Below are positions 1-64,000 of a stretch of DNA of 64,000 nt, one piece after another. A program made the translations under genes and the position numbers. Where the stretch lies: contig NC_014160.1 of NCBI RefSeq assembly GCF_000092185.1, positions 62,001-126,000 of the forward strand, given 5' to 3'. The stretch's first letter is position 1. Every line of letters begins with the position of its first letter. The stretch is from Thermosphaera aggregans DSM 11486 (GTDB taxonomy: Archaea > Thermoproteota > Thermoprotei_A > Sulfolobales > Desulfurococcaceae). Below the pieces are notes generated by a model. It saw only the letters and a list, made by a program, of their open reading frames with translations, was not told the DNA's origin and ran no database searches.

Positions 1-87
1 CAGGATGCAGGGCTCCTTAACCCCCTCTGGCTGTTCAACACCTATGACGACCCCTTCATATTGAACGTGTTTTTCCAAGTCTCTCAT
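1..87 (-). CDS. N-terminal fragment of an unidentified protein (cut by window edge)
   Basis: Reading leftwards from an ATG at 87, 29 codons stay open to the window edge, so only the N terminus is present. The visible peptide includes VVIGVEQPEGV and matches no family I know. An A/T-rich stretch at about 105-125 could hold its TATA box, which would make it divergent from the gene starting at 165. The spacing suits a real divergent start, but no function can be given. Confidence 0.45.
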   Translation of the reverse strand, partial: MRDLEKHVQYEGVVIGVEQPEGVKEPCIL

Positions 88-135
88 CCTAAGTAAGAAT
101 ACACCAATCCAGCTAATAAAAGTAAAATTAAACAG

Positions 136-145
136 TAATATACTA
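136..145 (+). promoter_or_regulatory. Probable TATA box for the DUF2258-like gene
   Basis: The A/T-only run TAATATACTA is centred about 25 bases before the ATG at 165. No ribosome-binding site lies before that ATG, so a leaderless transcript is likely. Inferred from spacing only. Confidence 0.4.
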
Positions 146-164
146 AACAAATACATAAATATAT

Positions 165-980
165 ATGGTGGTAGGTTTGACCGAACCAATTAGTATGAGG
201 CCAGCTGTAATGGAGCTTAACACGGGAATAGTGATAGCTGGAGCCTACGCTGACAAGGTCAGGAGAACGCTGTTCGCTCAACTAAAGGAGGTGATGAAAA
301 GCAATAAGGATTTCACAAGGGAAGTAGCGAGAGCGTCAGGGGAATTGAACAGAATCCTCTACCACATACTTGTTGAAACAATCAGGGTTGAGAAGGGTGA
401 TGCTGTGAGAGTAAGAATTAAATATAGCGTGGACAGCTCATCAAACAGGATCGTATTCGATTACAACACCCTCAGCCTGGAGGTTTTCAGAAGGGTTAAA
501 GATGAGGAGGTATCATCTATTATTAAGAAAGTCCTAGATGAGAAGCTCGAGGAGGTTAAGAAGCAATACGCCACGCTCCCGAGCAGGGAGGAAGCCGAGA
601 AGATATTGAAAGGAGAAGTGGTTGAGCCGGAGAAGCCGACAGCTCTCGAGGTTCAAGAAGACGTTTTGAAAAACGTTAAATCCCTAGACCTATTAGGTGA
701 AACGATAACGGGAGGATACCTGTTCAAGATCAAGGGACATGAGGATCAATCCATCGGAATGCTTACCCTCGAGCCCAGCGACAGGGGTGTTTTAATCGAT
801 GCTTTAATACTGAGTAATGGGAAGGGATATAGGTACTTGAAGACTTCCGAGATGAGTAAGGAGGTCTTAGCTGAGAACCCGGATTTAATCCTTAAAGAAC
901 TCCAAGGTGTTAAACCAGCAGAGCTTGAGGCGAAGCAGGCCGAGGAATTCATCAGGGAGAAAACATCTATGGCTATTTAG
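165..980 (+). CDS. DUF2258-like archaeal protein, function unknown
   Basis: A 271-residue soluble protein. The N-terminal segment with TGIVIAGAYADKVRRTLFAQ resembles crenarchaeal proteins annotated as DUF2258, recalled from family knowledge and not searched. It is rich in charged helices, with no signal peptide or membrane span. The middle (about residues 130-165) is a Glu/Lys-rich linker between two domains. I chose the ATG at 165 because a TATA-like run sits about 25 bases upstream; an internal ATG at 195 is an alternative. Its end overlaps the convergent DHH gene by 8 bases. No role is known. Confidence 0.75.
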   Translation: MVVGLTEPISMRPAVMELNTGIVIAGAYADKVRRTLFAQLKEVMKSNKDFTREVARASGELNRILYHILVETIRVEKGDAVRVRIKYSVDSSSNRIVFDYNTLSLEVFRRVKDEEVSSIIKKVLDEKLEEVKKQYATLPSREEAEKILKGEVVEPEKPTALEVQEDVLKNVKSLDLLGETITGGYLFKIKGHEDQSIGMLTLEPSDRGVLIDALILSNGKGYRYLKTSEMSKEVLAENPDLILKELQGVKPAELEAKQAEEFIREKTSMAI

Positions 981-1950
981 AATGGAAACGGTGAATAGAA
1001 GCGGCAAGCTCGTCCAGGAATCGCTTGAAAACATCTTTTTTCATCCTAGCCCCCGCTGCGTAGGGATGTCCCCCACCATGGATGTTAAGCCTCCTACTCA
1101 GCTCCCTTAAAACCTGGTTCAAGTCGAAGCCTTCTCGACTCCTCAAGCTTAAAACGTACATGTCTCCTCTTGACTCAGCAGCTATTCCGACGAGAGTGCC
1201 CCCGTAAACCATTGCGTAGTTGGCGGCCCTGCCGAGGCTTCCAATCGGGTCTACCACGTAGGAAATGCTTCCATACACGTGCACGTTGGCTTTAACCCAC
1301 AGTCTCAACTTCTCGTCTGCTATGGCTTGATTGAGAGCCCTGGAGACAAGGTCTTGGAGCATACTGGGAAGCTTGTTCTCGCTAAGATGAGCGACCACTT
1401 TCCTCTTGAACTCGTGGTCGCGTCTCGAGCCCTCGAGCCCCTGAGTGAGAATTCCGGCCTCAAGGTAAATACTCCTTCTATCCCATTTTAAGAGCTCGTT
1501 CCTAACCCAGAGGGTTTCGTCGAGATAGTCGCTGATAGCCCCGTATAACGCAACCCTGCCGTACTCGGGATCCAGCCCTTTCTCGCTAAAATACCTGTAC
1601 GAGAGCTCAGATGCCGAGCAGCATGTATCGTGAATAAATTCAACTCCACCGCCCACAGCGTCGAAGCCTTCTGGCAAAGGATGGTGATCGATATATGTAA
1701 CTCCTCCACTCTCGGCACGAGTCTTCAAAACCCTTAACAACTCGTCTCTACATAGCTCGTCAATAGCTATATCTAAAATAATTATGTTATCTCCCTGCTT
1801 TGTAAACGTTTTCAAATCCTCCACGACTCCAACGGGGTGGGTGAATAACACGTTGCATGCTAACCCTTTCGCCTTAACGTAAGCGCATGTCAGCGCAGCG
1901 GAGACGACGCCATCCCCGTCGCCATGGGTTAACACAACCCAGCTACTCAA
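973..1950 (-). CDS. DHH/DHHA1 family phosphoesterase (RecJ/NrnA-like)
   Basis: A 325-residue predicted Mn-dependent phosphoesterase of the DHH superfamily, whose members cut single-stranded DNA, short RNA oligonucleotides or cyclic dinucleotides. The motifs are intact: THGDGDG near residue 8 (motif I), ILDIAID near 58 (motif II), IDHHP near 87 (motif III) and the DHHA1 motif GGGHPYAAGAR near 293. The length fits a stand-alone NrnA-type enzyme better than bacterial RecJ. The start is TTG at 1950, preceded by AAGGTGGTG. Upstream lies a divergent recombinase gene. The substrate cannot be told from sequence. A second DHH protein is at 23711. Confidence 0.88.
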   Translation of the reverse strand: MSSWVVLTHGDGDGVVSAALTCAYVKAKGLACNVLFTHPVGVVEDLKTFTKQGDNIIILDIAIDELCRDELLRVLKTRAESGGVTYIDHHPLPEGFDAVGGGVEFIHDTCCSASELSYRYFSEKGLDPEYGRVALYGAISDYLDETLWVRNELLKWDRRSIYLEAGILTQGLEGSRRDHEFKRKVVAHLSENKLPSMLQDLVSRALNQAIADEKLRLWVKANVHVYGSISYVVDPIGSLGRAANYAMVYGGTLVGIAAESRGDMYVLSLRSREGFDLNQVLRELSRRLNIHGGGHPYAAGARMKKDVFKRFLDELAASIHRFHSK

Positions 1951-2127
1951 TAAACACCACCTTTAAGAAACGGTCAGCCCCGCGCGAGGATATCATCCCC
2001 TCGAAGGGTTACACCTGCCACGCTTCCTCATCCCTTTAAATACTTAGACATTCAGGCTTTATACAGTTAACGCGGAAACCTTTCTGTTTAAAAGAAAAAG
2101 TAGGAGGATATTCTCACAGGGCTTAAA

Positions 2128-3147
2128 GTGCCGGCTAAGATAGACATAGGGAAGGCTCCTGAAGAAATACTTGAGCTGAGCAACCAGGAAATCCTGCAGG
2201 AGTTCATAATGCTTTTAGAGTCGACAGGGGCTTCTAAAGATACTGTTAAAGCGTATCAATCAGCCATTAGTGATTTCCTGGATTTCATAGGGGACAAGCC
2301 GTTGAAAGAGGTCACTTTGAGAGATGTTCTTGCATGGAGGAATGAGAGGCTTAAGTCAGGCTTCCCCAGGAAGAAAACGCTGGACAAGTCAAGATGGCAG
2401 GCAACACTACACTATTACACATTGTTTCTCAAAAGGTTTTTCGAATGGCTCGGCCTCCAGCTAAGGGTTCCGAGCGTTAAGAAACCTTCCTCTAGGATAA
2501 CTGTTTTAACCGATGAAGAGGTTGGTAAGCTGTTCCAAGCGGCTAGAAACCCGCTCGACAAGCTTATTCTGCGATTACTGCTGGATACCGGCTTAAGAAG
2601 CAAGGAGGTTTTGAACATTAAGGTGGGCGACATAGATTTCGACGGTAGAACCATTAGGGTTGTCGAGGGCAAATATGGCAAGGAAAGATATGTTACAGCC
2701 TCCAACGAGACTTTCAAGCTTATTGAAGCCTGGGTAAAGCTAAACAATCTTGGAAGAGACGATAGGCTGGTAGACCTGACCTATGGCGGTCTCTACAAGA
2801 AGCTTAAGAGATTGGCGGCAAAAGCGGGAATACCTCCGGAGAAAATCAGGCCTCACGTTCTTAGACATACTTTTGCCACGAGGGCTTTAAGGCTCGGCAT
2901 AAGCCTTCCATCGCTACAGAGACTGTTAGGTCATACCGACATAAGGACCACCCAGGTCTACCTCCACCTGACAATTGATGACATTAAGAAGGAGTATAGG
3001 GAAAAGTTTGAAACCAAGGTTTCACGGGGGGTTGAGGAGACCTTGCTATGTAATAATTGTGGACGCAACATACCCAGCGATGCCTTGTTCTGCCCGTACT
3101 GCGGGAGGCAGGTTTCAAACACCAGTGAAAACCTAGCTCTCGCTTAA
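2128..3147 (+). CDS. Tyrosine recombinase (XerA-like) with C-terminal zinc ribbon
   Basis: A 339-residue site-specific recombinase. Residues about 20-110 form the helical core-binding (SAM-like) domain; the catalytic domain follows with Arg in DTGLRSKEV (about 157), HVLRHTF (about 248), GHTDIRTTQVY (about 272-282), giving the R, H-x-x-R, H and Tyr nucleophile of active XerC/D/XerA enzymes. After the catalytic domain comes CNNCGR...CPYCGR, a four-Cys zinc ribbon near the C terminus that standard archaeal XerA (about 285-290 residues) lacks. The start is GTG at 2128; AGGAGG sits 20 bases upstream, too far to be decisive. Chromosome dimer resolution at a dif site is the likely job. No flanking att repeats or phage genes were seen. 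Confidence 0.88.
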   Translation: MPAKIDIGKAPEEILELSNQEILQEFIMLLESTGASKDTVKAYQSAISDFLDFIGDKPLKEVTLRDVLAWRNERLKSGFPRKKTLDKSRWQATLHYYTLFLKRFFEWLGLQLRVPSVKKPSSRITVLTDEEVGKLFQAARNPLDKLILRLLLDTGLRSKEVLNIKVGDIDFDGRTIRVVEGKYGKERYVTASNETFKLIEAWVKLNNLGRDDRLVDLTYGGLYKKLKRLAAKAGIPPEKIRPHVLRHTFATRALRLGISLPSLQRLLGHTDIRTTQVYLHLTIDDIKKEYREKFETKVSRGVEETLLCNNCGRNIPSDALFCPYCGRQVSNTSENLALA

Positions 3148-3606
3148 CCCATCCAGAATCCTTCCTACGGCAGCCTCTATAATCTTTTTATAACTAGGAT
3201 TGGCTGACCTGTACTTGCTCAAGATCTCTTCAGCTTTCTCAACAGGGTAGTCATCCTTGAAGGATGATAGGAATTCCTCAATAGAGGTATTGAAGGCTAT
3301 AAAGTAGACAGGGGAAACCGGAATACTCCATCTTTCACCACTATACTTCAAGGTTAGAAGTTTTTCAAGATATTCTTCGTCGCTAACAGGGTTCTCCAGG
3401 ACAGCCTTATAGTACTGGGTGAGATAGTGTGAAACAATTATGAACTCCAACTCACCACTCCTATAGCCCTTGAAGACCGAGACTTCACTGTTATCCTCCA
3501 ACACCACGTGGGGCCCCTCCTCGATTGTAAAGCCAAGAGCCTTCAACTTGTCTATGAATCCAGACAGGTTCTTCACATCGAGGGAGTAAATCTTAATCAA
3601 ACCCAT
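3133..3606 (-). CDS. Hypothetical protein, 157 residues
   Basis: A soluble, acidic protein I do not recognise. The first 35 residues look like a beta-alpha-beta unit (LIKIYSLDVKNLSGFIDKLK), and the C-terminal 40 residues are predicted helical. No Cys pairs, membrane spans or catalytic motifs are visible. Its last 15 bases overlap the end of the convergent recombinase gene. The ATG at 3606 is the only good start; upstream DNA is shared with the promoter of the divergent gene at 3657. Function unknown. Confidence 0.6.
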   Translation of the reverse strand: MGLIKIYSLDVKNLSGFIDKLKALGFTIEEGPHVVLEDNSEVSVFKGYRSGELEFIIVSHYLTQYYKAVLENPVSDEEYLEKLLTLKYSGERWSIPVSPVYFIAFNTSIEEFLSSFKDDYPVEKAEEILSKYRSANPSYKKIIEAAVGRILDGLSES

Positions 3607-3656
3607 CAGCCATTAAGAACAATGATATTGCTGTTTTAAATAAGAGTGGTCGAGCT

Positions 3657-5258
3657 TTGAGCGAAGTAATAGCAGGAACTAGGTCTGAGTCAAAGATTAT
3701 ACGGGGTTTAAGAAGCCAGCTCTCCGATCATGTAGACTGGGTCGATGTTTTAAAAACCCCGGTGAAAACATGGATTCCCGAGGAGTGCTCTATAACTATT
3801 GATACCGAGGATTTTGAATGCACACCCATCCCATACTCTTTGACAAGTGAAACAGAAGGCTACCTCGTCTTTGAAGAAAACATCCAGCCTGGGGCCGGTA
3901 ACATTGTTTTAATGAGATACCCTGAAAACTATTTCGCAACAAGCATCCGTGTCCATGAAGCATTCCGGAAAGGAGTATCAGCGGTAATCCTATTTGAGAA
4001 AGACGAGCATGTTACTAGGAAAATAGCCGTAACGGATCCCCCCTACCCATCCAACATGCCTGGAAACCCTCCGCCAATACCTGTCGTAACCATAGATCAT
4101 GAGGTTTTCAGGGCGTTGGAGCGCAGGCTGAGAATCTCTGGAGGGTTGAAGGCAACGGTTAAGGTGGGAGCGATCCTGAAGGATTCAATAGGATACACCT
4201 TGATCGCGGGGATTAATGGTTCAGGTGAAAGCGAAGTCCATGTTACAACCCACCACGACCACTGGTTCCAGGGGGAGGGGGACAGTATTGTCGGGTTGAA
4301 AACCCTTCTCGCCTTAGCGAAACAGTGGAGAACCGTTGAAAACAAAGTAAACATCCTCCTGATTTCATTCACTGCGAAGGAATTAGGGTCTCCCTACTTA
4401 TCTCCATATCACTGGTCATGGGGTTCGAAATACTTCCTCCAGGTGATGAGGAATAAGGCTTTATTAGAGAACACGTTGTACTCGATAGTAATCGATTCAG
4501 TCCACGTCAATACTCCAACAGTATACTACCATCCCTCATTGTATAAGGTTGTTGTAGAATCGCTGAAGCCGGGCTGGAACGCGGTTCCCGGGGGCAATCA
4601 CTACTCGCTTGACAGTCTAACTTATTTGCGCGAAGGAATACCCTCAATGGCTATTACCACGCTGAGTAATGAATACTCGTGGAAAATTCACTACTCAAGC
4701 CTAGACAACCCGATCAACGTCAACTCTGACTCAATAGCCGTGGAACTATCCGGGTTCCTTGTTAAGACGATATTGGCGAGTAAGTCGGAGGAAATTACCG
4801 TTAACAATCTATGGGACTACATCTCGCTCGATAACTATCCCTTGGAGTTTAAGACGATTGTGGCTAAGGCGAGGCAAGCTGAAAGCGTAATAGGTTCACG
4901 CAGTGTTTTAAGAATCACTACTAAAACGTTCAGCGATTGTGCTTTGCTAAGGATTAATGATCACGCAATATTTCATGCCGGATTACTGAGCCCTTTATTG
5001 TTAGCTGAGGAGGCTGGAAGAAGGATTGGAGAGGAGGAGATTTTTCTCAAACTCCAGCTATGCAGTGGCAGGTCTTACAGCTTCTTCTTCGCTAGGCACA
5101 ATAAGAGATTCGTGAAAGAAACCCTGAGCAAGATCGTCGATGACATTGTAAGTTTGCTAAGCGATGAGTTTAACTACGAATATAATTTTAAATTATTTAG
5201 CACATTTGATAGGATACAAGGTGGCGCTGGTGGAGAAGCAGGGGCCAATAGGAGTTGA
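3657..5258 (+). CDS. M28-like metallopeptidase-fold protein with altered catalytic base
   Basis: A 533-residue protein resembling zinc aminopeptidases of family M28. An N-terminal region (about 40-170) is laid out like a PA-type insert. The peptidase region carries THHDH (H-x-D metal ligands), GDSIVGL (bridging Asp), TAKELG, VIDSVHV (Asp) and KIHYSSLDN (His). In active M28 enzymes the AKEL position reads E-E: the first Glu is the general base, the second a metal ligand. Here the first is Lys. Metal binding looks kept but hydrolysis may be lost or changed. No signal peptide. The start is TTG at 3657. Its end overlaps ProRS by 29 bases, so the two are probably cotranscribed. Confidence 0.72.
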   Translation: MSEVIAGTRSESKIIRGLRSQLSDHVDWVDVLKTPVKTWIPEECSITIDTEDFECTPIPYSLTSETEGYLVFEENIQPGAGNIVLMRYPENYFATSIRVHEAFRKGVSAVILFEKDEHVTRKIAVTDPPYPSNMPGNPPPIPVVTIDHEVFRALERRLRISGGLKATVKVGAILKDSIGYTLIAGINGSGESEVHVTTHHDHWFQGEGDSIVGLKTLLALAKQWRTVENKVNILLISFTAKELGSPYLSPYHWSWGSKYFLQVMRNKALLENTLYSIVIDSVHVNTPTVYYHPSLYKVVVESLKPGWNAVPGGNHYSLDSLTYLREGIPSMAITTLSNEYSWKIHYSSLDNPINVNSDSIAVELSGFLVKTILASKSEEITVNNLWDYISLDNYPLEFKTIVAKARQAESVIGSRSVLRITTKTFSDCALLRINDHAIFHAGLLSPLLLAEEAGRRIGEEEIFLKLQLCSGRSYSFFFARHNKRFVKETLSKIVDDIVSLLSDEFNYEYNFKLFSTFDRIQGGAGGEAGANRS

Positions 5259-6672
5259 CAAGTACGCGGACTTCCCTGAATGGTATCACAAAGTGTTGAA
5301 AGAGGCCAAGATCGTTGATATAAGGTACCCTGTTAAAGGAATGAATGTTTGGATGCCTTACGGCCTCAAAGCTTTAAGGCTCACTCAGAGAATCCTGATT
5401 CAATTGCTCGAAGAAACAGGGCACGAGGAAGCATACTTTCCAACAATGATACCTGAAAGTGTTTTCAGCAAGGAGAAAGACTTTCTCCAGGGCTTTGGCG
5501 GTGAAACCTTTGTCGTCGAGGGAACGGCGACTAAGCGTTTCGATGAGAGATTATTTGTGAGACCTACTAGCGAAACAGTAATGTACTATATGTGGAACAT
5601 GTGGATTAAGGGTAGAAAGGACCTCCCTGTGAAAATGTATCAAATAGTTAATGTGTTCCGCTATGAAACGAAGATGACACACCCCATCCTGAGAGTAAGA
5701 GAGATAATGGGATTCATAGAAGCCCATACTGCACATGCATCGATGGAGGAGGCTGAGGCTCAGATAAGAGAAGCGCTGGGGATTTACAAGAAATTCTTTG
5801 ACACTCTACAGCTCCCATATTTCATTGTGAAGACACCACCATGGGATACTTTCGCGGGAGCAGAATACAATTACGACTTCATAACAGTTATGCCTGATGG
5901 AAAAGGCCTCGAGCTTGGAAGCGTCATAAATCTGGGGCAGAGGTTTTCGAGAGCATTCGACATAAAGTTCATGGACACCGATGGTGTTGAAAAATATGTC
6001 TATCAAACATGCTACGGGGTAAGCGAGAGAACGCTTGGAGCGGTTATAGGGATCCATGGGGATGATAAAGGATTGTTCTTCCCCCCTGAGATCGCGCCTA
6101 TCCAGGTCGTAGTAGTCCCAATAATGAAGGGTGTTGAACAAGACGTGCTGGACTATTCCAGAAACGTGGAGAAACATCTTAAAAACCTTGGAGTAAGAGT
6201 CACTGTTGACATGGATCTAGAGCATACGCCGGGTTGGAAATACTATTACTGGGAGATGCTGGGGGTTCCTACGAGAATAGAGATTGGGAAAAGGGAAGCA
6301 TCAACAAACACTGTAACAATTGCTAGAAGAGATGGGAAGCCCAAGGTTCAGGTGAAGATTAGTGAAATATATGATGCGTTGAAAACAGCATGGGAGGAGG
6401 TCAACAGCTTTCTTAGGGAGAGAGGTTTGAGACACCTTGAGAAAATGGTCGTCAAGCCACCTATCGAGGGAGGACTTGAAAACGTGAGGGGACTTATAAT
6501 AGCTCCCTGGGATGGGTCGAGAGAGTGTGCAGAAGAGTTAGAAAAAGACACTGGGAAGCAGTTGCTGGGGGAAATAGTTGAATCCCCAATACCCTTAGAC
6601 GCCCCCTCAAACCATACCTCATGCCGTGGTAGAAGAGCTGACAGATTCGCCCTTCTAGGAGTCACCTACTAG
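5230..6672 (+). CDS. proS: Proline--tRNA ligase, archaeal/eukaryal type
   Basis: This class II synthetase charges tRNA-Pro with proline. It is 480 residues from the GTG at 5230, the usual archaeal length. Class II motifs are visible: VRPTSETVMYYMW (around residue 108), the motif 2 region with FRYETKMTHPILRVREIMGF, and the glycine-rich motif 3 region. An anticodon-binding domain follows. The start at 5230 is chosen because AAGGTGGC ends five bases before it; the frame is open further upstream. The C-terminal zinc-binding domain keeps only two Cys (SREC and TSC) of the usual four, so it probably does not bind zinc. It overlaps the end of the M28-like gene. Confidence 0.95.
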   Translation: MEKQGPIGVDKYADFPEWYHKVLKEAKIVDIRYPVKGMNVWMPYGLKALRLTQRILIQLLEETGHEEAYFPTMIPESVFSKEKDFLQGFGGETFVVEGTATKRFDERLFVRPTSETVMYYMWNMWIKGRKDLPVKMYQIVNVFRYETKMTHPILRVREIMGFIEAHTAHASMEEAEAQIREALGIYKKFFDTLQLPYFIVKTPPWDTFAGAEYNYDFITVMPDGKGLELGSVINLGQRFSRAFDIKFMDTDGVEKYVYQTCYGVSERTLGAVIGIHGDDKGLFFPPEIAPIQVVVVPIMKGVEQDVLDYSRNVEKHLKNLGVRVTVDMDLEHTPGWKYYYWEMLGVPTRIEIGKREASTNTVTIARRDGKPKVQVKISEIYDALKTAWEEVNSFLRERGLRHLEKMVVKPPIEGGLENVRGLIIAPWDGSRECAEELEKDTGKQLLGEIVESPIPLDAPSNHTSCRGRRADRFALLGVTY

Positions 6673-6744
6673 TCCGAAACAATGGGTATAAGATTTTATA
6701 AGGGATAGAGTTATTTTTTAATTAGTCCAGCATGGTGTGAAAGA

Positions 6745-6987
6745 ATGAGCGAATATATGAAACAGTTTAAAATACAGGTTGCTTCCAAAATCCCAGGTAT
6801 AAAATTCCAGGATAAAAGCGGCGGCGAACTCCAGCTGATCAAGGATGGAAATGTTGTAGCGGTAATTAAAGATGAGAAGGACTATGTAACAGTAACCATT
6901 AAAAACAACACATTCAAATACGATAAATGGTACACTAAACCAGAGCATTTGGCTGAGACGATAAAAATTTACGTTGAGCGCTCCTAA
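6745..6987 (+). CDS. Small hypothetical protein, 80 residues
   Basis: A short soluble protein, Lys-rich and mostly beta (LIKDGNVVAVIKDEKDYVTV), with no Cys and no membrane segment. The ATG at 6745 follows GGTGTGAAAGA, a good archaeal ribosome site, and an AT-rich promoter-like block lies at about 6690-6725, so it looks expressed on its own. It overlaps the convergent Dph6 gene by four bases. I do not recognise the family. Confidence 0.65.
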   Translation: MSEYMKQFKIQVASKIPGIKFQDKSGGELQLIKDGNVVAVIKDEKDYVTVTIKNNTFKYDKWYTKPEHLAETIKIYVERS

Positions 6988-7667
6988 TTCTTAGGGGTTA
7001 ACCAGCATTTTTTAATGTTGAAGAACGCTTCATATTCTGATCTCTCCTCAACACTTCCCTCACACTCTAACCTGTATTTGAACAGGGGCGCATCCACCAC
7101 TAGGGTTTCGGCTTCGCCTCCTTCGAAAGAAGGGTTGAAACCGTATTTCTCAGATAAAACCAGTATTCTCTCTACATCCTCCATTGATAAAACCCTTCCC
7201 AGCATGCTGTGTGGGAGGCCCATCGTTGTTATTGACTGAATTATAAATCTTATACCGTACCTGGTTAGGGTGCGAAGATATGTTTTCTGATCAATACCCC
7301 AGTTCGGGTGGATCGCTTCAAGACCGTGTTTTAAAGCTATTTTCTCAAACCTTTCTCTCTGAAACCTGCTAAGAACAGCCCCGGACGCGAGCGCTGAGAC
7401 CCCGTATCTTCTTACACACCTCGATAAGACCTCGTCGAGAACAGTCAACTCTCTTTCCGGGTTCACCACGGTTGCCGTTTCAAGAGGGATCCCCATCGAA
7501 TAAGCCTGTAGCATTAATACTTGCGGGTAGGGTTTGTGGTATAGCATCGAGTACTCGTAGGATGGTACGATGCTGATTAACACCTTCACGCTCAAGCCTT
7601 TTTCTCTCAACACGTGAACAGCGAAAACAGAATCTTTTCCTCCGGTAAACAATACTGCAATGTTCAA
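6984..7667 (-). CDS. Diphthine--ammonia ligase (Dph6 family)
   Basis: Catalyses the last step of diphthamide synthesis, amidating diphthine on elongation factor 2 with ATP and ammonia. The protein opens with NIAVLFTGGKDS, the PP-loop ATP-binding motif of this N-type ATP pyrophosphatase family, and near the C terminus has FEGGEAETLVVDAPLF, the signature of Dph6. It is 227 residues from the TTG at 7667, matching the family's roughly 225-230. The frame stays open upstream, but that part overlaps the divergent gene and lacks homology-like character; GGGGGTG just before the TTG supports this start. Confidence 0.88.
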   Translation of the reverse strand: MNIAVLFTGGKDSVFAVHVLREKGLSVKVLISIVPSYEYSMLYHKPYPQVLMLQAYSMGIPLETATVVNPERELTVLDEVLSRCVRRYGVSALASGAVLSRFQRERFEKIALKHGLEAIHPNWGIDQKTYLRTLTRYGIRFIIQSITTMGLPHSMLGRVLSMEDVERILVLSEKYGFNPSFEGGEAETLVVDAPLFKYRLECEGSVEERSEYEAFFNIKKCWLTPKN

Positions 7668-7727
7668 AAACACCCCCAAGCGAGATTTAAAGAGAAACCG
7701 ATGATATAAATAATACTGCTGTTGAAA

Positions 7728-8432
7728 ATGAAGGTAGTCATCGTCGTGGATGATAAAACAGACAGCAATATTGTCAGGGCTAGGCATGGACTATCATTAT
7801 TATTTGAGAAAGAAGGGTTCACCGTTCTCTTCGACATGGGCCCTGACGAGGAGTTATTGAAGGAGAATATGAGAGTTCTAGGGATAGATGCTTCGAGAAT
7901 TGATGTAGCAGTAATATCCCATTCGCATTCTGATCACTACGGGGGCTTCAAATACATCTCTTGGGAAAACCCGTACATCAAGGTTTTCATACCGTATGGC
8001 ACGATGGATTCGCTAGGCAGGTCTCTCCGGGCCCATGACGCGATACCGGTGGAGGTCACCAGAACCACCCAGTTAGCAAGAGATGTTCTAGTTGTTGGCC
8101 CATTCAATGGCCCGCCAACTGAGCAGTATCTCGTTTTCAACATGGGTAAGGAGTTGTTAGTTGCAACCGGTTGTTTACATCCAGGCGTTGAAACCCTTGA
8201 AGCAGTGGCTTCCTCGCTAGGGAAGAGGATTGGAGTATTGATAGGCGGGCTACACCTTCGTAGCGCTCCTGAAGAAGTCGTGAAAGAGACTCTAAACTAT
8301 ATTGTTGAAGAAGTAGGGGTTGACAAGCTGGTTCCCCTGCACTGCACGGGGAGGAGAGCTTTAGAATATCTTAAGGAGAAACACAGCAGTGTCCTGGTCG
8401 AGGCTGGGGCAGGTTCGATTATAGAGTTTTAA
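7728..8432 (+). CDS. MBL-fold metallohydrolase, COG1237 type
   Basis: A 234-residue metallo-beta-lactamase-fold enzyme. The metal motif is SHSHSDHYGG near residue 65, with further ligands in TGCLHPG and GGLHL and a late His in PLHCTG. This pattern belongs to the group containing methanogen dihydropterin-ribofuranosyl-aminobenzene phosphate (pterin) synthase; annotation pipelines often use that name, but a crenarchaeon without methanopterin may use it differently. The start is ATG at 7728; a TTG at 7722 is possible. It is divergent from dph6 with an AT-rich shared promoter (about 7685-7720). Confidence 0.85.
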   Translation: MKVVIVVDDKTDSNIVRARHGLSLLFEKEGFTVLFDMGPDEELLKENMRVLGIDASRIDVAVISHSHSDHYGGFKYISWENPYIKVFIPYGTMDSLGRSLRAHDAIPVEVTRTTQLARDVLVVGPFNGPPTEQYLVFNMGKELLVATGCLHPGVETLEAVASSLGKRIGVLIGGLHLRSAPEEVVKETLNYIVEEVGVDKLVPLHCTGRRALEYLKEKHSSVLVEAGAGSIIEF

Positions 8433-8448
8433 AAGTGATTTAGGCTGT

Positions 8449-9861
8449 TTAGGAGCCTGGTTTTTCAAGCCCCCTGTACCTTGGATGATACTTCTTGATA
8501 TGCTCTATATTAACTTTTTTCAACTCCTCTTCTGGAAGAATTGCTAATAGTTCCCAGGCAATGTCAAGCGTCTGTTCTATGCTTCTCCTCTCAAACTCCC
8601 CCTGCCCTATGAACCGTTTTTCAAACTTTTCTGCGAACTCAAGGAATTTTTTATCCCTAGCACTCAACGCCTCGGAGCCCACGATGACCGAGAGCTCTCT
8701 AAGCCTCACCGCTTCAGCGTAGGAGCTGATCAGTTGCATGAACACCCCGTGATGATCCTCCCTCGTCTTGCCAGGCCCTATACCATCCTTCATCAACCTC
8801 GAGAGACTCATCAACGGGTCTATTGGCGGGTATACTCCCTTAAGCCACATTCCACGAGAAAACACTATTTGCCCCTCTGTAATGTAACCGGTTAGGTCAG
8901 GTATGGGATGTGTTATGTCATCGTCAGGCATGGTTAGAATGGGGAACTGGGTAATACTGCCCTTTTTGTTCAGAGCTCTCCCAGCTCTTTCGTAAATGGT
9001 GGCCAGGTCTGTGTACATGTATCCAGGGTATCCTCTTCTCCCGGGAACTTCCTCCCTTGCAGCGCTAAGCTCTCTCAAGGCTTCACAGTAGAAAGTCATG
9101 TCGGTCATCACTACGAGCACGTGCATGTCATAATTCCAGGCCAAGTGCTCGGCAATTGATAAGGCGAAGCGCGGTGTAGCAATCCTCTCTATAACAGGCG
9201 AGTTAGCAGTGTTTATCAATGCTACAGTCCTCTCCATCGCTCCAGACTTCCTGAAGGACTCTATGAAAAACATGGCGTCGTCATATGGGACACCTATCGC
9301 TGCGAAGACGACTGCGAACTTCTCTTCTTTCCCTAAAACCCTTGCCTGCCTAACTATTTGTGCGGCCACCCTGTTATGGGGGAGTCCTGACCCGCTGAAG
9401 ATAGGAAGTTTCTGCCCTCTAACAATGCTGAATAATCCATCTATAGCTGAGATTCCTGTTTCTATGAATTCGTTCGGCGGCAACCTGGCTGAAGGATTTA
9501 GCGGGTACCCGTTTACATCCAAGTAGTCCTCCGGAACTACTTCACCTCCACCATCAATGGGTCTGCCGAAACCGTCCAATATTCTTCCAAGCATGTCTAT
9601 CGAGACAGGGACTCTCAAGACCTCGCCCCTGTATCTCACAGTGGTCTTCTGGAGGTCGATGTCCGAAACCCCGCCGAACACCTGTATAACTGTTGCCGTC
9701 TTGCTGACATCTATTACCTGTCCAAGCTTAACCTCCCCATTCGGCAATGAAACCTCAACGAGCTCGCCGTAGGAGACTCCCGGGATAGTTTCGACGAAAA
9801 GCAGGCTTCCCTGGGCTCTGTGAAGCCTGCGGCTTTCCCTAACAATCAGGTTGTAGCTCAA
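8449..9861 (-). CDS. atpB: A-type ATP synthase subunit B
   Basis: The non-catalytic nucleotide-binding subunit of the A1 head, forming the A3B3 hexamer with subunit A. It is 470 residues, the family length. The P-loop is degenerate as expected for B ([12 protein letters not shown]), and the segment [23 protein letters not shown] is characteristic. It starts with TTG immediately after subunit A's TGA stop, and the tail of atpA supplies the ribosome site (GAGGTGGGGTGA), so the two are translationally coupled. It is the last gene of the ATP synthase operon; the next gene, at 8432, runs convergently. Confidence 0.98.
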
Positions 9862-11616
9862 TCACCCCACCTCCTGTAAAAGTAGTTCGAATTCTTTCTT
9901 AATATCATCCATGATCTCCTGGAAGGCTTTCTCATAGTCGAAGACTGGAATGTCCTTCATTCTCGCGATTTTCTCCTTTACTTTCATGGTGAGGATTTTT
10001 TCCAGCGCAACCCCCTTCCTCAAGGCATCGAATGCGTAGTCATGGAATAAGCTGATCACTTTAGCCATGTATAGAGTCTTCAAAGGAGGTGAGAAAGCGT
10101 CAACAGGGCTGAAAGCATCTTGCTGGAGAAAATCCTCTCTTACCATTCGCGCAACCTCAAGTGTGAGCTTATCTTCTGCTGGCAAGGCTTCAGTACCTAC
10201 TAGTCTTACCAGCTCCTCAAGCTCAGCTTCCTTTTGTAGTATACTCATCAATTTCTCCCTCAGTAATCCGTAATCCCCTCCCTGCTCACTCCACCATTCT
10301 TTAACGTGTTCTACGTAAAGGCTGTAGCTTGTCAGCCAGTTTATGGCCGGGTAGTGTCTACGATACGCTAAGTTGACGTCGAGAGCGTAGAGAGCTCTTA
10401 CTACTCTCAGCGTAGCTTGGGTAACAGGTTCGCTGAAGTCGGCACCGGGGGGTGAAACTGCACCGATAATTGTTAAACTGCCGACTCTAGGAGGCTCTCC
10501 AATGGTTTTTACGAGTCCGCTTCTCTCGTAGAATGATGCAAGTCTTGAGCCGAGGTAAGCGGGAAAGCCTTCCTCACCCGGCAGTTCCTCGAGTCTCCCG
10601 CTAATCTCTCTCATAGCCTCGGCCCATCTACTTGTGGAGTCTGCCACCAGTAGCACATTATAACCCATGTCCCTGTAGTATTCTCCAATGGTAACCCCCA
10701 TGAACACGCTGGCTTCTCTCGCGGCCACGGGCATATTGCTAGTATTAGCGATGAACACGCTTCTCTCCATCAAAGGTCTTCCCGTTCTGAAATCGGTTAG
10801 CTTGATGAAACTGTGGAGCGCGTCAGCCATTTCATTACCTCTTTCCCCGCATCCAATGTAGATTGTAATGTCTGCTTCACTCCGCTTTGTCAACCCCTGA
10901 AGAGTCACGGTTTTCCCGGTTCCGAAGCCTCCAGGTATCGCGGCTTTACCGCCTTTCCCAATTGGGAAAAAGAAATCAATGACTCTCAGCCCGGTTACAA
11001 GGGGCTCCCTTGAATCAAGCTTCTCTGTAAACGGCCTGGGTTTTCTAACAGGCCATTTATGATACATTTTAACTTCTACACCATTGATTTTTGCCACCGG
11101 TTCTTCAATAGTATAGGAGCCTTCTCCAGCAACCCATTCGACAATACCCCTAGTTTCTAAGGGAACCATTATGTAATGGGAAATCAGCTCGGTTTCCTTT
11201 ACCACCCCTATGAAGTCTCCCGGGCCAACCTTGGCCCCGGGTTTCACCAATGGTTTAAAATCCCATTTCTTATTCCTCGGAAGCGGGGACGTCTTTACAC
11301 CTTTTCTAACGAATATCCCAGCGAGTTCCTGAATAACTGGAAGAGGTCTTTGAATACCGTCGAAGATCGAGGTTATCAGCCCTGGTCCCAGTTCCGCCGA
11401 TAAAGGTTGGCCCGTGAGGTAAACAGGCTCCCCAATCTTTAAGCCAGTAGTGTCTTCGTAAACCTGGATCACAGCCCTGTCTTGCTCAACTCCTATGACC
11501 TCACCTATTAGTCTCTCCTCACCTACCTCCACTACCTCGTAGACTCCTACGCCTTTAACGTTTTCAGCAATGACGAGGGGGCCGGATATTCTGTAAATAA
11601 CTCCCTTCTTCTCCAA
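9862..11616 (-). CDS. atpA: A-type ATP synthase catalytic subunit A
   Basis: The catalytic subunit of A1, making or hydrolysing ATP. The P-loop GGFGTGKT lies at about 230-237, followed by the GERGNEM catalytic Glu region and [12 protein letters not shown]. The non-homologous insert typical of A/V-type A subunits (about 110-200) is present. Length is 584 residues from TTG at 11616, which is preceded by AAGGTG at six bases; GTG at 11625 is the alternative start, adding three residues. No intein is present. It is coupled directly to atpB downstream, with atpF 68 bases upstream. Confidence 0.98.
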
Positions 11617-11684
11617 ACCTAACACCTTAGGGAAGCATGCGAGTTTAAATCGGTTAGACCCATAATAATAAAGCGATTCAAGTT

Positions 11685-12032
11685 TTAAAACTCAATGCTT
11701 ATGCCAAGGTACTTCTTGACAAGGCTCTTATAATATTCGGCTACTTCGATTTTGCCGACTTCTTTTGGATGGTCTAGTGGAATGGTTAAAACCATTTCTT
11801 TCAACGACGGTACATAGTCTCGGAAGTTTTTGCAATCATCCTCGATGTTGCGGAAATATATTAAAACGTTATAGTTTTGTATACTCTTTTTTAATTCACT
11901 TACAAGCTCTTCACAGTTATTCCTATAGACCAAGGCGTCAGCGCCTGCGGCAACTCCAATTAAGCCGAGAACAGGGTCCCCTACTACTAGGATTTTTTTC
12001 TCGGTAAACAAGGATTGTTTTACTTCAACCAT
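11685..12032 (-). CDS. atpF: A-type ATP synthase subunit F
   Basis: A small central-stalk subunit of 115 residues that sits with D at the A1-AO junction. The Rossmann-like core is clear: ILVVGDPVLGLIGVAAGAD early on and VLTIPLDHPKEVG near the end, as in archaeal and vacuolar F. It starts inside the end of atpC (13-base overlap), consistent with coupling. A TTG ten codons or so further in is an alternative start. Assignment rests on motif and operon position. Confidence 0.9.
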   Translation of the reverse strand: MVEVKQSLFTEKKILVVGDPVLGLIGVAAGADALVYRNNCEELVSELKKSIQNYNVLIYFRNIEDDCKNFRDYVPSLKEMVLTIPLDHPKEVGKIEVAEYYKSLVKKYLGISIEF

Positions 12033-12988
12033 TTACTCAACAACCTCTGAAGTTCGACCCTATAAGTGTTAGTGTAGAAGGATAAGACTATTAATTTTAA
12101 AATAACGCTACTTCCCATTAGATGCACAAGTCTTTTAACCTTTTCCTCAACTTCGCCTCCTACAAGAGTTTTTGAAAGACTCATAGTGGTCAGAACCGTG
12201 GCGAGGTCGAAGGCTTCAACTCCTTTTAGAATTGTTAATGAATCGGTTAAGGCATCGAACAATTCTAGCACAATCCTCCTATATCCTGAAGAAATTTTAG
12301 AAAGCTCAATTAAATCCGAGTTGCACGCTTCTCTGAAAATCTTATCATCCATGATTAAAGGGTAGAGGGGCTCTTTAAGTAGATCTGGAAACATTCTGCA
12401 AAGCCTAACAGCTATTGCATCGTGGTATATCCCAATCAGCCTCCAAACCCTGTAGTTTGATACTTTATCGATTTTTTCAACAGGTTTGTGGAGCGCCAGA
12501 GCTATTTCTCTCATGCTTAGCTTTTTATTCTTAATGAACCGGTCTACGAGTCCTGTGAACACCTTGTCCACATTTCTCCTGAACGCATGTATGTCGAATT
12601 CCTCAGGGCTTACTAAGGGGATTTTCCTAGCTAGCGGTGTCGGAAAGATGGTTGCTGGTTTTCGCCCAACACTCAAATTGTGGAGAACAACCACTACGTT
12701 AACTAGTTCCGACAGGCTAATCATCGAGTTCAGACAGTTTCTAGCTTCCTCGTTCTTTGTTTCTTCAACCAACTCTACTATTTTTTCAATGAAAAAATCA
12801 TCAATATCCCGTTGAACATCAATCAAGGTGTATCGGCCAGTTGTCACCCTCTTCAAAACCTTCCCAGCCCACGGCTTCTCAGCCATGGATGAGAAAGCAT
12901 TAACAATATCCGAGTATTGAAGCATTGATAGAGCGTTCTCGAGCGTAATGTATTCCACACTCTGTGAGAAGGTTTTGGCTCTGTTCAT
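12020..12988 (-). CDS. atpC: A-type ATP synthase subunit C (AC39-like)
   Basis: This subunit links the rotor ring to the central stalk. It is a 322-residue all-helical protein without membrane spans, lying between E and F where archaeal operons carry subunit C. Sequence in this family diverges strongly; features seen are the helix-rich repeats with short loops and the C-terminal TNTYRVELQRLL. The ATG at 12988 follows atpE by ten bases. The call depends heavily on position and length. Confidence 0.85.
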   Translation of the reverse strand: MNRAKTFSQSVEYITLENALSMLQYSDIVNAFSSMAEKPWAGKVLKRVTTGRYTLIDVQRDIDDFFIEKIVELVEETKNEEARNCLNSMISLSELVNVVVVLHNLSVGRKPATIFPTPLARKIPLVSPEEFDIHAFRRNVDKVFTGLVDRFIKNKKLSMREIALALHKPVEKIDKVSNYRVWRLIGIYHDAIAVRLCRMFPDLLKEPLYPLIMDDKIFREACNSDLIELSKISSGYRRIVLELFDALTDSLTILKGVEAFDLATVLTTMSLSKTLVGGEVEEKVKRLVHLMGSSVILKLIVLSFYTNTYRVELQRLLSKWLK

Positions 12989-12998
12989 GTTTACTTAC

Positions 12999-13595
12999 TC
13001 AACCCCAGAGCTTTTTACGTATGAGTGGTGTTAGCGCTCTCCTAGCGAGCTTCAGTCTCGACTCATAGCTATTGTCTACCAGAATCCCTGACTCCGACTC
13101 CAAGATTAAACCACCTCTTATTTCAGCGGGAGCTACTTCAACATGCCCTAGCCCCAGCCTGCTTAAAATCCTGCGCATGGTTTCCACATCTTTTTCGGAA
13201 ACGTAAACTTTTCTTGGCTTGTCAACGTATTTCAGCGAGTCTGTCAACAAGTTCTCAAGGGATTTCTCAACTTCGAGAAGGTCGAGGTGGTTCAGCCCAT
13301 TCTCAGCTTGTTTAAACAGCTCATCTATAATAGAGGCCATTTCTTGAGAAATCCTAAGCCTTGAAAGCCTGCGAGCCTCGGATATCTTGAGCGCGGCCTC
13401 CCTCCTAGCCTCCTCCAGTATTCTGTTTTCCTCCTCCATAGCTCTCTTTTTCCACTCCTCCTCTGCTTTCTTAACGATTATTTCAGCCTCCCTTTCAGCC
13501 TCCTCTACTATCATTTTTGCTTTTCTCCTAGCCTCCTCGAGGATTCTTTCACGCGCCTCCGTTAAATGTCGGTTTACATCCAAAACAGTCTTCAC
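12999..13595 (-). CDS. atpE: A-type ATP synthase subunit E (peripheral stalk)
   Basis: Forms the outer stalk with subunit H and binds the A1 head. The N-terminal half is a long charged coiled coil (repeated EEARRKAK/EEAERE-type units, about residues 15-95), and the C-terminal half is the globular head-binding domain ending in LTPLIRKKLWG. It is 198 residues from the GTG at 13595, which overlaps the atpK stop codon as GTGA. A TTG at 13583, eight bases after AGGGTGA, is an equally good start. The frame is open to an ATG at 13646, but that would lie deep inside atpK. Confidence 0.92.
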   Translation of the reverse strand: MKTVLDVNRHLTEARERILEEARRKAKMIVEEAEREAEIIVKKAEEEWKKRAMEEENRILEEARREAALKISEARRLSRLRISQEMASIIDELFKQAENGLNHLDLLEVEKSLENLLTDSLKYVDKPRKVYVSEKDVETMRRILSRLGLGHVEVAPAEIRGGLILESESGILVDNSYESRLKLARRALTPLIRKKLWG

Positions 13596-14062
13596 CCTAT
13601 CAGAGTGGTACCCAGTATCGTGAAGACGATTCCGAGAATCCCCCATAATTCCACATAAGCTGCAAGTATAACGGTGTTCACGAAGCTAGCTCCTTTCGTC
13701 CTCGGTAGCTCAGCTATTCCGCTCGCGCAAACGACTCCCTGAGCCCATGCGGATATGGCCTCGGCCAAGAATCCGACAAAGCCTAGCCCGAGCAGAGCTA
13801 ACGCTTTGGAGAGCTCGACGGTTCCATCTCTTATTGGGGCATATATCAGGATTAGATATATCATTTGAATAAGCCCATAGAATGTCTGGGTCATTGGTAG
13901 AGCTGCAAGGGTTAGAACGTTTCTAAACTGGGTTGGTTCTTCTGCAAGAACTGAAGCCCCTACGCTGGCAGCGTACCACATTCCTCTACTCGATCCTAAA
14001 ATTCCTCCTGCTAGTGGAAGAGTAGCTGCGAAATAGGCTATACCCGTAGCTAGCGGATCCAA
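13592..14062 (-). CDS. atpK: A-type ATP synthase rotor subunit K (c), duplicated form
   Basis: The membrane rotor proteolipid that carries ions through AO. At 156 residues it has four membrane helices, a fused pair of c-type hairpins. The ion-binding carboxylate is present only in the second hairpin (AAYVELWGILG); the matching place in the first hairpin reads ALPMTQTFYGLI, with Gln instead of Glu. One carboxylate per four helices is also seen in eukaryotic V-ATPase c and some Thermococcales. It starts with TTG after GGTGATTT, a textbook ribosome site that suits strong translation of a multi-copy subunit. Confidence 0.94.
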   Translation of the reverse strand: MDPLATGIAYFAATLPLAGGILGSSRGMWYAASVGASVLAEEPTQFRNVLTLAALPMTQTFYGLIQMIYLILIYAPIRDGTVELSKALALLGLGFVGFLAEAISAWAQGVVCASGIAELPRTKGASFVNTVILAAYVELWGILGIVFTILGTTLIG

Positions 14063-14115
14063 GCTTAAATCACCATCAGTTTTTAAACAGTATCGGATAT
14101 AAAAGTGTTAAAGTC

Positions 14116-16086
14116 CTATTTGATCACTATTCTTCGGGAAGCAATAATCCTGAGAGGCGAGTAGTCTCTTCCATCTCCTGCGTAGAACTTGGACAGGAAC
14201 TCCAGGATGCAAAGTCTCAGCGAATGGATGAAGGCCCCGAGAATTGAGAGTATTAGAACCATTAAGTGCACTATAATAAGAATTGGAATCGTGACCAGAA
14301 GGCCAAGGTAGAATCCGAATGGCGGGATCATCGTGGAGAACCATCCGCCCAGCAGGCTCACCATGGTGTTGAACATCATTGACATGTAGTACGTTGCTAA
14401 ACCCACGCCTGCCAATCTAACATAGCTTAGAACGTCTCCGAGAATACCTGTTATCTGGAAGATCCACATGAATAAGCCCATCCCCTTCATGATAAGGTAG
14501 TTTCCCGCAACCAATACTGCAATACCGATTAAAGTGAGGTATAAGAGTGTGCTACTCCCGAGACTCCCCAGGATCGGCACTTCGTAGTTGAAGAATATCA
14601 GCAGTATGTAGGGTATGCCGAATAATTCGGATATTAATAAGCCGATCTCGTTTAACAAATCCCCTTTCTTTCCTTCACTGATAAACTTGTAGACCGCGAA
14701 TGCATGTGCGATATTAACGTGTATTAGTCCTATGATCATCGAAAGCTTGATCAATTCTATGGGAGAGGTGAAGAACGCCATTAACACGGGTACTTCTATT
14801 TTGAAGAACGCGTGGAGTAAGTCCCCGAAGAACGCGCCGGCTAATGCGCCAGTGATGATTGATAGACCATTGCTTATCAATAAGACCTGTTTGAATTTCC
14901 TATAGTTTTCGCTTAAGGGATCGTCAACGAGCTTGTCAAGGATTAGAAGGATAGCAAAGATCCCTGCTAAACCATACCCTACATCACTGTTCATGAGGGC
15001 GAAGAAGAACGCGAAAGAATAAGCCACTAACGGGGTAGGGTCGAATTCCCAGTAAGATGGTATACCATATAGCTTAGTTATTATTTCGAAAGGCTTTAAC
15101 GGTCTTGGATTCTCCATTAACGATGGAGGATTATCCATGCCTTTTCTAGGTTTTTCAACCTCCAGGAAGGCTATGAGGGAACTTTCTTTAATTTCTCTTA
15201 AAACCCTGTCCAAATACTTCTCGGGCACCCATCCTTCCACGAATATGAAGTGCTTAAGCTCGGATGTTGCAGCAATAGCTCTATAACTTGATGTCACGTT
15301 ATCCAAGTAAAGTAGGTATTTTCCAAGAACCTCCAAGTATTTTTCAATAATCTTCCTCAACTCCTCCTTTAGGGAGCTTATTTCAGTGGTCTTTTGATCA
15401 ATAATGCTTGGGAGATTTCTTCGTAATTCACCTATTGTTTTGGAATCTTTAACAATGTCCAGAACCTCTGATGGGACATGCCTAACTCCTATCATGGATA
15501 ATTCTTTAACATATTCATTGTAATCAATGCTGGGGAAAACCAGTATTGCAACCTCCTCCTCATCCATCACGGTCTTATAAATTGATCTAACTCCGCTGTA
15601 CTTGTTTAGAAACTCTGAGACCAACGGTGTTTTACCTATTACTGTCATGGAGGTCAGGTGTTTTCCCCTAAAGCTTAACCAGGAGGTCTCAAGGTCTTCT
15701 GGGAGAAGCCATACTAGTTTATTTAGTTCCAACAAGTGTGATAGGATTGACTCAAGCGTCTTCACCCTGTACTCTATGCTGAATACTTCTTCCTCGATCC
15801 TTCTAACATCCTCCTCGATCTTGTCCAAGCTCAGGGCAGAATACTCGTAAGCGGTTAAATTAGCATCTATAGATTTAACACCGCTCCTTCCCAGAATTTT
15901 CATTATAGAGTCATGAAGCTTCCTTATCTTTTCCAATCTCTCAACGAGTTCCCTGGATTCCTTCACTTCTTTGAGATCGAGAACACCTATTGACTCCAGG
16001 AAGCGATACAATTCATCCTTATTCTCCTTAAAACCTCCAACTCTAACTTTAACCATTCTCGCCGGCTTACTCAGCAACGCCTTCAT
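14116..16086 (-). CDS. atpI: A-type ATP synthase subunit I (a), membrane stator
   Basis: The stator subunit that forms the ion half-channels against the K ring. It is 656 residues: an N-terminal cytosolic half (about 1-330) with coiled coils, then about seven to eight membrane helices, including the conserved GDVLSYVRLAGVGLA segment bearing the essential Arg. FFALMNSDVGYGL marks the first membrane helix pair. The start is ATG at 16086, overlapping the atpH stop as ATGA; an in-frame GTG nine bases upstream is less likely. Confidence 0.96.
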   Translation of the reverse strand: MKALLSKPARMVKVRVGGFKENKDELYRFLESIGVLDLKEVKESRELVERLEKIRKLHDSIMKILGRSGVKSIDANLTAYEYSALSLDKIEEDVRRIEEEVFSIEYRVKTLESILSHLLELNKLVWLLPEDLETSWLSFRGKHLTSMTVIGKTPLVSEFLNKYSGVRSIYKTVMDEEEVAILVFPSIDYNEYVKELSMIGVRHVPSEVLDIVKDSKTIGELRRNLPSIIDQKTTEISSLKEELRKIIEKYLEVLGKYLLYLDNVTSSYRAIAATSELKHFIFVEGWVPEKYLDRVLREIKESSLIAFLEVEKPRKGMDNPPSLMENPRPLKPFEIITKLYGIPSYWEFDPTPLVAYSFAFFFALMNSDVGYGLAGIFAILLILDKLVDDPLSENYRKFKQVLLISNGLSIITGALAGAFFGDLLHAFFKIEVPVLMAFFTSPIELIKLSMIIGLIHVNIAHAFAVYKFISEGKKGDLLNEIGLLISELFGIPYILLIFFNYEVPILGSLGSSTLLYLTLIGIAVLVAGNYLIMKGMGLFMWIFQITGILGDVLSYVRLAGVGLATYYMSMMFNTMVSLLGGWFSTMIPPFGFYLGLLVTIPILIIVHLMVLILSILGAFIHSLRLCILEFLSKFYAGDGRDYSPLRIIASRRIVIK

Positions 16087-16376
16087 TTCGACCACGTGAC
16101 GTATCTTTTAATCAACTCCAATACTTCGCGCTTCTTATCCTCAGGGATCATCCTGATTTCTGCGATTTTTTCCTCAGTCTCAGCGATAATGCGTTTAGCA
16201 AGCTCTTCTGCTTCCCGAAGAATCTCCTGTGCCTTCTTCACATATTCTTCAACGGGAATAGGGGATTGTTTTATAGTCTCAGCTCTCTTGTGTGCATTCT
16301 TAAGAATAGTCAGCTTCTTATTCTCAGCCTCTTTCAAAATATCGTCTACCATTCTGTCTATTTCAGCAAGGCTCAA
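16083..16376 (-). CDS. A-type ATP synthase subunit H (peripheral stalk)
   Basis: A 97-residue, almost entirely helical, Glu/Lys-rich coiled coil (EEYVKKAQEILREAEELAKR), as expected for the partner of subunit E in the outer stalk. The gene sits just before atpI and overlaps it by four bases (ATGA), the standard archaeal arrangement. It starts with TTG at 16376. The first 35 residues are also helical, followed by a Pro break (SPIPVEEY). Confidence 0.88.
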   Translation of the reverse strand: MSLAEIDRMVDDILKEAENKKLTILKNAHKRAETIKQSPIPVEEYVKKAQEILREAEELAKRIIAETEEKIAEIRMIPEDKKREVLELIKRYVTWSK

Positions 16377-16398
16377 GGTAAAACCACTCCTTATGGAG

Positions 16399-16815
16399 CT
16401 ATCTACCGCCAGGTTTTATTAATATTGTGGTCGTCGTCCGCAGTTTTCTACGTAGCTCGATGATCTGGGGTCTGTAAAGAATTAGATGTTCCTCCTTCCC
16501 CTCACACCCTAGAACCTTGGAGACGGCTTCAACCTCTAGTGCACCATTGACTACGTAAAATCCTTCTTGATCGCTGGGTATGTACTCCACAATTATTGGG
16601 AGACTCAAATCACAGGCTCTGTTCCCTAGAACTTGCTTCAACCTCTCCAGTTCTTCCATGTCGAAAACATGGACGGATCCGTCTCTTAAAATAATGTATG
16701 GTATTGGTTCCTTTAGGAGCTCGCACAGGTTTCTCCTCTTATAAGGTATGTGCTTGTTAACTAGTCTTAGCTCGCCCTCAAGATACCTTGTTAAAATATC
16801 TTGGCCCTCACTCAA
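16399..16815 (-). CDS. UPF0216 (DUF61) family protein inside the ATP synthase operon
   Basis: A 138-residue protein of the archaeal UPF0216/DUF61 family, recognised by RRNLCELLKEPIPYIILRDGSVHVF and the following Glu/Leu-rich helix. Its function is unknown. It contains three Cys but no CxxC pair, and no membrane helix. It starts with TTG overlapping the end of atpD (TTGAGTGA) and lies 22 bases before atpH, so it is cotranscribed with the ATP synthase. Whether this is a functional link or chance operon membership is open. Confidence 0.82.
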   Translation of the reverse strand: MSEGQDILTRYLEGELRLVNKHIPYKRRNLCELLKEPIPYIILRDGSVHVFDMEELERLKQVLGNRACDLSLPIIVEYIPSDQEGFYVVNGALEVEAVSKVLGCEGKEEHLILYRPQIIELRRKLRTTTTILIKPGGR

Positions 16816-17437
16816 GCTTCCTCCTCTTCTCCAGAATGCTTTTCACTCTCTTCATCCTAGCCTTCTCTTCCCTCTCCCGCTCGTCAAACTTCATCCTCAA
16901 TAACCGGATCTGCTGGCTTAGCCTTGGAATTATTACGTAGTTTAAAGCGTTAACACGTCTTTTAGTCGATTTTATCTCTCGTCCTAGCGCTAGGATAGCT
17001 TCTTCCGCCTTCCCCAGTTCTACTATTGCTTTAAGCAGTTCAGAAGCTTGGGTCTGGAAATCCTTGAGTCCCGCGTAAACAGCCTCATCCTGCCCCGGTG
17101 TCCGAAGCACTACGCTCCTTGTGGAAACACCCATTATGTTCTCAGTAGTGAGAATTGATGTTAAAACGGGAGTGGTTCTTCGGAAAAGCTCGAAAACGTT
17201 CTCCCCGTAAACGCCGAGTAATCCTGCAGACCTATTATACACTGGAAGAATTAGCTCGTTAATCTTTCTCCGCTTCTCAACGGATTCTCGAAGCTGGGCC
17301 AGAAACTCGTTAACGAGAATGGTTAAACGCTCTCTTAAAACCTTGTGAACCTTTACAGCCAGAACTAACTGTCTGCGAAGCCTGATCAGCTCTATCTTGG
17401 TTGGTCTTATCTTCTGGAGCTGAGACAAACCGACCAC
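16808..17437 (-). CDS. atpD: A-type ATP synthase subunit D (central stalk)
   Basis: The central rotor shaft. It is 209 residues with the long N- and C-terminal helices that make the antiparallel coiled coil; the N terminus RPTKIELIRLRRQLVLA and the C-terminal RRVNALNYVIIPRL are hallmark segments of D. It is the first gene of the operon. The GTG at 17437 is used; a TTG at 17428 would remove three residues. A 77-base gap separates it from the CBS gene upstream, where the operon promoter probably lies. Confidence 0.95.
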   Translation of the reverse strand: MVGLSQLQKIRPTKIELIRLRRQLVLAVKVHKVLRERLTILVNEFLAQLRESVEKRRKINELILPVYNRSAGLLGVYGENVFELFRRTTPVLTSILTTENIMGVSTRSVVLRTPGQDEAVYAGLKDFQTQASELLKAIVELGKAEEAILALGREIKSTKRRVNALNYVIIPRLSQQIRLLRMKFDEREREEKARMKRVKSILEKRRKLE

Positions 17438-17514
17438 TGAGTAATTAGTATAGGGGTTGATGGGAGTTAAAAATGATTACGACAGGGTGATTAACCCTTG
17501 TGGAAAGTATTGCT

Positions 17515-17940
17515 TCAAGAGATAATCTTTAACAACGTAAGGACAACGTCGAGCAGATCTCTCTGAGATACCATCCCAATGGGTTTACCATCCTTGTCTA
17601 CTACTGGTAGGTGGCGAATATTGAAACGCCTCATCTTCTCCAGGACTTCATCCAACGGGGTGTCCGGGGTAACAGTGATAGGATTCTCCTTCATGAACCT
17701 CGCAACGGGAAGGTTGCTGCCTATCTTCCCTATCGCGACAGCGCCTACAACATCCTTCTCGGTAACTATTCCGACAAGCCTTCCCGTGGAGTCAACCACC
17801 ATTACGCTTGAAACATTGTTCTCAAACATCTTTTTCGCTACCTCTTCAATAGGCATTGTTTCCTCGGCTGTGATTGGTGGCGTAGACATGACGTCGGTAG
17901 CCCTTACGGGCAGGCCTTTCCTTCTGCGGATGAATGACAA
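17515..17940 (-). CDS. Tandem CBS-domain protein
   Basis: A 141-residue protein made of two CBS domains (about residues 13-68 and 79-135), a Bateman module that usually binds adenine nucleotides and acts as an energy sensor. Typical segments are DVMSTPPITAEETMPIEEVAKKM, LVGIVTEKDVV and RHLPVVDKDGKPIGMVSQRDLL. There is no attached catalytic domain. The start TTG at 17940 follows AGGTG by six bases; a GTG at 17949 is also possible. It lies upstream of the ATP synthase operon on the same strand, but coupling is not shown. Confidence 0.9.
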   Translation of the reverse strand: MSFIRRRKGLPVRATDVMSTPPITAEETMPIEEVAKKMFENNVSSVMVVDSTGRLVGIVTEKDVVGAVAIGKIGSNLPVARFMKENPITVTPDTPLDEVLEKMRRFNIRHLPVVDKDGKPIGMVSQRDLLDVVLTLLKIIS

Positions 17941-18002
17941 CGTAGACACCTAATTATTGATTAAACAAAACAATCTTATAATAGTGTCTGTGGGAATGCC
18001 AC

Positions 18003-18350
18003 CTATTCTTTCTGAACGATGCGTGCTAGTTCGAAGACAAACGTGTTATCCCCTTTCCTCCATTGGTATATCACGTAGAACAGTGGCTTGGAACCCCCGT
18101 GTTCGTAGACCGCTACCGCTATGCTCTCCCTGCACACTGACTCATCCGGCAGGATAGTACACGGATCTATGTCAAGGACGGATGCCTCATACCCATGCGG
18201 CTCTAGGGAATTGTTAAGGATTAATGGCAGCCTCTCCATAAGGTAATCCTCGATAACTTCGATCAATTCTCGCGTTGCCCAGCCACCCACTCCTTCGAAA
18301 ATCAGCCTAATTGACAGCGCCCTTTTAAGGGTTGATAATTCAATGCTCAT
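18003..18350 (-). CDS. Hypothetical protein, 115 residues
   Basis: Unrecognised. A mixed alpha/beta soluble protein with FEGVGGWATRELIEVIEDYL near the N terminus and a C-terminal strand FYVIYQWRKGDNTFVFELAR. It has two Cys, not arranged as a metal site. The ATG at 18350 follows GAGAGGTAAG, which also contains the stop of the Nudix gene, so the two genes are coupled. The frame is open further upstream into the Nudix gene, but the ribosome site favours 18350. Confidence 0.65.
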   Translation of the reverse strand: MSIELSTLKRALSIRLIFEGVGGWATRELIEVIEDYLMERLPLILNNSLEPHGYEASVLDIDPCTILPDESVCRESIAVAVYEHGGSKPLFYVIYQWRKGDNTFVFELARIVQKE

Positions 18351-18357
18351 TCCAGAC

Positions 18358-18900
18358 TTACCTCTCCAAACTATGTTTAAAACCATATAAAAGCAAGGCT
18401 AACACAGTCTTCATATCCTTTAATACGTTATCCCTCACCATTGAGTATGCTTCTTCAAGGGTTATTGTGAAAGGCTCAATAATCTCGTACTTCTCCGGTT
18501 TCGCGCCCACGTATCTGAGGTTTTTCGCAACGTAAAAGAACATTTTCTCGGTGCTATACCCCGGGGTAGGGTAGAACTCTCCCATCAGTGTTAACTCGCC
18601 GGGGATATAACCTACCTCCTCTTCCAGCTCCCTCCTGGCAGCCTCCTCGGGGGATTCACCATCATCTACGACTCCGGCAGGGATCTCTATTATATAGTCC
18701 TCTATTGATGGGCGAAATTGTTTTATCAGGATGATTCTCTCATTATCGATGAATGGTAGGATAACTACTGCTTCAGGGAACAGTACAACGTCTCTTCGGA
18801 AAACATCTCCCTCCTTTTTCGCGTAACTTCTCCTGACAACCTGGAATCTCAAACCCTTAAACAGCAACTCCTCGCCGGTTTTAACAGGCTTCAAAACCAT
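18358..18900 (-). CDS. Nudix hydrolase, ADP-ribose pyrophosphatase-like
   Basis: Probably hydrolyses ADP-ribose or a related nucleoside diphosphate sugar to AMP plus a sugar phosphate. The Nudix box is complete: GVVDDGESPEEAARRELEEE followed by VGYIPGEL (about residues 76-102), and GEFYPTPGYSTEKMFFYVA matches the ADP-ribose-type subgroup. Length is 180 residues. The ATG at 18900 (or GTG at 18903) sits close to the expected transcription start from a TATA box at 18929-18938, suggesting a leaderless message. The first of two Nudix genes here (the other at 26390). Confidence 0.9.
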   Translation of the reverse strand: MVLKPVKTGEELLFKGLRFQVVRRSYAKKEGDVFRRDVVLFPEAVVILPFIDNERIILIKQFRPSIEDYIIEIPAGVVDDGESPEEAARRELEEEVGYIPGELTLMGEFYPTPGYSTEKMFFYVAKNLRYVGAKPEKYEIIEPFTITLEEAYSMVRDNVLKDMKTVLALLLYGFKHSLER

Positions 18901-18928
18901 CACGCACTGTTTTATTTACTGCTGAAAG

Positions 18929-18938
18929 AATATATAAG
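18929..18938 (-). promoter_or_regulatory. TATA box between Nudix and endonuclease IV genes
   Basis: AATATATAAG lies between two divergent genes. On the minus strand it is about 26 bases upstream of the predicted start of the Nudix gene. The plus-strand gene probably uses a separate box near 18909-18917, giving a short leader with AGGTGGGA. Confidence 0.45.
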
Positions 18939-18951
18939 CAAAGGTGGGAGA

Positions 18952-19818
18952 GTGCCCCACTACCGCTATGGCCCTGCAGGCAAGCCTATAACGATGAAGT
19001 CTTCAGACCTGTTGAAAGCCCCAACCTTTCTCAGGGAAATGGGTTTGAGCGCCATGGAGTATGAGGCCGTTAGAGGCGTGAATATTAAGGAGGAAAAAGC
19101 CCGGGCTTTCGGCGAGGAAGCCAGGAGCAACAACGTTATACTCAGTCTCCACGCACCATACTTCATTAATCTCGCAGGTAAGAAGTCAACCATCGAAGCC
19201 AGTATCCAGAGGTTGAACGAATCAGTGACCGCGGCGCACTGGATGGGGGCTTACGTGGTGGTTTTCCATCCAGGATACTACAAGGATGCGCCCTCCCGCC
19301 GAGAGGCTGTTAGAAAAGTGATAGAAAGCCTTAAGCAAGTGGTAGAGTATAGGAGTGGGATTGGTGCTCAGGAAGTATGGTTAGGCCCTGAGACGACTGG
19401 GAGGACATCCCAGGTCGGGGAACTTGATGAAACAATACTCATAGCGCAGAGCTTGGATAAGGTTAGACCAGTAGTCGATTTCGCCCACCTATATGCAAGA
19501 CATTCTGGCAGGTTTATCACTAAGATAGACGATGTTTTGAAAGTCATTGAGAAGATAGAGTCGTCGCTCGGGACTGAGGTGTTGAAGCCTCTGCACATAC
19601 ACTTCTCCAAGATCGAGTTCGGTAAGGGCGGAGAGAGGGAGCATCACACGCTTGATGAAGATAAGTATGGTCCGGATTTCAAAATAGTCTGCAAGGGTCT
19701 TTGCGAAACCGGGGTTGACGCAGTAATTATTAGCGAGAGCCCTGTTCTAGAGCAGGATGCTTTAAAAATGAAGGCGCAGTGCTTAGAAGTATGCGGTGAG
19801 AAATGCATTGTTGACTAA
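18952..19818 (+). CDS. nfo: Endonuclease IV-like AP endonuclease (TIM barrel)
   Basis: Likely cuts DNA at abasic sites in base-excision repair. It is 288 residues with the xylose-isomerase-like barrel and metal ligands in the family order: LHAPYF (His, near 64), FHPGYY (His), GPETTG (Glu), VDFAHLYAR (Asp and His), LHIHFS (His) and ISESP (Glu). The start is GTG at 18952 with AAGGTGGGA just upstream. The C terminus has three Cys (QCLEVCGEKC), unusual for the family. It overlaps the downstream phospholipid synthase gene and lies near HerA-NurA. Confidence 0.9.
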   Translation: MPHYRYGPAGKPITMKSSDLLKAPTFLREMGLSAMEYEAVRGVNIKEEKARAFGEEARSNNVILSLHAPYFINLAGKKSTIEASIQRLNESVTAAHWMGAYVVVFHPGYYKDAPSRREAVRKVIESLKQVVEYRSGIGAQEVWLGPETTGRTSQVGELDETILIAQSLDKVRPVVDFAHLYARHSGRFITKIDDVLKVIEKIESSLGTEVLKPLHIHFSKIEFGKGGEREHHTLDEDKYGPDFKIVCKGLCETGVDAVIISESPVLEQDALKMKAQCLEVCGEKCIVD

Positions 19819-20392
19819 TCTCCGGAAAAGGATTGAAGGCTTAACAAGCCTCATTGCCAAACCCTTCTGCAGGCTTGGAGTGCACCCCAATTGGATAACC
19901 CTTTCATCAACAATGGTTTTAATAACAGGCCTGCTCCTGCTTATGGCTAACAAGCCCCTTTGGGTTTTCATCGTAGTAATAATCCTGTCAGGAATCCTGG
20001 ACGCGTTGGATGGCGCCGTCGCCAGGAATTGTGGTAAAACCTCACTGCTCGGTAGCTTCCTTGATTCAACTATTGACAGGGTTAACGACTTCATAATAAT
20101 CGCCTCACTGTTCGCAGTAGGCTTCGACGAGTTTATCGTTCTCGCATTGATGAGCGCCGCATTTCTAACCAGCTATGTGAGAGCTAAGGCAGAGTCGCTG
20201 GGTTTAAGGGTGGAGGGGGTGGGTATTGTTGAGAGAGCTGAGAGAATACTGCTTGTGACGCTAGTTTTAATCACTAGTTCTTGGGACAGGTTCACCGCTA
20301 GCATTATCCTCTACGCGTTGCTCGCTCTCTCCGCCCTTACCGTGGTTCAGAGAATATTCTATGTTGCGAAATCCCTGAGTAGGAGGCTCTAG
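19808..20392 (+). CDS. CDP-alcohol phosphatidyltransferase, likely archaetidylinositol phosphate synthase
   Basis: A membrane enzyme that joins a CDP-activated archaeal lipid to an alcohol phosphate. The catalytic signature D-x2-DG-x2-AR-...-G-x3-D-x3-D is complete in LDALDGAVAR and GSFLDSTIDR (about residues 60-88), and there are five to six membrane helices. Archaeal members of this length (194 residues) are mostly inositol-phosphate synthases; exact substrate is inferred. I place the start at TTG 19808, seven bases after GGTGAG; GTG at 19796 is an alternative. Its 3' end overlaps the convergent HerA gene by 126 bases. Confidence 0.88.
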   Translation: MLTNLRKRIEGLTSLIAKPFCRLGVHPNWITLSSTMVLITGLLLLMANKPLWVFIVVIILSGILDALDGAVARNCGKTSLLGSFLDSTIDRVNDFIIIASLFAVGFDEFIVLALMSAAFLTSYVRAKAESLGLRVEGVGIVERAERILLVTLVLITSSWDRFTASIILYALLALSALTVVQRIFYVAKSLSRRL

Positions 20393-22414
20393 TGCTGAGA
20401 GGTCATAGTGCCCGGCCAGCGGTAGAGTTGTTTTAAATGTAACATAGCCGAGCCTCAGCACATGGCTTTTCAAAACCGCTACTCTATCACTCATTCTCAC
20501 CACGATTTCACGGTACTCTTGAGGGAGGTCTAGGAGGCCTATGTGACTTTTATCCGTTCTTAAAATAATTTTCGTGTTAGCTAATTGAAGAATAATGTCG
20601 TGAACATCCCTTGGGCTGTGAGTGCTGAAGACTATGCCTAACTTCCTGGATCTTCCAAGCCGGGCGATCCTGTCAATCATTGATGAAACGTGCTCAACAT
20701 AATCCTCTACCCCTGACTTGCTGGGGAAGAAGCGGTGGGCCTCATCCATGATTATTATGACGGGTTTAGACTCCATTTTCCCTCTGGCCTGTTGTAGCTT
20801 CCATTCGAAAATCTTGTTAAGGATTCTGAACGCTATTATGCTTAGGATTTTCTCAGGATCAGCAATTGAGTGTTGAAGAGGATATTCGAGGTCGACGATA
20901 ATGGGATATCCGTTAAACCATTCAAAATGCTTATCCAGGATCAATTCCAGCGGCGGCTCCTGCAAATATTTCTCCCCGCTCTGCGTGCTGATCGCGATGT
21001 CGAAGAACCCTGTGTCAATAATTGAGCCCACCTGCCTTAGAATGTTTTCGAGAGTGCTCTTGTGTATGGCTATCTCCCTCACAAGCTCTATCAAGTGTTC
21101 CCTATTAGGGTCTAGGATGACTCCTCTAGGAGCTTTCTCCCTCTCCATTAGCCTAGCCCGGGCGTCTCTCAGGGCGTCATATATGTCGTATACTGTTTCA
21201 ATTTTCAACCCGATCTCGTACATGTATCGCAGGAGCCTTGTTAACGAATCCTTGGCCTGCCTGGTGAAGTAAGGATTGAGCGAGATGAACTCTCTCGGGG
21301 TGAAATCCGTGAACCTGAAAGCGTAGGGGACAATGATGTATTCTGCCTCCTCCTTTCTACCCTTGTAGTCGATAATGGCTGAGAGTTTGACATATCTTAG
21401 AGGGAACTTGACGCCAGGTTGCTCGACAACGTCAACGTCTCCGACTTCGTAGCGGAAGCCGAATCGGTTAGAAATAGGCTCTACTATGTCTGTAAAGTAT
21501 TCGAGGGCTATGTTCCTAAGTACTTTAGCCCATGTCGATCCATCCTCAACGTGTTTGTTGACAACATATTTTGTTACGGGCAAGAATACTAAGATTCCGC
21601 GGGGATGTTTGACTTTGCCGACCAATCTTTCTAGTAATTTCTTCTCCCCATTGACAAGGTTTTCATCTACAGTCCATGGAGGCTCCAAGTTCAGCGTCAA
21701 GTAATCACGATTAGGGTCGATTATAACTATTGAAGCGTCCTCAGGAGTGTTGAATTTTGAGGAGAGGGATGAAACCATGTTTTTAATCAAGGTGGTTTTA
21801 CCGCTTCCTGTTGTGCCCACCACTAGTAAGTGTTGATAGAAGGCCTTCAACGGGAGATAAAGCTCTGCGTTGCCTTCGAACAAAACCTTGTCCCCGACCG
21901 TGACATAGCCTAGGAAGACTCCTTTCGTCGGCAGCCCGAGTATTTTCTGTATAGCCCGAGTATCCTCTAGCTTTATCACGGGGCTTTGCGGCTCAATCAC
22001 GTAGTCGGCTGAAATAACGGTGTCGGTGAAAACATCGTAAGATAGCAATGGTTTAGCCTTAATCCTGGTCTTAGTGAGCAGTCCCGTGACTTCCGTTGTC
22101 GGAATAGCGACAAACATTTCCGGCATGTCAAGTTCCGCGAGAACGTCACGTCTTTCCACTGCGGCTATTTTAAGGCTTACTAGCTGAAGGGTTTTCAAAT
22201 CGACAACGGCTAGGTAGCCGCCTGCTGAAGCAATATCCATGAATTCGTTAAAGTATATCACAGGGTCTACTTCGAAATATACAAAACCCCCTTCTTCATC
22301 AATCCGGGAGGGGCTAGTCCTGGAGACAAAACCGATTATCCTCCCATATCTCTTAGCGATTTCAACAGCGGTTGTCAGCTTCTTTTCAAGGGATTTCACA
22401 AAATCCGTGTTCAA
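20267..22414 (-). CDS. HerA-family DNA translocase/helicase
   Basis: A hexameric FtsK/HerA-type ATPase predicted to pump DNA for end resection with its NurA nuclease partner, encoded just upstream. It is 715 residues, longer than typical HerA (about 500-600). The N-terminal 150 residues fit a HAS-barrel; Walker A GTTGSGKTT is at 200-208 and Walker B VIIIMDEAHRFFP near 550, with the IARLGRSRKLG sensor/arginine region after it. The last 40 residues, past LSALEPPT, are low in hydrophobics and are read antisense to the lipid synthase gene. Start TTG at 22414 follows GGTGCTCGA. Confidence 0.88.
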   Translation of the reverse strand: MNTDFVKSLEKKLTTAVEIAKRYGRIIGFVSRTSPSRIDEEGGFVYFEVDPVIYFNEFMDIASAGGYLAVVDLKTLQLVSLKIAAVERRDVLAELDMPEMFVAIPTTEVTGLLTKTRIKAKPLLSYDVFTDTVISADYVIEPQSPVIKLEDTRAIQKILGLPTKGVFLGYVTVGDKVLFEGNAELYLPLKAFYQHLLVVGTTGSGKTTLIKNMVSSLSSKFNTPEDASIVIIDPNRDYLTLNLEPPWTVDENLVNGEKKLLERLVGKVKHPRGILVFLPVTKYVVNKHVEDGSTWAKVLRNIALEYFTDIVEPISNRFGFRYEVGDVDVVEQPGVKFPLRYVKLSAIIDYKGRKEEAEYIIVPYAFRFTDFTPREFISLNPYFTRQAKDSLTRLLRYMYEIGLKIETVYDIYDALRDARARLMEREKAPRGVILDPNREHLIELVREIAIHKSTLENILRQVGSIIDTGFFDIAISTQSGEKYLQEPPLELILDKHFEWFNGYPIIVDLEYPLQHSIADPEKILSIIAFRILNKIFEWKLQQARGKMESKPVIIIMDEAHRFFPSKSGVEDYVEHVSSMIDRIARLGRSRKLGIVFSTHSPRDVHDIILQLANTKIILRTDKSHIGLLDLPQEYREIVVRMSDRVAVLKSHVLRLGYVTFKTTLPLAGHYDLSALEPPTQGFRNIEYSLNHGKGGESEQRVEDNASGEPVPRTSD

Positions 22415-22449
22415 AATCGAGCACCATGATTACTGAATGATCGCGGTTG

Positions 22450-23634
22450 TTAAATAGTTAAGTATTGGTGGAAACCCGATTTATCGAGACCCATAGAGAA
22501 GACCAGATATTCCGTGAGAATGCTTGAAATCCTTCTCGCCCTACGATCAGCAATGATGATGGAAACGGGCAGTAGGGAGCCTATGTTTAAGCTATCGTAA
22601 GCAACTGGTTTCAAAACAGTCTCGTCAACCAAGTCGCCGAGGACTTCAACCCTGTAGTGAGTATAAAGGGTTAGGGAGGTCCTAGAGGAGTATAGTCGCC
22701 TTGGGATTCCAACATACCATGCAATACGATCAACCCTTGACGAACTCGAGAGAGTTGTCCGGATTCTTAAAGGCCCTAAAAAATAGGGTCGGAGGCCTTC
22801 TCCTGCCGCAACGCTCCTCGATAATACTGACAAGTATGCCTCATCATTAATGTCTGAAACACCCAGTCCCAAGGGGTCGCACATGCTTAAATAATAGCTT
22901 CTATACAGCCTCTTCACAATGCCTATCGCTAACGTGTTCCTATTGCGGAGGCTTCTCCATAGTGCATGCCTGTCCTCATTTATCGCTTCCAAGCTACTCT
23001 TGTAAACATCAAATCTTGCTGAGTAAGGCGTTGAAACCTCTATTGTCGATGGATAAAGTAATGGGCCGTCGACGAGGAGGATAGAGTCTTCAAGCAAACC
23101 GTCCTCGAGGCTTTTTGAAACCAGGTATGACTCAGTTAAAAGTCTGGTTTCCTCGAGCAAAACATACTTGTTATACTCATGATCATATCTGATCCCAACG
23201 GGATTCTCAGTATATAGGAAACTCTTCAATCTATCATCGAACTCAAACCCTATGGGGGCTTGAAAGTTAGGAATAACGGTTAAAAACCTGCAGGCTTCCA
23301 TGGCGGCTCCCGTGATGAAACTTATCGGTGGACAGTCCAAGGCTTTACCGGTAAACCTGCTCAATAAGCTTCCCGTGGTGACCGATATGAACACGTAGGG
23401 GGTTTCAACCACTCTAGAGCTACTGTCAACGGCGTAGATGTTGAAGTAAAGGCTTTCTTTGACAAGCGAGTTATCGAAGTATTTAAGAGCCTTCCCATGC
23501 TCTGCGAGGAGTTCCACGTCACTGCTTTTCTCAACGGCTTCGGCAAGCCTCCTGGAATCCTCATCGTTTAAAGGCTTCCACTGTGCTGAAGCATAACTCC
23601 TAATCTTTTCGACTAGGTCTTCTAATATAGTCAA
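22450..23634 (-). CDS. nurA: NurA-family 5'-3' nuclease
   Basis: The nuclease partner of HerA; in archaea the pair works with Mre11-Rad50 in double-strand break resection. It is 394 residues. NurA motifs are present: IYAVDSSSRVVETPYVFI near residue 67 (first catalytic Asp) and ILLVDGPLLYP near 185 (second Asp), with SIIIADRRAR near the C terminus. The start is TTG at 23634. It lies 35 bases before herA and is divergent from the DHH gene. No mre11 or rad50 gene lies in the window. Confidence 0.85.
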   Translation of the reverse strand: MTILEDLVEKIRSYASAQWKPLNDEDSRRLAEAVEKSSDVELLAEHGKALKYFDNSLVKESLYFNIYAVDSSSRVVETPYVFISVTTGSLLSRFTGKALDCPPISFITGAAMEACRFLTVIPNFQAPIGFEFDDRLKSFLYTENPVGIRYDHEYNKYVLLEETRLLTESYLVSKSLEDGLLEDSILLVDGPLLYPSTIEVSTPYSARFDVYKSSLEAINEDRHALWRSLRNRNTLAIGIVKRLYRSYYLSMCDPLGLGVSDINDEAYLSVLSRSVAAGEGLRPYFLGPLRIRTTLSSSSRVDRIAWYVGIPRRLYSSRTSLTLYTHYRVEVLGDLVDETVLKPVAYDSLNIGSLLPVSIIIADRRARRISSILTEYLVFSMGLDKSGFHQYLTI

Positions 23635-23710
23635 GGTTCATCATAAAGAACACATATAAAAATTATGTTTTAAGTGTATGGAATACTAGGAGTGCTTACA
23701 GGTGGTTTGA

Positions 23711-24727
23711 TTGAGCAAGGTTTGCAGGATATTGGCAGCAGGGGATTGGGATGCTGATGGAATAGTTGCAACCGCTCTTATAACTTATTCGCAAGAGAAG
23801 CTGGGTAAGTATCCTTTAGAGTGTCAGGCTGTTGTTGACAAGACCCCGGTTGACCCAGATAGGGTAAAATACCTCTTGTCAAATCTACCCGGGAACTATG
23901 ACCTAGTGGTTTTTCTCGATCTACCGTTCAACGATACTATTAGGAATATTTGCATAATGTTGAGGGAGCACTTTGGGGTCAAGAAAATCATGTATGTAGA
24001 CCACCACATCACTAGTGTTCAAAGAATCAAGGAGATAGAGGCTATCGCGGACACCGTGCTAGTGGATTATAGGAGCCCTACATCAACCCTGGTTTACAAG
24101 GAGTTGGTGAGCAAGGGGGTATCAATTCATCAGCGTTTGAAAAGCTTCGTGGAAGTTGTCGAGTACATGGATACGGGTAAAAGAGTGCCAAGCAACTACA
24201 TAAAGCTTTTCGAGTTGACAAAGATGTTTTCGAAAGCTTTAACCGTTGAGAGAGATGAGAAGCTCTGGGTCAAGATTATAGATTGGCTCGCATCCCCAGC
24301 GCCGCTCCCAATGCCGCTTGACGAGAAGCTCTGGGAGAAAGTTAAGACTAGTATTGAGCAAAGAGATAAGGAGATTAGCGATAAAGCTGTTGAACTAGCT
24401 GTCACAGCAGTGAAAATCGGCGATTTAAGGTTTGTAGACGCGAGGAATGCTTGGAAGAAGAGAGGTGTCACAGCTCTAGCATCAAGGGTTTCATCCATCC
24501 TTAAATCACCAGTGGCCCTGCTTGCTAACACCAACAGAGATTACTCCCTACTGGTCTTGAAGGCATCGAATGGTAGGGCGTACAGGATTGCGAAGTTCCT
24601 CGTCGGGGAGGGCGTGGCGCTAGATATCGCGGGCCACCCCAACTTGGCAATAGTCCGTGTTCCTAAAAACATCAATAAGGATGAGTTGATACAGTACTTG
24701 TACAAAGGGGTTTACTACGCCTCATAG
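23711..24727 (+). CDS. DHH-family phosphoesterase, divergent
   Basis: A 338-residue member of the DHH superfamily: AAGDWDADGIVATA (motif I, residues about 9-22), LVVFLDLPF (motif II) and YVDHHIT (motif III) keep the metal-binding Asp/His set. The C-terminal substrate domain is atypical: where DHHA1 has GGGH it shows DIAGHPNLAIVRV. An insert with MDTGKRVPSN precedes it. Candidate substrates are short nucleic-acid ends or nucleotides. The start is TTG at 23711 after GGTGGT. Its stop overlaps the next gene by one base (TAGTG), the first link of a tight five-gene run opposite NurA-HerA. Confidence 0.85.
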   Translation: MSKVCRILAAGDWDADGIVATALITYSQEKLGKYPLECQAVVDKTPVDPDRVKYLLSNLPGNYDLVVFLDLPFNDTIRNICIMLREHFGVKKIMYVDHHITSVQRIKEIEAIADTVLVDYRSPTSTLVYKELVSKGVSIHQRLKSFVEVVEYMDTGKRVPSNYIKLFELTKMFSKALTVERDEKLWVKIIDWLASPAPLPMPLDEKLWEKVKTSIEQRDKEISDKAVELAVTAVKIGDLRFVDARNAWKKRGVTALASRVSSILKSPVALLANTNRDYSLLVLKASNGRAYRIAKFLVGEGVALDIAGHPNLAIVRVPKNINKDELIQYLYKGVYYAS

Positions 24728-25824
24728 TGTGGGAAAGGGTATTTCATCAACCAGGTTTTTCGAATATTTCTCAGCCGTCTGGGTGGGTTATCCTGGCGAG
24801 AATTATTGTTGAGAAGCAGTCGATGACTAAGCATGTGCCGTTAGAGAAGCATCCGGAGAACCCTGGACGCATCAAGGTTCTAGTAGACAGACTAGACAAG
24901 CAAGGTTTTAGAGTGGAATATGTTTCACGAAACGTGGACGTTCAAGAAGCCCAGAAAATTGCTTCTCGAATTCATGCGAGAGGTTATATTCAATACCTGG
25001 AGAAACTTTCAAGATACAACTACTCAATAGTCGATGAAGACACGTATTTAACAATAGACTCAATGGAGCTGGCTTACACGACTTTTCAAACAAGCTATGA
25101 GCTAGCGTTAAGCCTAAATGAACCAGTCTTCTATGTTTCAAGGCCCCCGGGACACCACGCTGGGAGGGGTGGAAAAGCGATGAGGGCTCCTTCGCAGGGC
25201 TTCTGCCTACTCAACAATGCTGGCGCAACTGTTCTCGGCTTCAAGGATAGAGGGCTCACTAGGATTGCTATAATAGATTTCGACGTCCACCATGGTAACG
25301 GGACGATGGAGATTTTCTATGATGAAAAAATCCTCCAGGTAGATCTGCACCAACACCCTGACACGCTGTATCCTTACACAGGCTACCCCTTCGAAATAGG
25401 TGAAGGGGAGGGGTATGGGTTTAAGGCAAACCTGGTTTTCAACCCTTTCACAGGCGATGACGTATACTTGAGGGTTTTAAGCATGGTTCAGGAGCTACTC
25501 GAAGGGTTTAATCCCGAGGCCCTCGTCGTTTCCGCCGGCTTCGACGGATTCCTCAACGATGGATTATCCGATCTAAGACTGACAGAAGCTTCGTATGAGG
25601 CCTTGGGGAGGCTTATAAGGGGGCTCGAGGCCCCCACACTTATAATTCTTGAGGGAGGCTACAGCGTGGGTTTAACAAGAGGGGTTGAGTCGTTTCTCAA
25701 TGGTTTAACCGGGCGCGAGGTCAACTACGCGGCTTCCAAAACCCTTAGGGCAACGGAGGTTGAAGAAATCGTGAGAATTAATGAGAAAACTATTTTAAAA
25801 ATTAGGAAAAAAGCAATTGGGTAA
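24727..25824 (+). CDS. Histone deacetylase-like amidohydrolase
   Basis: A zinc-dependent deacetylase of the class II HDAC/acetylpolyamine amidohydrolase superfamily, 365 residues. Active-site segments are intact: RPPGHHAGR (general bases), IDFDVHHGNGT (zinc Asp/His), SAGFDGFLND (zinc Asp) and ILEGGYS. Crenarchaea mostly lack histones, so acetylated chromatin proteins such as Alba, or polyamines, are more likely substrates. The GTG at 24727 is used because it alone covers the first strand (LARIIVEKQ); the first 20 residues may not be homologous. It is coupled to the DHH gene before it. Confidence 0.88.
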   Translation: MWERVFHQPGFSNISQPSGWVILARIIVEKQSMTKHVPLEKHPENPGRIKVLVDRLDKQGFRVEYVSRNVDVQEAQKIASRIHARGYIQYLEKLSRYNYSIVDEDTYLTIDSMELAYTTFQTSYELALSLNEPVFYVSRPPGHHAGRGGKAMRAPSQGFCLLNNAGATVLGFKDRGLTRIAIIDFDVHHGNGTMEIFYDEKILQVDLHQHPDTLYPYTGYPFEIGEGEGYGFKANLVFNPFTGDDVYLRVLSMVQELLEGFNPEALVVSAGFDGFLNDGLSDLRLTEASYEALGRLIRGLEAPTLIILEGGYSVGLTRGVESFLNGLTGREVNYAASKTLRATEVEEIVRINEKTILKIRKKAIG

Positions 25825-25835
25825 GGGAGGTTGGA

Positions 25836-26393
25836 TTGGAGAGGGAGGTAAAGTTTAAAGTAACCATGGATCCTTCTTCCTTGGAAGAGGAGCTTTTCCA
25901 AGACGGATTTGAGAGAATTGCAACTTGTCTAGAGGAAGACATATATTTTGACACACCTGGAAAGTTTTTATCAACCACTGATCAAGCCTTAAGGCTCAGG
26001 AGGAGAAAGTGTGATGGAATGGTTAGCGTTAGGCTGGCTTACAAGGGACCCCGTCTTACAGGCGTAGGGGATGTGGTGAAGGCTCGTGAGGAGATCGAGC
26101 TAGAGGTTAAGCCCGAGGAGCATGCTCAAGCCGTGAACCTCTTACGGAGGCTCGGGTATATCGATAATTGGAGGCTGTTTAAGAAGAGGGTATTGTTCGT
26201 CAAGAAAGGGTTGGAGATCTCGATAGACTACTTCGAGCCGCTGGGGGTTTACCTCGAGATTGAGGTTAAGAATGAGGAAGCGATGGTGGAGTTTAAAAGA
26301 CTTGTAGAGAAATACTCTAAAATCTTCCCCGTGATAGGGGAGACGTATCTTGAAATGTACGTAAAACACTTTGAAGGGAAAGGAAGGGTATGA
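25836..26393 (+). CDS. CYTH-domain protein (class IV cyclase/thiamine-triphosphatase fold)
   Basis: A 185-residue triphosphate-tunnel protein. The N-terminal EREVKF gives the E-x-E-x-K metal/phosphate motif at residues 2-6; TDQALRLRRR supplies the basic tunnel residues, and GVYLEIEVK the later acidic strand. Such proteins hydrolyse or cyclise nucleoside or inorganic triphosphates. Which one cannot be told. The TTG start at 25836 follows GGGAGG. It sits 11 bases after the deacetylase gene and overlaps the following Nudix gene by four bases (ATGA). Confidence 0.87.
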   Translation: MEREVKFKVTMDPSSLEEELFQDGFERIATCLEEDIYFDTPGKFLSTTDQALRLRRRKCDGMVSVRLAYKGPRLTGVGDVVKAREEIELEVKPEEHAQAVNLLRRLGYIDNWRLFKKRVLFVKKGLEISIDYFEPLGVYLEIEVKNEEAMVEFKRLVEKYSKIFPVIGETYLEMYVKHFEGKGRV

Positions 26394-26854
26394 GTTTGCT
26401 AATTCCATCGGTTGGTGGGATACTGGTTGAGGGGAAAAGTGTTTTACTTGTCAAGAGGAAGAATCCGCCCTGTAGAGGTTTCTGGAGTATTCCGGGTGGT
26501 AGGCAGAAGCCTGGTGAGACGGCTTTTCAGGCTATTGTAAGAGAGATGTTGGAGGAAACAGGGGTCTTGGTTGAGCCCATTGGGGTTTTTGGAGTAATCG
26601 AGTTAATCCCTAAGGAATCGGGTAAAGCCCATTACGTCATCGTTGAATTCGTTCTTCGCAGGGTTTCAGGGTCATTAAGAGCTGGTTCAGACGCCGAGGA
26701 TGCCCGGTTCTTCTCGATGGACCAGTTGCCCGAGAATACTGGGCTGGCTACTCGTGAAATAGTTAGTGAATTATTAAAATCTGGTGGTGGCTTCTTAAAT
26801 AACTGTTGCAGGTATAGGGTGTTTGAAATTGAGCATTTATGTGAAGCCGATTGA
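26390..26854 (+). CDS. Nudix hydrolase
   Basis: A 154-residue Nudix protein likely to cleave a nucleoside diphosphate linked to another group. The box reads GGRQKPGETAFQAIVREMLE then ETGV (about 34-57), and RGFWSIPGGR precedes it in the style of the MutT/ADP-ribose group. The C terminus after residue 130 (GGGFLNNCCRYRVF) is Cys-bearing and overlaps the next gene by 32 bases. The ATG overlaps the CYTH stop. Substrate not determinable; the combination with CYTH next door hints at nucleotide clean-up. Confidence 0.9.
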   Translation: MSLLIPSVGGILVEGKSVLLVKRKNPPCRGFWSIPGGRQKPGETAFQAIVREMLEETGVLVEPIGVFGVIELIPKESGKAHYVIVEFVLRRVSGSLRAGSDAEDARFFSMDQLPENTGLATREIVSELLKSGGGFLNNCCRYRVFEIEHLCEAD

Positions 26855-27458
26855 GAGGATTACTCCAGTCCTGTATGAAAAGTATGTTAAGGAAGAGCTT
26901 CACAGGCTCGAGGAGCTGAAGAATCCTAAGATTATTTACGTTACAGACCTGGTCGGGTGTAGTCATAAATACTACTTGAGGCGCTTGTACCCCGAGCTAA
27001 CAATTAAGTTCGAGCCCTCCGCAATACTCGGCAACCTGGTTCATGCCGGCATTGAGGCCTTGCTTAAGGAGAAGGGTTTCGAAGTCGAGGTAGAGGTTTC
27101 GGCAGAGGTGGAGGTTAACGGTGATAAGTACAGTGTTAAGGGGAGAGTGGATGCTTTGAAAAAGGATGAGGGATTAGTTGTCGAGGTTAAGACAGCACGT
27201 TACGCTCAGGATATTCCAAGAGAACATCATTTAAACCAATTGAAAATATATCTCGAAATGCTGAACCTTGAAAACGGGTTAATCATATACATCACGCCGG
27301 ATAAGATACACGAGTTTCAGATCAAGAGAGATAGGATAAACCTCGAATCACTCGTTAAAACACTCGTAGAGGATACTGCCCATCCAAGGTATGAGTGGGA
27401 GTGCAACTACTGCATGTTCAAGAAACTATGCCCGTATGCTGTGGAAAGATCTGATTAA
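26823..27458 (+). CDS. Cas4-like PD-(D/E)XK nuclease with 4Fe-4S cluster motif
   Basis: A 211-residue RecB-family nuclease. The nuclease core shows GNLVHAGIEALL, KGRVDAL (Asp), LVVEVKTA (E-x-K) and QLKIYLEML (motif Q-x3-Y). An N-terminal Cys (VGCSHKYYLRR) and a C-terminal trio (CNYCMFKKLC) form the four-Cys iron-sulfur site of Cas4/Dna2/AddB. No CRISPR array or other cas gene lies in the window, so this is a solo Cas4-like protein, probably for DNA-end trimming. The start is TTG at 26823 (or 26829). It overlaps the Nudix gene and ends the run. Confidence 0.85.
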   Translation: MKLSIYVKPIERITPVLYEKYVKEELHRLEELKNPKIIYVTDLVGCSHKYYLRRLYPELTIKFEPSAILGNLVHAGIEALLKEKGFEVEVEVSAEVEVNGDKYSVKGRVDALKKDEGLVVEVKTARYAQDIPREHHLNQLKIYLEMLNLENGLIIYITPDKIHEFQIKRDRINLESLVKTLVEDTAHPRYEWECNYCMFKKLCPYAVERSD

Positions 27459-27598
27459 ATCCTAGATTAAATCAGAAATATAACCCGGGCAGACATAGTG
27501 AATATTGCATGATGATCTCGGGAGACCTGAATCCAAAGTGATGAAGGTCTTGAGTACTGAGACTGCATGGTTAGACCACTTCCTCGTTAAGCAATGCT

Positions 27599-28057
27599 TC
27601 ACAAGCCGCCCGAAACCTTATTGTAAAGCATGCACTCCTCCATTAGGCGTAATATTATGGAGTTTATCATTGCAGAGCCTAACAGGATATTTTCCACATT
27701 GGCCACTACTCCAAGCTTCACTAGAATATTCCCAGCCAGCTCTTCAAGCGAGAGCGGCACTCGGAGAAGGTGTTCGAACACTAGTTCTCTGATCACTCTC
27801 AACCTCCTGGTGCTGAGGTCAACGAATTCTGCTAACCTCACATTGTTGGCGAAGGGGCCATGGCTAAGAATTCCCGACGAACCCCTCTCAGCATAAGTCT
27901 TAACCTTCTCAAGGGTTGATATGGCTTGTGCTACGTCGAAATAGTAAGACATGCCGACTCTAGAGAATAGTTTGACGCCGAATACCGCGTCACCCACGAA
28001 CACCGTGTCCTCGAAAACAGCACTAGCGACAAAAGTAAACCAGGATTGATTACCCAA
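27599..28057 (-). pseudogene. C-terminal remnant of an MBL-fold hydrolase
   Basis: An open frame of 152 codons matches only the back half of metallo-beta-lactamase-fold proteins: VFEDTVFVGDAVFG, YYFDVAQAISTLEKVK, GILSHGP and a C-terminal helical tail. The front half with the H-x-H-x-D-H metal site is missing, and DNA upstream (28058-28146) shows no frame that could supply it. I read it as a 5'-truncated relic, though it has no internal stops and could still be translated. It lies between the Cas4-like gene and a membrane protein gene. Confidence 0.65.
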
Positions 28058-28146
28058 TTTTCATTGAAGCATTAACGGTCAGAGTAAGCTGGCTACACGG
28101 TCAATATAAACGTTCCTATTAAGGGTTCTGTAAAGCGTTGACAACA

Positions 28147-28590
28147 CTAATCGCTTCCAAGCGGGATTCTAGAAGGCACAATATACTTGTACATTAACAA
28201 CAATATTGATGCAAATACTAGTACTGAAAGAGAAGCCAGTAAAATGCCTTCCTCGTGCCCTAGTATAGAAGACCTTATTACGTCACGTATCGTAATGATA
28301 AACCCAACCTCTGCTACCGCGAGAACATACATCTCGGGATGTTTCTTGGCTATGATCGCACTTTTTATTATCTCAATGTACACGAAGAGAAATACTACTT
28401 CGTTAGCCATGTTTTGGATAAAGGCAAACTCCAGTGTGCTGAAATTGTGGATTAATTGATAAGTGTCCCTGGCTATTATGCCAAGAGTGACCAACATGAT
28501 AATGCTCGTTAACAGTATAATTAGAGAATTTATAATGCTGACCAGCTTTCTACCGAAACTCAAAATATACTCGGGTTTAGCCGAGCTCAT
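28147..28590 (-). CDS. PsiE-like four-helix membrane protein
   Basis: A 147-residue integral membrane protein with four predicted spans. The arrangement FVYIEIIKSAIIAKKHPEMY then AEVGFIITIRDVIR resembles the PsiE (phosphate-starvation-inducible E) family, where an acidic residue in span 2 and Arg after span 3 are conserved. The role of that family is poorly known. The ATG at 28590 is 24-26 bases downstream of a TATA-like CATATTTAG, suggesting a leaderless start; GTG at 28599 is possible. Confidence 0.68.
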   Translation of the reverse strand: MSSAKPEYILSFGRKLVSIINSLIILLTSIIMLVTLGIIARDTYQLIHNFSTLEFAFIQNMANEVVFLFVYIEIIKSAIIAKKHPEMYVLAVAEVGFIITIRDVIRSSILGHEEGILLASLSVLVFASILLLMYKYIVPSRIPLGSD

Positions 28591-28629
28591 GGAAAACACA
28601 TCTAAATATGTATCTGTATCATCTAAGCT

Positions 28630-29439
28630 TTAAACATGCTTCCTGATGACCCTTAGCTTTTCAAGAGTTCGCGTATTAAGCATTCTCGAAGCATCACCCT
28701 GGTTTAAAGCGATCTCGAAGAAACCCCATGAGTTGATGTAGCATGCTCCCTCCCCAACGCCAACGTCGCCGAAGGTGTTAACCATTGTGCACTCTAATTT
28801 ATTGTTCAACCCTTCAACAACCAACTTATCGTTCCTACGTATCCCAAGGGATTCAACTACCTCTACGCCAGCGTTCAGCGAAATATTCCCGAAAACGTCC
28901 ACGCTTAAAACAGTGGCTTCAAACCAACCTCCTTCAACGTTTACGTAGGGTTCCTCAATCTGGAGCTTAGCAATAGCTTCGCTTGGCAGCGGCGTTCCAA
29001 CCCGCTCTAAAGGCACACCCTTGCTCACCCATGCCGCAACCGGGGCGAAGACGTCTCTTCCATGGAATGTGCTGGAAACTTTCGGAAGCCTGTAAGGCGA
29101 GTTCGATATATCGAATACTTTTAAAACCCCGTCCTTAAAGGCGAGTAGTGATAAAACCCCATTGTCAGGCCCTATAAGGATGTAATTCCTGGTTTGGATC
29201 AACAAGGCCCTTCTCCCCGTCCCCACTCCCGGATCGACCACGGTCACGAAAATCGTGCCGCTGGGGAAGTATTCAGCTGATACGAGAAGGTTGAAGGCGG
29301 CCTCAAGGATACTGTGCCTTGCCACCCCGTGAGTTAAATCGATTATTTCGGCGTCAGGGTTGATGGTTTTAATAACCCCCTTCATCACCCCGACATAGGG
29401 GTCTTTGTAACCGAAATCTGTTTGCAGAACAATTAACAT
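28630..29439 (-). CDS. SAM hydroxide adenosyltransferase (DUF62 family)
   Basis: Splits S-adenosylmethionine with water-derived hydroxide into adenosine and methionine; the family also holds the bacterial fluorinase and chlorinase. It is 269 residues. Diagnostic segments are QTDFGYKDPYVGVMKG at the N terminus, VDPGVGTGRRALLIQT near 67 and STFHGRDVFAPVAAW near 122, keeping the Asp-Arg-His set of the hydrolases rather than halogenases. A C-terminal beta domain follows (DVFGNISLN). The ATG at 29439 is clear. It stands alone between the PsiE-like gene and tRNA-Ile. Confidence 0.92.
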   Translation of the reverse strand: MLIVLQTDFGYKDPYVGVMKGVIKTINPDAEIIDLTHGVARHSILEAAFNLLVSAEYFPSGTIFVTVVDPGVGTGRRALLIQTRNYILIGPDNGVLSLLAFKDGVLKVFDISNSPYRLPKVSSTFHGRDVFAPVAAWVSKGVPLERVGTPLPSEAIAKLQIEEPYVNVEGGWFEATVLSVDVFGNISLNAGVEVVESLGIRRNDKLVVEGLNNKLECTMVNTFGDVGVGEGACYINSWGFFEIALNQGDASRMLNTRTLEKLRVIRKHV

Positions 29440-29661
29440 GATGCCACGCTCAAACTTATTTTACGGTTAACACAGTATTAAATCATGGCCGGGGATGTAT
29501 ACGATGGGCGGGCTGAGCTGTGATGACCCATTGTAGCTTAATAACCCGGCTGTGAATTCTTTATTAAGACCTTACTACTTACTGTTTATCAGTGCCCGAT
29601 GAAATGCAGCGGATAAGCAGAGGAGTGATGAAGAAAAATATTGAGGGCTAACTCATTAAGG

Positions 29662-29669
29662 TTTAAATA
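29662..29669 (+). promoter_or_regulatory. TATA box of tRNA-Ile
   Basis: TTTAAATA begins 38 bases before the tRNA. The same TTTAAA core precedes the other two tRNAs of the window at similar distance, supporting it as an archaeal TATA box. Confidence 0.6.
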
Positions 29670-29699
29670 CTGTTGAAAAGGTTTGAATAATCTTTGAAT

Positions 29700-29773
29700 G
29701 GGCCCGTAGCTCAGCTTGGTGGAGCGCCCGGCTGATAACCGGGAGGCCCGGGGTTCGAATCCCCGCGGGCCCA
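29700..29773 (+). tRNA. tRNA-Ile (anticodon GAU), no intron
   Basis: A complete 74-base cloverleaf. The acceptor GGGCCCG pairs with CGGGCCC, D-stem GCTC with GAGC, anticodon stem CCCGG with CCGGG, and T-stem CGGGG with CCCCG around TTCGAAT. The anticodon loop CTGATAA gives anticodon GAT, reading Ile AUC/AUU. The discriminator is A. The CCA tail is not encoded and would be added by the CCA enzyme at 56214. Confidence 0.97.
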
Positions 29774-29785
29774 TATTCTTCAATC

Positions 29786-30652
29786 CTACTTGAAAATAAC
29801 TCTTGGTAGGGATACTGTGAGGATTTCACCATACTCGAAAGCGAAATCCCCTTTAACTATGACAAGGTCGGGCTGGAGGTTTTTGAAAGGCGTCTTAAAC
29901 AATATCTCGGGCATCAACGGTTGCTGTTTAAGCGGGCTTCTTAAATCGTAAATAAGTATGTCAGACCTCGAACCCTTGTCAACGCATCCATTATCTAAGC
30001 CTAAGGACCTGTACGGCTTGGAAAGAGCTTCAAGTAGTCGTTCAAAATCAATGCGGCCGAGAGCACTTATAACTGATGGATGGGGTAGGTCAACGCTTCT
30101 AGCATCGATTGCAATGCAACCTTCATCGAGCTTCTCCGGTTTGCAGAAAACCTTGTTTTCGAAGCCTATGAACGAATCCTGGTAGTAAAGCCTCTCGCCA
30201 TCCCTCTCAATGTAAAACAGGCTTCCGTAGTGCGGGATAACACCTCTATCATGCACGAGCACTAGTTGAAGCCCATGCTCCTTAGCCACTTTGTTGACTA
30301 TACCTGGGTGGTCGGTCTCGATAATTGGAAGCGTGATGCCGTGAGAGTAGTAAACAGTGATTACGTGTAGAGCAATCTTCTCTAGCTCACTTTCTGTGTA
30401 TATGGAGAGATCTGGGTGGCTAATCCCGCGGAAAGGTTGTTCCACACCCTTTAAAACCATGCTAAAGCCGTGTACAGCGTACGCGTGGTTGTTAAAATCG
30501 TACACTACATCGCTTAACTCGTACTCGGGGAGAGCTTCTTCCCCAGCATCCTTAACCAGGTGTTCCTCAACATATACGAATCCCTTCTTAACTATCCTAT
30601 CGCTGTAGTAGTAGAGGTTTTTGAGTAAAATCTTTCCCGGCCCGTTCAACAC
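29786..30652 (-). CDS. Amidohydrolase-like protein lacking the metal site
   Basis: A 288-residue protein with hints of the amidohydrolase composite domain at both ends: an N-terminal ILLKNLYYYSDRIVKKG strand pair and C-terminal KGSRSDILIYDLRSP and LVIVKGDFAFEYGE, as in dihydroorotase/urease-like enzymes. The H-x-H, Lys, His and Asp metal ligands expected between them are not seen, and it is about 100 residues short. It may be a non-catalytic relative. The family call is tentative. GTG at 30652 or TTG at 30649 starts it, next to GGTGGATC. Confidence 0.55.
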   Translation of the reverse strand: MLNGPGKILLKNLYYYSDRIVKKGFVYVEEHLVKDAGEEALPEYELSDVVYDFNNHAYAVHGFSMVLKGVEQPFRGISHPDLSIYTESELEKIALHVITVYYSHGITLPIIETDHPGIVNKVAKEHGLQLVLVHDRGVIPHYGSLFYIERDGERLYYQDSFIGFENKVFCKPEKLDEGCIAIDARSVDLPHPSVISALGRIDFERLLEALSKPYRSLGLDNGCVDKGSRSDILIYDLRSPLKQQPLMPEILFKTPFKNLQPDLVIVKGDFAFEYGEILTVSLPRVIFK

Positions 30653-30728
30653 GATCCACCGGTTGAGAAATATCTTGAACGGTAATATAATGGTTCTCGC
30701 CTAGTTTTTAGAAATGATTCCGGAACAC

Positions 30729-30737
30729 GTTAAATAA
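30729..30737 (+). promoter_or_regulatory. Probable TATA box of the DUF2139-like gene
   Basis: GTTAAATAA lies about 26 bases before a short predicted leader whose GGTGT (30764-30768) serves as ribosome site for the GTG at 30773. Confidence 0.4.
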
Positions 30738-30772
30738 AGCTAAACCTCATTATAATTAATCCTGGTGTCTAC

Positions 30773-32239
30773 GTGAAATACTTGTTTAAACCCACATATG
30801 GGCCTGAATGGGGAAGTGGCGGGGTATTCGGGTTAACATACTATAGGGGAGTTGTTTATTATACCCTGGCAATGGAGGGTGAGGCACATTTCCATCACGA
30901 AGACTCGGAGAGTATCTACAGGTTTGAACTACTGGGAAACGGTCCTGCCTCGGGTGGTGATACTTACAACGCTGTGGACTACGTTGATGATAAAATATAT
31001 TTCGGTGGGTGGGTTCACAAGCCAGCTATTTACAAGGGAAGGGTTAACGGTGGTGGTGAAATAGACTTCAGAAATAAATACTCCCACATCCACGAGTACG
31101 ATATCGCTGAGCGGAGGGTTAGGCTTGTATGGAGTGATAGCATCCACCACGAGTACGAATGGGTTGGCGAGGTTTCTCAAATAGTTTACGATCCCCTGTC
31201 TGACTCATTGCTCGTGGCTAGGGCTGATGGGATGAGGAATCTCGGAGTATACAAGATTGATAGAAACACAGGCAGAGCTGAGCAGGTGAGTAGCGTGCCG
31301 GCGTTGAAAGGAGCCCTCTACCAGGAATATGCGTGCTTCGATCTCCAGCCTGATTGGAAGAGAGGTGTCGACGGCGTTCAGTGCTTCGACCTTGTTGAGA
31401 AGAAGCTGGTGAAGAATTACATCGAGGACTGGTCTAAAATAAGCATTGACGGCTATCCCGTGGAAAGAAGAGGTAGCGGATACGCCACAACCGGTTACAC
31501 GAGATACTGGCACTTCTTCAGGGGCGGCTTAATAGTTGGCAATCCTGCGGAGCCGGATATAGAGGAGCTTACCTTCGTGAGAATGTTCGATTTCCCGGGC
31601 ACACCGTATGCTCCCCACAGAAGCAATGCCCTACCCATAGGCGGCGGGATCCTGGCGGTTTTCAACTCCTACAGCCACGGATACATTCATGTGGCTCCTG
31701 AGGGACGAGCAAGGGCTAGGCTTTTCAACACGGTAGTAGGGCCTACAACCCTGGTTTACATAACCCCGCCTGTTGCGAGGATCGTGGCAACTTTAGGCGC
31801 CAGAGTAACGAGCATGACAAAGAAAGGTGGTTCAATCCTCATAGGTGTGAGCAACACTCCCAATCTCGGCGGGAAAGACGCGACCCCGTTGGAAAACGGC
31901 TGGAGGGAGATTATTGAGTGGAGAGAGGATGCGTTGCTTAATGCACCATTACCGCCGGTTGTATTCAGAGTGTTGGGTAGTGCTGTGCTTGATCAACCCT
32001 TCGGAGGCATTCCGTTAACCGGGTACAGGGTCAAGACTCTACGAGTATTTTCTTCTAAATCAAACGCTTTGAGAATAGCAGAGTATGATATTGGCCTCCC
32101 CCCAGCAAGGATTGAAGATGATAAGGTCACGTTGAAGGAGGGGTGGAACAGGATTGATTTATCCAACTACTCCAACATAGTCTCTTTCAAGCTGGACACC
32201 CCTGACGAGAAGGCTCTAATCTATATAAACCTAGAGTAA
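30773..32239 (+). CDS. DUF2139-like archaeal protein, probable beta-propeller
   Basis: A 488-residue soluble protein resembling the archaeal DUF2139 family (recalled, not searched). Repeated short strands with Tyr/Trp and Gly-Gly (GGVFGLTYYRGVVYYTLAM, KIYFGGWVHKPAIY, GRARARLF) are what a beta-propeller would give. Two His-rich spots, EAHFHHED near 37 and SHIHEYD/SIHHEYEW near 105-125, could bind metal. No signal peptide. It lies 68 bases before the tungsten oxidoreductase gene on the same strand and may be coexpressed. Confidence 0.68.
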   Translation: MKYLFKPTYGPEWGSGGVFGLTYYRGVVYYTLAMEGEAHFHHEDSESIYRFELLGNGPASGGDTYNAVDYVDDKIYFGGWVHKPAIYKGRVNGGGEIDFRNKYSHIHEYDIAERRVRLVWSDSIHHEYEWVGEVSQIVYDPLSDSLLVARADGMRNLGVYKIDRNTGRAEQVSSVPALKGALYQEYACFDLQPDWKRGVDGVQCFDLVEKKLVKNYIEDWSKISIDGYPVERRGSGYATTGYTRYWHFFRGGLIVGNPAEPDIEELTFVRMFDFPGTPYAPHRSNALPIGGGILAVFNSYSHGYIHVAPEGRARARLFNTVVGPTTLVYITPPVARIVATLGARVTSMTKKGGSILIGVSNTPNLGGKDATPLENGWREIIEWREDALLNAPLPPVVFRVLGSAVLDQPFGGIPLTGYRVKTLRVFSSKSNALRIAEYDIGLPPARIEDDKVTLKEGWNRIDLSNYSNIVSFKLDTPDEKALIYINLE

Positions 32240-32307
32240 TACCGAACACACATGTCCAGCCAAATATTATTTATCCTTACTAGCAGTAATATTATAGAGG
32301 TGTGGAT

Positions 32308-34134
32308 ATGAAGGGCTGGTGGGGTAAGATCCTCCATGTTGACTTAACCTCGAGAAAAACGAGAGAGATTAACCTTGACGCGAAAATGTACGTAGAATAC
32401 ATTGGCGGAAGGGGTCTGGCCGCCAGGCTTCTGTGGGACATGGTGCCCCAAGGAACCGATCCCCTCTCCCCATATAATGCTTTAGTTTTCGCAAATGGGC
32501 CTTTGTCAGGGCTCCCGTTGCCAAGTAGCGGTAAAATACAGGTAGCGTGTAAGAGCCCGTTGACAAACGGGTATGGAGACGGTAATTTAGGCAGCATGGC
32601 CTCCTATCATTTAAAAAGGGCTGGTTACGATGCCGTAGTGGTTACCGGGGCTTCCAAGAACCCGGTGTATATCTATGTTGAAAACAATAAGGCTGAGATC
32701 CTCCCAGCCGAGGACTTATGGGGCATGAATACTTATGAAGCCGAGGATGCCATTGTGAAAAGACACGGTAAGAACATAGGCGTCCTTTTAATAGGCCCGG
32801 CCGGAGAAAACATGGTAAGATATGCTACCATTGTATCTCAGAAAGGCCGGAGCGGCGGTAGGCCTGGCGTGGGCGCTGTAATGGGGAGCAAGAAGTTGAA
32901 AGCATTGGTGATAAAGGGGTCTATGGAGCCTCCTGTTGCGAATCCTGAAGAGCTTAGGAAGCTTAGCGAAGAAGCATACAAGAGCATAACACAGAGCGAT
33001 AATTACGATTACTGGGTGAGGCAAGGCACGATGTCAACAATAGTGTGGAGTAACCAGAACAGTGTCCTACCCACTATGAATTTCAGGGAGGGGGTATGGG
33101 AGCACTATGAAACAATAAGTGGCGACTTAATGGAGAAGCTTAAGGTTGAGAGAAGGGGATGCCCATACTGCAACATGCAGTGCGGGAACGTTGTCAATGA
33201 CGAGATTGGGGAGAAGAGTGAGCTCGATTATGAGAATGTGGCAATGCTTGGAAGCAACATCCTCCTCCCTGATCTAAAGAGGGTTGCTGAAATCAATAAG
33301 TTGGCTGACATGATGGGCGTGGATACGATAAGCCTCGGAAGCACCATAGGGTTTGCGATGGAAGCTAGTGAGAAGGGCTTGATCCACGAGAGAATTGAAT
33401 GGGGAGATTACAGGACAATAAGGGAGTTAACCATCGACATTTCATACAGAAGGGGCCTCGGAGCCTTTCTCGCTGAAGGAGTAATGAGAATGTCGCGTGG
33501 ACTCGGCAAGGAAGCAGTCGAGTTCGCAATGCATGTGAAAGGACTCGAAATCTCAGCTTACAATTGTCATACCGCCCCAGGCATGGCACTCGCCTACGGG
33601 ACATCCTCTATAGGAGCACACCATAAAGATGCATGGATTATAAGCTACGAGGTGAGAACAGACAGGTTCTCCTATTCAAGTGAGAAAGTGGAGAGATTGG
33701 TTTTCTTGCAGAATATCAGGGGCGGGATGTTTGAGAGCTTGACAACATGTAGGTTGCCGTGGGTTGAGGTTGGGCTGAATCTGGAGTACTATCCTAAACT
33801 CCTCACAGCTGTAACAGGGATTTCATGGTCATTTGACGATATTCACACAGCGGCTCAGAGAATCTACTCATTAATCAGGGCATTCTGGATAAGAGAGCAT
33901 GCAGGCTGGGATAGAATGATGGACTATCCCCCGGCTAGATGGTTTAAACACCCGTTAACAAAAGGACCATTCGCAGGTGCAAAGCTCGACATTGTTAAAT
34001 ATGATGAAATGCTTAGCCAGTACTATAAGTTGCGCGGCTGGGATGAAAACGGAATTCCGCTTAGATCAACACTTGAGAAGCTCAACCTTTCCTTCACAAT
34101 ACCCGTCCTAGAAAACCTTGTAGAGTTGAAGTAG
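32308..34134 (+). CDS. Tungsten-dependent aldehyde:ferredoxin oxidoreductase family (FOR-like)
   Basis: Oxidises aldehydes to acids with ferredoxin as electron acceptor, using a tungsten bis-pterin and one 4Fe-4S cluster. It is 608 residues, the family length. The N-terminal domain opens with GWWGKILHVDLTS and GGRGLAARLLWD; cluster ligands are CPYCNMQC (near 285) plus a later Cys in TTCRLPW. NCHTAPGMALAYGTSSIGAHHKD resembles the formaldehyde-type subgroup, but the subgroup call needs a tree. The ATG at 32308 follows GAGGTG at five bases, which decides it over the GTG at 32302. It is followed by riboflavin kinase. Confidence 0.93.
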   Translation: MKGWWGKILHVDLTSRKTREINLDAKMYVEYIGGRGLAARLLWDMVPQGTDPLSPYNALVFANGPLSGLPLPSSGKIQVACKSPLTNGYGDGNLGSMASYHLKRAGYDAVVVTGASKNPVYIYVENNKAEILPAEDLWGMNTYEAEDAIVKRHGKNIGVLLIGPAGENMVRYATIVSQKGRSGGRPGVGAVMGSKKLKALVIKGSMEPPVANPEELRKLSEEAYKSITQSDNYDYWVRQGTMSTIVWSNQNSVLPTMNFREGVWEHYETISGDLMEKLKVERRGCPYCNMQCGNVVNDEIGEKSELDYENVAMLGSNILLPDLKRVAEINKLADMMGVDTISLGSTIGFAMEASEKGLIHERIEWGDYRTIRELTIDISYRRGLGAFLAEGVMRMSRGLGKEAVEFAMHVKGLEISAYNCHTAPGMALAYGTSSIGAHHKDAWIISYEVRTDRFSYSSEKVERLVFLQNIRGGMFESLTTCRLPWVEVGLNLEYYPKLLTAVTGISWSFDDIHTAAQRIYSLIRAFWIREHAGWDRMMDYPPARWFKHPLTKGPFAGAKLDIVKYDEMLSQYYKLRGWDENGIPLRSTLEKLNLSFTIPVLENLVELK

Positions 34135-34185
34135 TTTTTTACAGATAACACATTACAAATTTTTTAGGTGAATGGAGGAAGATTA

Positions 34186-34617
34186 ATGGAATGCTCTTCC
34201 AAAGATGAGACGGCATTTCAACCTGGTATAAGGGTTTTAAGAATCAGGGGTAGGGTTGTGCAGGGACTTGGCGAAGGCGGTTTTTACGTTGAAAAATACG
34301 CCGAGGAGTTTGGAAGAATACTCGGGTTTAAACCATTCCCCGGTACTCTCAATATTGAAATCCTAAACGGCGTTCTAAGCCTCCATGAATGCAAGGGAAT
34401 AGAAATCAAACCCCCGTCTCCAAGCTATGGATTAGTTTTAGCATATCCTGCCTGCTTGAACGGCGAGGAGGTTTTCATTATTAAGCCATTATTGACTAGG
34501 CACTCCTCGCAGATAATCGAGATTATTTCCTCTTTCAAGCTGAGAGAGGTTTTAGGTTTGAAAAACGGGGATGTCGTGGAAGTGAGGGTTTTCTGCAGAG
34601 AGGATCGGGTCACATGA
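34186..34617 (+). CDS. ribK: CTP-dependent riboflavin kinase, archaeal type
   Basis: Phosphorylates riboflavin to FMN; archaeal RibK uses CTP. It is 143 residues with the cradle-loop barrel signature IRGRVVQGLGEGGFYVEKY, then LGFKPFPGTLNIEIL and IKPPSPSYG, the flavin-binding strand. The ATG at 34186 is chosen because GGAGG lies seven bases upstream; a GTG at 34168 is in frame but lacks a site. It overlaps the convergent antiporter gene by eight bases. Confidence 0.92.
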   Translation: MECSSKDETAFQPGIRVLRIRGRVVQGLGEGGFYVEKYAEEFGRILGFKPFPGTLNIEILNGVLSLHECKGIEIKPPSPSYGLVLAYPACLNGEEVFIIKPLLTRHSSQIIEIISSFKLREVLGLKNGDVVEVRVFCREDRVT

Positions 34618-36169
34618 GCGGGATGCTTCTAAGATAGGCCTCTATTTCTTCAACCTGATTGACTGTGGCAGTGATGACTGTGTCGTAGAATCCTGGATAC
34701 GCTACTAGAAGAATAGTGAAACCGAATAGCACGATGCTGAGAACTAGGAGGACAACGTTCATAGTCTTCGCCGATACTTTCTCCACCTCTCTGCCCTGGG
34801 TGCCAAAGAATAATATGTAGAATATTTTCATGTAGGAAATTAAGCCGATCGTGCTAGCGAGGATCATAACGACTGCTGTTGCAATATTGTATTCGAATAA
34901 GGCCTCGTACAGGAGCATCTTGCTTAGGAAACCAGGTAGCGGCGGTATCCCTGCCAGGGTTAGAATAGATGTTGCGAACGCTACTGACGCGATAGGGTGT
35001 TTAAACCCTAGTCCACTAATATCTTCAATGCTTCTCGACCTCGCGACCTTGATGAAGACGCCTGCCGAGAGGAATAGGTTGGATTTCGCAATTGAATGCA
35101 CAATGGTGTGGTAGACGAACGCGGATAGTCCGAGCTGTGTTCCTGTTGAAACAGCCATGAAGAGGAATCCAGTGTTCATCACAGTTGAGTAGGCTATCAG
35201 CCGCTTCAAATCCTTCTGAATATTCATGAGAAGAGCCCCTACGATGGCGGAGCATGTTCCAGTAAACATCAATATTGCCGAGAGAGCGCTCTTCAACGCC
35301 TGGGTTTCAGGCGAGATATTGCCTCCCAGGGCTATATACATGAACTTGTAGAGCGATATTCCTCCAACATTTACTACGAGGCCACTAAGCAAGGCTGAGA
35401 TTGGAGTGGGTGCGGCAGGGTGTGCGTCAGGTAGCCAGAAGTGGTTGGGGAAGACGCCGCTTTTTATCGTGAAAGCCCAGCTCATGAGGACGAGGCCTAT
35501 TCCAAGAGACAAGAGGTATGTCTCGATAGGTGGTCCTGTTAAGGTGATGTATTGGCCCCTGACCTTCAGGGAGAGGTCAACGATGTTTAAAGTCCCATAC
35601 GCGTTATAGAGGAGTGCGCAACCAACAAAGTACAGGGTAGTGCCCATGGCACCCACGAACGCGTATTTCAACCCCGATATGATTGCATAAGCCCTGCTCC
35701 TATAGTACATGACGAGCGAGTATGATGATACGCTGGTTACTTCAAGCATTACGAAGAGGTTGAAGAAGTCTGCGGTTAGAATAATCCCGAGCATCCCCGC
35801 CTCAGCACCGAGCAGTAGGATGCTATACCAAATTGCCCCCTCATCTCTAATGTACTCCAGGCTGTATGCAAAAATCAATGTTAACACCAGTGCCGTGGTG
35901 AAAGACAAGAGAGCGTTAACCCTGTCTAGTATGTAGATTATACCTATAGGCGGGGGCCAGCCACCAGCCTTGAACACGAGCGGTGTGTCATATGAGAAAG
36001 ACTGTGCCAGAAGCCTCAGTGTTGCTAAGAGGGTTATCCCGCTTATCAATAAGCCATAGTAGAGGGGTATTGCCCGTTTCTTAACCACGGATGAGATCAG
36101 TGGTGTTGTGAAGGCTCCGAACACGGGGATGAATGGTGTTAAACCGGTTAACAATATATCCGGCTCCAT
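34610..36169 (-). CDS. Mrp/MBH antiporter subunit D (MbhH-like)
   Basis: The large NuoL/M/N-type proton-channel subunit, 519 residues and about 14 membrane helices. Conserved features include FVMLEVTSVSSY (Glu of TM5), FTIKSGVFPNHFWLPDAHPAAPTPISALLSG (with the Lys and His of the channel) and a late Lys in LSKMLLYEALF. It starts at ATG 36169, five bases after AGGTGG. It is the last gene of a seven-gene minus-strand operon. No hydrogenase or other complex I-type genes follow; the next gene is convergent. Confidence 0.94.
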   Translation of the reverse strand: MEPDILLTGLTPFIPVFGAFTTPLISSVVKKRAIPLYYGLLISGITLLATLRLLAQSFSYDTPLVFKAGGWPPPIGIIYILDRVNALLSFTTALVLTLIFAYSLEYIRDEGAIWYSILLLGAEAGMLGIILTADFFNLFVMLEVTSVSSYSLVMYYRSRAYAIISGLKYAFVGAMGTTLYFVGCALLYNAYGTLNIVDLSLKVRGQYITLTGPPIETYLLSLGIGLVLMSWAFTIKSGVFPNHFWLPDAHPAAPTPISALLSGLVVNVGGISLYKFMYIALGGNISPETQALKSALSAILMFTGTCSAIVGALLMNIQKDLKRLIAYSTVMNTGFLFMAVSTGTQLGLSAFVYHTIVHSIAKSNLFLSAGVFIKVARSRSIEDISGLGFKHPIASVAFATSILTLAGIPPLPGFLSKMLLYEALFEYNIATAVVMILASTIGLISYMKIFYILFFGTQGREVEKVSAKTMNVVLLVLSIVLFGFTILLVAYPGFYDTVITATVNQVEEIEAYLRSIPLM

Positions 36170-36178
36170 GACTACCAC

Positions 36179-36664
36179 CTACTCGAAAATTTTCACAGCA
36201 TATTTCTCAAACTCCTCGCTAATACTCTTCTTCGCTTCCTCCGGGGATACCGATGAAACGTATATCCAGTTAACGTAGAAGTAGTCGTTTGACTCGTCAA
36301 CCACAACTGTTCCAGGAGTATTGGTTATTGAGGATGCAACCAGTAGCCTAGCCATGTCTCCCTTGCAATTCAGCGGGATTCTGACAATACCTGGTTTCAA
36401 ATCCATTGTGAAAATCCTCTTAACAACGTCCATGTGTGCCTTAAACTCTATAATGGTGATGTATTTCAGAAAGTAGTATGCCAGGTAGGCTAAACGCGCT
36501 GGCTGACTAAGTTTTGCCTCATTCCTCACGATATACGGTGCTAGCAGTGCGCTACATATCGTTGAAACCACCGCCCCCGTTAGCAGGTCATAGGGGGTTA
36601 TGGTTCCAGAGAACACTATGTAGATGATGAAGGCCACTATACCTGTAGCTAAATACTTGATCAC
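36179..36664 (-). CDS. Mrp antiporter subunit E
   Basis: A 161-residue membrane protein with three N-terminal helices and a small cytosolic domain. The PGIVRIPLNCKGDMARLLVASSITNTPGTVVVDE stretch (split here by its SSITNTPGT core) is the MrpE/MbhA signature. It lies between C and D, whereas MBH operons begin with it. The GTG at 36664 overlaps the stop of subunit C (GTGA), with GAGGTGAGG before it. Confidence 0.92.
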   Translation of the reverse strand: MIKYLATGIVAFIIYIVFSGTITPYDLLTGAVVSTICSALLAPYIVRNEAKLSQPARLAYLAYYFLKYITIIEFKAHMDVVKRIFTMDLKPGIVRIPLNCKGDMARLLVASSITNTPGTVVVDESNDYFYVNWIYVSSVSPEEAKKSISEEFEKYAVKIFE

Positions 36665-37065
36665 TCTCCCCTCACCTCCTCGCTGAAATGCTTCACCACT
36701 ACTTTAGCATCAGTTGAGCCTGTTATCCTGTAGGCTTGAATGATTCCGAACGCTATCAGAGCGTTGACGGCCATGCTTATGACGATGCCGGTTAATACTA
36801 GTGCTTGTGGAAGTGGGTCGACCGCGTGTTGCTTTAAATACTCCAAGTTCTCAAGGCTAAGTTCTGTTAGAACCGGGGGTACAGCTGGTTGGACGAACCT
36901 GAACCCTATCAAGATGAATGCGAGGTTTGCGGTATCGCTGAGAATAGTCAGTCCGATCAACTTTTTCGCCAAACTCCTCCTGTAGATAATACCGTAGATG
37001 GAGAGTAGCGTGTTAGTTAAAAGCATAATTAGTACAAGAGACCATGCGAAAACATCCTCGTTCAT
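36661..37065 (-). CDS. Mrp antiporter subunit C (NuoK-like, MbhG)
   Basis: A small three-helix subunit, 134 residues, related to NuoK. DPLPQALVLTGIVISMAVNALIAFGI is the conserved last-helix segment, and ILSDTANLAFILIGF carries the middle helix. The loop between helices 2 and 3 (about residues 55-85) is longer than in most MrpC. Its ATG overlaps the MbhE-MbhF fusion stop as ATGA. Confidence 0.94.
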   Translation of the reverse strand: MNEDVFAWSLVLIMLLTNTLLSIYGIIYRRSLAKKLIGLTILSDTANLAFILIGFRFVQPAVPPVLTELSLENLEYLKQHAVDPLPQALVLTGIVISMAVNALIAFGIIQAYRITGSTDAKVVVKHFSEEVRGE

Positions 37066-37823
37066 GTTCCCACCTCTTTCTCAATCTCCCTCCTATAGGT
37101 TTCCTCGAATGTGGATAAGTATAGGAAGACTGCTGTGAAGCCGGATCCCACAGCGAGATATTCGAACAAGTTGTAGAAGAATAAGCTACCGCTTATCAAC
37201 TCCCCACCTATTTCAGCAGGGTAGAATGAGAGGTTTGACACGAGCTCTAGACCTTTTAGGACTGGAAGAAGCGCTGTCAACCCTACACACGTCATGGCGG
37301 CGCTCCTAGCGATCACAAGCCTTTTCGACGTGATCCCGGCTGATACGAGCCTCGTTATGGAGAAAACCGGGATGAGAAGTAGTGGAGCCACTGCGAGCGT
37401 GGAGCCCCCTTGGAAGCCCCCGCCAGGGGTTAGGTGGCCGTGGAGGGCGATTGATGCTGACACGCTGATTATTAGGAGGGCGATTATCTTGGTCCCGGTC
37501 TTGGAGATTTTAGTTAAACCCTTTGCCTCCTTCGCCATCAGCTGGGACGACTCCAGCCTGAAGATGGATAAGCCACCTATTATTGCTAGGAAGAACACTG
37601 CGGATTCGTAAATGGTGTCAAGACCCCTGTAGTCCCATACTATTGCTGTCACAGCTTCAGGGCTTTTAGCCGTGAGGTTTCCAAAATAGGAGTTTTCAAC
37701 GTAGAATAATCCAATAGGCTTTAACTCCTTAGCCGGCCTGGCGAAATCCGTGTAGGATAATGCTAGGGCGGATGCGATTGTCAATGCTAGGATTAAGAAG
37801 AGAACTGCGAACCTCCTACTCAT
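37062..37823 (-). CDS. MbhE-MbhF (MrpB) fusion subunit
   Basis: A 253-residue membrane protein joining two parts that are separate genes in Pyrococcus MBH. Residues about 1-105 match MbhE (AVTAIVWDYRGLDTIYESAVFFLA), and residues about 110-250 match MbhF/MrpB, marked by HGHLTPGGGFQGGS. About seven membrane helices. The ATG at 37823 follows GGAGGTGA by five bases, which decides it over an ATG at 37841; it overlaps the DUF4040 gene by eight bases. Middle member of the antiporter operon. Confidence 0.93.
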   Translation of the reverse strand: MSRRFAVLFLILALTIASALALSYTDFARPAKELKPIGLFYVENSYFGNLTAKSPEAVTAIVWDYRGLDTIYESAVFFLAIIGGLSIFRLESSQLMAKEAKGLTKISKTGTKIIALLIISVSASIALHGHLTPGGGFQGGSTLAVAPLLLIPVFSITRLVSAGITSKRLVIARSAAMTCVGLTALLPVLKGLELVSNLSFYPAEIGGELISGSLFFYNLFEYLAVGSGFTAVFLYLSTFEETYRREIEKEVGT

Positions 37824-38082
37824 TCTTTTCACCTCCATCAAATCTTTCGGTTTTGCTCACGACGTATACAAGGAGGGCTGAGTAAATACCCACGGATACT
37901 GCAATGTAAGCTAACAACACGTCTGGTGCTGCGAACAACTGGAGGATTATGGCGTAGGATATGCTCTGCCCGGCTGAGAAAACAATTGCCTTGATTAAAT
38001 CTTTCTCGGTTATAGCGAGATATACGAAGACGATTGCAAGCAGGCTTGAGAACGACAGCAATAGGTGTATGAGAGTAATCAT
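37816..38082 (-). CDS. DUF4040/MbhD antiporter subunit
   Basis: An 88-residue three-helix membrane protein corresponding to the C-terminal part of MrpA (DUF4040) and to MbhD. The signature is ITEKDLIKAIVFSAGQSISYAIILQLFAAPDVLLAYIAV (key parts KDLIKAIVFSAGQS and APDVLLAYIAVSVG). Its ATG overlaps the MrpG stop (ATGA). No large MrpA N-terminal channel is encoded with it. Confidence 0.92.
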   Translation of the reverse strand: MITLIHLLLSFSSLLAIVFVYLAITEKDLIKAIVFSAGQSISYAIILQLFAAPDVLLAYIAVSVGIYSALLVYVVSKTERFDGGEKNE

Positions 38083-38435
38083 TTAGAATCCTCCTCCAAA
38101 TGATCCACCACAGGCTCCCATTTAACGCTCTTAGATTTGTGAGCAGCGTAGGCTAGCACGTGGCTCCCTATTGGTGCCACTATAAGTATGATCAACCCCG
38201 TAATGAACGCCCCTCCTGCGAACATGTATTTTGCCGGGAAATCCTCGAGCGAGAGAGCAAGCAGGGACACACCTATGAGAGGCATGAACGCCCCGTATAT
38301 TGCACCTATGGTTGCAGCGTGAAGCCTCACGTAGAAGTTTGGAAATCTTAAAAGCCCAAGAGAAGCCAATAGGTCGAAGACTCCGCCAGCGATCAGTATG
38401 ATTGAACCGACCCAGAATAAGACCTGTTCAAACAT
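38079..38435 (-). CDS. Mrp antiporter subunit G (MbhC)
   Basis: A 118-residue three-helix subunit with the family hallmark GLLRFPNFYVRLHAATIGA near residue 30. Its charged C-terminal tail (about 25 residues) is cytosolic. The ATG at 38435 shares a base with the MrpF stop (TAATG), showing tight coupling. Confidence 0.95.
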   Translation of the reverse strand: MFEQVLFWVGSIILIAGGVFDLLASLGLLRFPNFYVRLHAATIGAIYGAFMPLIGVSLLALSLEDFPAKYMFAGGAFITGLIILIVAPIGSHVLAYAAHKSKSVKWEPVVDHLEEDSK

Positions 38436-38710
38436 TACTCGCCCACCTCCTTAGAGACCAGGTGTTTAGAGATGAAAACGTCAAGCAGGTAGGCCCATAG
38501 AGCAAGCATTATCGAGGGGGCTACGAGAAGAGGGGTGCGGTAGTACAGGGCTATGATCAATAGGAAAACGGCTAGGTCGTAAGCAATACAATCCACGGCT
38601 AGAACCATGTCTGGGATTGAGGGTCCTTTGACAAGTCTGACTGTGTATATCACTACCGCGGCGAGATAGAGGGGTGCGCTTACCAGCAGTACCGTGGTTA
38701 AGTCAGTCAT
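38435..38710 (-). CDS. Mrp antiporter subunit F (MbhB)
   Basis: A 91-residue three-helix subunit, first gene of the operon. VRLVKGPSIPDMVLAVDCIAYD carries the conserved Pro-Asp-Arg/Asp region of MrpF (GPSIPDMVLAVD). The ATG at 38710 lies about 22-26 bases from a TATA box, so the message is probably leaderless at this gene while all later genes have internal ribosome sites. Confidence 0.94.
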   Translation of the reverse strand: MTDLTTVLLVSAPLYLAAVVIYTVRLVKGPSIPDMVLAVDCIAYDLAVFLLIIALYYRTPLLVAPSIMLALWAYLLDVFISKHLVSKEVGE

Positions 38711-38724
38711 TAATTAAAACACCG

Positions 38725-38736
38725 TATATTTTTAAA
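38725..38736 (-). promoter_or_regulatory. TATA box of the antiporter operon
   Basis: On the minus strand the run TTTAAAAATATA is centred about 22 bases upstream of the first ATG at 38710, the right distance for a leaderless archaeal transcript. The divergent ABC gene has its own A/T block at about 38745-38757. Confidence 0.5.
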
Positions 38737-38779
38737 ATCCGAGAGGTAAATAAATCAATCCTGGCTTTCGGCGTGGGAA

Positions 38780-39718
38780 ATGCCTGGTAATGCTGTTGAA
38801 ATAAGGGGCTTCACCAAGAGGTTTGGGGAGACGGTTGCCGTAGATAACTTAACCTTGGATATCTATGATGGAGAGATCTTCGGGTTGCTAGGTCCCAACG
38901 GCTCCGGAAAGACAACCACTTTGCTGACTATTGCAACAGTTTACAAGCCGAGTAGCGGGGATATTCTGGTTTACGGCCACAGTGTTGTAAGGGAAGATTA
39001 TGTTGTGAGGAAACTTATAGGGATAGCCTTCCAGGAGCCCAAGGCTATGTGGGTTGACAAGCCATGGGATCTATTAATCTGGCATGCGAAAATATCTGGG
39101 TACAGTAGTAGCGATGCTAGGAGAGTGGTTAGAGAGGTTATGGAGGAGCTTGGGCTATGGGAGCACAGGAACAAGTACTTCTATCAGTTAAGCGGTGGGA
39201 CCAGGAAGAAGGTTGAGCTTGCTAAAGTCTTGATTCAGAAGCCGAGGCTTGCGATTCTCGACGAGCCTACAGCACAGGTTGATGTAATAACTAAGCATGT
39301 TCTCTGGGATATTATCAAGAAGATGAGGAAGCAGGGGACGACGATAATTATCGCAACCAATGATATGTTTGAGGCTGAGAAAGTCTGCGAGAGGATTGGA
39401 ATAATCTACAAGGGTAGACTTAGGAAAGTTGGAAGCATTGAGGAGTTGAAGGATGCTATACCGGGAGGAGATATAGTGGAGATTAGTGTAGAAGAGGATG
39501 TATTGGGAGAAGCCGTTTTGAAAGACCTATCCGTGTACGGCAGGGTTGAGGTAAGCGGGAATGTTTTAAGAGTCTACATGAACAAGGGGGAGGAGAAATC
39601 GCTGGAGATACTTGAATATTTGAGAAAGCGCGGTATCAGTGTTAAGAGGATAATGATCAAGGAGCCAACGCTTGACGACGTCTTCATGTATGTGACAGGG
39701 GCTAAGCTGAGGGAGTAG
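38780..39718 (+). CDS. ABC transporter ATP-binding protein (ABC-2 export type)
   Basis: The ATPase of an exporter, 312 residues. Walker A GPNGSGKTTT is near 36, the signature LSGGTRKKVELAK near 137, Walker B LAILDEPTAQVD near 160 and the H-loop equivalent is replaced by IIATNDM (Asn where His is usual). The C-terminal 90 residues form the extra domain common in drug/multidrug-type ABC-2 ATPases. The two permease genes follow with a one-base gap and a four-base overlap. Substrate unknown. Confidence 0.93.
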   Translation: MPGNAVEIRGFTKRFGETVAVDNLTLDIYDGEIFGLLGPNGSGKTTTLLTIATVYKPSSGDILVYGHSVVREDYVVRKLIGIAFQEPKAMWVDKPWDLLIWHAKISGYSSSDARRVVREVMEELGLWEHRNKYFYQLSGGTRKKVELAKVLIQKPRLAILDEPTAQVDVITKHVLWDIIKKMRKQGTTIIIATNDMFEAEKVCERIGIIYKGRLRKVGSIEELKDAIPGGDIVEISVEEDVLGEAVLKDLSVYGRVEVSGNVLRVYMNKGEEKSLEILEYLRKRGISVKRIMIKEPTLDDVFMYVTGAKLRE

Positions 39719-39719
39719 C

Positions 39720-40517
39720 GTGCTCTCCTTACACGAGTTTAAGGCTGTTCTCAGGGTTGTTGAATGGGACTTGATGAAGCTTAAGAGGCAGAAGGCCTTC
39801 ATAGCAATGCGAACAGCGTGGTTTATTATTCAAACCCTTGTCTTCGGGTACGCGATCTCGAAAATAACCCGCCCCGACATAGGCGTGGATTACTATAAAT
39901 TCTACCTTCTAGGCCTCTACACGGCACTACTTTATTCAGCAAGTATTGCCCGGGCTTACATTATAGCTGACGAGTTTGACGATGGGATTATAGATTACCA
40001 CCTCTCACTCCCCTTGAAGAGGAGTGTTCTCGCGGCCGGCAGGGTGATAGGAGGCGCTGTTTCAACCATAATATTCACGATCCCCATGATGGTTTTCATA
40101 CTCTACTTGGTCGGCGGGCTGGAGCCGATAAGCCTTCTAACCTCCATTGCCTCGGCGTTTGCTTTCTCGACAGGAGTTGTCAGTTTCGTCGTGATCATAG
40201 TTATGAAGCTTAAGTCAACAGACACCACGGACATCCTCTTCGGAACGATAGATGCTATATTGGTGAGGCTGAGCTCAGTATTCTACCCGCTACCCGTAAT
40301 CCAAGCCTTGAATCTCCCAGCATACTATTATCTGGCTCTTCTAAACCCTCTTACTCACTTCGCAGATTTTCTAAGAGCCCTGGTCCTCCCAGAGTATTTC
40401 CTCCTTCAGCTTACCCCAGCTCAATCCATACTCTACATACTTGGTCTCGGCATCGGGTTGCTCGTGGTTGCTATTGAATTATTTGAGAGAAAGCTCGAAG
40501 CCGGTGGGGTTAAGTGA
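39720..40517 (+). CDS. ABC-2 type permease, first subunit
   Basis: A 265-residue membrane protein with six predicted helices. The N-terminal cytosolic helix KAVLRVVEWDLMKLKRQKAF and DGIIDYHLSLPLKRSVLAAGR between helices 2 and 3 are typical of ABC-2 exporters, where the latter contacts the ATPase. The GTG at 39720 follows the ATPase stop by one base, so the three genes are one transcript. Confidence 0.88.
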   Translation: MLSLHEFKAVLRVVEWDLMKLKRQKAFIAMRTAWFIIQTLVFGYAISKITRPDIGVDYYKFYLLGLYTALLYSASIARAYIIADEFDDGIIDYHLSLPLKRSVLAAGRVIGGAVSTIIFTIPMMVFILYLVGGLEPISLLTSIASAFAFSTGVVSFVVIIVMKLKSTDTTDILFGTIDAILVRLSSVFYPLPVIQALNLPAYYYLALLNPLTHFADFLRALVLPEYFLLQLTPAQSILYILGLGIGLLVVAIELFERKLEAGGVK

Positions 40518-41284
40518 GCAGTGAGTTAAGAAGCATTGCGATTGTTGCTTACAGAGATATTGCCCGGTTTTGGCGCTACAAGTATTGGCTTGCCGGTCAG
40601 GTTGCAATGAACCTTGCAGACATCCTCATCTTCGGTCTAATATTCAATGGTGTTGTCAACAAGGATTTAATCCCCGATTACGTGAGGTTTGTAACTCCAG
40701 GAATACTGTGCTTGTCAATCTTCATATCCTCGTTCAGCATTGGGAGGGAGGTAGGGGTAGAGCTGAGGAGGGAGGTTACCCAGTACTTATTAACTCTCCC
40801 AGTTCGAAGGGAGAGCTTGATCATTGGCAGGCTTCTCGGAGGGGCAGCCAGGGGGTTGATTTATCAGTTCGGCTTCCTTGTTTTCGCTTCAATCATTTTA
40901 GCTCCTCCATCACCGGAGGGGTGGGTTTACGTTTTAGCAACTTCTTTCATCCTGGCTCTCACAATGTCGAGCGTTTCAATCTCTCTATCCACTGTCACGA
41001 GAGATTTCAACATGCAGGCTACGATAAGGTCTCTCACATACTATCTCTTGTTCTTCGTCTCCAATATTTTCTACCCTCAGAGGGTTATTGCGGCCAGGCT
41101 GGGACCCTTAGCCCCAATTGTTGATTATTCCCCTTTAACGATGGCTACTAACATTTATAGATGGGCTTTCAAGTATGACGTCTTGTTAAACCCTTGGAGC
41201 AACTTGATAGGCTTGTTAGTATGGAGCTTGATAATTGTTGTGGTAGCCTACAAGCTCTACATCAGGAACTTGCTGAGGGATTAA
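40514..41284 (+). CDS. ABC-2 type permease, second subunit
   Basis: A 256-residue, six-helix permease paired with the preceding gene, probably forming a heterodimer. The coupling segment ELRREVTQYLLTLPVRRESLIIGR is clear, and SLSTVTRDFNMQATIRSL follows. The GTG at 40514 overlaps the first permease stop (GTGA). Similarity to the first permease is limited to these positions, so the export path is probably asymmetric. Confidence 0.88.
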   Translation: MSSELRSIAIVAYRDIARFWRYKYWLAGQVAMNLADILIFGLIFNGVVNKDLIPDYVRFVTPGILCLSIFISSFSIGREVGVELRREVTQYLLTLPVRRESLIIGRLLGGAARGLIYQFGFLVFASIILAPPSPEGWVYVLATSFILALTMSSVSISLSTVTRDFNMQATIRSLTYYLLFFVSNIFYPQRVIAARLGPLAPIVDYSPLTMATNIYRWAFKYDVLLNPWSNLIGLLVWSLIIVVVAYKLYIRNLLRD

Positions 41285-41323
41285 TATATCGTGAATTTCG
41301 ATATTATTACTGAGGGCAGGTCT

Positions 41324-41866
41324 ATGAATATAAGACAGTTCACTCCGATTATAGCCCTGGCCACTCCACTGGTTTTCATCCTTCTAGCTATTGGATTGTC
41401 GGGCTGGTTCAACATTGTGGACAATGCTTTAAGCGATCTCGGGCACGCTACAAAGAGCAATGTAGCAGTTCTTTTTAATCTCGGCCTCGTCCTAGGGGGC
41501 TTCTTGCTATACTCGACAGCATTGATGGATTCACGTGTTGAAACCGTCTACAGGGCTATTATGGCGTTTGCCGGCTTCTCGCTCGCACTGGTGGGTGTTT
41601 TCGACGAAGTATATGGTAGGACGCATTTCATAGTGTCTATGATATTCTTCATAACCATATTGTCATTCCTAATCTACTACTCTTCTAAAACAGATGGGTG
41701 GCGGAGGAATGGTGCCCTAGCAGGCATTGTTGCATCGGTTGTCGCATGGGCATTACACTTTACTATTAAAACACCCCCTGGCGCTGCAATCCCCGAGCTT
41801 GTCTCAATATTTTCAGTAGCGCCATTCTATATCGACGTTTTCACCGAGGGCTTTAAGAGGAGATAG
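41324..41866 (+). CDS. DUF998-family six-helix membrane protein
   Basis: A 180-residue membrane protein of the DUF998 type: NIVDNALSDLGHATKSN after the first helix is the family mark, followed by five more helices and VGVFDEVYGRTHFIVSM. Function unknown. The ATG at 41324 comes after GAGGGCAGG; a GTG at 41291 is in frame. It follows the ABC permease by about 40 bases and could be part of that operon. Confidence 0.82.
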   Translation: MNIRQFTPIIALATPLVFILLAIGLSGWFNIVDNALSDLGHATKSNVAVLFNLGLVLGGFLLYSTALMDSRVETVYRAIMAFAGFSLALVGVFDEVYGRTHFIVSMIFFITILSFLIYYSSKTDGWRRNGALAGIVASVVAWALHFTIKTPPGAAIPELVSIFSVAPFYIDVFTEGFKRR

Positions 41867-41925
41867 ATTAAAAAGCCTTAAACCTTAATCCAATAGAATA
41901 GTTGATTATCACCGAGGTGGATAAG

Positions 41926-42219
41926 GTGTCTGCTCAGAAGAAGGCAAAGCCTGAGAAACCAGCCAAGGAGGCTGGCGAGTCCAAGGTTCAGTTAGCCACG
42001 ATCTTCCATCCCACTGAGGATATTTTGAAGAGGCTTGAGAGAGAGGTTAAGAAGGGGGAAGTTAAATACTACACACCTTACACGCTTGCCAACCAGTTAA
42101 ACGTGAAGATAAGCGTTGCCAAGAAAATACTTAAAGAAGCCGAGAAGAGAGGGATCTTGAAACCATACAGTGGTGGAAGAAGAGCACCAATATATGTTCC
42201 TGCATCAAGCAATCCTTGA
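41926..42219 (+). CDS. Ribosomal protein eS25
   Basis: A 30S subunit protein shared by archaea and eukaryotes. It is 97 residues: a Lys-rich N-terminal tail (about 25 residues) then the winged-helix domain with YYTPYTLANQLNVKISVAKK and ILKPYSGGRRAPIYVP. The GTG at 41926 is chosen because GAGGTG lies six bases before it; the frame opens at an upstream ATT-side GTG that has no site. It is followed directly by tRNA-Gly. Confidence 0.94.
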   Translation: MSAQKKAKPEKPAKEAGESKVQLATIFHPTEDILKRLEREVKKGEVKYYTPYTLANQLNVKISVAKKILKEAEKRGILKPYSGGRRAPIYVPASSNP

Positions 42220-42232
42220 AATACTTCAAAGA

Positions 42233-42240
42233 TTTTAAAC
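42233..42240 (+). promoter_or_regulatory. TATA box of tRNA-Gly
   Basis: TTTTAAAC ends 30 bases before the tRNA start and matches the boxes of the other two tRNAs here. Confidence 0.6.
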
Positions 42241-42269
42241 CCTAACCCGTAATTTCTAAAACAGTAGAA

Positions 42270-42345
42270 GCGGCGGTCGTCTAGCCTGGACTAGGACGCC
42301 GGCCCCCCAAGCCGGAGATCCCGGGTTCAAATCCCGGCCGCCGCA
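42270..42345 (+). tRNA. tRNA-Gly (anticodon CCC) with C at position 33
   Basis: A 76-base cloverleaf. The acceptor GCGGCGG pairs with CCGCCGC, anticodon stem CCGGC (42299-42303) with GCCGG (42311-42315), and T-stem CCGGG with CCCGG around TTCAAAT. The seven-base loop is CCCCCAA, giving anticodon CCC at 42306-42308 and C, not the nearly universal U, at position 33. Discriminator A; no CCA encoded; no intron. Confidence 0.93.
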
Positions 42346-42609
42346 CTTTCTTCATAAGGTAAATTTAATTAGCTAAGGGTGTGAAAACCACTATCTATTT
42401 TATTTTTCGAGTATGGTTATGCGCAATGTTTTCGGATGAAATTTTCGGCAGGCGGGCTGAACGTGATTCACGGTTTTCTACTCGAATGGTTGCTTCAAAA
42501 GCAAGTGTCTTGAAATACTTTCTATTAGAGAGTGGGAGATGTTGTTCGTGATTTTAACGTACGGGTATTTTTTAAACCATTCAGTGTGGGTGTTTGAAAC
42601 TATTATTGA

Positions 42610-43025
42610 TGTTTCTGCGAGGCGAAGAAATTCAGCACAGTATCGTCATGGATTCTTTACGTCGTCTTCATCGTGTTGGGGATTCACTATGGTTCAAAAT
42701 ATCTAGGGCTTGTTGAAATGGCGGGCATGACCCAGCAGTTGTTGATCATTAGCATTGTAGGCTTTCTTAAAGCGTTGGTAATAATTATCATAGGCTTCAT
42801 GCTGACAGATGTTTTCGTAAGCTACATACACAAGAGCTCAGGACCGAGATGCAGCTTCTTGCCCCGGTCGCGGAGTATCTTAGGCTTCTCTTCTACATTG
42901 TCATAGTTATCTTCGCAATAGAGCAGACGGGCATAAGCGTTGAAGCCTTAACCAACATGTTGACACCTATTACTTGGGGGTTGACAGTGGCAATGCTCCT
43001 TATAATAGTGTTGTGTTCAACATAA
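42610..43025 (+). pseudogene. Frameshifted remnant of an MscS-like channel
   Basis: Two consecutive open pieces in different frames read as one membrane protein. The first, from 42610, gives WILYVVFIVLGIHYG and LIISIVGFLKALVIIIIGFM then FVSYIHKSSGP. The second, from about 42843, continues EMQLLAPVAEYLRLLFYIVI and AIEQTGISVEALTNMLTPIT to a stop at 43023. The order fits the N-terminal helices of MscS-type mechanosensitive channels. The frame changes near 42840, and the beta domain is absent, so it is both frameshifted and truncated. A sequencing error could explain the shift but not the missing C terminus. Confidence 0.65.
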
Positions 43026-43197
43026 TTCAATTAACCATGGGCAAGCCGCGGCTTGAAGAATGAAGCATAGGCTGATCGTTTCCACTTAAACTCATGCCTT
43101 ATCATAAATTTTTCAATAATCCATGATTCTCGAATAATTCTCAACCTCAGGATTGTCTAACGTATAACTTTATCACGTTTTTAGATGGCCTAGGACA

Positions 43198-45114
43198 ATG
43201 TTTAATATGGTGCCTGTATTGCCCTACGGCTTCAACGGTAGATGGCTCCGTGTGGATTTATCCAGTAAAAGTTTAAAAATCATTGATGTTCCGGAGGAAT
43301 TGTATAAGGAATACCTGGGCGGGAGGGGAATAGCCTCATATATCCTCTTTAAAGAGCTTAAACCTGGAATTGACCCGTTAGGACCGGAGAACAAGCTCGT
43401 GTTTGCTACAAGCGTGATCACTGGAACACCTATTCCGGGAGTTAATAGGATCGTGGTTGCCGCGAAATCCCCGTTGACAGGAACTTATGGTGAGTCGGAA
43501 GCCGGCGGCTTCTTCGCGCCGGAGCTTAAGTACTCAGGTTTCGACGTGGTCGTAGTGGAAGGAGCATCGGAGAAGCCTGTTTACTTATGGATTAGAGACG
43601 GTCGCGCGGAGATCAGGGATGCAACCCATCTATGGGGGTTAACAACCAAGGAGACTGTTGAGGAAATAAAGAAAGAGCTTAGAGAGCCCTTCGCGAGGAT
43701 TGGTTGCATCGGGCCTGCGGGGGAGAAGTTGGTAAGGTTTGCAAACATAATGTTTGAACATAGGTATGCTGCAGGGCGCGGAGGCATGGGAGCAGTTATG
43801 GGTTCTAAAAAACTTAAAGCTATAGCCGTGAAAACGAGCGGAAGGTCTGTTAGATTTTACGATGAGAAGAAGCTTGTGGAAATCGTTAAATGGTTTAATG
43901 ACAACTGGAAGAATCAACCTGGCGCTGTCTCGAGGAGCCAGTATGGTACTGCGGAGCTTGTGACCCCTTTAAACAAGGATGGAACACTTCCCACGTTAAA
44001 CTTCAGGGGAGGTTCATTCAACGACGCGGTCAAGGTGAGCGGGGAGGTCTTGAATAAGACAATACTTGTTTCGAAATCTGGGTGTTTCGCATGCCCCATT
44101 CGCTGTAAACCAGACGTGAAGGGTGAGAAGCCGTACGAGACCGATCCATCGTACGGGGGGCCCGAGTATGAAACTATAACATCTTTCGGCCCATTATGCG
44201 GTATAAGCGATTTAAACGTGATAGCGAGGGCGAATCAAATATGCAATGCCTACGGGGTGGACACTATTAGCGCTGGCGTAGCAGTGGCATTTGCGATGGA
44301 GCTTTTCGAGAGGGGCATCATAACTTCGCAGGAAACAGGCGGCTTAGAGCTAAGGTTTGGTAGTACGGAAGGAATGCTGAGATTATTGGAAATGATTGTT
44401 AAGCGTGAAGGCTTCGGCAATGTGTTAGCTGAAGGGGTTAAGAGGGCGGCGGAATTTATAGGCAGGGGTGCTGAGAAATACGCGATGCATGTAAAGTCTA
44501 GAGAAATACCCATGCATGAGCCGCGGGGGAAGGTAGGGGTAGGCTTACAATATGCTCTTTCCCCGATCGGGGCAGACCACGTGCAAGCCCCTCATGATCC
44601 GAGTTTTGAAAGAATAACGCAACACCTTACGGCACTCGGGTTGACAAGGCCTGTTAACAGGCTCGCGCTCAACCATGAGAAGGTTAGGGCTGTTTACTAT
44701 GGGATGCTATGGTGGGGTCTCGAGGACTGTTTAGGAATATGTAAATTCGTGTTCACACCTCACTCAGCAGGTGTTTTAACACCGAACCACTTGGTTGAGA
44801 TAGTCAATGCGGCGACAGGGTGGGGTGTGAGCCTATGGAGCTTGATGAAGGCGAGCGAGAGAGCCTTTAATCTTGCAAGAGCATTTAATGTTTGCGAAGG
44901 ATTCGCAGGGAAAGATGACACGCTTCCACAGAGATTCTTCGAGGGCTTAGAGTTTGGAGCTAGAAAAGGACAGAGAATCGATAAGGCAGAATTCGATAAA
45001 GCAGTTAAACTCTTCTACGAAATTGCAGGCTGGGATGAGGAAGGAAAACCCACTCCAGGGAAGCTATACGAGCTGGGCTTAGACTATGTTGTCGAAGAAT
45101 TATATAAGGGTTAA
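43198..45114 (+). CDS. Tungsten-dependent aldehyde:ferredoxin oxidoreductase family, second copy
   Basis: A 638-residue member of the AOR family. It keeps GRWLRVDLSS and GGRGIASYILFKE at the N terminus, the pterin-binding AAGRGGMGAVMGSKKLKA, cluster Cys in GCFACPIRC (near 297) and DCLGICKF (near 507), and EPRGKVGVGLQYALSPIGADH. It is only distantly like the copy at 32308, so the two act on different aldehydes or in different routes. The ATG at 43198 or 43207 starts it. Its end overlaps a MoaD-like gene by 29 bases, which links it to cofactor sulfuration. Confidence 0.93.
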   Translation: MFNMVPVLPYGFNGRWLRVDLSSKSLKIIDVPEELYKEYLGGRGIASYILFKELKPGIDPLGPENKLVFATSVITGTPIPGVNRIVVAAKSPLTGTYGESEAGGFFAPELKYSGFDVVVVEGASEKPVYLWIRDGRAEIRDATHLWGLTTKETVEEIKKELREPFARIGCIGPAGEKLVRFANIMFEHRYAAGRGGMGAVMGSKKLKAIAVKTSGRSVRFYDEKKLVEIVKWFNDNWKNQPGAVSRSQYGTAELVTPLNKDGTLPTLNFRGGSFNDAVKVSGEVLNKTILVSKSGCFACPIRCKPDVKGEKPYETDPSYGGPEYETITSFGPLCGISDLNVIARANQICNAYGVDTISAGVAVAFAMELFERGIITSQETGGLELRFGSTEGMLRLLEMIVKREGFGNVLAEGVKRAAEFIGRGAEKYAMHVKSREIPMHEPRGKVGVGLQYALSPIGADHVQAPHDPSFERITQHLTALGLTRPVNRLALNHEKVRAVYYGMLWWGLEDCLGICKFVFTPHSAGVLTPNHLVEIVNAATGWGVSLWSLMKASERAFNLARAFNVCEGFAGKDDTLPQRFFEGLEFGARKGQRIDKAEFDKAVKLFYEIAGWDEEGKPTPGKLYELGLDYVVEELYKG

Positions 45115-45382
45115 AGTAAGATACCTGGCCCCACTGATCCAATCAATGGTAGGAGTGGAGAGCGAGGATATTGTGCTGGAAACGGGAGCCAAGCTGGGGA
45201 ATTTACTTGAAGAGCTGGCACGCACCCATAACGGGGAACTAGGTAAATGGCTTTTCAGCGAGAACGGGAAATTAAACCAGGGAATTCTCATCATGGTTAA
45301 CGGCTCAATAGCCCATGATCTCGACATGGATTTAAGCGACATGGATGAAATAGTGTTGACAATACCTTTCGACGGGGGTTGA
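45086..45382 (+). CDS. MoaD/ThiS-like sulfur carrier ending in Gly-Gly
   Basis: A 98-residue ubiquitin-fold protein. IRVKVRYLAPLIQSMVGVE is the first strand-helix unit, ILIMVNGSIAHDL the central strand, and the protein ends in VLTIPFDGG, the Gly-Gly tail that is adenylated and thiocarboxylated in MoaD. It would supply the dithiolene sulfur of the pterin in the AOR encoded by the overlapping upstream gene. An ATG at 45086 is used; a TTG three bases later is possible. Confidence 0.88.
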   Translation: MLSKNYIRVKVRYLAPLIQSMVGVESEDIVLETGAKLGNLLEELARTHNGELGKWLFSENGKLNQGILIMVNGSIAHDLDMDLSDMDEIVLTIPFDGG

Positions 45383-45481
45383 AATCGAATTTTAAGGAAA
45401 AAGAGGGCCTTGTAAATGGGAGATGTGCAATGATCCTGGATGGAAAAAGCGTTGAATAAGGATAGTGATGTTGTAAAGACT

Positions 45482-45493
45482 CCTCTATAGAGG
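45482..45493. repeat. Perfect 12-base palindrome CCTCTATAGAGG
   Basis: It lies in the 224-base gap between the convergent MoaD-like and mcm genes. It could form a small hairpin or bind a dimeric regulator. No T-run follows on either side, so it is not a clear terminator. Confidence 0.4.
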
Positions 45494-45606
45494 GTTACGG
45501 CGCTACTAATACCGTGTTTACATTTCCAATATTTCACAACGCGCTGAGAGTATGATAAACCCGGGGTTAGGGGCAGAGCTACTTACTTCTTCGCCCAACC
45601 TGTTTC

Positions 45607-47709
45607 CTACTTCACCCTGGACAGCTTACCCGGTCTTGGCATGTAGTATTCTCCGCTCTGTATCAGTTTCTGAATCTGCTCGAGCACGAGCTCCCTGTCG
45701 AAGCCTTTCTCTACAGCTTTCTTAATAAGCTCACTTCTCTCTATCTCGCCAACCTCATCTAGCAGTTGATCCATGAATGATTTCAAAGCCTTTATCTTCT
45801 CCCTTCTCGCCGCCGAGATGCCTGTTTCCAAGATATCTATGTCTATAGTCTTAGACTCGATGTCATATCCTACTTTGACTAAAGTGTTAAGGGTAAGCCT
45901 GATCGCTTCCTGAGCATCCTCCTCAGTTGCTTTCTGCTTTAAAGCCATCTTAGCATGAGCCTCGGTGAGCCTTATTAGTGCTTCAAGCTGCCTCGGGGTT
46001 ATGGCGATCGCGGTTGGCTTTCCGGCCTCCGTAGGGAGGGATGCCATTCTCATGCTGACGTAAAAGTCTTCAAGCAACTTCTTGGCCTCAGGCGTTAGCT
46101 GGGGCCTAATATACCTTCTCGCATAGCTCACATATTTTTTCAGCAACTGCGGGTCGATGTGCGGTCTCGCCTTCTCGATATCGCTGTGAACCTCTAGTAT
46201 ATGCTTCGCCAGTAGCCTATCCCTCTCCTTGTTTGGAATATCCTGGATGACGAATATCAGGTCGAACCTTGAGAGAATGGTTGGAGGAAGGTCAATATTC
46301 TTGCTCACAGGCTGGGTTAAGTCGTATCTCCCAAACTTGGGATTGCCGGCGGCCAGTACGGAGGCCCTCGCGTTAAGCCTCGCCACAATTCCAGCTTTCG
46401 CTATGCTAACCGTCTGCTGTTCAAGGGCTTCATGAATAGCGCTCCTATCTTCCTCCCTCATCTTATCTATCTCATCGATGCATGCTACTCCACCGTCCGC
46501 TATTACTAAAGCCCCTGCTTCAAGATAGTACTCGCCGGTTGTTTTCTCCCGTAAAACGGTCGCGGTTAAGCCAGCTGCTGTGGACCCTTTCCCACTAGTG
46601 TATAACCCGCGGGGAGCAATTCTTGAAGTATACTGTAGGAGCTGTGATTTAGCTGTGCCTGGGTCGCCTACTAGGAGGACGTGTATATCTCCCCTTATCC
46701 TCGTCCCATCCTCCATGACCTTGGGAACTCCACCGAAGAGTAGGAGCGCAATGGCTTCTTTCACATCCCAGTGTCCATATATTCCTGGGGCTATGCTCGC
46801 AATGATTTTCTCCCTGATCCACGGGTCTCTAGCAAGCTCTTTAATCTTTTCCTCATCCTCTCTTGTAATCTCAATCTCCTCGAGAATCTTTTGCTGGACA
46901 TCAACATGGTTTGCGTCAACATAGAAGGAGAATAATGGTTTAAGCCCGACCGGCTTCTGGAGGGAGGCAATAGGGGCTACTCGTAACACGCCGGTAACGA
47001 TAACTCTGTCTCCCGGTCTTGCGACGTCGATTAAATCTCCTGTGAGGATGACCTCGACGCTTCTAGGCATTTGACCGGGCGGGATCTCTTCGGGCTTTTC
47101 TTGAACCACTATTTTCTGCCAATCTATGAATTTGCTTTTCTCCGGCACAAGCTCCAGCCTAACGGGGCGTTGACAGTTTAAGCAGTAGGGGGGCCTCTCA
47201 AGCCTCTCCCCCATCTCTCCTTCCTTAGGGTAGAAGAATTCATGTAATTCTCCAGTCTCGGAATCCACATGCCTGTAGAAGGCCTTAACGATCCTAGCCT
47301 CAACTCTTGAAACCCTAGTAACGATTCCTTCGAGAGCGACAAGCTTGCCTATATATTCGCTGTTCAACTCTCTTATCCTGAAAATCCTCGGCGGGTTGCG
47401 GAATCGAGGGTAGAATTTTTCAACGGTTTGGGCATACTCTGGATAGCTTTTCCTCATTATTTCCATAATCGCTTGACTGGCGATTTCTAAACCCTTGTCA
47501 GGGTTCTCTGATATGAACCTGGCGAGCTCCCTGTTGAACAATATGATATCGTCGAAATCGATGACGAGGCTTCTCTGATTCATGTAGACCATGTGCCTTA
47601 TTCTTTCCTGGTACTTTGCAACACCATCCCGGGTTTGAAATCTTTCTAAAAACCTGCGAAACTCTAGTAGCGGATCGAACTCCTTATCCCTTGTGGACTG
47701 TACCTCCAT
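45607..47709 (-). CDS. mcm: Replicative helicase MCM
   Basis: The hexameric 3'-5' replicative helicase, 700 residues. The N-terminal domain has a zinc ribbon with one Cys pair visible in PYCLNCQRP; the AAA+ domain shows Walker A GDPGTAKSQLL near 350, Walker B GVACIDEIDKM and the arginine-finger segment LSRFDLIFV. A winged helix ends it. No intein. ATG at 47709 follows GAGGGG, and the gene overlaps the GINS gene by 26 bases, the usual crenarchaeal gins23-mcm pairing. Confidence 0.97.
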   Translation of the reverse strand: MEVQSTRDKEFDPLLEFRRFLERFQTRDGVAKYQERIRHMVYMNQRSLVIDFDDIILFNRELARFISENPDKGLEIASQAIMEIMRKSYPEYAQTVEKFYPRFRNPPRIFRIRELNSEYIGKLVALEGIVTRVSRVEARIVKAFYRHVDSETGELHEFFYPKEGEMGERLERPPYCLNCQRPVRLELVPEKSKFIDWQKIVVQEKPEEIPPGQMPRSVEVILTGDLIDVARPGDRVIVTGVLRVAPIASLQKPVGLKPLFSFYVDANHVDVQQKILEEIEITREDEEKIKELARDPWIREKIIASIAPGIYGHWDVKEAIALLLFGGVPKVMEDGTRIRGDIHVLLVGDPGTAKSQLLQYTSRIAPRGLYTSGKGSTAAGLTATVLREKTTGEYYLEAGALVIADGGVACIDEIDKMREEDRSAIHEALEQQTVSIAKAGIVARLNARASVLAAGNPKFGRYDLTQPVSKNIDLPPTILSRFDLIFVIQDIPNKERDRLLAKHILEVHSDIEKARPHIDPQLLKKYVSYARRYIRPQLTPEAKKLLEDFYVSMRMASLPTEAGKPTAIAITPRQLEALIRLTEAHAKMALKQKATEEDAQEAIRLTLNTLVKVGYDIESKTIDIDILETGISAARREKIKALKSFMDQLLDEVGEIERSELIKKAVEKGFDRELVLEQIQKLIQSGEYYMPRPGKLSRVK

Positions 47710-48286
47710 GCCTACCCCTCATATAGAAGTTTCTAAGGTGTAGATTAAGGATGGTTTTCAAATCAAGATATAACCTTTTCTCCTCCTCGCTCATTTTCTC
47801 ACTTATATCTTGCGGGATGTCCATCAGGTTTAAGAGATTAATGATCTTCGCAACCCTTTCCCGGGTCAGCGCGTCGTAGAACTCGCTATATGATTTAAGT
47901 ACTTCAGCCTGGATTTTCCAGTCCGGACTAGTTCTCAAGCTTTCCTCGAGCTTACTGATTACTTGTTTCAGCCTGCTGTAGAAGTACCCGTTTAGCTTGG
48001 TTAACTGCGGCTTCCTCGACTGGGTTTCCTCGAGATAGACTATTTGAGATAATTTTTCCACGGTTACATCCGGCTCCTTGACCCTACACACGTTCATCGA
48101 TTCAAGCTTTGAAGCAATCCACCTTGGCACAGTGTATTCAGAGCCTTTCACCAACTCCACGTAGCTTTCCTCGAGGAAAATCTTTAAACCATCGGATACT
48201 ACTTCAATCTTCACGCTTTCTTCCTGAAAATCCCTGCTCATGAATTTGAAAACTAGTTCTTCAACCAATTCGAGTAGACCGCTCAA
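47684..48286 (-). CDS. gins23: GINS complex subunit, Gins23 type
   Basis: Part of the CMG-like helicase with MCM and Cdc45/GAN. The small beta-rich B domain comes first (IFLEESYVELVKGSEYTVPRW), followed by the helical A domain (about 80-190), the B-A order of Psf2/Psf3-like Gins23, not Gins15. Its place just upstream of mcm agrees. Length is 200 residues from TTG at 48286; the frame is open to a TTG at 48334, which would be nearly leaderless from the TATA box at 48359-48367. Confidence 0.86.
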   Translation of the reverse strand: MSGLLELVEELVFKFMSRDFQEESVKIEVVSDGLKIFLEESYVELVKGSEYTVPRWIASKLESMNVCRVKEPDVTVEKLSQIVYLEETQSRKPQLTKLNGYFYSRLKQVISKLEESLRTSPDWKIQAEVLKSYSEFYDALTRERVAKIINLLNLMDIPQDISEKMSEEEKRLYLDLKTILNLHLRNFYMRGRHGGTVHKG

Positions 48287-48343
48287 TTTAACAGCCCTTG
48301 AAGAGTAATTTGTGGAAATTCCTTTATTTACCAATCAATCCAT

Positions 48344-48367
48344 TAATATAGGATTAGATTTAAACCG
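48344..48367. promoter_or_regulatory. Divergent promoter region between gins23 and rfcS
   Basis: TTAATATAGG (48344-48353) would drive rfcS on the plus strand, and ATTTAAACC (48359-48367), read on the minus strand, would drive gins23-mcm. Spacing to both genes is about 25-40 bases before short leaders. This puts replication helicase and clamp-loader genes back to back. Confidence 0.45.
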
Positions 48368-48386
48368 TTGGGCAGAGGTGGAGTAT

Positions 48387-49364
48387 TTGAGTGAAATAGA
48401 GCTTCTATGGACTGAAAAGTATAGGCCGAGGACTCTTGACGAGGTTGTCAACCAGTCTGAGATTGTGGCTAGACTTAAAAAATTCGTTTCAGACAAGAAC
48501 ATGCCTCACATGCTTTTCGCCGGGCCACCGGGAACCGGGAAAACAACGATGGCTCACTGCCTAGCCCACGATCTCTACGGGGATAATTACAGGCAGTACA
48601 TTCTGGAGCTTAACGCGTCAGATGAGAGGGGTATAGAGGTTATTAGGAGCAAGGTTAAAGAATTCGCTAGAACGCGCGTTGTGGGGAATGTCCCTTTCAA
48701 AATAATACTTCTGGATGAAGCAGATAACATGACTGCAGACGCCCAGCAAGCTTTAAGGAGGCTTATGGAGCTTTACACAGCCTCGACAAGGTTTATCTTA
48801 ATAGCTAACTATCCCAGCAAGATCATAGAGCCCATCCAGAGTAGGACAGCTGTCTTCAGGTTCACCCCGTTGAAAAGAGAGGATGTCGTTGAAAGATTGA
48901 AATACATATGCAGTAATGAAAAAGTTAAGTGCCACGAGGACGCGTTAAACACTATCTTCGAACTATCCGAAGGAGATATGAGGAGGGCTATAAACATTCT
49001 CCAAGCATCAGCAGCATTGGGCGAGGCAACCGTTGAGAACGTCTACAAGGTTGTAGGGCTCGCACATCCCCGCGAGGTTCGCGAGATGATACAGTTAGCC
49101 CTCTCAGGAAACTTTGCCGAGGCGAGAAACAAGCTTAGGACCCTCATGATCACCTACGGGTTAAGCGGCGTAGACGTTGTCAAGCAAATACATAAGGAAA
49201 TATTTAGCAGCGACATCAAGATTCCCGATGAAATAAAGATTGTAATAGCTGATCTCGTAGGTGAGATACAGTTCAGGCTTGTCGAAGGAGCCGATGACGA
49301 GATACAGTTGAATGCTCTTCTAGCGAGGTTGGCCTTGATCGGTAAGAAGTTTAAACCAGGGTGA
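48387..49364 (+). CDS. rfcS: Replication factor C small subunit
   Basis: An AAA+ clamp-loader subunit that opens PCNA, 325 residues. ELLWTEKYRPRTLDEVV begins the protein, Walker A GPPGTGKTT is at about 46-54, Walker B ILLDEADNM near 108 and the sensor 1 region FILIANYPSK follows. The arginine-finger motif reads QSRTAVFRF, SRT in place of the common SRC. The TTG at 48387 is chosen because GAGGTG is six bases upstream and the length then equals the family's. No intein. Confidence 0.96.
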   Translation: MSEIELLWTEKYRPRTLDEVVNQSEIVARLKKFVSDKNMPHMLFAGPPGTGKTTMAHCLAHDLYGDNYRQYILELNASDERGIEVIRSKVKEFARTRVVGNVPFKIILLDEADNMTADAQQALRRLMELYTASTRFILIANYPSKIIEPIQSRTAVFRFTPLKREDVVERLKYICSNEKVKCHEDALNTIFELSEGDMRRAINILQASAALGEATVENVYKVVGLAHPREVREMIQLALSGNFAEARNKLRTLMITYGLSGVDVVKQIHKEIFSSDIKIPDEIKIVIADLVGEIQFRLVEGADDEIQLNALLARLALIGKKFKPG

Positions 49365-49368
49365 ACTC

Positions 49369-50661
49369 TTGAGCTCAGCACTACCATGGATTATCAAGTA
49401 CAGGCCGAGAACAATAGAAGATGTCGTGAACCAGGAGGACGCTAAAAACGCATTCCTCAACTGGTTGGAGAACTGGGGCAAGCCGGGCCAGAAGAAGGCG
49501 GTTCTTCTGCATGGGCCGGCTGGGTGCGGGAAGACAAGCCTTGTGGAGGCTGTTGCCAGAAGCAAGGGTTACCAATTGTTCGAGATGAACGCCAGCGACT
49601 TCCGGCGTAAAAGCGATATTGAGAGCATTGCAAAGATCGCTGCCCAGACTTCAGGCTTAACGGGTAAGCGGAAGATAATTCTCCTCGATGAGGTTGACGG
49701 GATTAACGCCAGGGCCGATGAGGGAGGCATTGAGGCAATCATAGAGTTGATCAATGTTTCTAAGAACCCAATAGTGATGACGGCTAACAACCCTTACTCT
49801 AAAAACCTCCTTCCACTCCGTCAGAACGTGCTGGAAATACCTATGAAGAGATTGTCGGAAACCCATGTTGTGACGGCTTTGAAGAAAATATGCGGGGCCG
49901 AGAAAATCGAGTGTAGCGATGAAGCATTAAGGGAGATTGCGAAGAGGAGTGAGGGGGATTTGAGAAGCGCTATTAACGACCTCCAAGCCATTGCTGAGAC
50001 GTATGGGAAGGTAACCCTTGAACTCGTAAAATCCCTTGCCACCTATAGGGATAGGCAGTACGCTCCCTACGAGGCGTTGCAGAGGCTGTTTAACGCTAAA
50101 TACGTGTTCCAGGCGAAAGACGCTCTCACTTCAACTGATCTTGATTATGATGAATTATTCCTATGGTTGAACGAGCACATTCCCACATATTACGAGGATC
50201 CTGAGGAAGTGGCTAGAGCGTATGAAGCCTTGAGCAGGGCCGATGTCTACTACGGCAGAATAAAGAGCAGGGGGCAGTGGGATCTCTTATCATACATGTA
50301 TGACATGATGGGGCCTGGCGTAGCTTTTGCGAGGAAGGTTTACAAGTACAGGTTCAAACCTTTCAAAGCCCCTTCAAGGAAGAAGCAGCTGAGCGAGACC
50401 AAGAGGTCGAGAGAGGTGAGAGAGGCGTTGGCGGAACACCTTGCCTCAAGGCTTCTGACAAGCAAAGCTACGGTTAAGGCTGAAGTGATTCCATATTTGC
50501 AAGTGATTTTCAAGTATAATCCAAGGTATGCGGCCAGGATCGCGAAAGGCTATAGCCTGAGCGAGGAACACATTAACTGGCTAGCAGGCTCTAAATCATT
50601 GGAGGTTATTGGTTACTTGAAGAAGGGCGAGAAGGCGCGTGAGAGGGGGAGGGGAGGCTAA
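49369..50661 (+). CDS. rfcL: Replication factor C large subunit
   Basis: The large clamp-loader subunit, 430 residues. PWIIKYRPRTIEDVVNQ at the start, Walker A GPAGCGKTS near 47, Walker B ILLDEVDGI near 103, then the collar domain and a Lys/Arg-rich C terminus. The usual C-terminal PIP box is not obvious. TTG at 49369 follows the rfcS stop and uses AGGGTGA as ribosome site. It overlaps the end of the convergent orc1 gene by four bases. Confidence 0.95.
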   Translation: MSSALPWIIKYRPRTIEDVVNQEDAKNAFLNWLENWGKPGQKKAVLLHGPAGCGKTSLVEAVARSKGYQLFEMNASDFRRKSDIESIAKIAAQTSGLTGKRKIILLDEVDGINARADEGGIEAIIELINVSKNPIVMTANNPYSKNLLPLRQNVLEIPMKRLSETHVVTALKKICGAEKIECSDEALREIAKRSEGDLRSAINDLQAIAETYGKVTLELVKSLATYRDRQYAPYEALQRLFNAKYVFQAKDALTSTDLDYDELFLWLNEHIPTYYEDPEEVARAYEALSRADVYYGRIKSRGQWDLLSYMYDMMGPGVAFARKVYKYRFKPFKAPSRKKQLSETKRSREVREALAEHLASRLLTSKATVKAEVIPYLQVIFKYNPRYAARIAKGYSLSEEHINWLAGSKSLEVIGYLKKGEKARERGRGG

Positions 50662-51923
50662 AGCCCGAGTTGGATCTTCTTCCTGATTAATTCGTCAAGG
50701 TATTTTTCCAAGACGTCGAGGGGCCCATAGGGTAGGGTTATCAGGGTTGATCTCCCCCTTTGACCCTTCCCGCTTGAACGGGTTTGTACAATGCCCGTCC
50801 GACTCAAGTTCATAACGTACTCGTAAACCTGGGTGTGCCTTCTCGGTACTTCACCATAGAATTCACATACAGCATTGTACTCCTCTTCTACCTCCCCCAT
50901 TTTCAACTCGCTTCGCCCAGTCTTCCTGAGGAGTTTTACAATGCTGAGAAGTATAAGTAACTCATGGATGGGGCTGTCCCTTATGGCCTCGCTCACGCTT
51001 AGTATTTCCCTTGAAGTATTCATTATGGCTTTCCTAACATCCTCAATGGTTATTCGGCTTCTCCCATCTGCTTCAGCGGAGCTACCCGCAACGTGAAGTA
51101 TTTCTAAGGCATGCCTAGCGTTTCCCCCTCCACCCTTATCCCAGCCCTCAAAATCCGCTATGAATCTTAACACTTCATCGTCGTAACTCCCCTCATACAT
51201 AGAGTCTTCCGCCCTGTATTTCAGGATGTCAAATAATTGTTGAGAAGTGTAAGGGTTGAGCTTTACGAGATGTCTCAGCAGGTACCCCTCTGTGGTAGGA
51301 TCGAGAAAACCCAGTTTCACAGGGTCTATGGCTATGAAAATAAAGTTTAGCCTTCTAAACAATTCCTCCGCATCATACGTTCTCACTATGAAGTACACAG
51401 CGTCAGGCCCAGATATGTTGGCAAAGTAGTGGAACTCGTCTAACGTTATAATAGCGTACTCATCCCTCTCGTCAAGATAGTTGAGGATAAGGTCGTACAT
51501 CTCTTTGCTTGAAAGCCCCCTGGATGGTACGGGAACATCGAGTTGCCTCCCAATATCGGCTATAACGTTGTAGAGAGTTCTATTCCTGTGGCAGTTAACG
51601 TGCGCGTATCTCACTTTATAGCCTTTCTCCGTGGCAAGCCTTGTGAAATCCCTTCCGAAAACCTTGGCTAAAGCGGTTTTACCGGTCCCAACTCTCCCAG
51701 TTATCAATACTCTCTGTGAGATGGAACCGGGCGTAGTGACCAAGTGTTTGAAGTAGCTTGTGAGTTCCCTCAGCTCTTTCTCCCTGTGGGGAAGCTGGTC
51801 TGGTATGTACTCGGGGGATAGGCTTTCCCGGCTTTTGAAAATACTTGGTTTCTCAAGCTCCTCCTCAATTATCTTCCACGTATTCTTGTTCTCCAAGGAA
51901 GCAACACCGAAACTTTCACTCAT
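50658..51923 (-). CDS. Orc1/Cdc6-type origin-binding AAA+ protein
   Basis: A 421-residue initiator-family protein that recognises origins and loads MCM. Walker A GRVGTGKTALA is at 76-86, Walker B AIITLDEFHYF near 156, a sensor 1 region FIFIAIDPVKLGFLD, and a C-terminal winged helix (about 330-420). Crenarchaea usually carry two or three paralogues; which this is cannot be said. The ATG at 51923 follows a short gap from a divergently unrelated small gene that is upstream on the same strand. The location beside rfc, gins and mcm genes is notable. Confidence 0.88.
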   Translation of the reverse strand: MSESFGVASLENKNTWKIIEEELEKPSIFKSRESLSPEYIPDQLPHREKELRELTSYFKHLVTTPGSISQRVLITGRVGTGKTALAKVFGRDFTRLATEKGYKVRYAHVNCHRNRTLYNVIADIGRQLDVPVPSRGLSSKEMYDLILNYLDERDEYAIITLDEFHYFANISGPDAVYFIVRTYDAEELFRRLNFIFIAIDPVKLGFLDPTTEGYLLRHLVKLNPYTSQQLFDILKYRAEDSMYEGSYDDEVLRFIADFEGWDKGGGGNARHALEILHVAGSSAEADGRSRITIEDVRKAIMNTSREILSVSEAIRDSPIHELLILLSIVKLLRKTGRSELKMGEVEEEYNAVCEFYGEVPRRHTQVYEYVMNLSRTGIVQTRSSGKGQRGRSTLITLPYGPLDVLEKYLDELIRKKIQLGL

Positions 51924-51926
51924 CTA

Positions 51927-52346
51927 TTATTCCACTTGATACTTAAAAACCGGTTCACAATACCCTAATCCACCGTAGAGATTTAAATCAATGGTTTCGA
52001 TGAAAAGGCAGGTTGGGGATTTGGGTGAGTGTTCGACGCTTCTTTCTGCGAGAAATGCTTTAAGACTGCTCCACAAGGTTTCACTGTAACCCCTAACACC
52101 TCTAACCCGGAGTTTCAATTTAACCTCTCGGAGACCTTGAACCAAACCTTCAATGCATTGGAGAAATCGGTCGAACTCTTCAATCCTCCCGGTGCATTGC
52201 ACAGGTATAATGTTCTCAACGAAACCGTACTCCTTGAAAACCACTATTCTGTAGGCCTTACCCGGGGTTAAAATCTTACTGTAAGCTATTAGCACTCCCG
52301 GATAAGGAGTTTTCACTATTTTCAACTCCGGGTCTTTTCGAAACAA
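51927..52346 (-). CDS. Hypothetical protein, possibly THUMP-like RNA-binding
   Basis: A 139-residue soluble protein. The C-terminal half (KLKLRVRGVRGYSETLWSSL then CLFIETIDLNLYGGLG) resembles the alternating strand-helix pattern of a THUMP domain, but without the N-terminal ferredoxin-like part, so this is weak. It starts with TTG at 52346 after GAGGTAGG and ends three bases before orc1, so the two are cotranscribed. Confidence 0.55.
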   Translation of the reverse strand: MFRKDPELKIVKTPYPGVLIAYSKILTPGKAYRIVVFKEYGFVENIIPVQCTGRIEEFDRFLQCIEGLVQGLREVKLKLRVRGVRGYSETLWSSLKAFLAERSVEHSPKSPTCLFIETIDLNLYGGLGYCEPVFKYQVE

Positions 52347-52577
52347 TACGTTTCCTACCTCTTCCTCACACCATTCATCACATCCCTGCCTACACGTGAT
52401 GAGCAGGACCGGGTTTTCCGTGCGTTATCCTCCCCTTTCAAATCAGTTTCCTGTAAAGACTATCACTATTTATCATCTCACGCAAGTACTTAACCTTAAA
52501 ACCATACTGGTTCTTCACTCAAGGAGAGGTTCATAGTCGTCGCGTTTTCCACGCTCACAACAATCTCACGGTTTCAC

Positions 52578-53864
52578 TCAAAGGCTGATCAGTAGTAAGA
52601 AAGGATAATATATTAAGGTGTTTACCAACGTTACAAAAGCCCCGGCTTTGACGAACTCCTTGAAAGACAGGGTTGTCCTATATTTCGACTCAAGATATTC
52701 CATGATGATTATATTAGATGCTGCGCCCAGCGGCATCAGATTTCCAGCAATAGTTGACATTGATGCGAGAGTGAGCCATTCAGGAATATTGCTCCCAGTG
52801 CAGCCAATGGTTTTCAAATAACCGATATACAAGTTTACGAAGGGCACGTTGCTGAGGACTTGGCTTATCAGTAATGATGAAAGAGTTATCGAGACTACTG
52901 ATAAATTAGAGCCGCAACCCCCCATGGAGAAAAAGTCTAGGACTGGTTGAATAATACCGCTCCTCCAAATACCCTCGGTCGTAATGAACATGGTTATGAA
53001 GAACATTATAGTACCCCAGTCAACTTTTAGAAGCGAGTCCCGGGGGCTTGTAGTGAAGACGTAGATTCCCGCGGCAATAATGAACGGAATGAAGCCTTTC
53101 CCGCTAATGTGCGGGAGTCCATACAAGGCTAGGAAATCGTTGAGAACGAGCGCGATGACTGCTACGACAAGACCTATAAGGGCTAGCATGGCGTCTCTTC
53201 TAGATTTTAAATGCTCTGAAGGGATTGACGTTAGTACAACACTCTCGTTTCTAATACCGTAAATCTTAATCAATACTAGGGGAGTTACTACAAGGTTTAT
53301 CATTGTTGGAATAGTTAGGTAGTACATGAAGACTGGGAAAGGGGCTTGGAGTCCACTATTAATGCTTATCAACATGTTCTGAGGATTCCCTATAGGCGTC
53401 ATTACCGAGCCTATTGTTAAAGAGAAAGCGAGCAGTATGAACGAAAAGGAGAGCGGTAATCCTGCAACCCGTGAAACCGTGTATGCGATAGAGGGCCCCA
53501 TTAATGCAACAGTATCGTTAACGGTGAAAGCTGCTAGTAATCCATAGAGAATTGAAGAGCCAAGGATTAGACCATACCGGCTTCTAAACCTAGAGATGAA
53601 AGCGTAGGAAATGTATTCTAGGAGCCCTGAGGACTCTGCCAGCCCGACTATACTGAACATTCCGATGAGGAATAGAATAACGTTTAAGTCGATTATAACC
53701 CCGAGCTCATCCCATGAGACAAGTCCTGTTAAAACACTAATGAATGATGCGAAAGCCATGAAGCTCCAAATAGGGATTCTGAGAAGTCTCGTCCTTGCGA
53801 CTAAGGGTAGAATTATCAGTGCTACTAGTGTGGCACCTATTATCTGTTGGAACCCTAAATCCAT
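52578..53864 (-). CDS. Ion transporter of the ArsB/NhaD/SLC13 superfamily
   Basis: A 428-residue membrane protein with about 11-12 helices. TIGSVMTPIGNPQNMLI and the second half's SNVPFVNLYIG with MPLGAASNIIIMEYLE are the paired re-entrant motifs of this superfamily, which includes arsenite exporters, Na+/H+ antiporters and dicarboxylate carriers. Which substrate is unclear; no ArsR or ArsA neighbours are present. It starts at ATG 53864 (TTG at 53870 possible). A 231-base gap separates it from the upstream end of the orc1 transcript. Confidence 0.85.
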   Translation of the reverse strand: MDLGFQQIIGATLVALIILPLVARTRLLRIPIWSFMAFASFISVLTGLVSWDELGVIIDLNVILFLIGMFSIVGLAESSGLLEYISYAFISRFRSRYGLILGSSILYGLLAAFTVNDTVALMGPSIAYTVSRVAGLPLSFSFILLAFSLTIGSVMTPIGNPQNMLISINSGLQAPFPVFMYYLTIPTMINLVVTPLVLIKIYGIRNESVVLTSIPSEHLKSRRDAMLALIGLVVAVIALVLNDFLALYGLPHISGKGFIPFIIAAGIYVFTTSPRDSLLKVDWGTIMFFITMFITTEGIWRSGIIQPVLDFFSMGGCGSNLSVVSITLSSLLISQVLSNVPFVNLYIGYLKTIGCTGSNIPEWLTLASMSTIAGNLMPLGAASNIIIMEYLESKYRTTLSFKEFVKAGAFVTLVNTLIYYPFLLLISL

Positions 53865-53967
53865 ATGCAAAACCCTTCAGCAAACCCTGTTGCCCGTTTA
53901 ATCTTCTAATCACTAAGTTTTATGAAGACTCGGAGAAATTTAAAACAATCTTTAGCCTCCTACTCTA

Positions 53968-53983
53968 ACACTCACGTGGGTGT
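53968..53983. repeat. 16-base near-palindrome around CACGTG
   Basis: ACACTCACGTGGGTGT reads almost the same on both strands, with a perfect CACGTG centre and one mismatch pair. It lies about 100 bases upstream of the transporter gene, so it could be an operator, but there is no second copy and no regulator next to it. Confidence 0.35.
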
Positions 53984-54094
53984 ACGAGAGGAAATACTTG
54001 GAGAGCAAGCAGACACTCTTACTTGAATAATAAAGCAATGAAAGCTCAGAGCGTGGAGAAGCCGTTTATTGAATTCTCTGCTCCGTGCGAGAAA

Positions 54095-54349
54095 TCACTG
54101 TGAAGACTTGCCCCTGGCGATCCATTCCTTCCTATACTTCCACATAGAGGGGGGAGTCCAAAGTATCCATGCTGGAATAGCCTTGATAAACTCGTACGCC
54201 TCCTCCCAGCTCTCCAGGCCCAGTTTCTCCGCAAGCTCTTCAAGACCCATAGGGGTTTTCAAATACTCTCTCAACACAGTCAGGACTTTTTCATCAATAA
54301 CTATTTCCTTATCCCCTACTTTCACAACATATTCTGTAGCACTACTCAT
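54095..54349 (-). CDS. Small conserved-looking hypothetical, possible winged helix
   Basis: An 84-residue protein. A short beta start (EYVVKVGDKEIVID) is followed by VLTVLREYLKTPMGLEELAEKLGLESWEEA, which looks like a winged-helix/DNA-binding core, then a Trp-rich tail (PAWILWTPPSMWKYRKEW). The ATG at 54349 is preceded by AAGGTGGTTGAG, which decides it over the ATG at 54397. It may be a small regulator, but this is a guess from layout. Confidence 0.65.
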   Translation of the reverse strand: MSSATEYVVKVGDKEIVIDEKVLTVLREYLKTPMGLEELAEKLGLESWEEAYEFIKAIPAWILWTPPSMWKYRKEWIARGKSSQ

Positions 54350-54470
54350 CTCAACCACCTTTAAACAGCGTAATCCAACCCTGATAATCGTTATCAAGGT
54401 TTAAAATTATTGCTCCCTTACAAACCATTTTATACTGGTTAACGTATAATGATACTGGGGCGCAGCCACT

Positions 54471-54869
54471 ATGAGCTTCCAAATACCTGTTGGAGAAGTG
54501 TGCGAGGAAGAGTTTAAAGTTCTTGATGTTCACGCGGCGAAACACGTTGGAAGCGGGGACGTATCCGTTCTTTCAACACCAAGCATGATCGGGTTCATGG
54601 AGAGTGTGGCTTTAAAATGTCTCCAGAAACACCTCCCCGAAGACTATACGAGCGTTGGGGTTCTCGTTAACGTTAAACACTTGAATCCAGCCCCATTGAA
54701 CTCTATAGTGAAAGTGAAGGCTTCGATCATTAATGTTGAGGGAAGAAAGGTAGTGTTTAACGTTCAAGCAACATACAAGGATATGGTCATCGGTGAAGGA
54801 GTGCATGAAAGATTCATAGTTAACCGGAAAAAATTCGCTGACAAAATATTAGAGATAACATCCAAGTAG
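54471..54869 (+). CDS. Hotdog-fold thioesterase (FlK-like)
   Basis: A 132-residue hotdog-fold acyl-CoA thioesterase. HVGSGDVSVLSTPSMIGFMESVALKCL and SVGVLVNVKHLNPAP give the hotdog helix and following strands as in the fluoroacetyl-CoA thioesterase group; the Thr (STPSM) and Glu (FMESV) are in catalytic positions and a His is in HLNPAP. Substrate unknown. The ATG at 54471 follows a TATA-like TTTTATACTGG about 45 bases upstream. Confidence 0.85.
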   Translation: MSFQIPVGEVCEEEFKVLDVHAAKHVGSGDVSVLSTPSMIGFMESVALKCLQKHLPEDYTSVGVLVNVKHLNPAPLNSIVKVKASIINVEGRKVVFNVQATYKDMVIGEGVHERFIVNRKKFADKILEITSK

Positions 54870-54879
54870 CAGGCGTCAA

Positions 54880-54985
54880 TGGGGCCGCCGGGATTTGAAC
54901 CCGGGATCACCGGCGCTCCGGGCTTACCTGGCCAGCGGGGTAATCACCCCAGGCCGGCATCCTAGCCAGGCTAGACTACGGCCCC
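54880..54985 (-). tRNA. tRNA-Pro (anticodon GGG) with a 31-base intron
   Basis: A 106-base precursor; 75 bases after splicing. The acceptor GGGGCCG pairs with CGGCCCC and the anticodon stem CCGGC with GCCGG. The mature loop is CTGGGGC, anticodon GGG at 54948-54950. The intron (54916-54946) sits between positions 37 and 38 and folds a canonical bulge-helix-bulge: bulge GGT, four-pair helix CTGG/CCGG, bulge AGC, then an inner helix TTACC/GGTAA. Discriminator A; no encoded CCA. Confidence 0.95.
54916..54946 (-). other. Intron of tRNA-Pro
   Basis: 31 bases removed by the archaeal splicing endonuclease, with cuts after the second base of each three-base bulge. The intron's TTACC and GGTAA segments pair to form its stem. 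Confidence 0.9.
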
Positions 54986-55011
54986 TATCCTACATGAAAA
55001 TATTATCGAAG

Positions 55012-55019
55012 ATTTAAAA
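55012..55019 (-). promoter_or_regulatory. TATA box of tRNA-Pro
   Basis: On the minus strand TTTTAAAT lies about 30 bases before the tRNA 5' end, matching the boxes of the other tRNAs in the window. Confidence 0.6.
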
Positions 55020-55231
55020 CATTTTCATTTCTCACTCTCATTATTGAATACTTTCGCCCATGGGGTTTAGTATTTAAGTCTTCTGGCAAATAATACATTA
55101 ATTACTTGATTAAAAACTCCATTAGAGATTAATTGAAGAAATATTCATAAATTTAATCATTTATTTCAAGTATTATTGGCCCATCATCTTAACACTTGGT
55201 AATACTAGATTAATACTCATCGGTGATGCTG

Positions 55232-55480
55232 ATGCCTGTGCGATACATTTGTGGAAACTGTGGATACATACTCTCAGTGTTCTACGAGGTTGGCCAGGAC
55301 TACTACGGGGTTCCAACGCCAGAGGAGGTTTACAGGATTCACGGAGGGATTTGCCCCAAGTGTAAGCATGATCTCTCAATGCCAACCCTTAACGATATTC
55401 GTATAACGAGCGCTAGGAAGTATGAAGCAGGTGTAAAAATGCCTGTTGCGGGCAGGAAAGAGGTTTCAATTCACCATTAA
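55232..55480 (+). CDS. Small zinc-ribbon protein
   Basis: An 82-residue protein. YICGNCGYIL near the N terminus and GGICPKCKHDL near residue 47 form a four-Cys zinc ribbon; the segment between (YYGVPTPEEVYRIHGG) is helical, and the tail is basic. Such proteins often bind nucleic acids or serve in larger complexes. The ATG at 55232 is chosen because GGTGAT ends four bases before it, while earlier in-frame starts overlap that site. Confidence 0.75.
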   Translation: MPVRYICGNCGYILSVFYEVGQDYYGVPTPEEVYRIHGGICPKCKHDLSMPTLNDIRITSARKYEAGVKMPVAGRKEVSIHH

Positions 55481-56217
55481 CCCACTTTTGTAAACAACTC
55501 CTCTATAATGCTGAAATCATATGTTTTCTTGTAATGCTTTAACTTCTCCACTACTGTTGCCTGATTCCATTTGAAATAACCTGCTATCACGTCCTTAAAC
55601 GGCGATCGGAACATTAGATATGAGAAAACACTTGTGACATTCCGAGGGTTGTTAGACTTTCTCGCGCTTTCCCAGTCAATCAGCACCGGCCTGTTCCCGC
55701 ACACCAGGATGTGGTCGCCAGGCCTGTTCAACTCTCCATGGTCTATTTTAACCTTGTCTAAAATGCTTAATTTCGCCAGTAGACCTTTAAACAAGGGAGG
55801 CAATGCTGGCAAGCCTCCTCTCAAAATACTGGTTTCAATGAACTCGTCGAAACCAATACACTCCCAGGGTGGGAGGAATTCTCTGAAGATGTAATCATCG
55901 TGTTCAATAAATAATCTTGGGACTAAACCTGTTTCATACGCCAGCTTCATCATTAAAGCCTCATGCCTCAAGCTCTCCCTCCTACTATCAAGCCTTCTAA
56001 GCTTCAAAACCCCTAATCCATGCTGTGCATGCTTAGCCAGCACGACAACCCCGGAAAACCCTTTTCCAATAAGCCTTAATCCTTGAAAACTCCAGCCTGT
56101 TTCGAGAAAGTATATGAAGCCTTTGGACAGGAGAGCTCTCAATCTTTGCTCGAAAACATCACATTTTGAATGAGGAAAACAAATTATCCTAGCCACGAAG
56201 TCGTCCGGCTTGGTCAA
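55477..56217 (-). CDS. Protein-kinase-fold protein, COG2112 type
   Basis: A 246-residue predicted Ser/Thr kinase of the small archaeal group related to RIO/Bud32-like lipopolysaccharide kinases. GKGFSGVVVLAKHAQHGLGVLK supplies the Gly-rich loop and ATP Lys, RHEALMMKLA the helix C Glu, KIDHGELNRPGDHILV the catalytic loop (Asp, Asn), and PVLIDWESAR the DFG-equivalent Asp. TTG at 56217 overlaps the CCA-enzyme stop (TTGA); an earlier TTG at 56271 would overlap by 58 bases. Cotranscription with the CCA enzyme is likely. Confidence 0.82.
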   Translation of the reverse strand: MTKPDDFVARIICFPHSKCDVFEQRLRALLSKGFIYFLETGWSFQGLRLIGKGFSGVVVLAKHAQHGLGVLKLRRLDSRRESLRHEALMMKLAYETGLVPRLFIEHDDYIFREFLPPWECIGFDEFIETSILRGGLPALPPLFKGLLAKLSILDKVKIDHGELNRPGDHILVCGNRPVLIDWESARKSNNPRNVTSVFSYLMFRSPFKDVIAGYFKWNQATVVEKLKHYKKTYDFSIIEELFTKVG

Positions 56218-57611
56218 CCAGTGCACTTCGCCATCCACGATGGCTTCTTCAAAACAAACTCCACCAGCCAAGCATATCCTCCTTTCTCCACGATTTCCTC
56301 CGCAATTTCAAGGTGGAGTCTCGAAACACTCGGGGTTATTGGTTTCAAATGAGGCGGAGAGTTATACTCGGAGGCTAACTCCCTCAGAGCGTCCACTATG
56401 CTGTACGTTCTACGCTTCCTCAAAGACCTGAGCCTTCCATCTTTACCAATCCATGGGCCATACTCGTTTTGAGAGTGTTTAGATATGAAGCTTTCACTTC
56501 TCTCCCTCACTGTTACCCTGGGTCCAATGTATAGCTTGTATTCCGGGATGGAACAAAGCGATGCTTCTAGAATAATATAAGCAACATCCTTCTCATTAGT
56601 CCATGTCGAAGAATCCATAATTTCGAAATCGCGATTATTAAGCAAGTTGACAACGTTCGTTTCAACCCGCTGTAGCTCCCCCCAGAGCACGTCGGGAGGC
56701 GGCGGGTCGGAAAGCGTGTACTTCAAAACTACTAAGCATCTATTAGTTGAATGCTTAACGACCTCGTCTATCGAAATAGGCTGAGGCTTGGCGTTGAAGA
56801 AATCGATGCTCGGGCTGTTTAAATAGCACCTCGCTCCTAGGATGAATGTTGAAAGGGTTTTCAAGCTAACGTTCGCGGTAACGTTTCTCAAAGGATCCAC
56901 AGGGTCCGGCATGTAGATGACGGAGTCAGGGTATTTTCTCCGTAGCTTCTTTTTAAAAACCTCCCAGTCAACATTTTCGAGCGTGTTGATGAATATTGGT
57001 ATTTCCCAATTAGAGGCTTCCTCAAGGATTTTTCTAAAAGACTTGTACTTGGCGACGAGAAGTTCCACCGCGTATCCGCTGAAACCCTTTGTTTTAAGCT
57101 CCGCGCCATACACTCCTATGGTTTTCATGAATTTTTTCAAAAGCCTAACCTGGTCCTTATCCTCGGGGGTGAGTGTTTTGTTAATGTATTCTGTGTGGAA
57201 CGGGGTTCTATCTACAGCTGATACTATTTTTCCCGGGTCGGGTACTTTGAATGCTGGCACGAGGTCTGCTTCGACACCGTTAAGAAACACTCTCACGTAT
57301 GGGTGTTCGGCAAACCTTAGCTCATATCTTCCAATCTCCTTGGCCGCTTCTAACAGAATGTTGAAACCTTTAGCCCTAAGCTCTTCCAATGTCATTGTGA
57401 GGGGGAAAAGCACGAATATGTCTAAATCTCTATCCCCTGAAAGCCAGGTATCATGCGCTATACTTCCCTGTAGCGTAACCTCTACTTGGATTCCTGAGCT
57501 TGAAGCCTTCTCCTCAATCTTCTCTGCTATTTTCTTATAAACGTTTTCGATAAGCTCGTATTCCTCTCTCTTAGGCTTAAGCATCTCTAGAACTTTTTTC
57601 TCAACATCCAT
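56214..57611 (-). CDS. cca: CCA-adding enzyme (archaeal class I tRNA nucleotidyltransferase)
   Basis: Adds the CCA tail to tRNA 3' ends, needed here since none of the three tRNAs encodes CCA. It is 465 residues. The class I catalytic motif GSIAHDTWLSGDRDLDIFV (about 49-67) carries two Asp, and EADLVPAF near 113 the third. RLLKKFMKTIGVYGAELKTKGFSGYAVELL is the conserved helical part (key piece GFSGYAVELL). The ATG at 57611 is clear. It precedes the kinase gene with a four-base overlap. Confidence 0.96.
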   Translation of the reverse strand: MDVEKKVLEMLKPKREEYELIENVYKKIAEKIEEKASSSGIQVEVTLQGSIAHDTWLSGDRDLDIFVLFPLTMTLEELRAKGFNILLEAAKEIGRYELRFAEHPYVRVFLNGVEADLVPAFKVPDPGKIVSAVDRTPFHTEYINKTLTPEDKDQVRLLKKFMKTIGVYGAELKTKGFSGYAVELLVAKYKSFRKILEEASNWEIPIFINTLENVDWEVFKKKLRRKYPDSVIYMPDPVDPLRNVTANVSLKTLSTFILGARCYLNSPSIDFFNAKPQPISIDEVVKHSTNRCLVVLKYTLSDPPPPDVLWGELQRVETNVVNLLNNRDFEIMDSSTWTNEKDVAYIILEASLCSIPEYKLYIGPRVTVRERSESFISKHSQNEYGPWIGKDGRLRSLRKRRTYSIVDALRELASEYNSPPHLKPITPSVSRLHLEIAEEIVEKGGYAWLVEFVLKKPSWMAKCTG

Positions 57612-57649
57612 GCTTTCTCACCGTACGGTTTAGACAATTTGCCGCCTTG

Positions 57650-58219
57650 CTAATCTAGTGATTTATAACACATGTCTGTGTAAATAGGCCCCCGCGGAGT
57701 AAGCGTACTCTTCTTTAAAACTATTCTTTCAACAGGGGTGGCACCGAAATCGGCATCCTTAAACTCCTCGATAAGCTTGACAAGCTTGTCCACGCCTTTT
57801 CCGCTTTTAACCCTTAACAGTGTTATGTGAGGAGTGAACTCCTCTCTATCCGCAGGAACTCTCAATCTGTGTAATTCTCTCTCAACCATGTTGTGAAGCT
57901 CAATAAGCTCGCTGGAACCCTCAGCGATCCCGGCCCACACCACTCTAGGCCTGTGTATTGTGGGGAAAACCCCCACTCCTTTGACATGCATTTCGAACCT
58001 TGAATGTTTAAGATTTGCGAGAACATTGCATACCTCTTCGACGACACTTACTGGTACCTCCCCGATGAAGCGAAGGGTTAGATGAATGTTTTCATCTTCG
58101 ACAGGTTTCACGTCCGCACCGCTTGAAGCTATCAAATCTCTAATCCTTATCAAATTCCTTAATACATCCTGGTCTTTAATCTCTATTGCTATGAAAACTC
58201 TAAGCACCTCCTCTCTCAT
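57650..58219 (-). CDS. thpR: RNA 2',3'-cyclic phosphodiesterase (ThpR, 2H family)
   Basis: Opens 2',3'-cyclic phosphates of RNA; older name 2'-5' RNA ligase. It is 189 residues with both catalytic H-x-T-x motifs, IHLTLRF near 45 and PHITLLR near 130. RVFIAIEI opens the fold. The ATG at 58219 is preferred, as the ATG at 58237 has no better site. It is 38 bases upstream of the CCA-enzyme gene on the same strand, fitting an RNA-end metabolism transcript. Confidence 0.93.
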   Translation of the reverse strand: MREEVLRVFIAIEIKDQDVLRNLIRIRDLIASSGADVKPVEDENIHLTLRFIGEVPVSVVEEVCNVLANLKHSRFEMHVKGVGVFPTIHRPRVVWAGIAEGSSELIELHNMVERELHRLRVPADREEFTPHITLLRVKSGKGVDKLVKLIEEFKDADFGATPVERIVLKKSTLTPRGPIYTDMCYKSLD

Positions 58220-58259
58220 CGAGAACCCTTCCCACATCTCAGGTTATAATCCTTTAACC

Positions 58260-58267
58260 TTATATAC
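58260..58267 (+). promoter_or_regulatory. TATA box for the UPF0200-UPF0201 pair
   Basis: TTATATAC sits about 26 bases before a short leader carrying GGTGAG (58283-58288), the ribosome site for the TTG at 58294. Confidence 0.45.
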
Positions 58268-58293
58268 TGTAGGGAAAGGATTGGTGAGCGTTT

Positions 58294-58839
58294 TTGAGAC
58301 TCATCCTGGTCGTGGGTATGCCTGGTGCGGGGAAGACCGTGGTCATTGATGTTGCCAGGGAGCTCGGTTTGAAAGTATACAACATGGGTGATGTGGTTAG
58401 GGAGGAGGCATTGAAGCGTTTCAAAGCGATAACTCCTGAAACCATGGTTAAGACGTCGATACTGCTGAGAGAGGAGCATGGTCCAAGGATCATTGCTTTA
58501 AGAACGATAGAGAAGATCGATAGAAGCCTTAACACGGTTGTAATCGACGGTGCGAGAAGCCTTGAGGAGTTAGAAGAGTTTAGGAGACTGGGAGAGACGG
58601 TGATAATCGCGGTTCACGCTTCACCCAAGACAAGGTTTCAGAGATTACTTGAGAGACGTAGGAGTGGTGACCCAGCCACTTACGAAGAGTTTTTGAAAAG
58701 GGACATGGTTGAACTAGGGTTCGGCGTTGGAAACCTGATAGCCTTGGCCGACCATATGATTGTTAACGAGTCCAGCCTTGACGAGTTGAGGAGAAAAGCA
58801 TTTGAACTATTCTCTAAGCTGGTGAGGAATAATGGTTAA
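58294..58839 (+). CDS. UPF0200-family P-loop nucleotide kinase-like protein
   Basis: A 181-residue P-loop protein: MPGAGKTVVIDVA is Walker A at 9-16, YNMGDVVREEA is the family's mark, and TVVIDGARSLEELEEF and RFQRLLERRRSGDP resemble the Asp/Arg-rich lid of nucleoside kinases. Archaeal UPF0200 proteins are often called dephospho-CoA-kinase-like, but activity is unproven. TTG at 58294 follows GGTGAG by five bases. It overlaps the next gene by eight bases. Confidence 0.88.
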   Translation: MRLILVVGMPGAGKTVVIDVARELGLKVYNMGDVVREEALKRFKAITPETMVKTSILLREEHGPRIIALRTIEKIDRSLNTVVIDGARSLEELEEFRRLGETVIIAVHASPKTRFQRLLERRRSGDPATYEEFLKRDMVELGFGVGNLIALADHMIVNESSLDELRRKAFELFSKLVRNNG

Positions 58840-59215
58840 GATAGAGGTTGAGGCTGAGGTAAGACCAACCGAAGACGTTGAAAAAGTCAAGCGGGCAGTG
58901 GTGAACGTTTACTCAGGAGATCTTGTTCTGGTGGGCGGGGGGAACTACAGCCTTCTAAGGGGAGTGTCAATGGATTTGCGCTCTCTAGAACCTTTGAGAA
59001 AGCTTATTAGGTCTCAGCAAATAGAGCCCGCCGCTAAATCATATCTACTCAGGAGGATGAGTAATGGAGAGTTAACTATCCTATTGCATAAACAGGCCGC
59101 TTTCGCCTCAAAAATCTCCTTTATCGATGATGCAAAGGAGTCGCCACTGGGTCCAATTAAAATCCACATAACCAGCGACAATCTTGAGGAAGTAGTAAAC
59201 TACCTTACCGGTTAG
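58832..59215 (+). CDS. UPF0201 family protein
   Basis: A 127-residue protein of the archaeal UPF0201 family (COG1325), predicted to be RNA-binding by fold similarity to ribosomal protein L5. VEVRPTEDVEKVKRAV-type repeats (here AEVRPTEDVEKVKRAVVN), and the conserved C-terminal SPLGPIKIHI. ATG at 58832 lies within the end of the UPF0200 gene, a pairing seen across archaea. Confidence 0.88.
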   Translation: MVKIEVEAEVRPTEDVEKVKRAVVNVYSGDLVLVGGGNYSLLRGVSMDLRSLEPLRKLIRSQQIEPAAKSYLLRRMSNGELTILLHKQAAFASKISFIDDAKESPLGPIKIHITSDNLEEVVNYLTG

Positions 59216-59551
59216 ACTCGGCATTGGCTCAGGAGTCTAAACCTCAATGGTAAGGTGTTAGCGAAACATTGAAGGCTACTCTGGGAGAAGCTTTCCCTAT
59301 TTTCATCTATACAGCAATGCTTTATAACTCGGACATCTCTCGCGGGATCAAAGCATGCATAGTTACGTGGTATTCGAACCCTAAGCCCGCCCTCATGACC
59401 ATTGCCGAGGCATGCCAATCCTTACATCAGACGAGACTGCACTAGCCAGCTAAGACCGAACCGATAGCTCTACCAGTTGTTCAGTGGTTGCGCGATATGT
59501 TAACTCGAATCCGCGATTTCGTTACTCGGTAGCGTTTGCAAGTGTGCAATC
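59216..59551. other. Gap without a recognisable gene
   Basis: 336 bases downstream of UPF0201. I see no intact coding frame with a ribosome site; one 56-codon frame on the plus strand (around 59267-59440) has no recognisable content. No hairpin, repeat array or structured-RNA consensus is obvious. Base composition is close to the neighbours'. Confidence 0.5.
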
Positions 59552-59758
59552 ATGTCTGCGAACTTCGCTGTGAGACTACTTCGCAGGCTTTACGAGAAGA
59601 TGAAGAGGTAGAGAGAAGAATTGGAGCGATGTCGCAAAGCAAGCTATGTAGAATACCTTGAGAGGATTAAAGATGTAGACGATGAAAAAGGTTTCGGAGA
59701 AAATTATAGAAGAGGTGCTAGGGCATATATGTTAGACCACGAGGATCTGAGCTCTTAA
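59552..59758 (+). pseudogene. Broken small frame resembling a VapB/RHH-type antitoxin
   Basis: From ATG 59552 the frame reads MSANFAVRLLRRLYEKMKR, then TAG at 59609-59611, then stays open for 48 codons (REELERCRKASYVEYLERIK ...) to TAA at 59756. The strand followed by a basic helix resembles the start of ribbon-helix-helix antitoxins, and the rest is helical and charged. No toxin gene follows. The in-frame TAG suggests decay. Confidence 0.45.
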
Positions 59759-59976
59759 GTGAAAGCAAGCATTGAGGGAGAAGACGTCTGGGATAACGAG
59801 GTATATAATATAAGCATTGTAACAAACCCATATTGATAAAGAAGATGAATCGGAAAATTTACCTACGTAGCAGTTTTAACGGCGGTATAACACTACAGAT
59901 CTTGAATCCCGCCGAGAATATGCTTACCCTAGCCGTTGTTTTGAATTTTCATCTCGAGCCCCTTTCTAAATAGTGG
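59759..59976. other. Gap without a recognisable gene
   Basis: 218 bases between the broken small frame and RNase Z. It is A/T-richer with a TATA-like run at about 59800 but no supported gene follows it. Confidence 0.45.
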
Positions 59977-60729
59977 CTAAAGGACTAGCGTCATGTAATC
60001 GCGGGCGACTATCACGTTCTTGTGGAATCTTGAAGCATCAATGTACAGCTCGTTATCATCCGAGTATCGAGCGCTAATGTGGGTTAGTACTAAAAGCTTC
60101 ACCCCTGCCCTGGAAGCAATCATTGCGGCATCGCCCGAGGTGGAATGCCCCTGCTCATGTGCCTCCTCCTTCATAGCGCTCGTGAAAGTTGCTTCGTGAA
60201 TCAGGATGTCAGCGTTTCTAGAATACTCTATGGTGTTTGCCGAGGGTCCTGTGTCACCTGTGTAACTTATTACTTGTCTCCCAGCCTTAACAAGGAATCC
60301 ATGGGCAGGGATCGTGTGTGCTACAGGGTATGGTATAACTGTTATTTTCTCATCAATGTATTCCCTCCCCTCGTCGATATCAATGAAGTTTAATTGGAAA
60401 TCAATATTCATTAACCGTAGCTCCATGTATTTCTCTATTAAAGCGAAAAGCTCTTTCGGCGCCATCACGTTTAACGCCTCCTTTCTGTTCGAAAGGTGCA
60501 TTGTCTGAAGAAGGCCGAATAAGCCTAAGTAGTGATCCCCGTGGAGGTGTGTAATGAATACTGTTTTGACTTTAAGAGGGCTTAGGCCGGTTTTAAGCAT
60601 TCTTGACTGGCATCCCTCTCCAACATCCAAGAGGTAGATGTTAGAGTCGGCTTTCAAGGCTATGCATGGTAATCCCCTGTTTATTGGGATGGCGGCACCT
60701 GTTCCAAGCAAGTAAATTCTAATGTTCAA
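59977..60729 (-). CDS. rnz: Ribonuclease Z (tRNA 3' endonuclease)
   Basis: Cuts pre-tRNA after the discriminator, making the end to which CCA is added. It is 250 residues of the MBL fold. HLHGDH at about 61-66 is the main metal motif, with SYTGDTGPS, HEATF and GHSTSGDAA and LTHISARY giving the remaining ligands and the Asp/His of RNase Z. TTG at 60729 overlaps the methyltransferase stop by four bases, so both are on one transcript. Confidence 0.95.
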   Translation of the reverse strand: MNIRIYLLGTGAAIPINRGLPCIALKADSNIYLLDVGEGCQSRMLKTGLSPLKVKTVFITHLHGDHYLGLFGLLQTMHLSNRKEALNVMAPKELFALIEKYMELRLMNIDFQLNFIDIDEGREYIDEKITVIPYPVAHTIPAHGFLVKAGRQVISYTGDTGPSANTIEYSRNADILIHEATFTSAMKEEAHEQGHSTSGDAAMIASRAGVKLLVLTHISARYSDDNELYIDASRFHKNVIVARDYMTLVL

Positions 60730-61793
60730 GCATTCTTCACCACGTAAACTATCCTGGTTAACCCGCTGTGGACGTAGTCATAATACTTCTCTACAAGATT
60801 TAATCCTGTGCGAGATATTATATCGTCAACGAAGTCTTCGAGAAACAGTGGTGCAAGAAAGGATGCATACCCGTTGCTTCTCACCCATGATGGTATTTTC
60901 TCGATAAACTGAGAGTAGATGGATGCAACGGCTTCACCGTGTGTACTAGCTCCTCTACCGTAAGGCGGGTCTGTTGCAACAGCGTCAATGCCCGATAGGT
61001 TGATTTCTGTGGAATCTCCGAGCACTGGTATGGCGTTAGCCTTATAGTATCTGAGGTTTTTCTCCATTCCGTGGACAAGGCCCCAGTCTAGCTCTATCCC
61101 GATAGAGGATATGCCAATAGCCGAAGCAATTATCGGTATTGTACCCGTACCGGCAAAAGGATCTGCTATCACATCTCCTTCTCTAACTCTTGCAAGATTT
61201 ATCAATGCTTTCGCAAGCCTAGGGTTCAAAGCTATGCTCCGGTCGAAGGGCTTGTAAAACCCCTCGTTAAAACCTGGAATGCTGTCCCTATGCTTATGGG
61301 TTTTCACTCCTAGGAAGACTACCCCATTAGAAAAGAGCAACCGGTACTCGCAACCTTTCGAGTAGGAGGTATTGAGCCCTGTTGATTTGGTCAGCAGGGA
61401 AACATAACTTTCCACCGTTTTTTCACTAGCAGTTTTCTTCATATTGGAAACGTGTAGCCAGCCACGTGGAAGCGGATCCGGGAGTTGGAAGTTAAGCGCA
61501 GGATTCTCAGGGTCGTCTATACCTAAAATAATACCCGCCTCCCTCAGGAAGCCCGCCCTCTCCATAATTCCGCCAAGAATTCTAAAAGGCATTCTACTGG
61601 TGCATATCATGGTGGTACAGCTTAGCCCGACTTTGTAACCGTAGGTTTCGAGAAGGGCTTTCAACTCTCCAATGCTCAAGTATTCATTAGCCCCGTTTAA
61701 CACGAAATATGCAACCGTCTCAGGCCCGTGTAATGATTTAAACTTCTCAGCACATGTTAATTCTTTATGCTGAACTGTTTGGCTCCTAATCAA
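60726..61793 (-). CDS. tRNA (guanine-N2) methyltransferase, Trm-G10/Trm11 type
   Basis: Likely methylates guanine 10 of tRNA. It is 355 residues: an N-terminal THUMP-bearing half, then a Rossmann methyltransferase with VIADPFAGTGTIPI (SAM-binding) and ATDPPYGRG (catalytic DPPY). TTG at 61793 overlaps the PRPP-synthase stop, which is the typical layout here; the frame continues to 61841. It precedes RNase Z on the same transcript. Confidence 0.9.
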   Translation of the reverse strand: MIRSQTVQHKELTCAEKFKSLHGPETVAYFVLNGANEYLSIGELKALLETYGYKVGLSCTTMICTSRMPFRILGGIMERAGFLREAGIILGIDDPENPALNFQLPDPLPRGWLHVSNMKKTASEKTVESYVSLLTKSTGLNTSYSKGCEYRLLFSNGVVFLGVKTHKHRDSIPGFNEGFYKPFDRSIALNPRLAKALINLARVREGDVIADPFAGTGTIPIIASAIGISSIGIELDWGLVHGMEKNLRYYKANAIPVLGDSTEINLSGIDAVATDPPYGRGASTHGEAVASIYSQFIEKIPSWVRSNGYASFLAPLFLEDFVDDIISRTGLNLVEKYYDYVHSGLTRIVYVVKNA

Positions 61794-62700
61794 CCCGTTC
61801 CAACACCTTTCCAATAGCTTCAGCCACTCTCCCTGAGACATCAGCGTATTCGACTAAATCATCCTGTATTTTCAACCCTAAAGTGTTCGCTAAGATAACC
61901 TTTCTAACACCCGCGGCACGTATCTTCTCTAAGGCGTTTCCAATGAGCAAGCCGTGTGTAGCGGCCACGATTACAGAGGAAGCCCCTGCCTCCAGCAGTA
62001 GTTTCGAAGACTCAGCTATGGTGCCGCCGGTACTTATAATATCGTCTACTACAATTATGTCTTCTCCCCTGATCCTAATTTCGCGTGGCTGGTAAGATAC
62101 TTGCCCCGTAATCCTGTCCCGAGTTTTTACTAGATAGTCAAATCTTAACCCTAGTTTCACTGCGGCGTGTTCCGCTCTTTTAAGGGCTCCCTTGTCAGGG
62201 GCTATGACAATAGGGTTTGATGAATACTTAAGAGCCTCTTGGACGAGGAGGTCTGACACTAGAAGATTTACAACTCTACCTTGAAACTCGGTTAGTTTAT
62301 CTGGGTTGTGCGAGTCAACTGTTACTAGCCCTGTGGCTCCTAAATGCCTAAGTGTTTTCAGGACGATGCTGAAGGATACGGGTTCCCCAGCGAGGAAGAG
62401 TTTGTCCTGCCTCGAATACGCAAGGTATGGTATGACTAGTTTAACATCTACTGCTCCAGCCCTTAAACAGGCGTCAACCAGCATTAAGGTTTCCATAACG
62501 CTCTTATCTTGCCCCGGGTACATAGTGTTAACGACAACAGCTGTCCTAGAGCTAAGTAGGTCCGGGTTTTCAATTCTCACATATTGCTCGCCATCGGGAA
62601 ACTCTTTCCAGAGAACCTTGGCTATAGGGTAATTCAGAGTTGAAGCTACTTTTACTGCCTGCTCTAAATAATTTCTACCAGGTACTATCACGGCGCTCAT
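61786..62700 (-). CDS. prs: Ribose-phosphate pyrophosphokinase (PRPP synthase)
   Basis: Makes PRPP from ribose 5-phosphate and ATP for nucleotide, His and Trp synthesis. It is 304 residues. The PRPP loop is VVDDIISTGGTIAES near 213-227; YLAYSRQDK (flexible loop), DSHNPDKL and KEFPDGEQYVRIEN are family markers. ATG at 62700. First gene of a three-gene transcript with the tRNA methyltransferase and RNase Z. Confidence 0.96.
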   Translation of the reverse strand: MSAVIVPGRNYLEQAVKVASTLNYPIAKVLWKEFPDGEQYVRIENPDLLSSRTAVVVNTMYPGQDKSVMETLMLVDACLRAGAVDVKLVIPYLAYSRQDKLFLAGEPVSFSIVLKTLRHLGATGLVTVDSHNPDKLTEFQGRVVNLLVSDLLVQEALKYSSNPIVIAPDKGALKRAEHAAVKLGLRFDYLVKTRDRITGQVSYQPREIRIRGEDIIVVDDIISTGGTIAESSKLLLEAGASSVIVAATHGLLIGNALEKIRAAGVRKVILANTLGLKIQDDLVEYADVSGRVAEAIGKVLERVD

Positions 62701-62761
62701 TAAACCACTCCTAGTTCAACTTATAAGGCTTTATTCATAAAAACCCTTATAGTGAGACCCA

Positions 62762-63844
62762 ATGGGTTTTGATCCTGATCAACCCGGCGTTAAGGAAGCG
62801 GTTCTATGGGAGCCTTTACCGGGGGGAAGAGTGAAATGCAACCTCTGCCACAGGCGCTGTGTAATCGTGCAGGACGCTTACGGGGCTTGCGGCGTAAGAT
62901 ATAATCATGAGGGTAGGCTCTACACTTTAGTATACGGCATGCTCACTGCGGCTAACCCCGACCCTATTGAGAAGAAGCCCTTAATGCACTTCCACCCTGG
63001 TGCGTACGTTTTCTCGATCTCAACGGTAGGGTGTAACTTCTACTGTAAGTTTTGCCAGAACTGGGTGTTGAGTCAGACACGTAGGGAAAGGGTTTACGGC
63101 GAACTGTTCACGCCGGAGGAGGTGGTGGAGCAAGCTATTTCGAAAGGCTGCGTCGGTGTAAGCTACACTTACAACGAGCCCACAGTATTTTACGAGTTCA
63201 TGCATGACGTCGCATTGTTGGCTAAGGAAAAGGGATTGTTTAACACTATAGTGACAAATGGTTATATGACACCTGAAGCGATCAGGATGCTTAGAGGGCT
63301 AATAGATGCCGCGACTGTTGATTTTAAAGCATCGGGAAACAAGGACTTCTACAGAAAGTTCATGGGGGTTCCAGATCCCGAACCGATTTTCGACTCTATC
63401 CTTGAGATGAAGAAGCAGGGATGGTGGATTGAAATAACTAATCTAATCGTGCCCGAGGTAGGTGATGGGGAGGAGGACTTGAAAAGGCTTGCGGAATGGG
63501 TTAGGGATAATTTAGGTGCTGAAACACCGTTCCACCTTCTAAGATTCCACCCGGAGTACCTGCTTAACGACTTGCCCCCGACTCCTGTGAAGACTTTGGA
63601 AAGGCTGGCTGAACTAGCCTTGGAGACTGGTTTAAAGCACGTGTACATTGGAAACGTGTGGGGTCATAGGCTGGAGAACACGTACTGTCCCTCATGCGGC
63701 AACCTTGTTGTGGAGAGGAAAGGGTTTTTCATAACAAAGTGGAAATTAACAAGCGAATTCAAATGCCAGGTCTGTAATTACCAATTAAACTTTAAAGGAG
63801 CCTTCCACGGTTCTAAATCAAGAGATTATTTAATGTGGTGGTGA
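62762..63844 (+). CDS. AmmeMemoRadiSam-system radical SAM enzyme (AmrS-like)
   Basis: A 360-residue radical SAM protein of the pyruvate-formate-lyase-activating-like AmrS group. The 4Fe-4S motif is CNFYCKFC near 90-97; an N-terminal CNLCHRRC set and GACGVR precede it, and a C-terminal zinc ribbon (CPSCGN ... CQVC) ends it. VSYTYNEPTVFYEF is the conserved SAM-binding region. The partner Memo and AMMECR1 genes are not in view. The ATG at 62762 is divergent from prs. It overlaps the next gene as GTGA. Confidence 0.92.
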   Translation: MGFDPDQPGVKEAVLWEPLPGGRVKCNLCHRRCVIVQDAYGACGVRYNHEGRLYTLVYGMLTAANPDPIEKKPLMHFHPGAYVFSISTVGCNFYCKFCQNWVLSQTRRERVYGELFTPEEVVEQAISKGCVGVSYTYNEPTVFYEFMHDVALLAKEKGLFNTIVTNGYMTPEAIRMLRGLIDAATVDFKASGNKDFYRKFMGVPDPEPIFDSILEMKKQGWWIEITNLIVPEVGDGEEDLKRLAEWVRDNLGAETPFHLLRFHPEYLLNDLPPTPVKTLERLAELALETGLKHVYIGNVWGHRLENTYCPSCGNLVVERKGFFITKWKLTSEFKCQVCNYQLNFKGAFHGSKSRDYLMWW

Positions 63845-64000
63845 AAATTCCCTACTACATTATCGTCTTAGGGACGGCGGGTAGCGGCAAGACTACTTTG
63901 ACGAGTATGTTGATGAACTATCTCGACTCCCATCAGATGGATGTGGCGGCAGTGAACCTTGACCCTGCTGTGGAGGAGCTTCCTTATAATCCCGACGTTG
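63841..64000 (+). CDS. GPN-loop GTPase, N-terminal part (cut by window edge)
   Basis: The first 53 codons of a GTPase. IVLGTAGSGKTTLTSMLMNY is the Walker A region and VNLDPAVEELPYNP the start of the GPN-type switch region, as in archaeal Gpn/XAB1-family proteins. The GTG at 63841 overlaps the AmrS stop. The rest lies beyond the window. Confidence 0.85.
   Translation, partial: MKIPYYIIVLGTAGSGKTTLTSMLMNYLDSHQMDVAAVNLDPAVEELPYNPDV

Follow-up and report, generated by a model that had tools for sequence, protein, structure and literature searches.

A run of five genes in Thermosphaera aggregans DSM 11486 very probably forms a single transcription unit, and we think the chances are about even that it is a genome-maintenance operon specific to Desulfurococcaceae, whose enzymes each occur widely across the order. 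The run lies in a 64,000-nucleotide stretch of NC_014160.1 (positions 62,001 to 126,000, hereafter the window). Its novelty lies in the gene arrangement and not in the kind of system. The family-wide operon gives the solo-Cas4 nuclease a concrete, testable context in DNA-end processing and not in CRISPR. If its enzymes cooperate, it would also provide a functional setting for archaeal HDAC-type and triphosphate tunnel enzymes, which to our knowledge largely lack one.

Five genes and their products

All five predicted reading frames were found on one strand (Table 1), and family profile scores back the names given to them. Alignments for all five families show no variation at catalytic positions, which indicates selected genes and not chance reading frames. 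For the longest reading frames the junctions measure -1, +11, -4 and -32 bases (DHH/HDAC, HDAC/CYTH, CYTH/Nudix and Nudix/Cas4-like, respectively). These are the spacings originally reported, but the TAGTG overlap between DHH and HDAC is probably spurious, because the N-terminal ~22 residues of the HDAC frame have no counterpart in most relatives and one congener carries a TTG exactly at the window's CTG at 24793. The DNA over the 5' end of this frame is poorly conserved in two congeners, and a GGTGG motif precedes the CTG. The true HDAC start most likely lies at this codon, ~66 bases downstream of the start of the longest frame, which would leave a likely DHH-HDAC gap of about 65 bases. Spacing and conservation together make co-transcription of the five genes very probable, in agreement with the original prediction of a single operon.

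Table 1. Positions of the five genes and of neighboring features in the window
Feature	Position	Strand	Remarks
Endonuclease IV-like (AP_endonuc_2) protein	18952..19818	+	Heads same gene string in 2/3 g2 loci
Archaetidylinositol phosphate synthase-like CDP-alcohol phosphotransferase	19796..20392	+	In genus g2, immediately upstream of DHH
Diverged HerA-like helicase	20267..22414	-	Partner of NurA-like gene
Diverged NurA-like nuclease	22450..23634	-	Divergent from DHH gene
Likely TATA element of operon, ACATATAAAAA	23652..23662	+	Identical in three congeners; promoter role inferred
DHH-family phosphoesterase	23711..24727	+	TTG start, 338 aa; RecJ/Cdc45/NrnA-type fold; metal-site motifs intact
HDAC-type zinc deacylase	24727..25824	+	GTG start, longest ORF; likely start CTG at 24793
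CYTH / triphosphate tunnel metalloenzyme	25836..26393	+	TTG start; ExExK motif intact
Nudix hydrolase, MutT-like	26390..26854	+	ATG start; complete Nudix box
Solo-Cas4-like PD-(D/E)XK nuclease	26823..27458	+	TTG start; four invariant Cys

The DHH protein scores 27.6 bits against Pfam DHH in the protein scan (cut-off 28.1) and 29.3 bits, above the cut-off, in the genome scan; D12, D14, D16, D70, D97, H98 and H99 are invariant in 25 rows. Its structure model (pLDDT 90.9) matches P. furiosus RecJ, RecJ-Cdc45 and PAP phosphatase with Z scores of 22.4, 21.5 and 19.6, and Foldseek alone does not discriminate between RecJ and PAP phosphatase or related enzymes. Pfam DHHA1 scores 14.8 bits, below its cut-off of 25.9; the fold of this domain is present in the model, but its motif reads AGHP or GGH. 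Against the RecJ equivalog TIGR00644 no full-length match was obtained, and since the score of 20.6 bits falls far under the cut-off of 396.9, we name the protein RecJ-like and not RecJ. Desulfurococcales are said, in an extract of PMC3307487, to carry an inactivated arCOG00432 member beside S15, S3 and Pcc1.

The HDAC protein matches the Hist_deacetyl profile with 211.6 bits, and its zinc ligands and catalytic Tyr (D186, H188, D273 and Y312) are invariant in 22 alignment rows. HDAC6-type and polyamine enzymes matched the family profile at close scores. The position that we take, from alignment by eye, to correspond to the polyamine gatekeeper Glu of HDAC10 is a Leu in the window protein, as in HDAC6.

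For the CYTH protein the CYTH profile gave 62 bits and the cyaB model 73.4 (cut-off 57.95). Residues E2, E4, K6, E86, E141 and E143, comprising ExExK and the downstream acidic positions, are invariant in 18 rows, and the best solved relatives of the family profile are Saci_0718 (SaTTM; E 5.3e-44) and PH1819. Despite the cyaB match we rejected adenylate cyclase as a function, given that a triphosphatase lacking cyclase activity is among the nearest archaeal relatives of known structure; the sequence resembles that of the inorganic triphosphatase of Sulfolobus and not that of a cyclase. The Nudix protein scores 72.5 bits against the NUDIX profile and has a complete Nudix box (GX5EX7REUXEEXGU).

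Solo-Cas4 proteins are widespread in archaea. The window protein scores 82.6 against the Cas4 model TIGR00372 (cut-off 65) and matches SSO0001 (PDB 4ic1) with E 4.8e-41; C46, D110, E121, K123, Q139, C194, C197 and C203 are invariant in 20 rows. Its gene lies at C1:88823 and the only Cas1 found in the genome at C1:770211, 681 kb away. With no cas1 within 680 kb, a CRISPR adaptation module was rejected. Virus relatives of the protein comprise 21 records, all with <60% identity. In four Sulfolobales MAG loci (L109, L116, L121 and L122) DHH-type genes lie ~5 kb from a solo-Cas4; these reach only 31-46 bits and belong to another DHH subfamily.

Conservation and history of the gene run

The DHH, HDAC, CYTH and Cas4 genes lie close to one another in all seven Desulfurococcaceae genomes of the order sample, so that the observation which was to speak against a common system, families that never co-occur, was not made. 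In locus maps drawn with a greedy ORF caller and not a gene finder, 28 of 29 scorable family loci preserve the order HDAC>CYTH, and CYTH>(Nudix)>Cas4 is preserved in 26 of 27, or 28 of 28 once two loci were re-read by tblastn. DHH is joined to the run in 23 of 37 family loci, and a Nudix gene is present between CYTH and Cas4 in 11 of 28 scorable loci and missing in 17. This variation weakens the picture of five fixed genes. The stable core is HDAC-CYTH-(Nudix)-solo-Cas4, with DHH a later addition at the front. The core order survives right-border rearrangements and upstream insertions. To the right of Cas4, order is kept in only 2 of 24 loci, and this quick turnover indicates that the unit ends at Cas4. 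Unremarkable gene pairs nearby are conserved equally well, and one relative (G009) has an in-frame stop in its CYTH gene.

The gene-neighborhood comparison originally proposed thus bears out linkage inside Desulfurococcaceae but not beyond it. Across the 52 further genomes from the order these genes are frequent but unlinked, with no pair found within 10 kb more than twice (counts that leave out weak secondary Nudix matches, Cas4 matches with E >1e-11 and two HDAC fragments of G005); as 29 of the 52 assemblies are in >10 contigs, some linkages could be missed. Outside the family, none of 38 genomes has CYTH and HDAC within 10 kb of each other, and none of 31 has CYTH and Cas4 so close. At 23 DHH loci outside the family (L018-L022, L163-L179 and L182) neither CYTH nor Cas4 was found, HDAC stood beside DHH in one, and a HerA match occurred in one.

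In the gene tree the window Nudix clusters with four sequences of group f11 (98/90) and stands outside a clade of 14 operon Nudix rows, so that the window genus seems to have re-acquired the gene, the slot being refilled by a different Nudix. An AU test does not reject a single clade of operon Nudix proteins (p 0.187 with all 19 rows, 0.173 with 17 rows).

The DHH gene usually stands in divergent orientation to a diverged HerA-NurA pair. Upstream, a NurA gene lies no more than three genes from DHH in 29 of 34 scorable family loci, and HerA and NurA are adjacent in 26 of 26. A second Nudix gene is close by, as is the endonuclease IV-like gene. One Thermoprotei genome has canonical NurA, HerA, DHH, Cas4 and HDAC genes all within 11 kb. 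A sigma-70/terminator scan, which is not meant for archaea, gave a weak lead or none.

Possible functions of the operon

If the run is a genome-maintenance operon, we infer the following activities. The Cas4-like enzyme, like SSO0001, would trim 5' single-stranded DNA ends, and the DHH enzyme may degrade ssDNA or short oligonucleotides beside the HerA-NurA-like pair for end resection, as Deinococcus RecJ does together with HerA. Nudix would hydrolyze damaged or surplus nucleotides, CYTH would hydrolyze inorganic triphosphate, and the HDAC-type enzyme would take acyl groups off lysine or polyamines. Such activities would share one physiological setting rather than one substrate. A housekeeping role fits the closest relatives of known structure, one being an inorganic triphosphatase and the other a solo-Cas4 exonuclease. 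Counting against this explanation, the lack of linkage outside the family implies that no shared step needs all the genes together, and we know of no established place for HDAC or inorganic triphosphatase in DNA repair. The late arrival of DHH, the loci without Nudix, the G009 stop and the equal conservation of ordinary pairs also speak against it.

Several of these observations favor plain co-location, in which genome compaction in one family joined unrelated housekeeping genes that share expression level and not function. We regard this as a serious candidate, if one falling clearly short of an even chance. It would explain why the genes are unlinked elsewhere, why DHH and Nudix come and go, why nearby ordinary pairs are equally conserved and why mixed neighbors such as a lipid synthase sit in the same string in genus g2; it accounts poorly for a core order that outlasts border rearrangements and upstream insertions, and for the apparent arrival of a different Nudix in the slot between CYTH and Cas4. 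A further reading is a DNA-end-processing complex specific to Desulfurococcaceae, in which the HDAC-type and CYTH proteins would control or supply the solo-Cas4 exonuclease and a RecJ-like nuclease that acts alongside the diverged HerA-NurA pair. A slot filled repeatedly would there make the nucleotide hydrolase a needed part. We consider this reading rather unlikely.

The original prediction had gone further, to a candidate for an undescribed system. Full-text literature searches on the families named together listed no paper on such an operon, in line with its statement of knowing no described pathway that joins an HDAC-type deacetylase and a triphosphate-tunnel enzyme with a Cas4-like nuclease, but the late DHH, the absence of Nudix from most family loci and the unlinked genes elsewhere argue against a dedicated system. 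The modified nucleotide or protein signal, made and erased alongside DNA-end processing, that it considered conceivable finds no support past adjacency. We think it improbable that HDAC, CYTH and Nudix make and erase a modified nucleotide or acyl mark controlling the Cas4 and DHH nucleases: strict HDAC-CYTH-Cas4 adjacency in the family and the apparent return of Nudix to the same slot would suit such a pathway, yet a synthesizing enzyme is absent from the five-gene set, dozens of genomes carry each gene by itself and a single origin of operon Nudix is not rejected. A defense or CRISPR-adaptation module centered on Cas4 is very improbable. It could draw on the Cas4 family match, on the virus relatives and on DPANN solo-Cas4 genes that, in an extract of PMC5704561, can adjoin restriction-modification genes. 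Against it stand the distance to the only Cas1 found, vertical family-wide retention unlike that of a defense island, and the matches to defense models, which fall mainly on Cas4, HerA/NurA and a generic Nudix candidate, with none on DHH, HDAC or CYTH.

Comparison with known systems

Contact between RecJ and HerA is known in Deinococcus (extract of PMC4663267). As in that RecJ-HerA-NurA system, the window DHH gene neighbors HerA- and NurA-like genes, but the window pair is a diverged paralogue. With archaeal RecJ and RecJ-Cdc45 (GAN) the DHH protein shares fold and metal-site residues; in contrast to RecJ it is shorter and its DHHA1 motif is altered from the GGGH type. The HDAC-type protein has the complete zinc site and catalytic Tyr of class II HDACs and acetylpolyamine amidohydrolases. 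SaTTM has a preference for inorganic triphosphate and forms no cyclic nucleotide, according to an extract of PMC8233210. Its ExExK and downstream acidic motifs are likewise invariant in the window CYTH family, whose gene in the window, unlike that of SaTTM, adjoins HDAC and Cas4. SSO0001 of Sulfolobus solfataricus, a Cas4-family 5'-3' ssDNA exonuclease (extract of PMC3466216), shares near whole-length similarity, the four Cys and the D/ExK nuclease residues with the window protein. Unlike that of SSO0001, the gene for this predicted nuclease shares an operon with HDAC and CYTH and is distant from cas1.

Gene calls and linkage across the Sulfolobales

The host genome is complete (1,316,595 bp), with the window at its positions 62001-126000, and all five ORFs of the original prediction were recovered there with the junctions it described (-1, +11, -4 and -32 bases between the longest ORFs). 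Its family assignments are also correct: HDAC, CYTH, Nudix and Cas4 are unambiguous, and the DHH match lies near the Pfam cut-off (27.6 versus 28.1 bits in the protein scan; 29.3, above the cut-off, in the genome scan). When the proteins are aligned with their relatives, the catalytic positions of each of the five families are invariant. In the same alignments the N-terminal 22 residues of the HDAC ORF lack a counterpart in most relatives, and one congener has TTG exactly where the window has CTG at 24793. These observations suggest that HDAC probably starts at this CTG, in which case the 1-base TAGTG overlap between the DHH and HDAC genes would be accidental.

Coordinates of the five-gene run and neighboring features
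Feature	Position	Location or strand	Remark
DHH	23711-24727	+	
HDAC (longest ORF)	24727-25824	+	
CYTH	25836-26393	+	
Nudix	26390-26854	+	
Cas4-like	26823-27458	+	
Diverged HerA-NurA-like pair	20267-23634	divergent from DHH gene	distinct from canonical Mre11-Rad50-NurA-HerA operon
TATA-like block, 11 bases	23652-23662	between NurA-like and DHH genes	identical in three congeners
Divergent ADP-ribose-type Nudix, endonuclease IV-like and archaetidylinositol phosphate synthase-like genes	18358-20392	left of HerA-NurA-like pair	
L142 (Thermoprotei MAG locus)	L142:2-10593		canonical NurA-HerA, DHH orthologue, DUF1152, solo-Cas4, SAM decarboxylase, archease, HDAC

Each of the five proteins was searched in 59 genomes of the order, where they are individually common (DHH in 42 genomes, HDAC in 50, CYTH in 54, Nudix in 57 and Cas4-like in 48). 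DHH, HDAC, CYTH and Cas4 lie mutually within 10 kb in all 7 Desulfurococcaceae genomes of this sample, joined by Nudix in 2 of 6 genomes with a Nudix match. In the 52 other genomes, 23 of which comprise ten contigs or fewer, each pair is found within 10 kb in just 0 to 2 (DHH-HDAC 1/27, HDAC-CYTH 0/38, CYTH-Cas4 0/31, HDAC-Cas4 1/29 and CYTH-Nudix 2/44). This indicates that linkage is a trait of the family rather than of the order.

Gene order within Desulfurococcaceae

The DHH protein was searched in 40 Desulfurococcaceae genomes and matched in 38, and all 38 loci, including the window's own, were mapped. HDAC precedes CYTH in 28 of 29 scorable loci. The order CYTH, optional Nudix, Cas4 was seen in 26/27 loci by ORF calling, which became 28/28 when tblastn located Cas4 in the lone exception and in one contig-edge locus. 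DHH stands immediately before HDAC in 23/37 loci, which fall within one 24-row clade of the DHH tree (support 93/93). On the basal branches the two are separated by other genes, often on the opposite strand, encoding a PAPS-reductase-like protein, an A-type ATP synthase D subunit and an RsmB-like methyltransferase. To the right of Cas4 gene order is kept in 2/24 loci, indicating that the unit ends at Cas4.

Nudix occupies the CYTH-Cas4 slot in 11/28 loci. The window genus, which has it, is nested in a clade otherwise devoid of Nudix in this slot, and the window Nudix clusters in the gene tree with four sequences of group f11, apart from the main 14-row operon Nudix clade. These placements suggest that Nudix was lost and then re-acquired in the same slot; a single origin of operon Nudix is not rejected by the AU test (p 0.17-0.19).

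Individual loci showed further peculiarities. One f11 genome has a CYTH gene overlapping a SAM hydroxide adenosyltransferase gene (L023:3067-4402), a relative of window 28630-29439. The CYTH gene of family genome G009 (L012:7564-8229) has an in-frame stop near its start and is either broken or affected by sequencing error. A single-contig genome of group f7 carries HDAC and CYTH relatives (G006:C1:1170708-1171754 and G006:C1:609824-610369) with one in-frame TGA each.

Encoded proteins and surroundings

The predicted DHH model (mean pLDDT 90.9) can be superposed along its full length on RecJ (Z 22.4, rmsd 3.9 A, 305 residues), RecJ-Cdc45 (Z 21.5) and PAP phosphatase (Z 19.6). Since the protein did not reach the RecJ equivalog model in the profile scan, its label stops at RecJ-like. 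Desulfurococcales reportedly do without the usual active archaeal RecJ, and the relative encoded in their ribosomal neighborhood is said to be inactivated (PMC3307487). The metal motifs of the window DHH are intact. The genome encodes two more DHH and two more NurA proteins.

The solved protein nearest to the Cas4-like nuclease is SSO0001 (E 4.8e-41), reported to be an Fe-S cluster protein that acts as a 5'-3' exonuclease on ssDNA (PMC3466216); Cas4 Pcal_0546 matches more weakly (E 7e-6). The one Cas1 detected in this genome lies at a distance of 681 kb, which makes this a solo-Cas4, a class described in archaea as mostly vertically inherited and functionally uncharacterised (PMC5704561). In the available text of a 2026 archaeal immunity survey, Cas4 appears only among the references (PMC12988326). 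The CYTH profile is best matched by SaTTM, which is reported to prefer inorganic triphosphate and to make no cyclic nucleotides (PMC8233210). The HDAC zinc site is complete, and HDAC6-type and polyamine enzymes score close together against its profile.

A NurA-HerA-like pair lies at most three genes upstream of DHH in 29/34 scorable family loci and was not found in the mapped loci of genera g2 and g42. The canonical Mre11-Rad50-NurA-HerA operon sits elsewhere in the genome (L180, its Mre11 and Rad50 assigned by eye from size and sequence). Outside the family this DHH neighborhood is rare, with a HerA match at 1/23 DHH loci. At L142, canonical NurA, HerA, a DHH orthologue (360 bits), Cas4 and an opposite-strand HDAC fall inside 11 kb, spaced by unrelated genes. 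In several genera two membrane-protein-like genes (~250 and ~165 aa), missing in the window, separate NurA from DHH (L013:12096-13385, L036, L043, L044, L046, L047, L049, L052-L054); no Pfam family matches the pair at L013. A 64-aa ORF at 29589-29783, antisense over the tRNA-Ile gene (29699-29774), is probably not a gene.

A candidate maintenance operon

The five-gene run is best explained as a lineage-specific maintenance operon, whose nucleases would work at DNA ends or on short oligonucleotides and whose two phosphate-handling hydrolases and deacylase would be co-expressed with them, close to end-resection genes. We infer that the HDAC and CYTH enzymes may share in DNA processing. Plain co-location of the genes is a strong rival. 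The conservation of the run is not unusual for this area; endonuclease IV-like and archaetidylinositol phosphate synthase-like genes adjoin in that order in 19/19 family loci, HerA and NurA are adjacent in 26/26 and an unrelated downstream pair is conserved in 9/9. Less probably, the run may encode a signalling pathway, as originally proposed, for which we found no positive evidence.

By title, none of the literature found in searches for these families together concerns such an operon. The arrangement is real and conserved, its parts are already known, and no description of it was found in the literature searched; its interest is moderately low unless the products are shown to cooperate. In Pyrobaculum, nurA-herA is reported to be linked to CRISPR (PMC3396285). 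In Deinococcus, HerA is reportedly bound by RecJ, with NurA countering the stimulation (PMC4663267), and the DHH/HerA-NurA neighborhood thus makes mechanistic sense.
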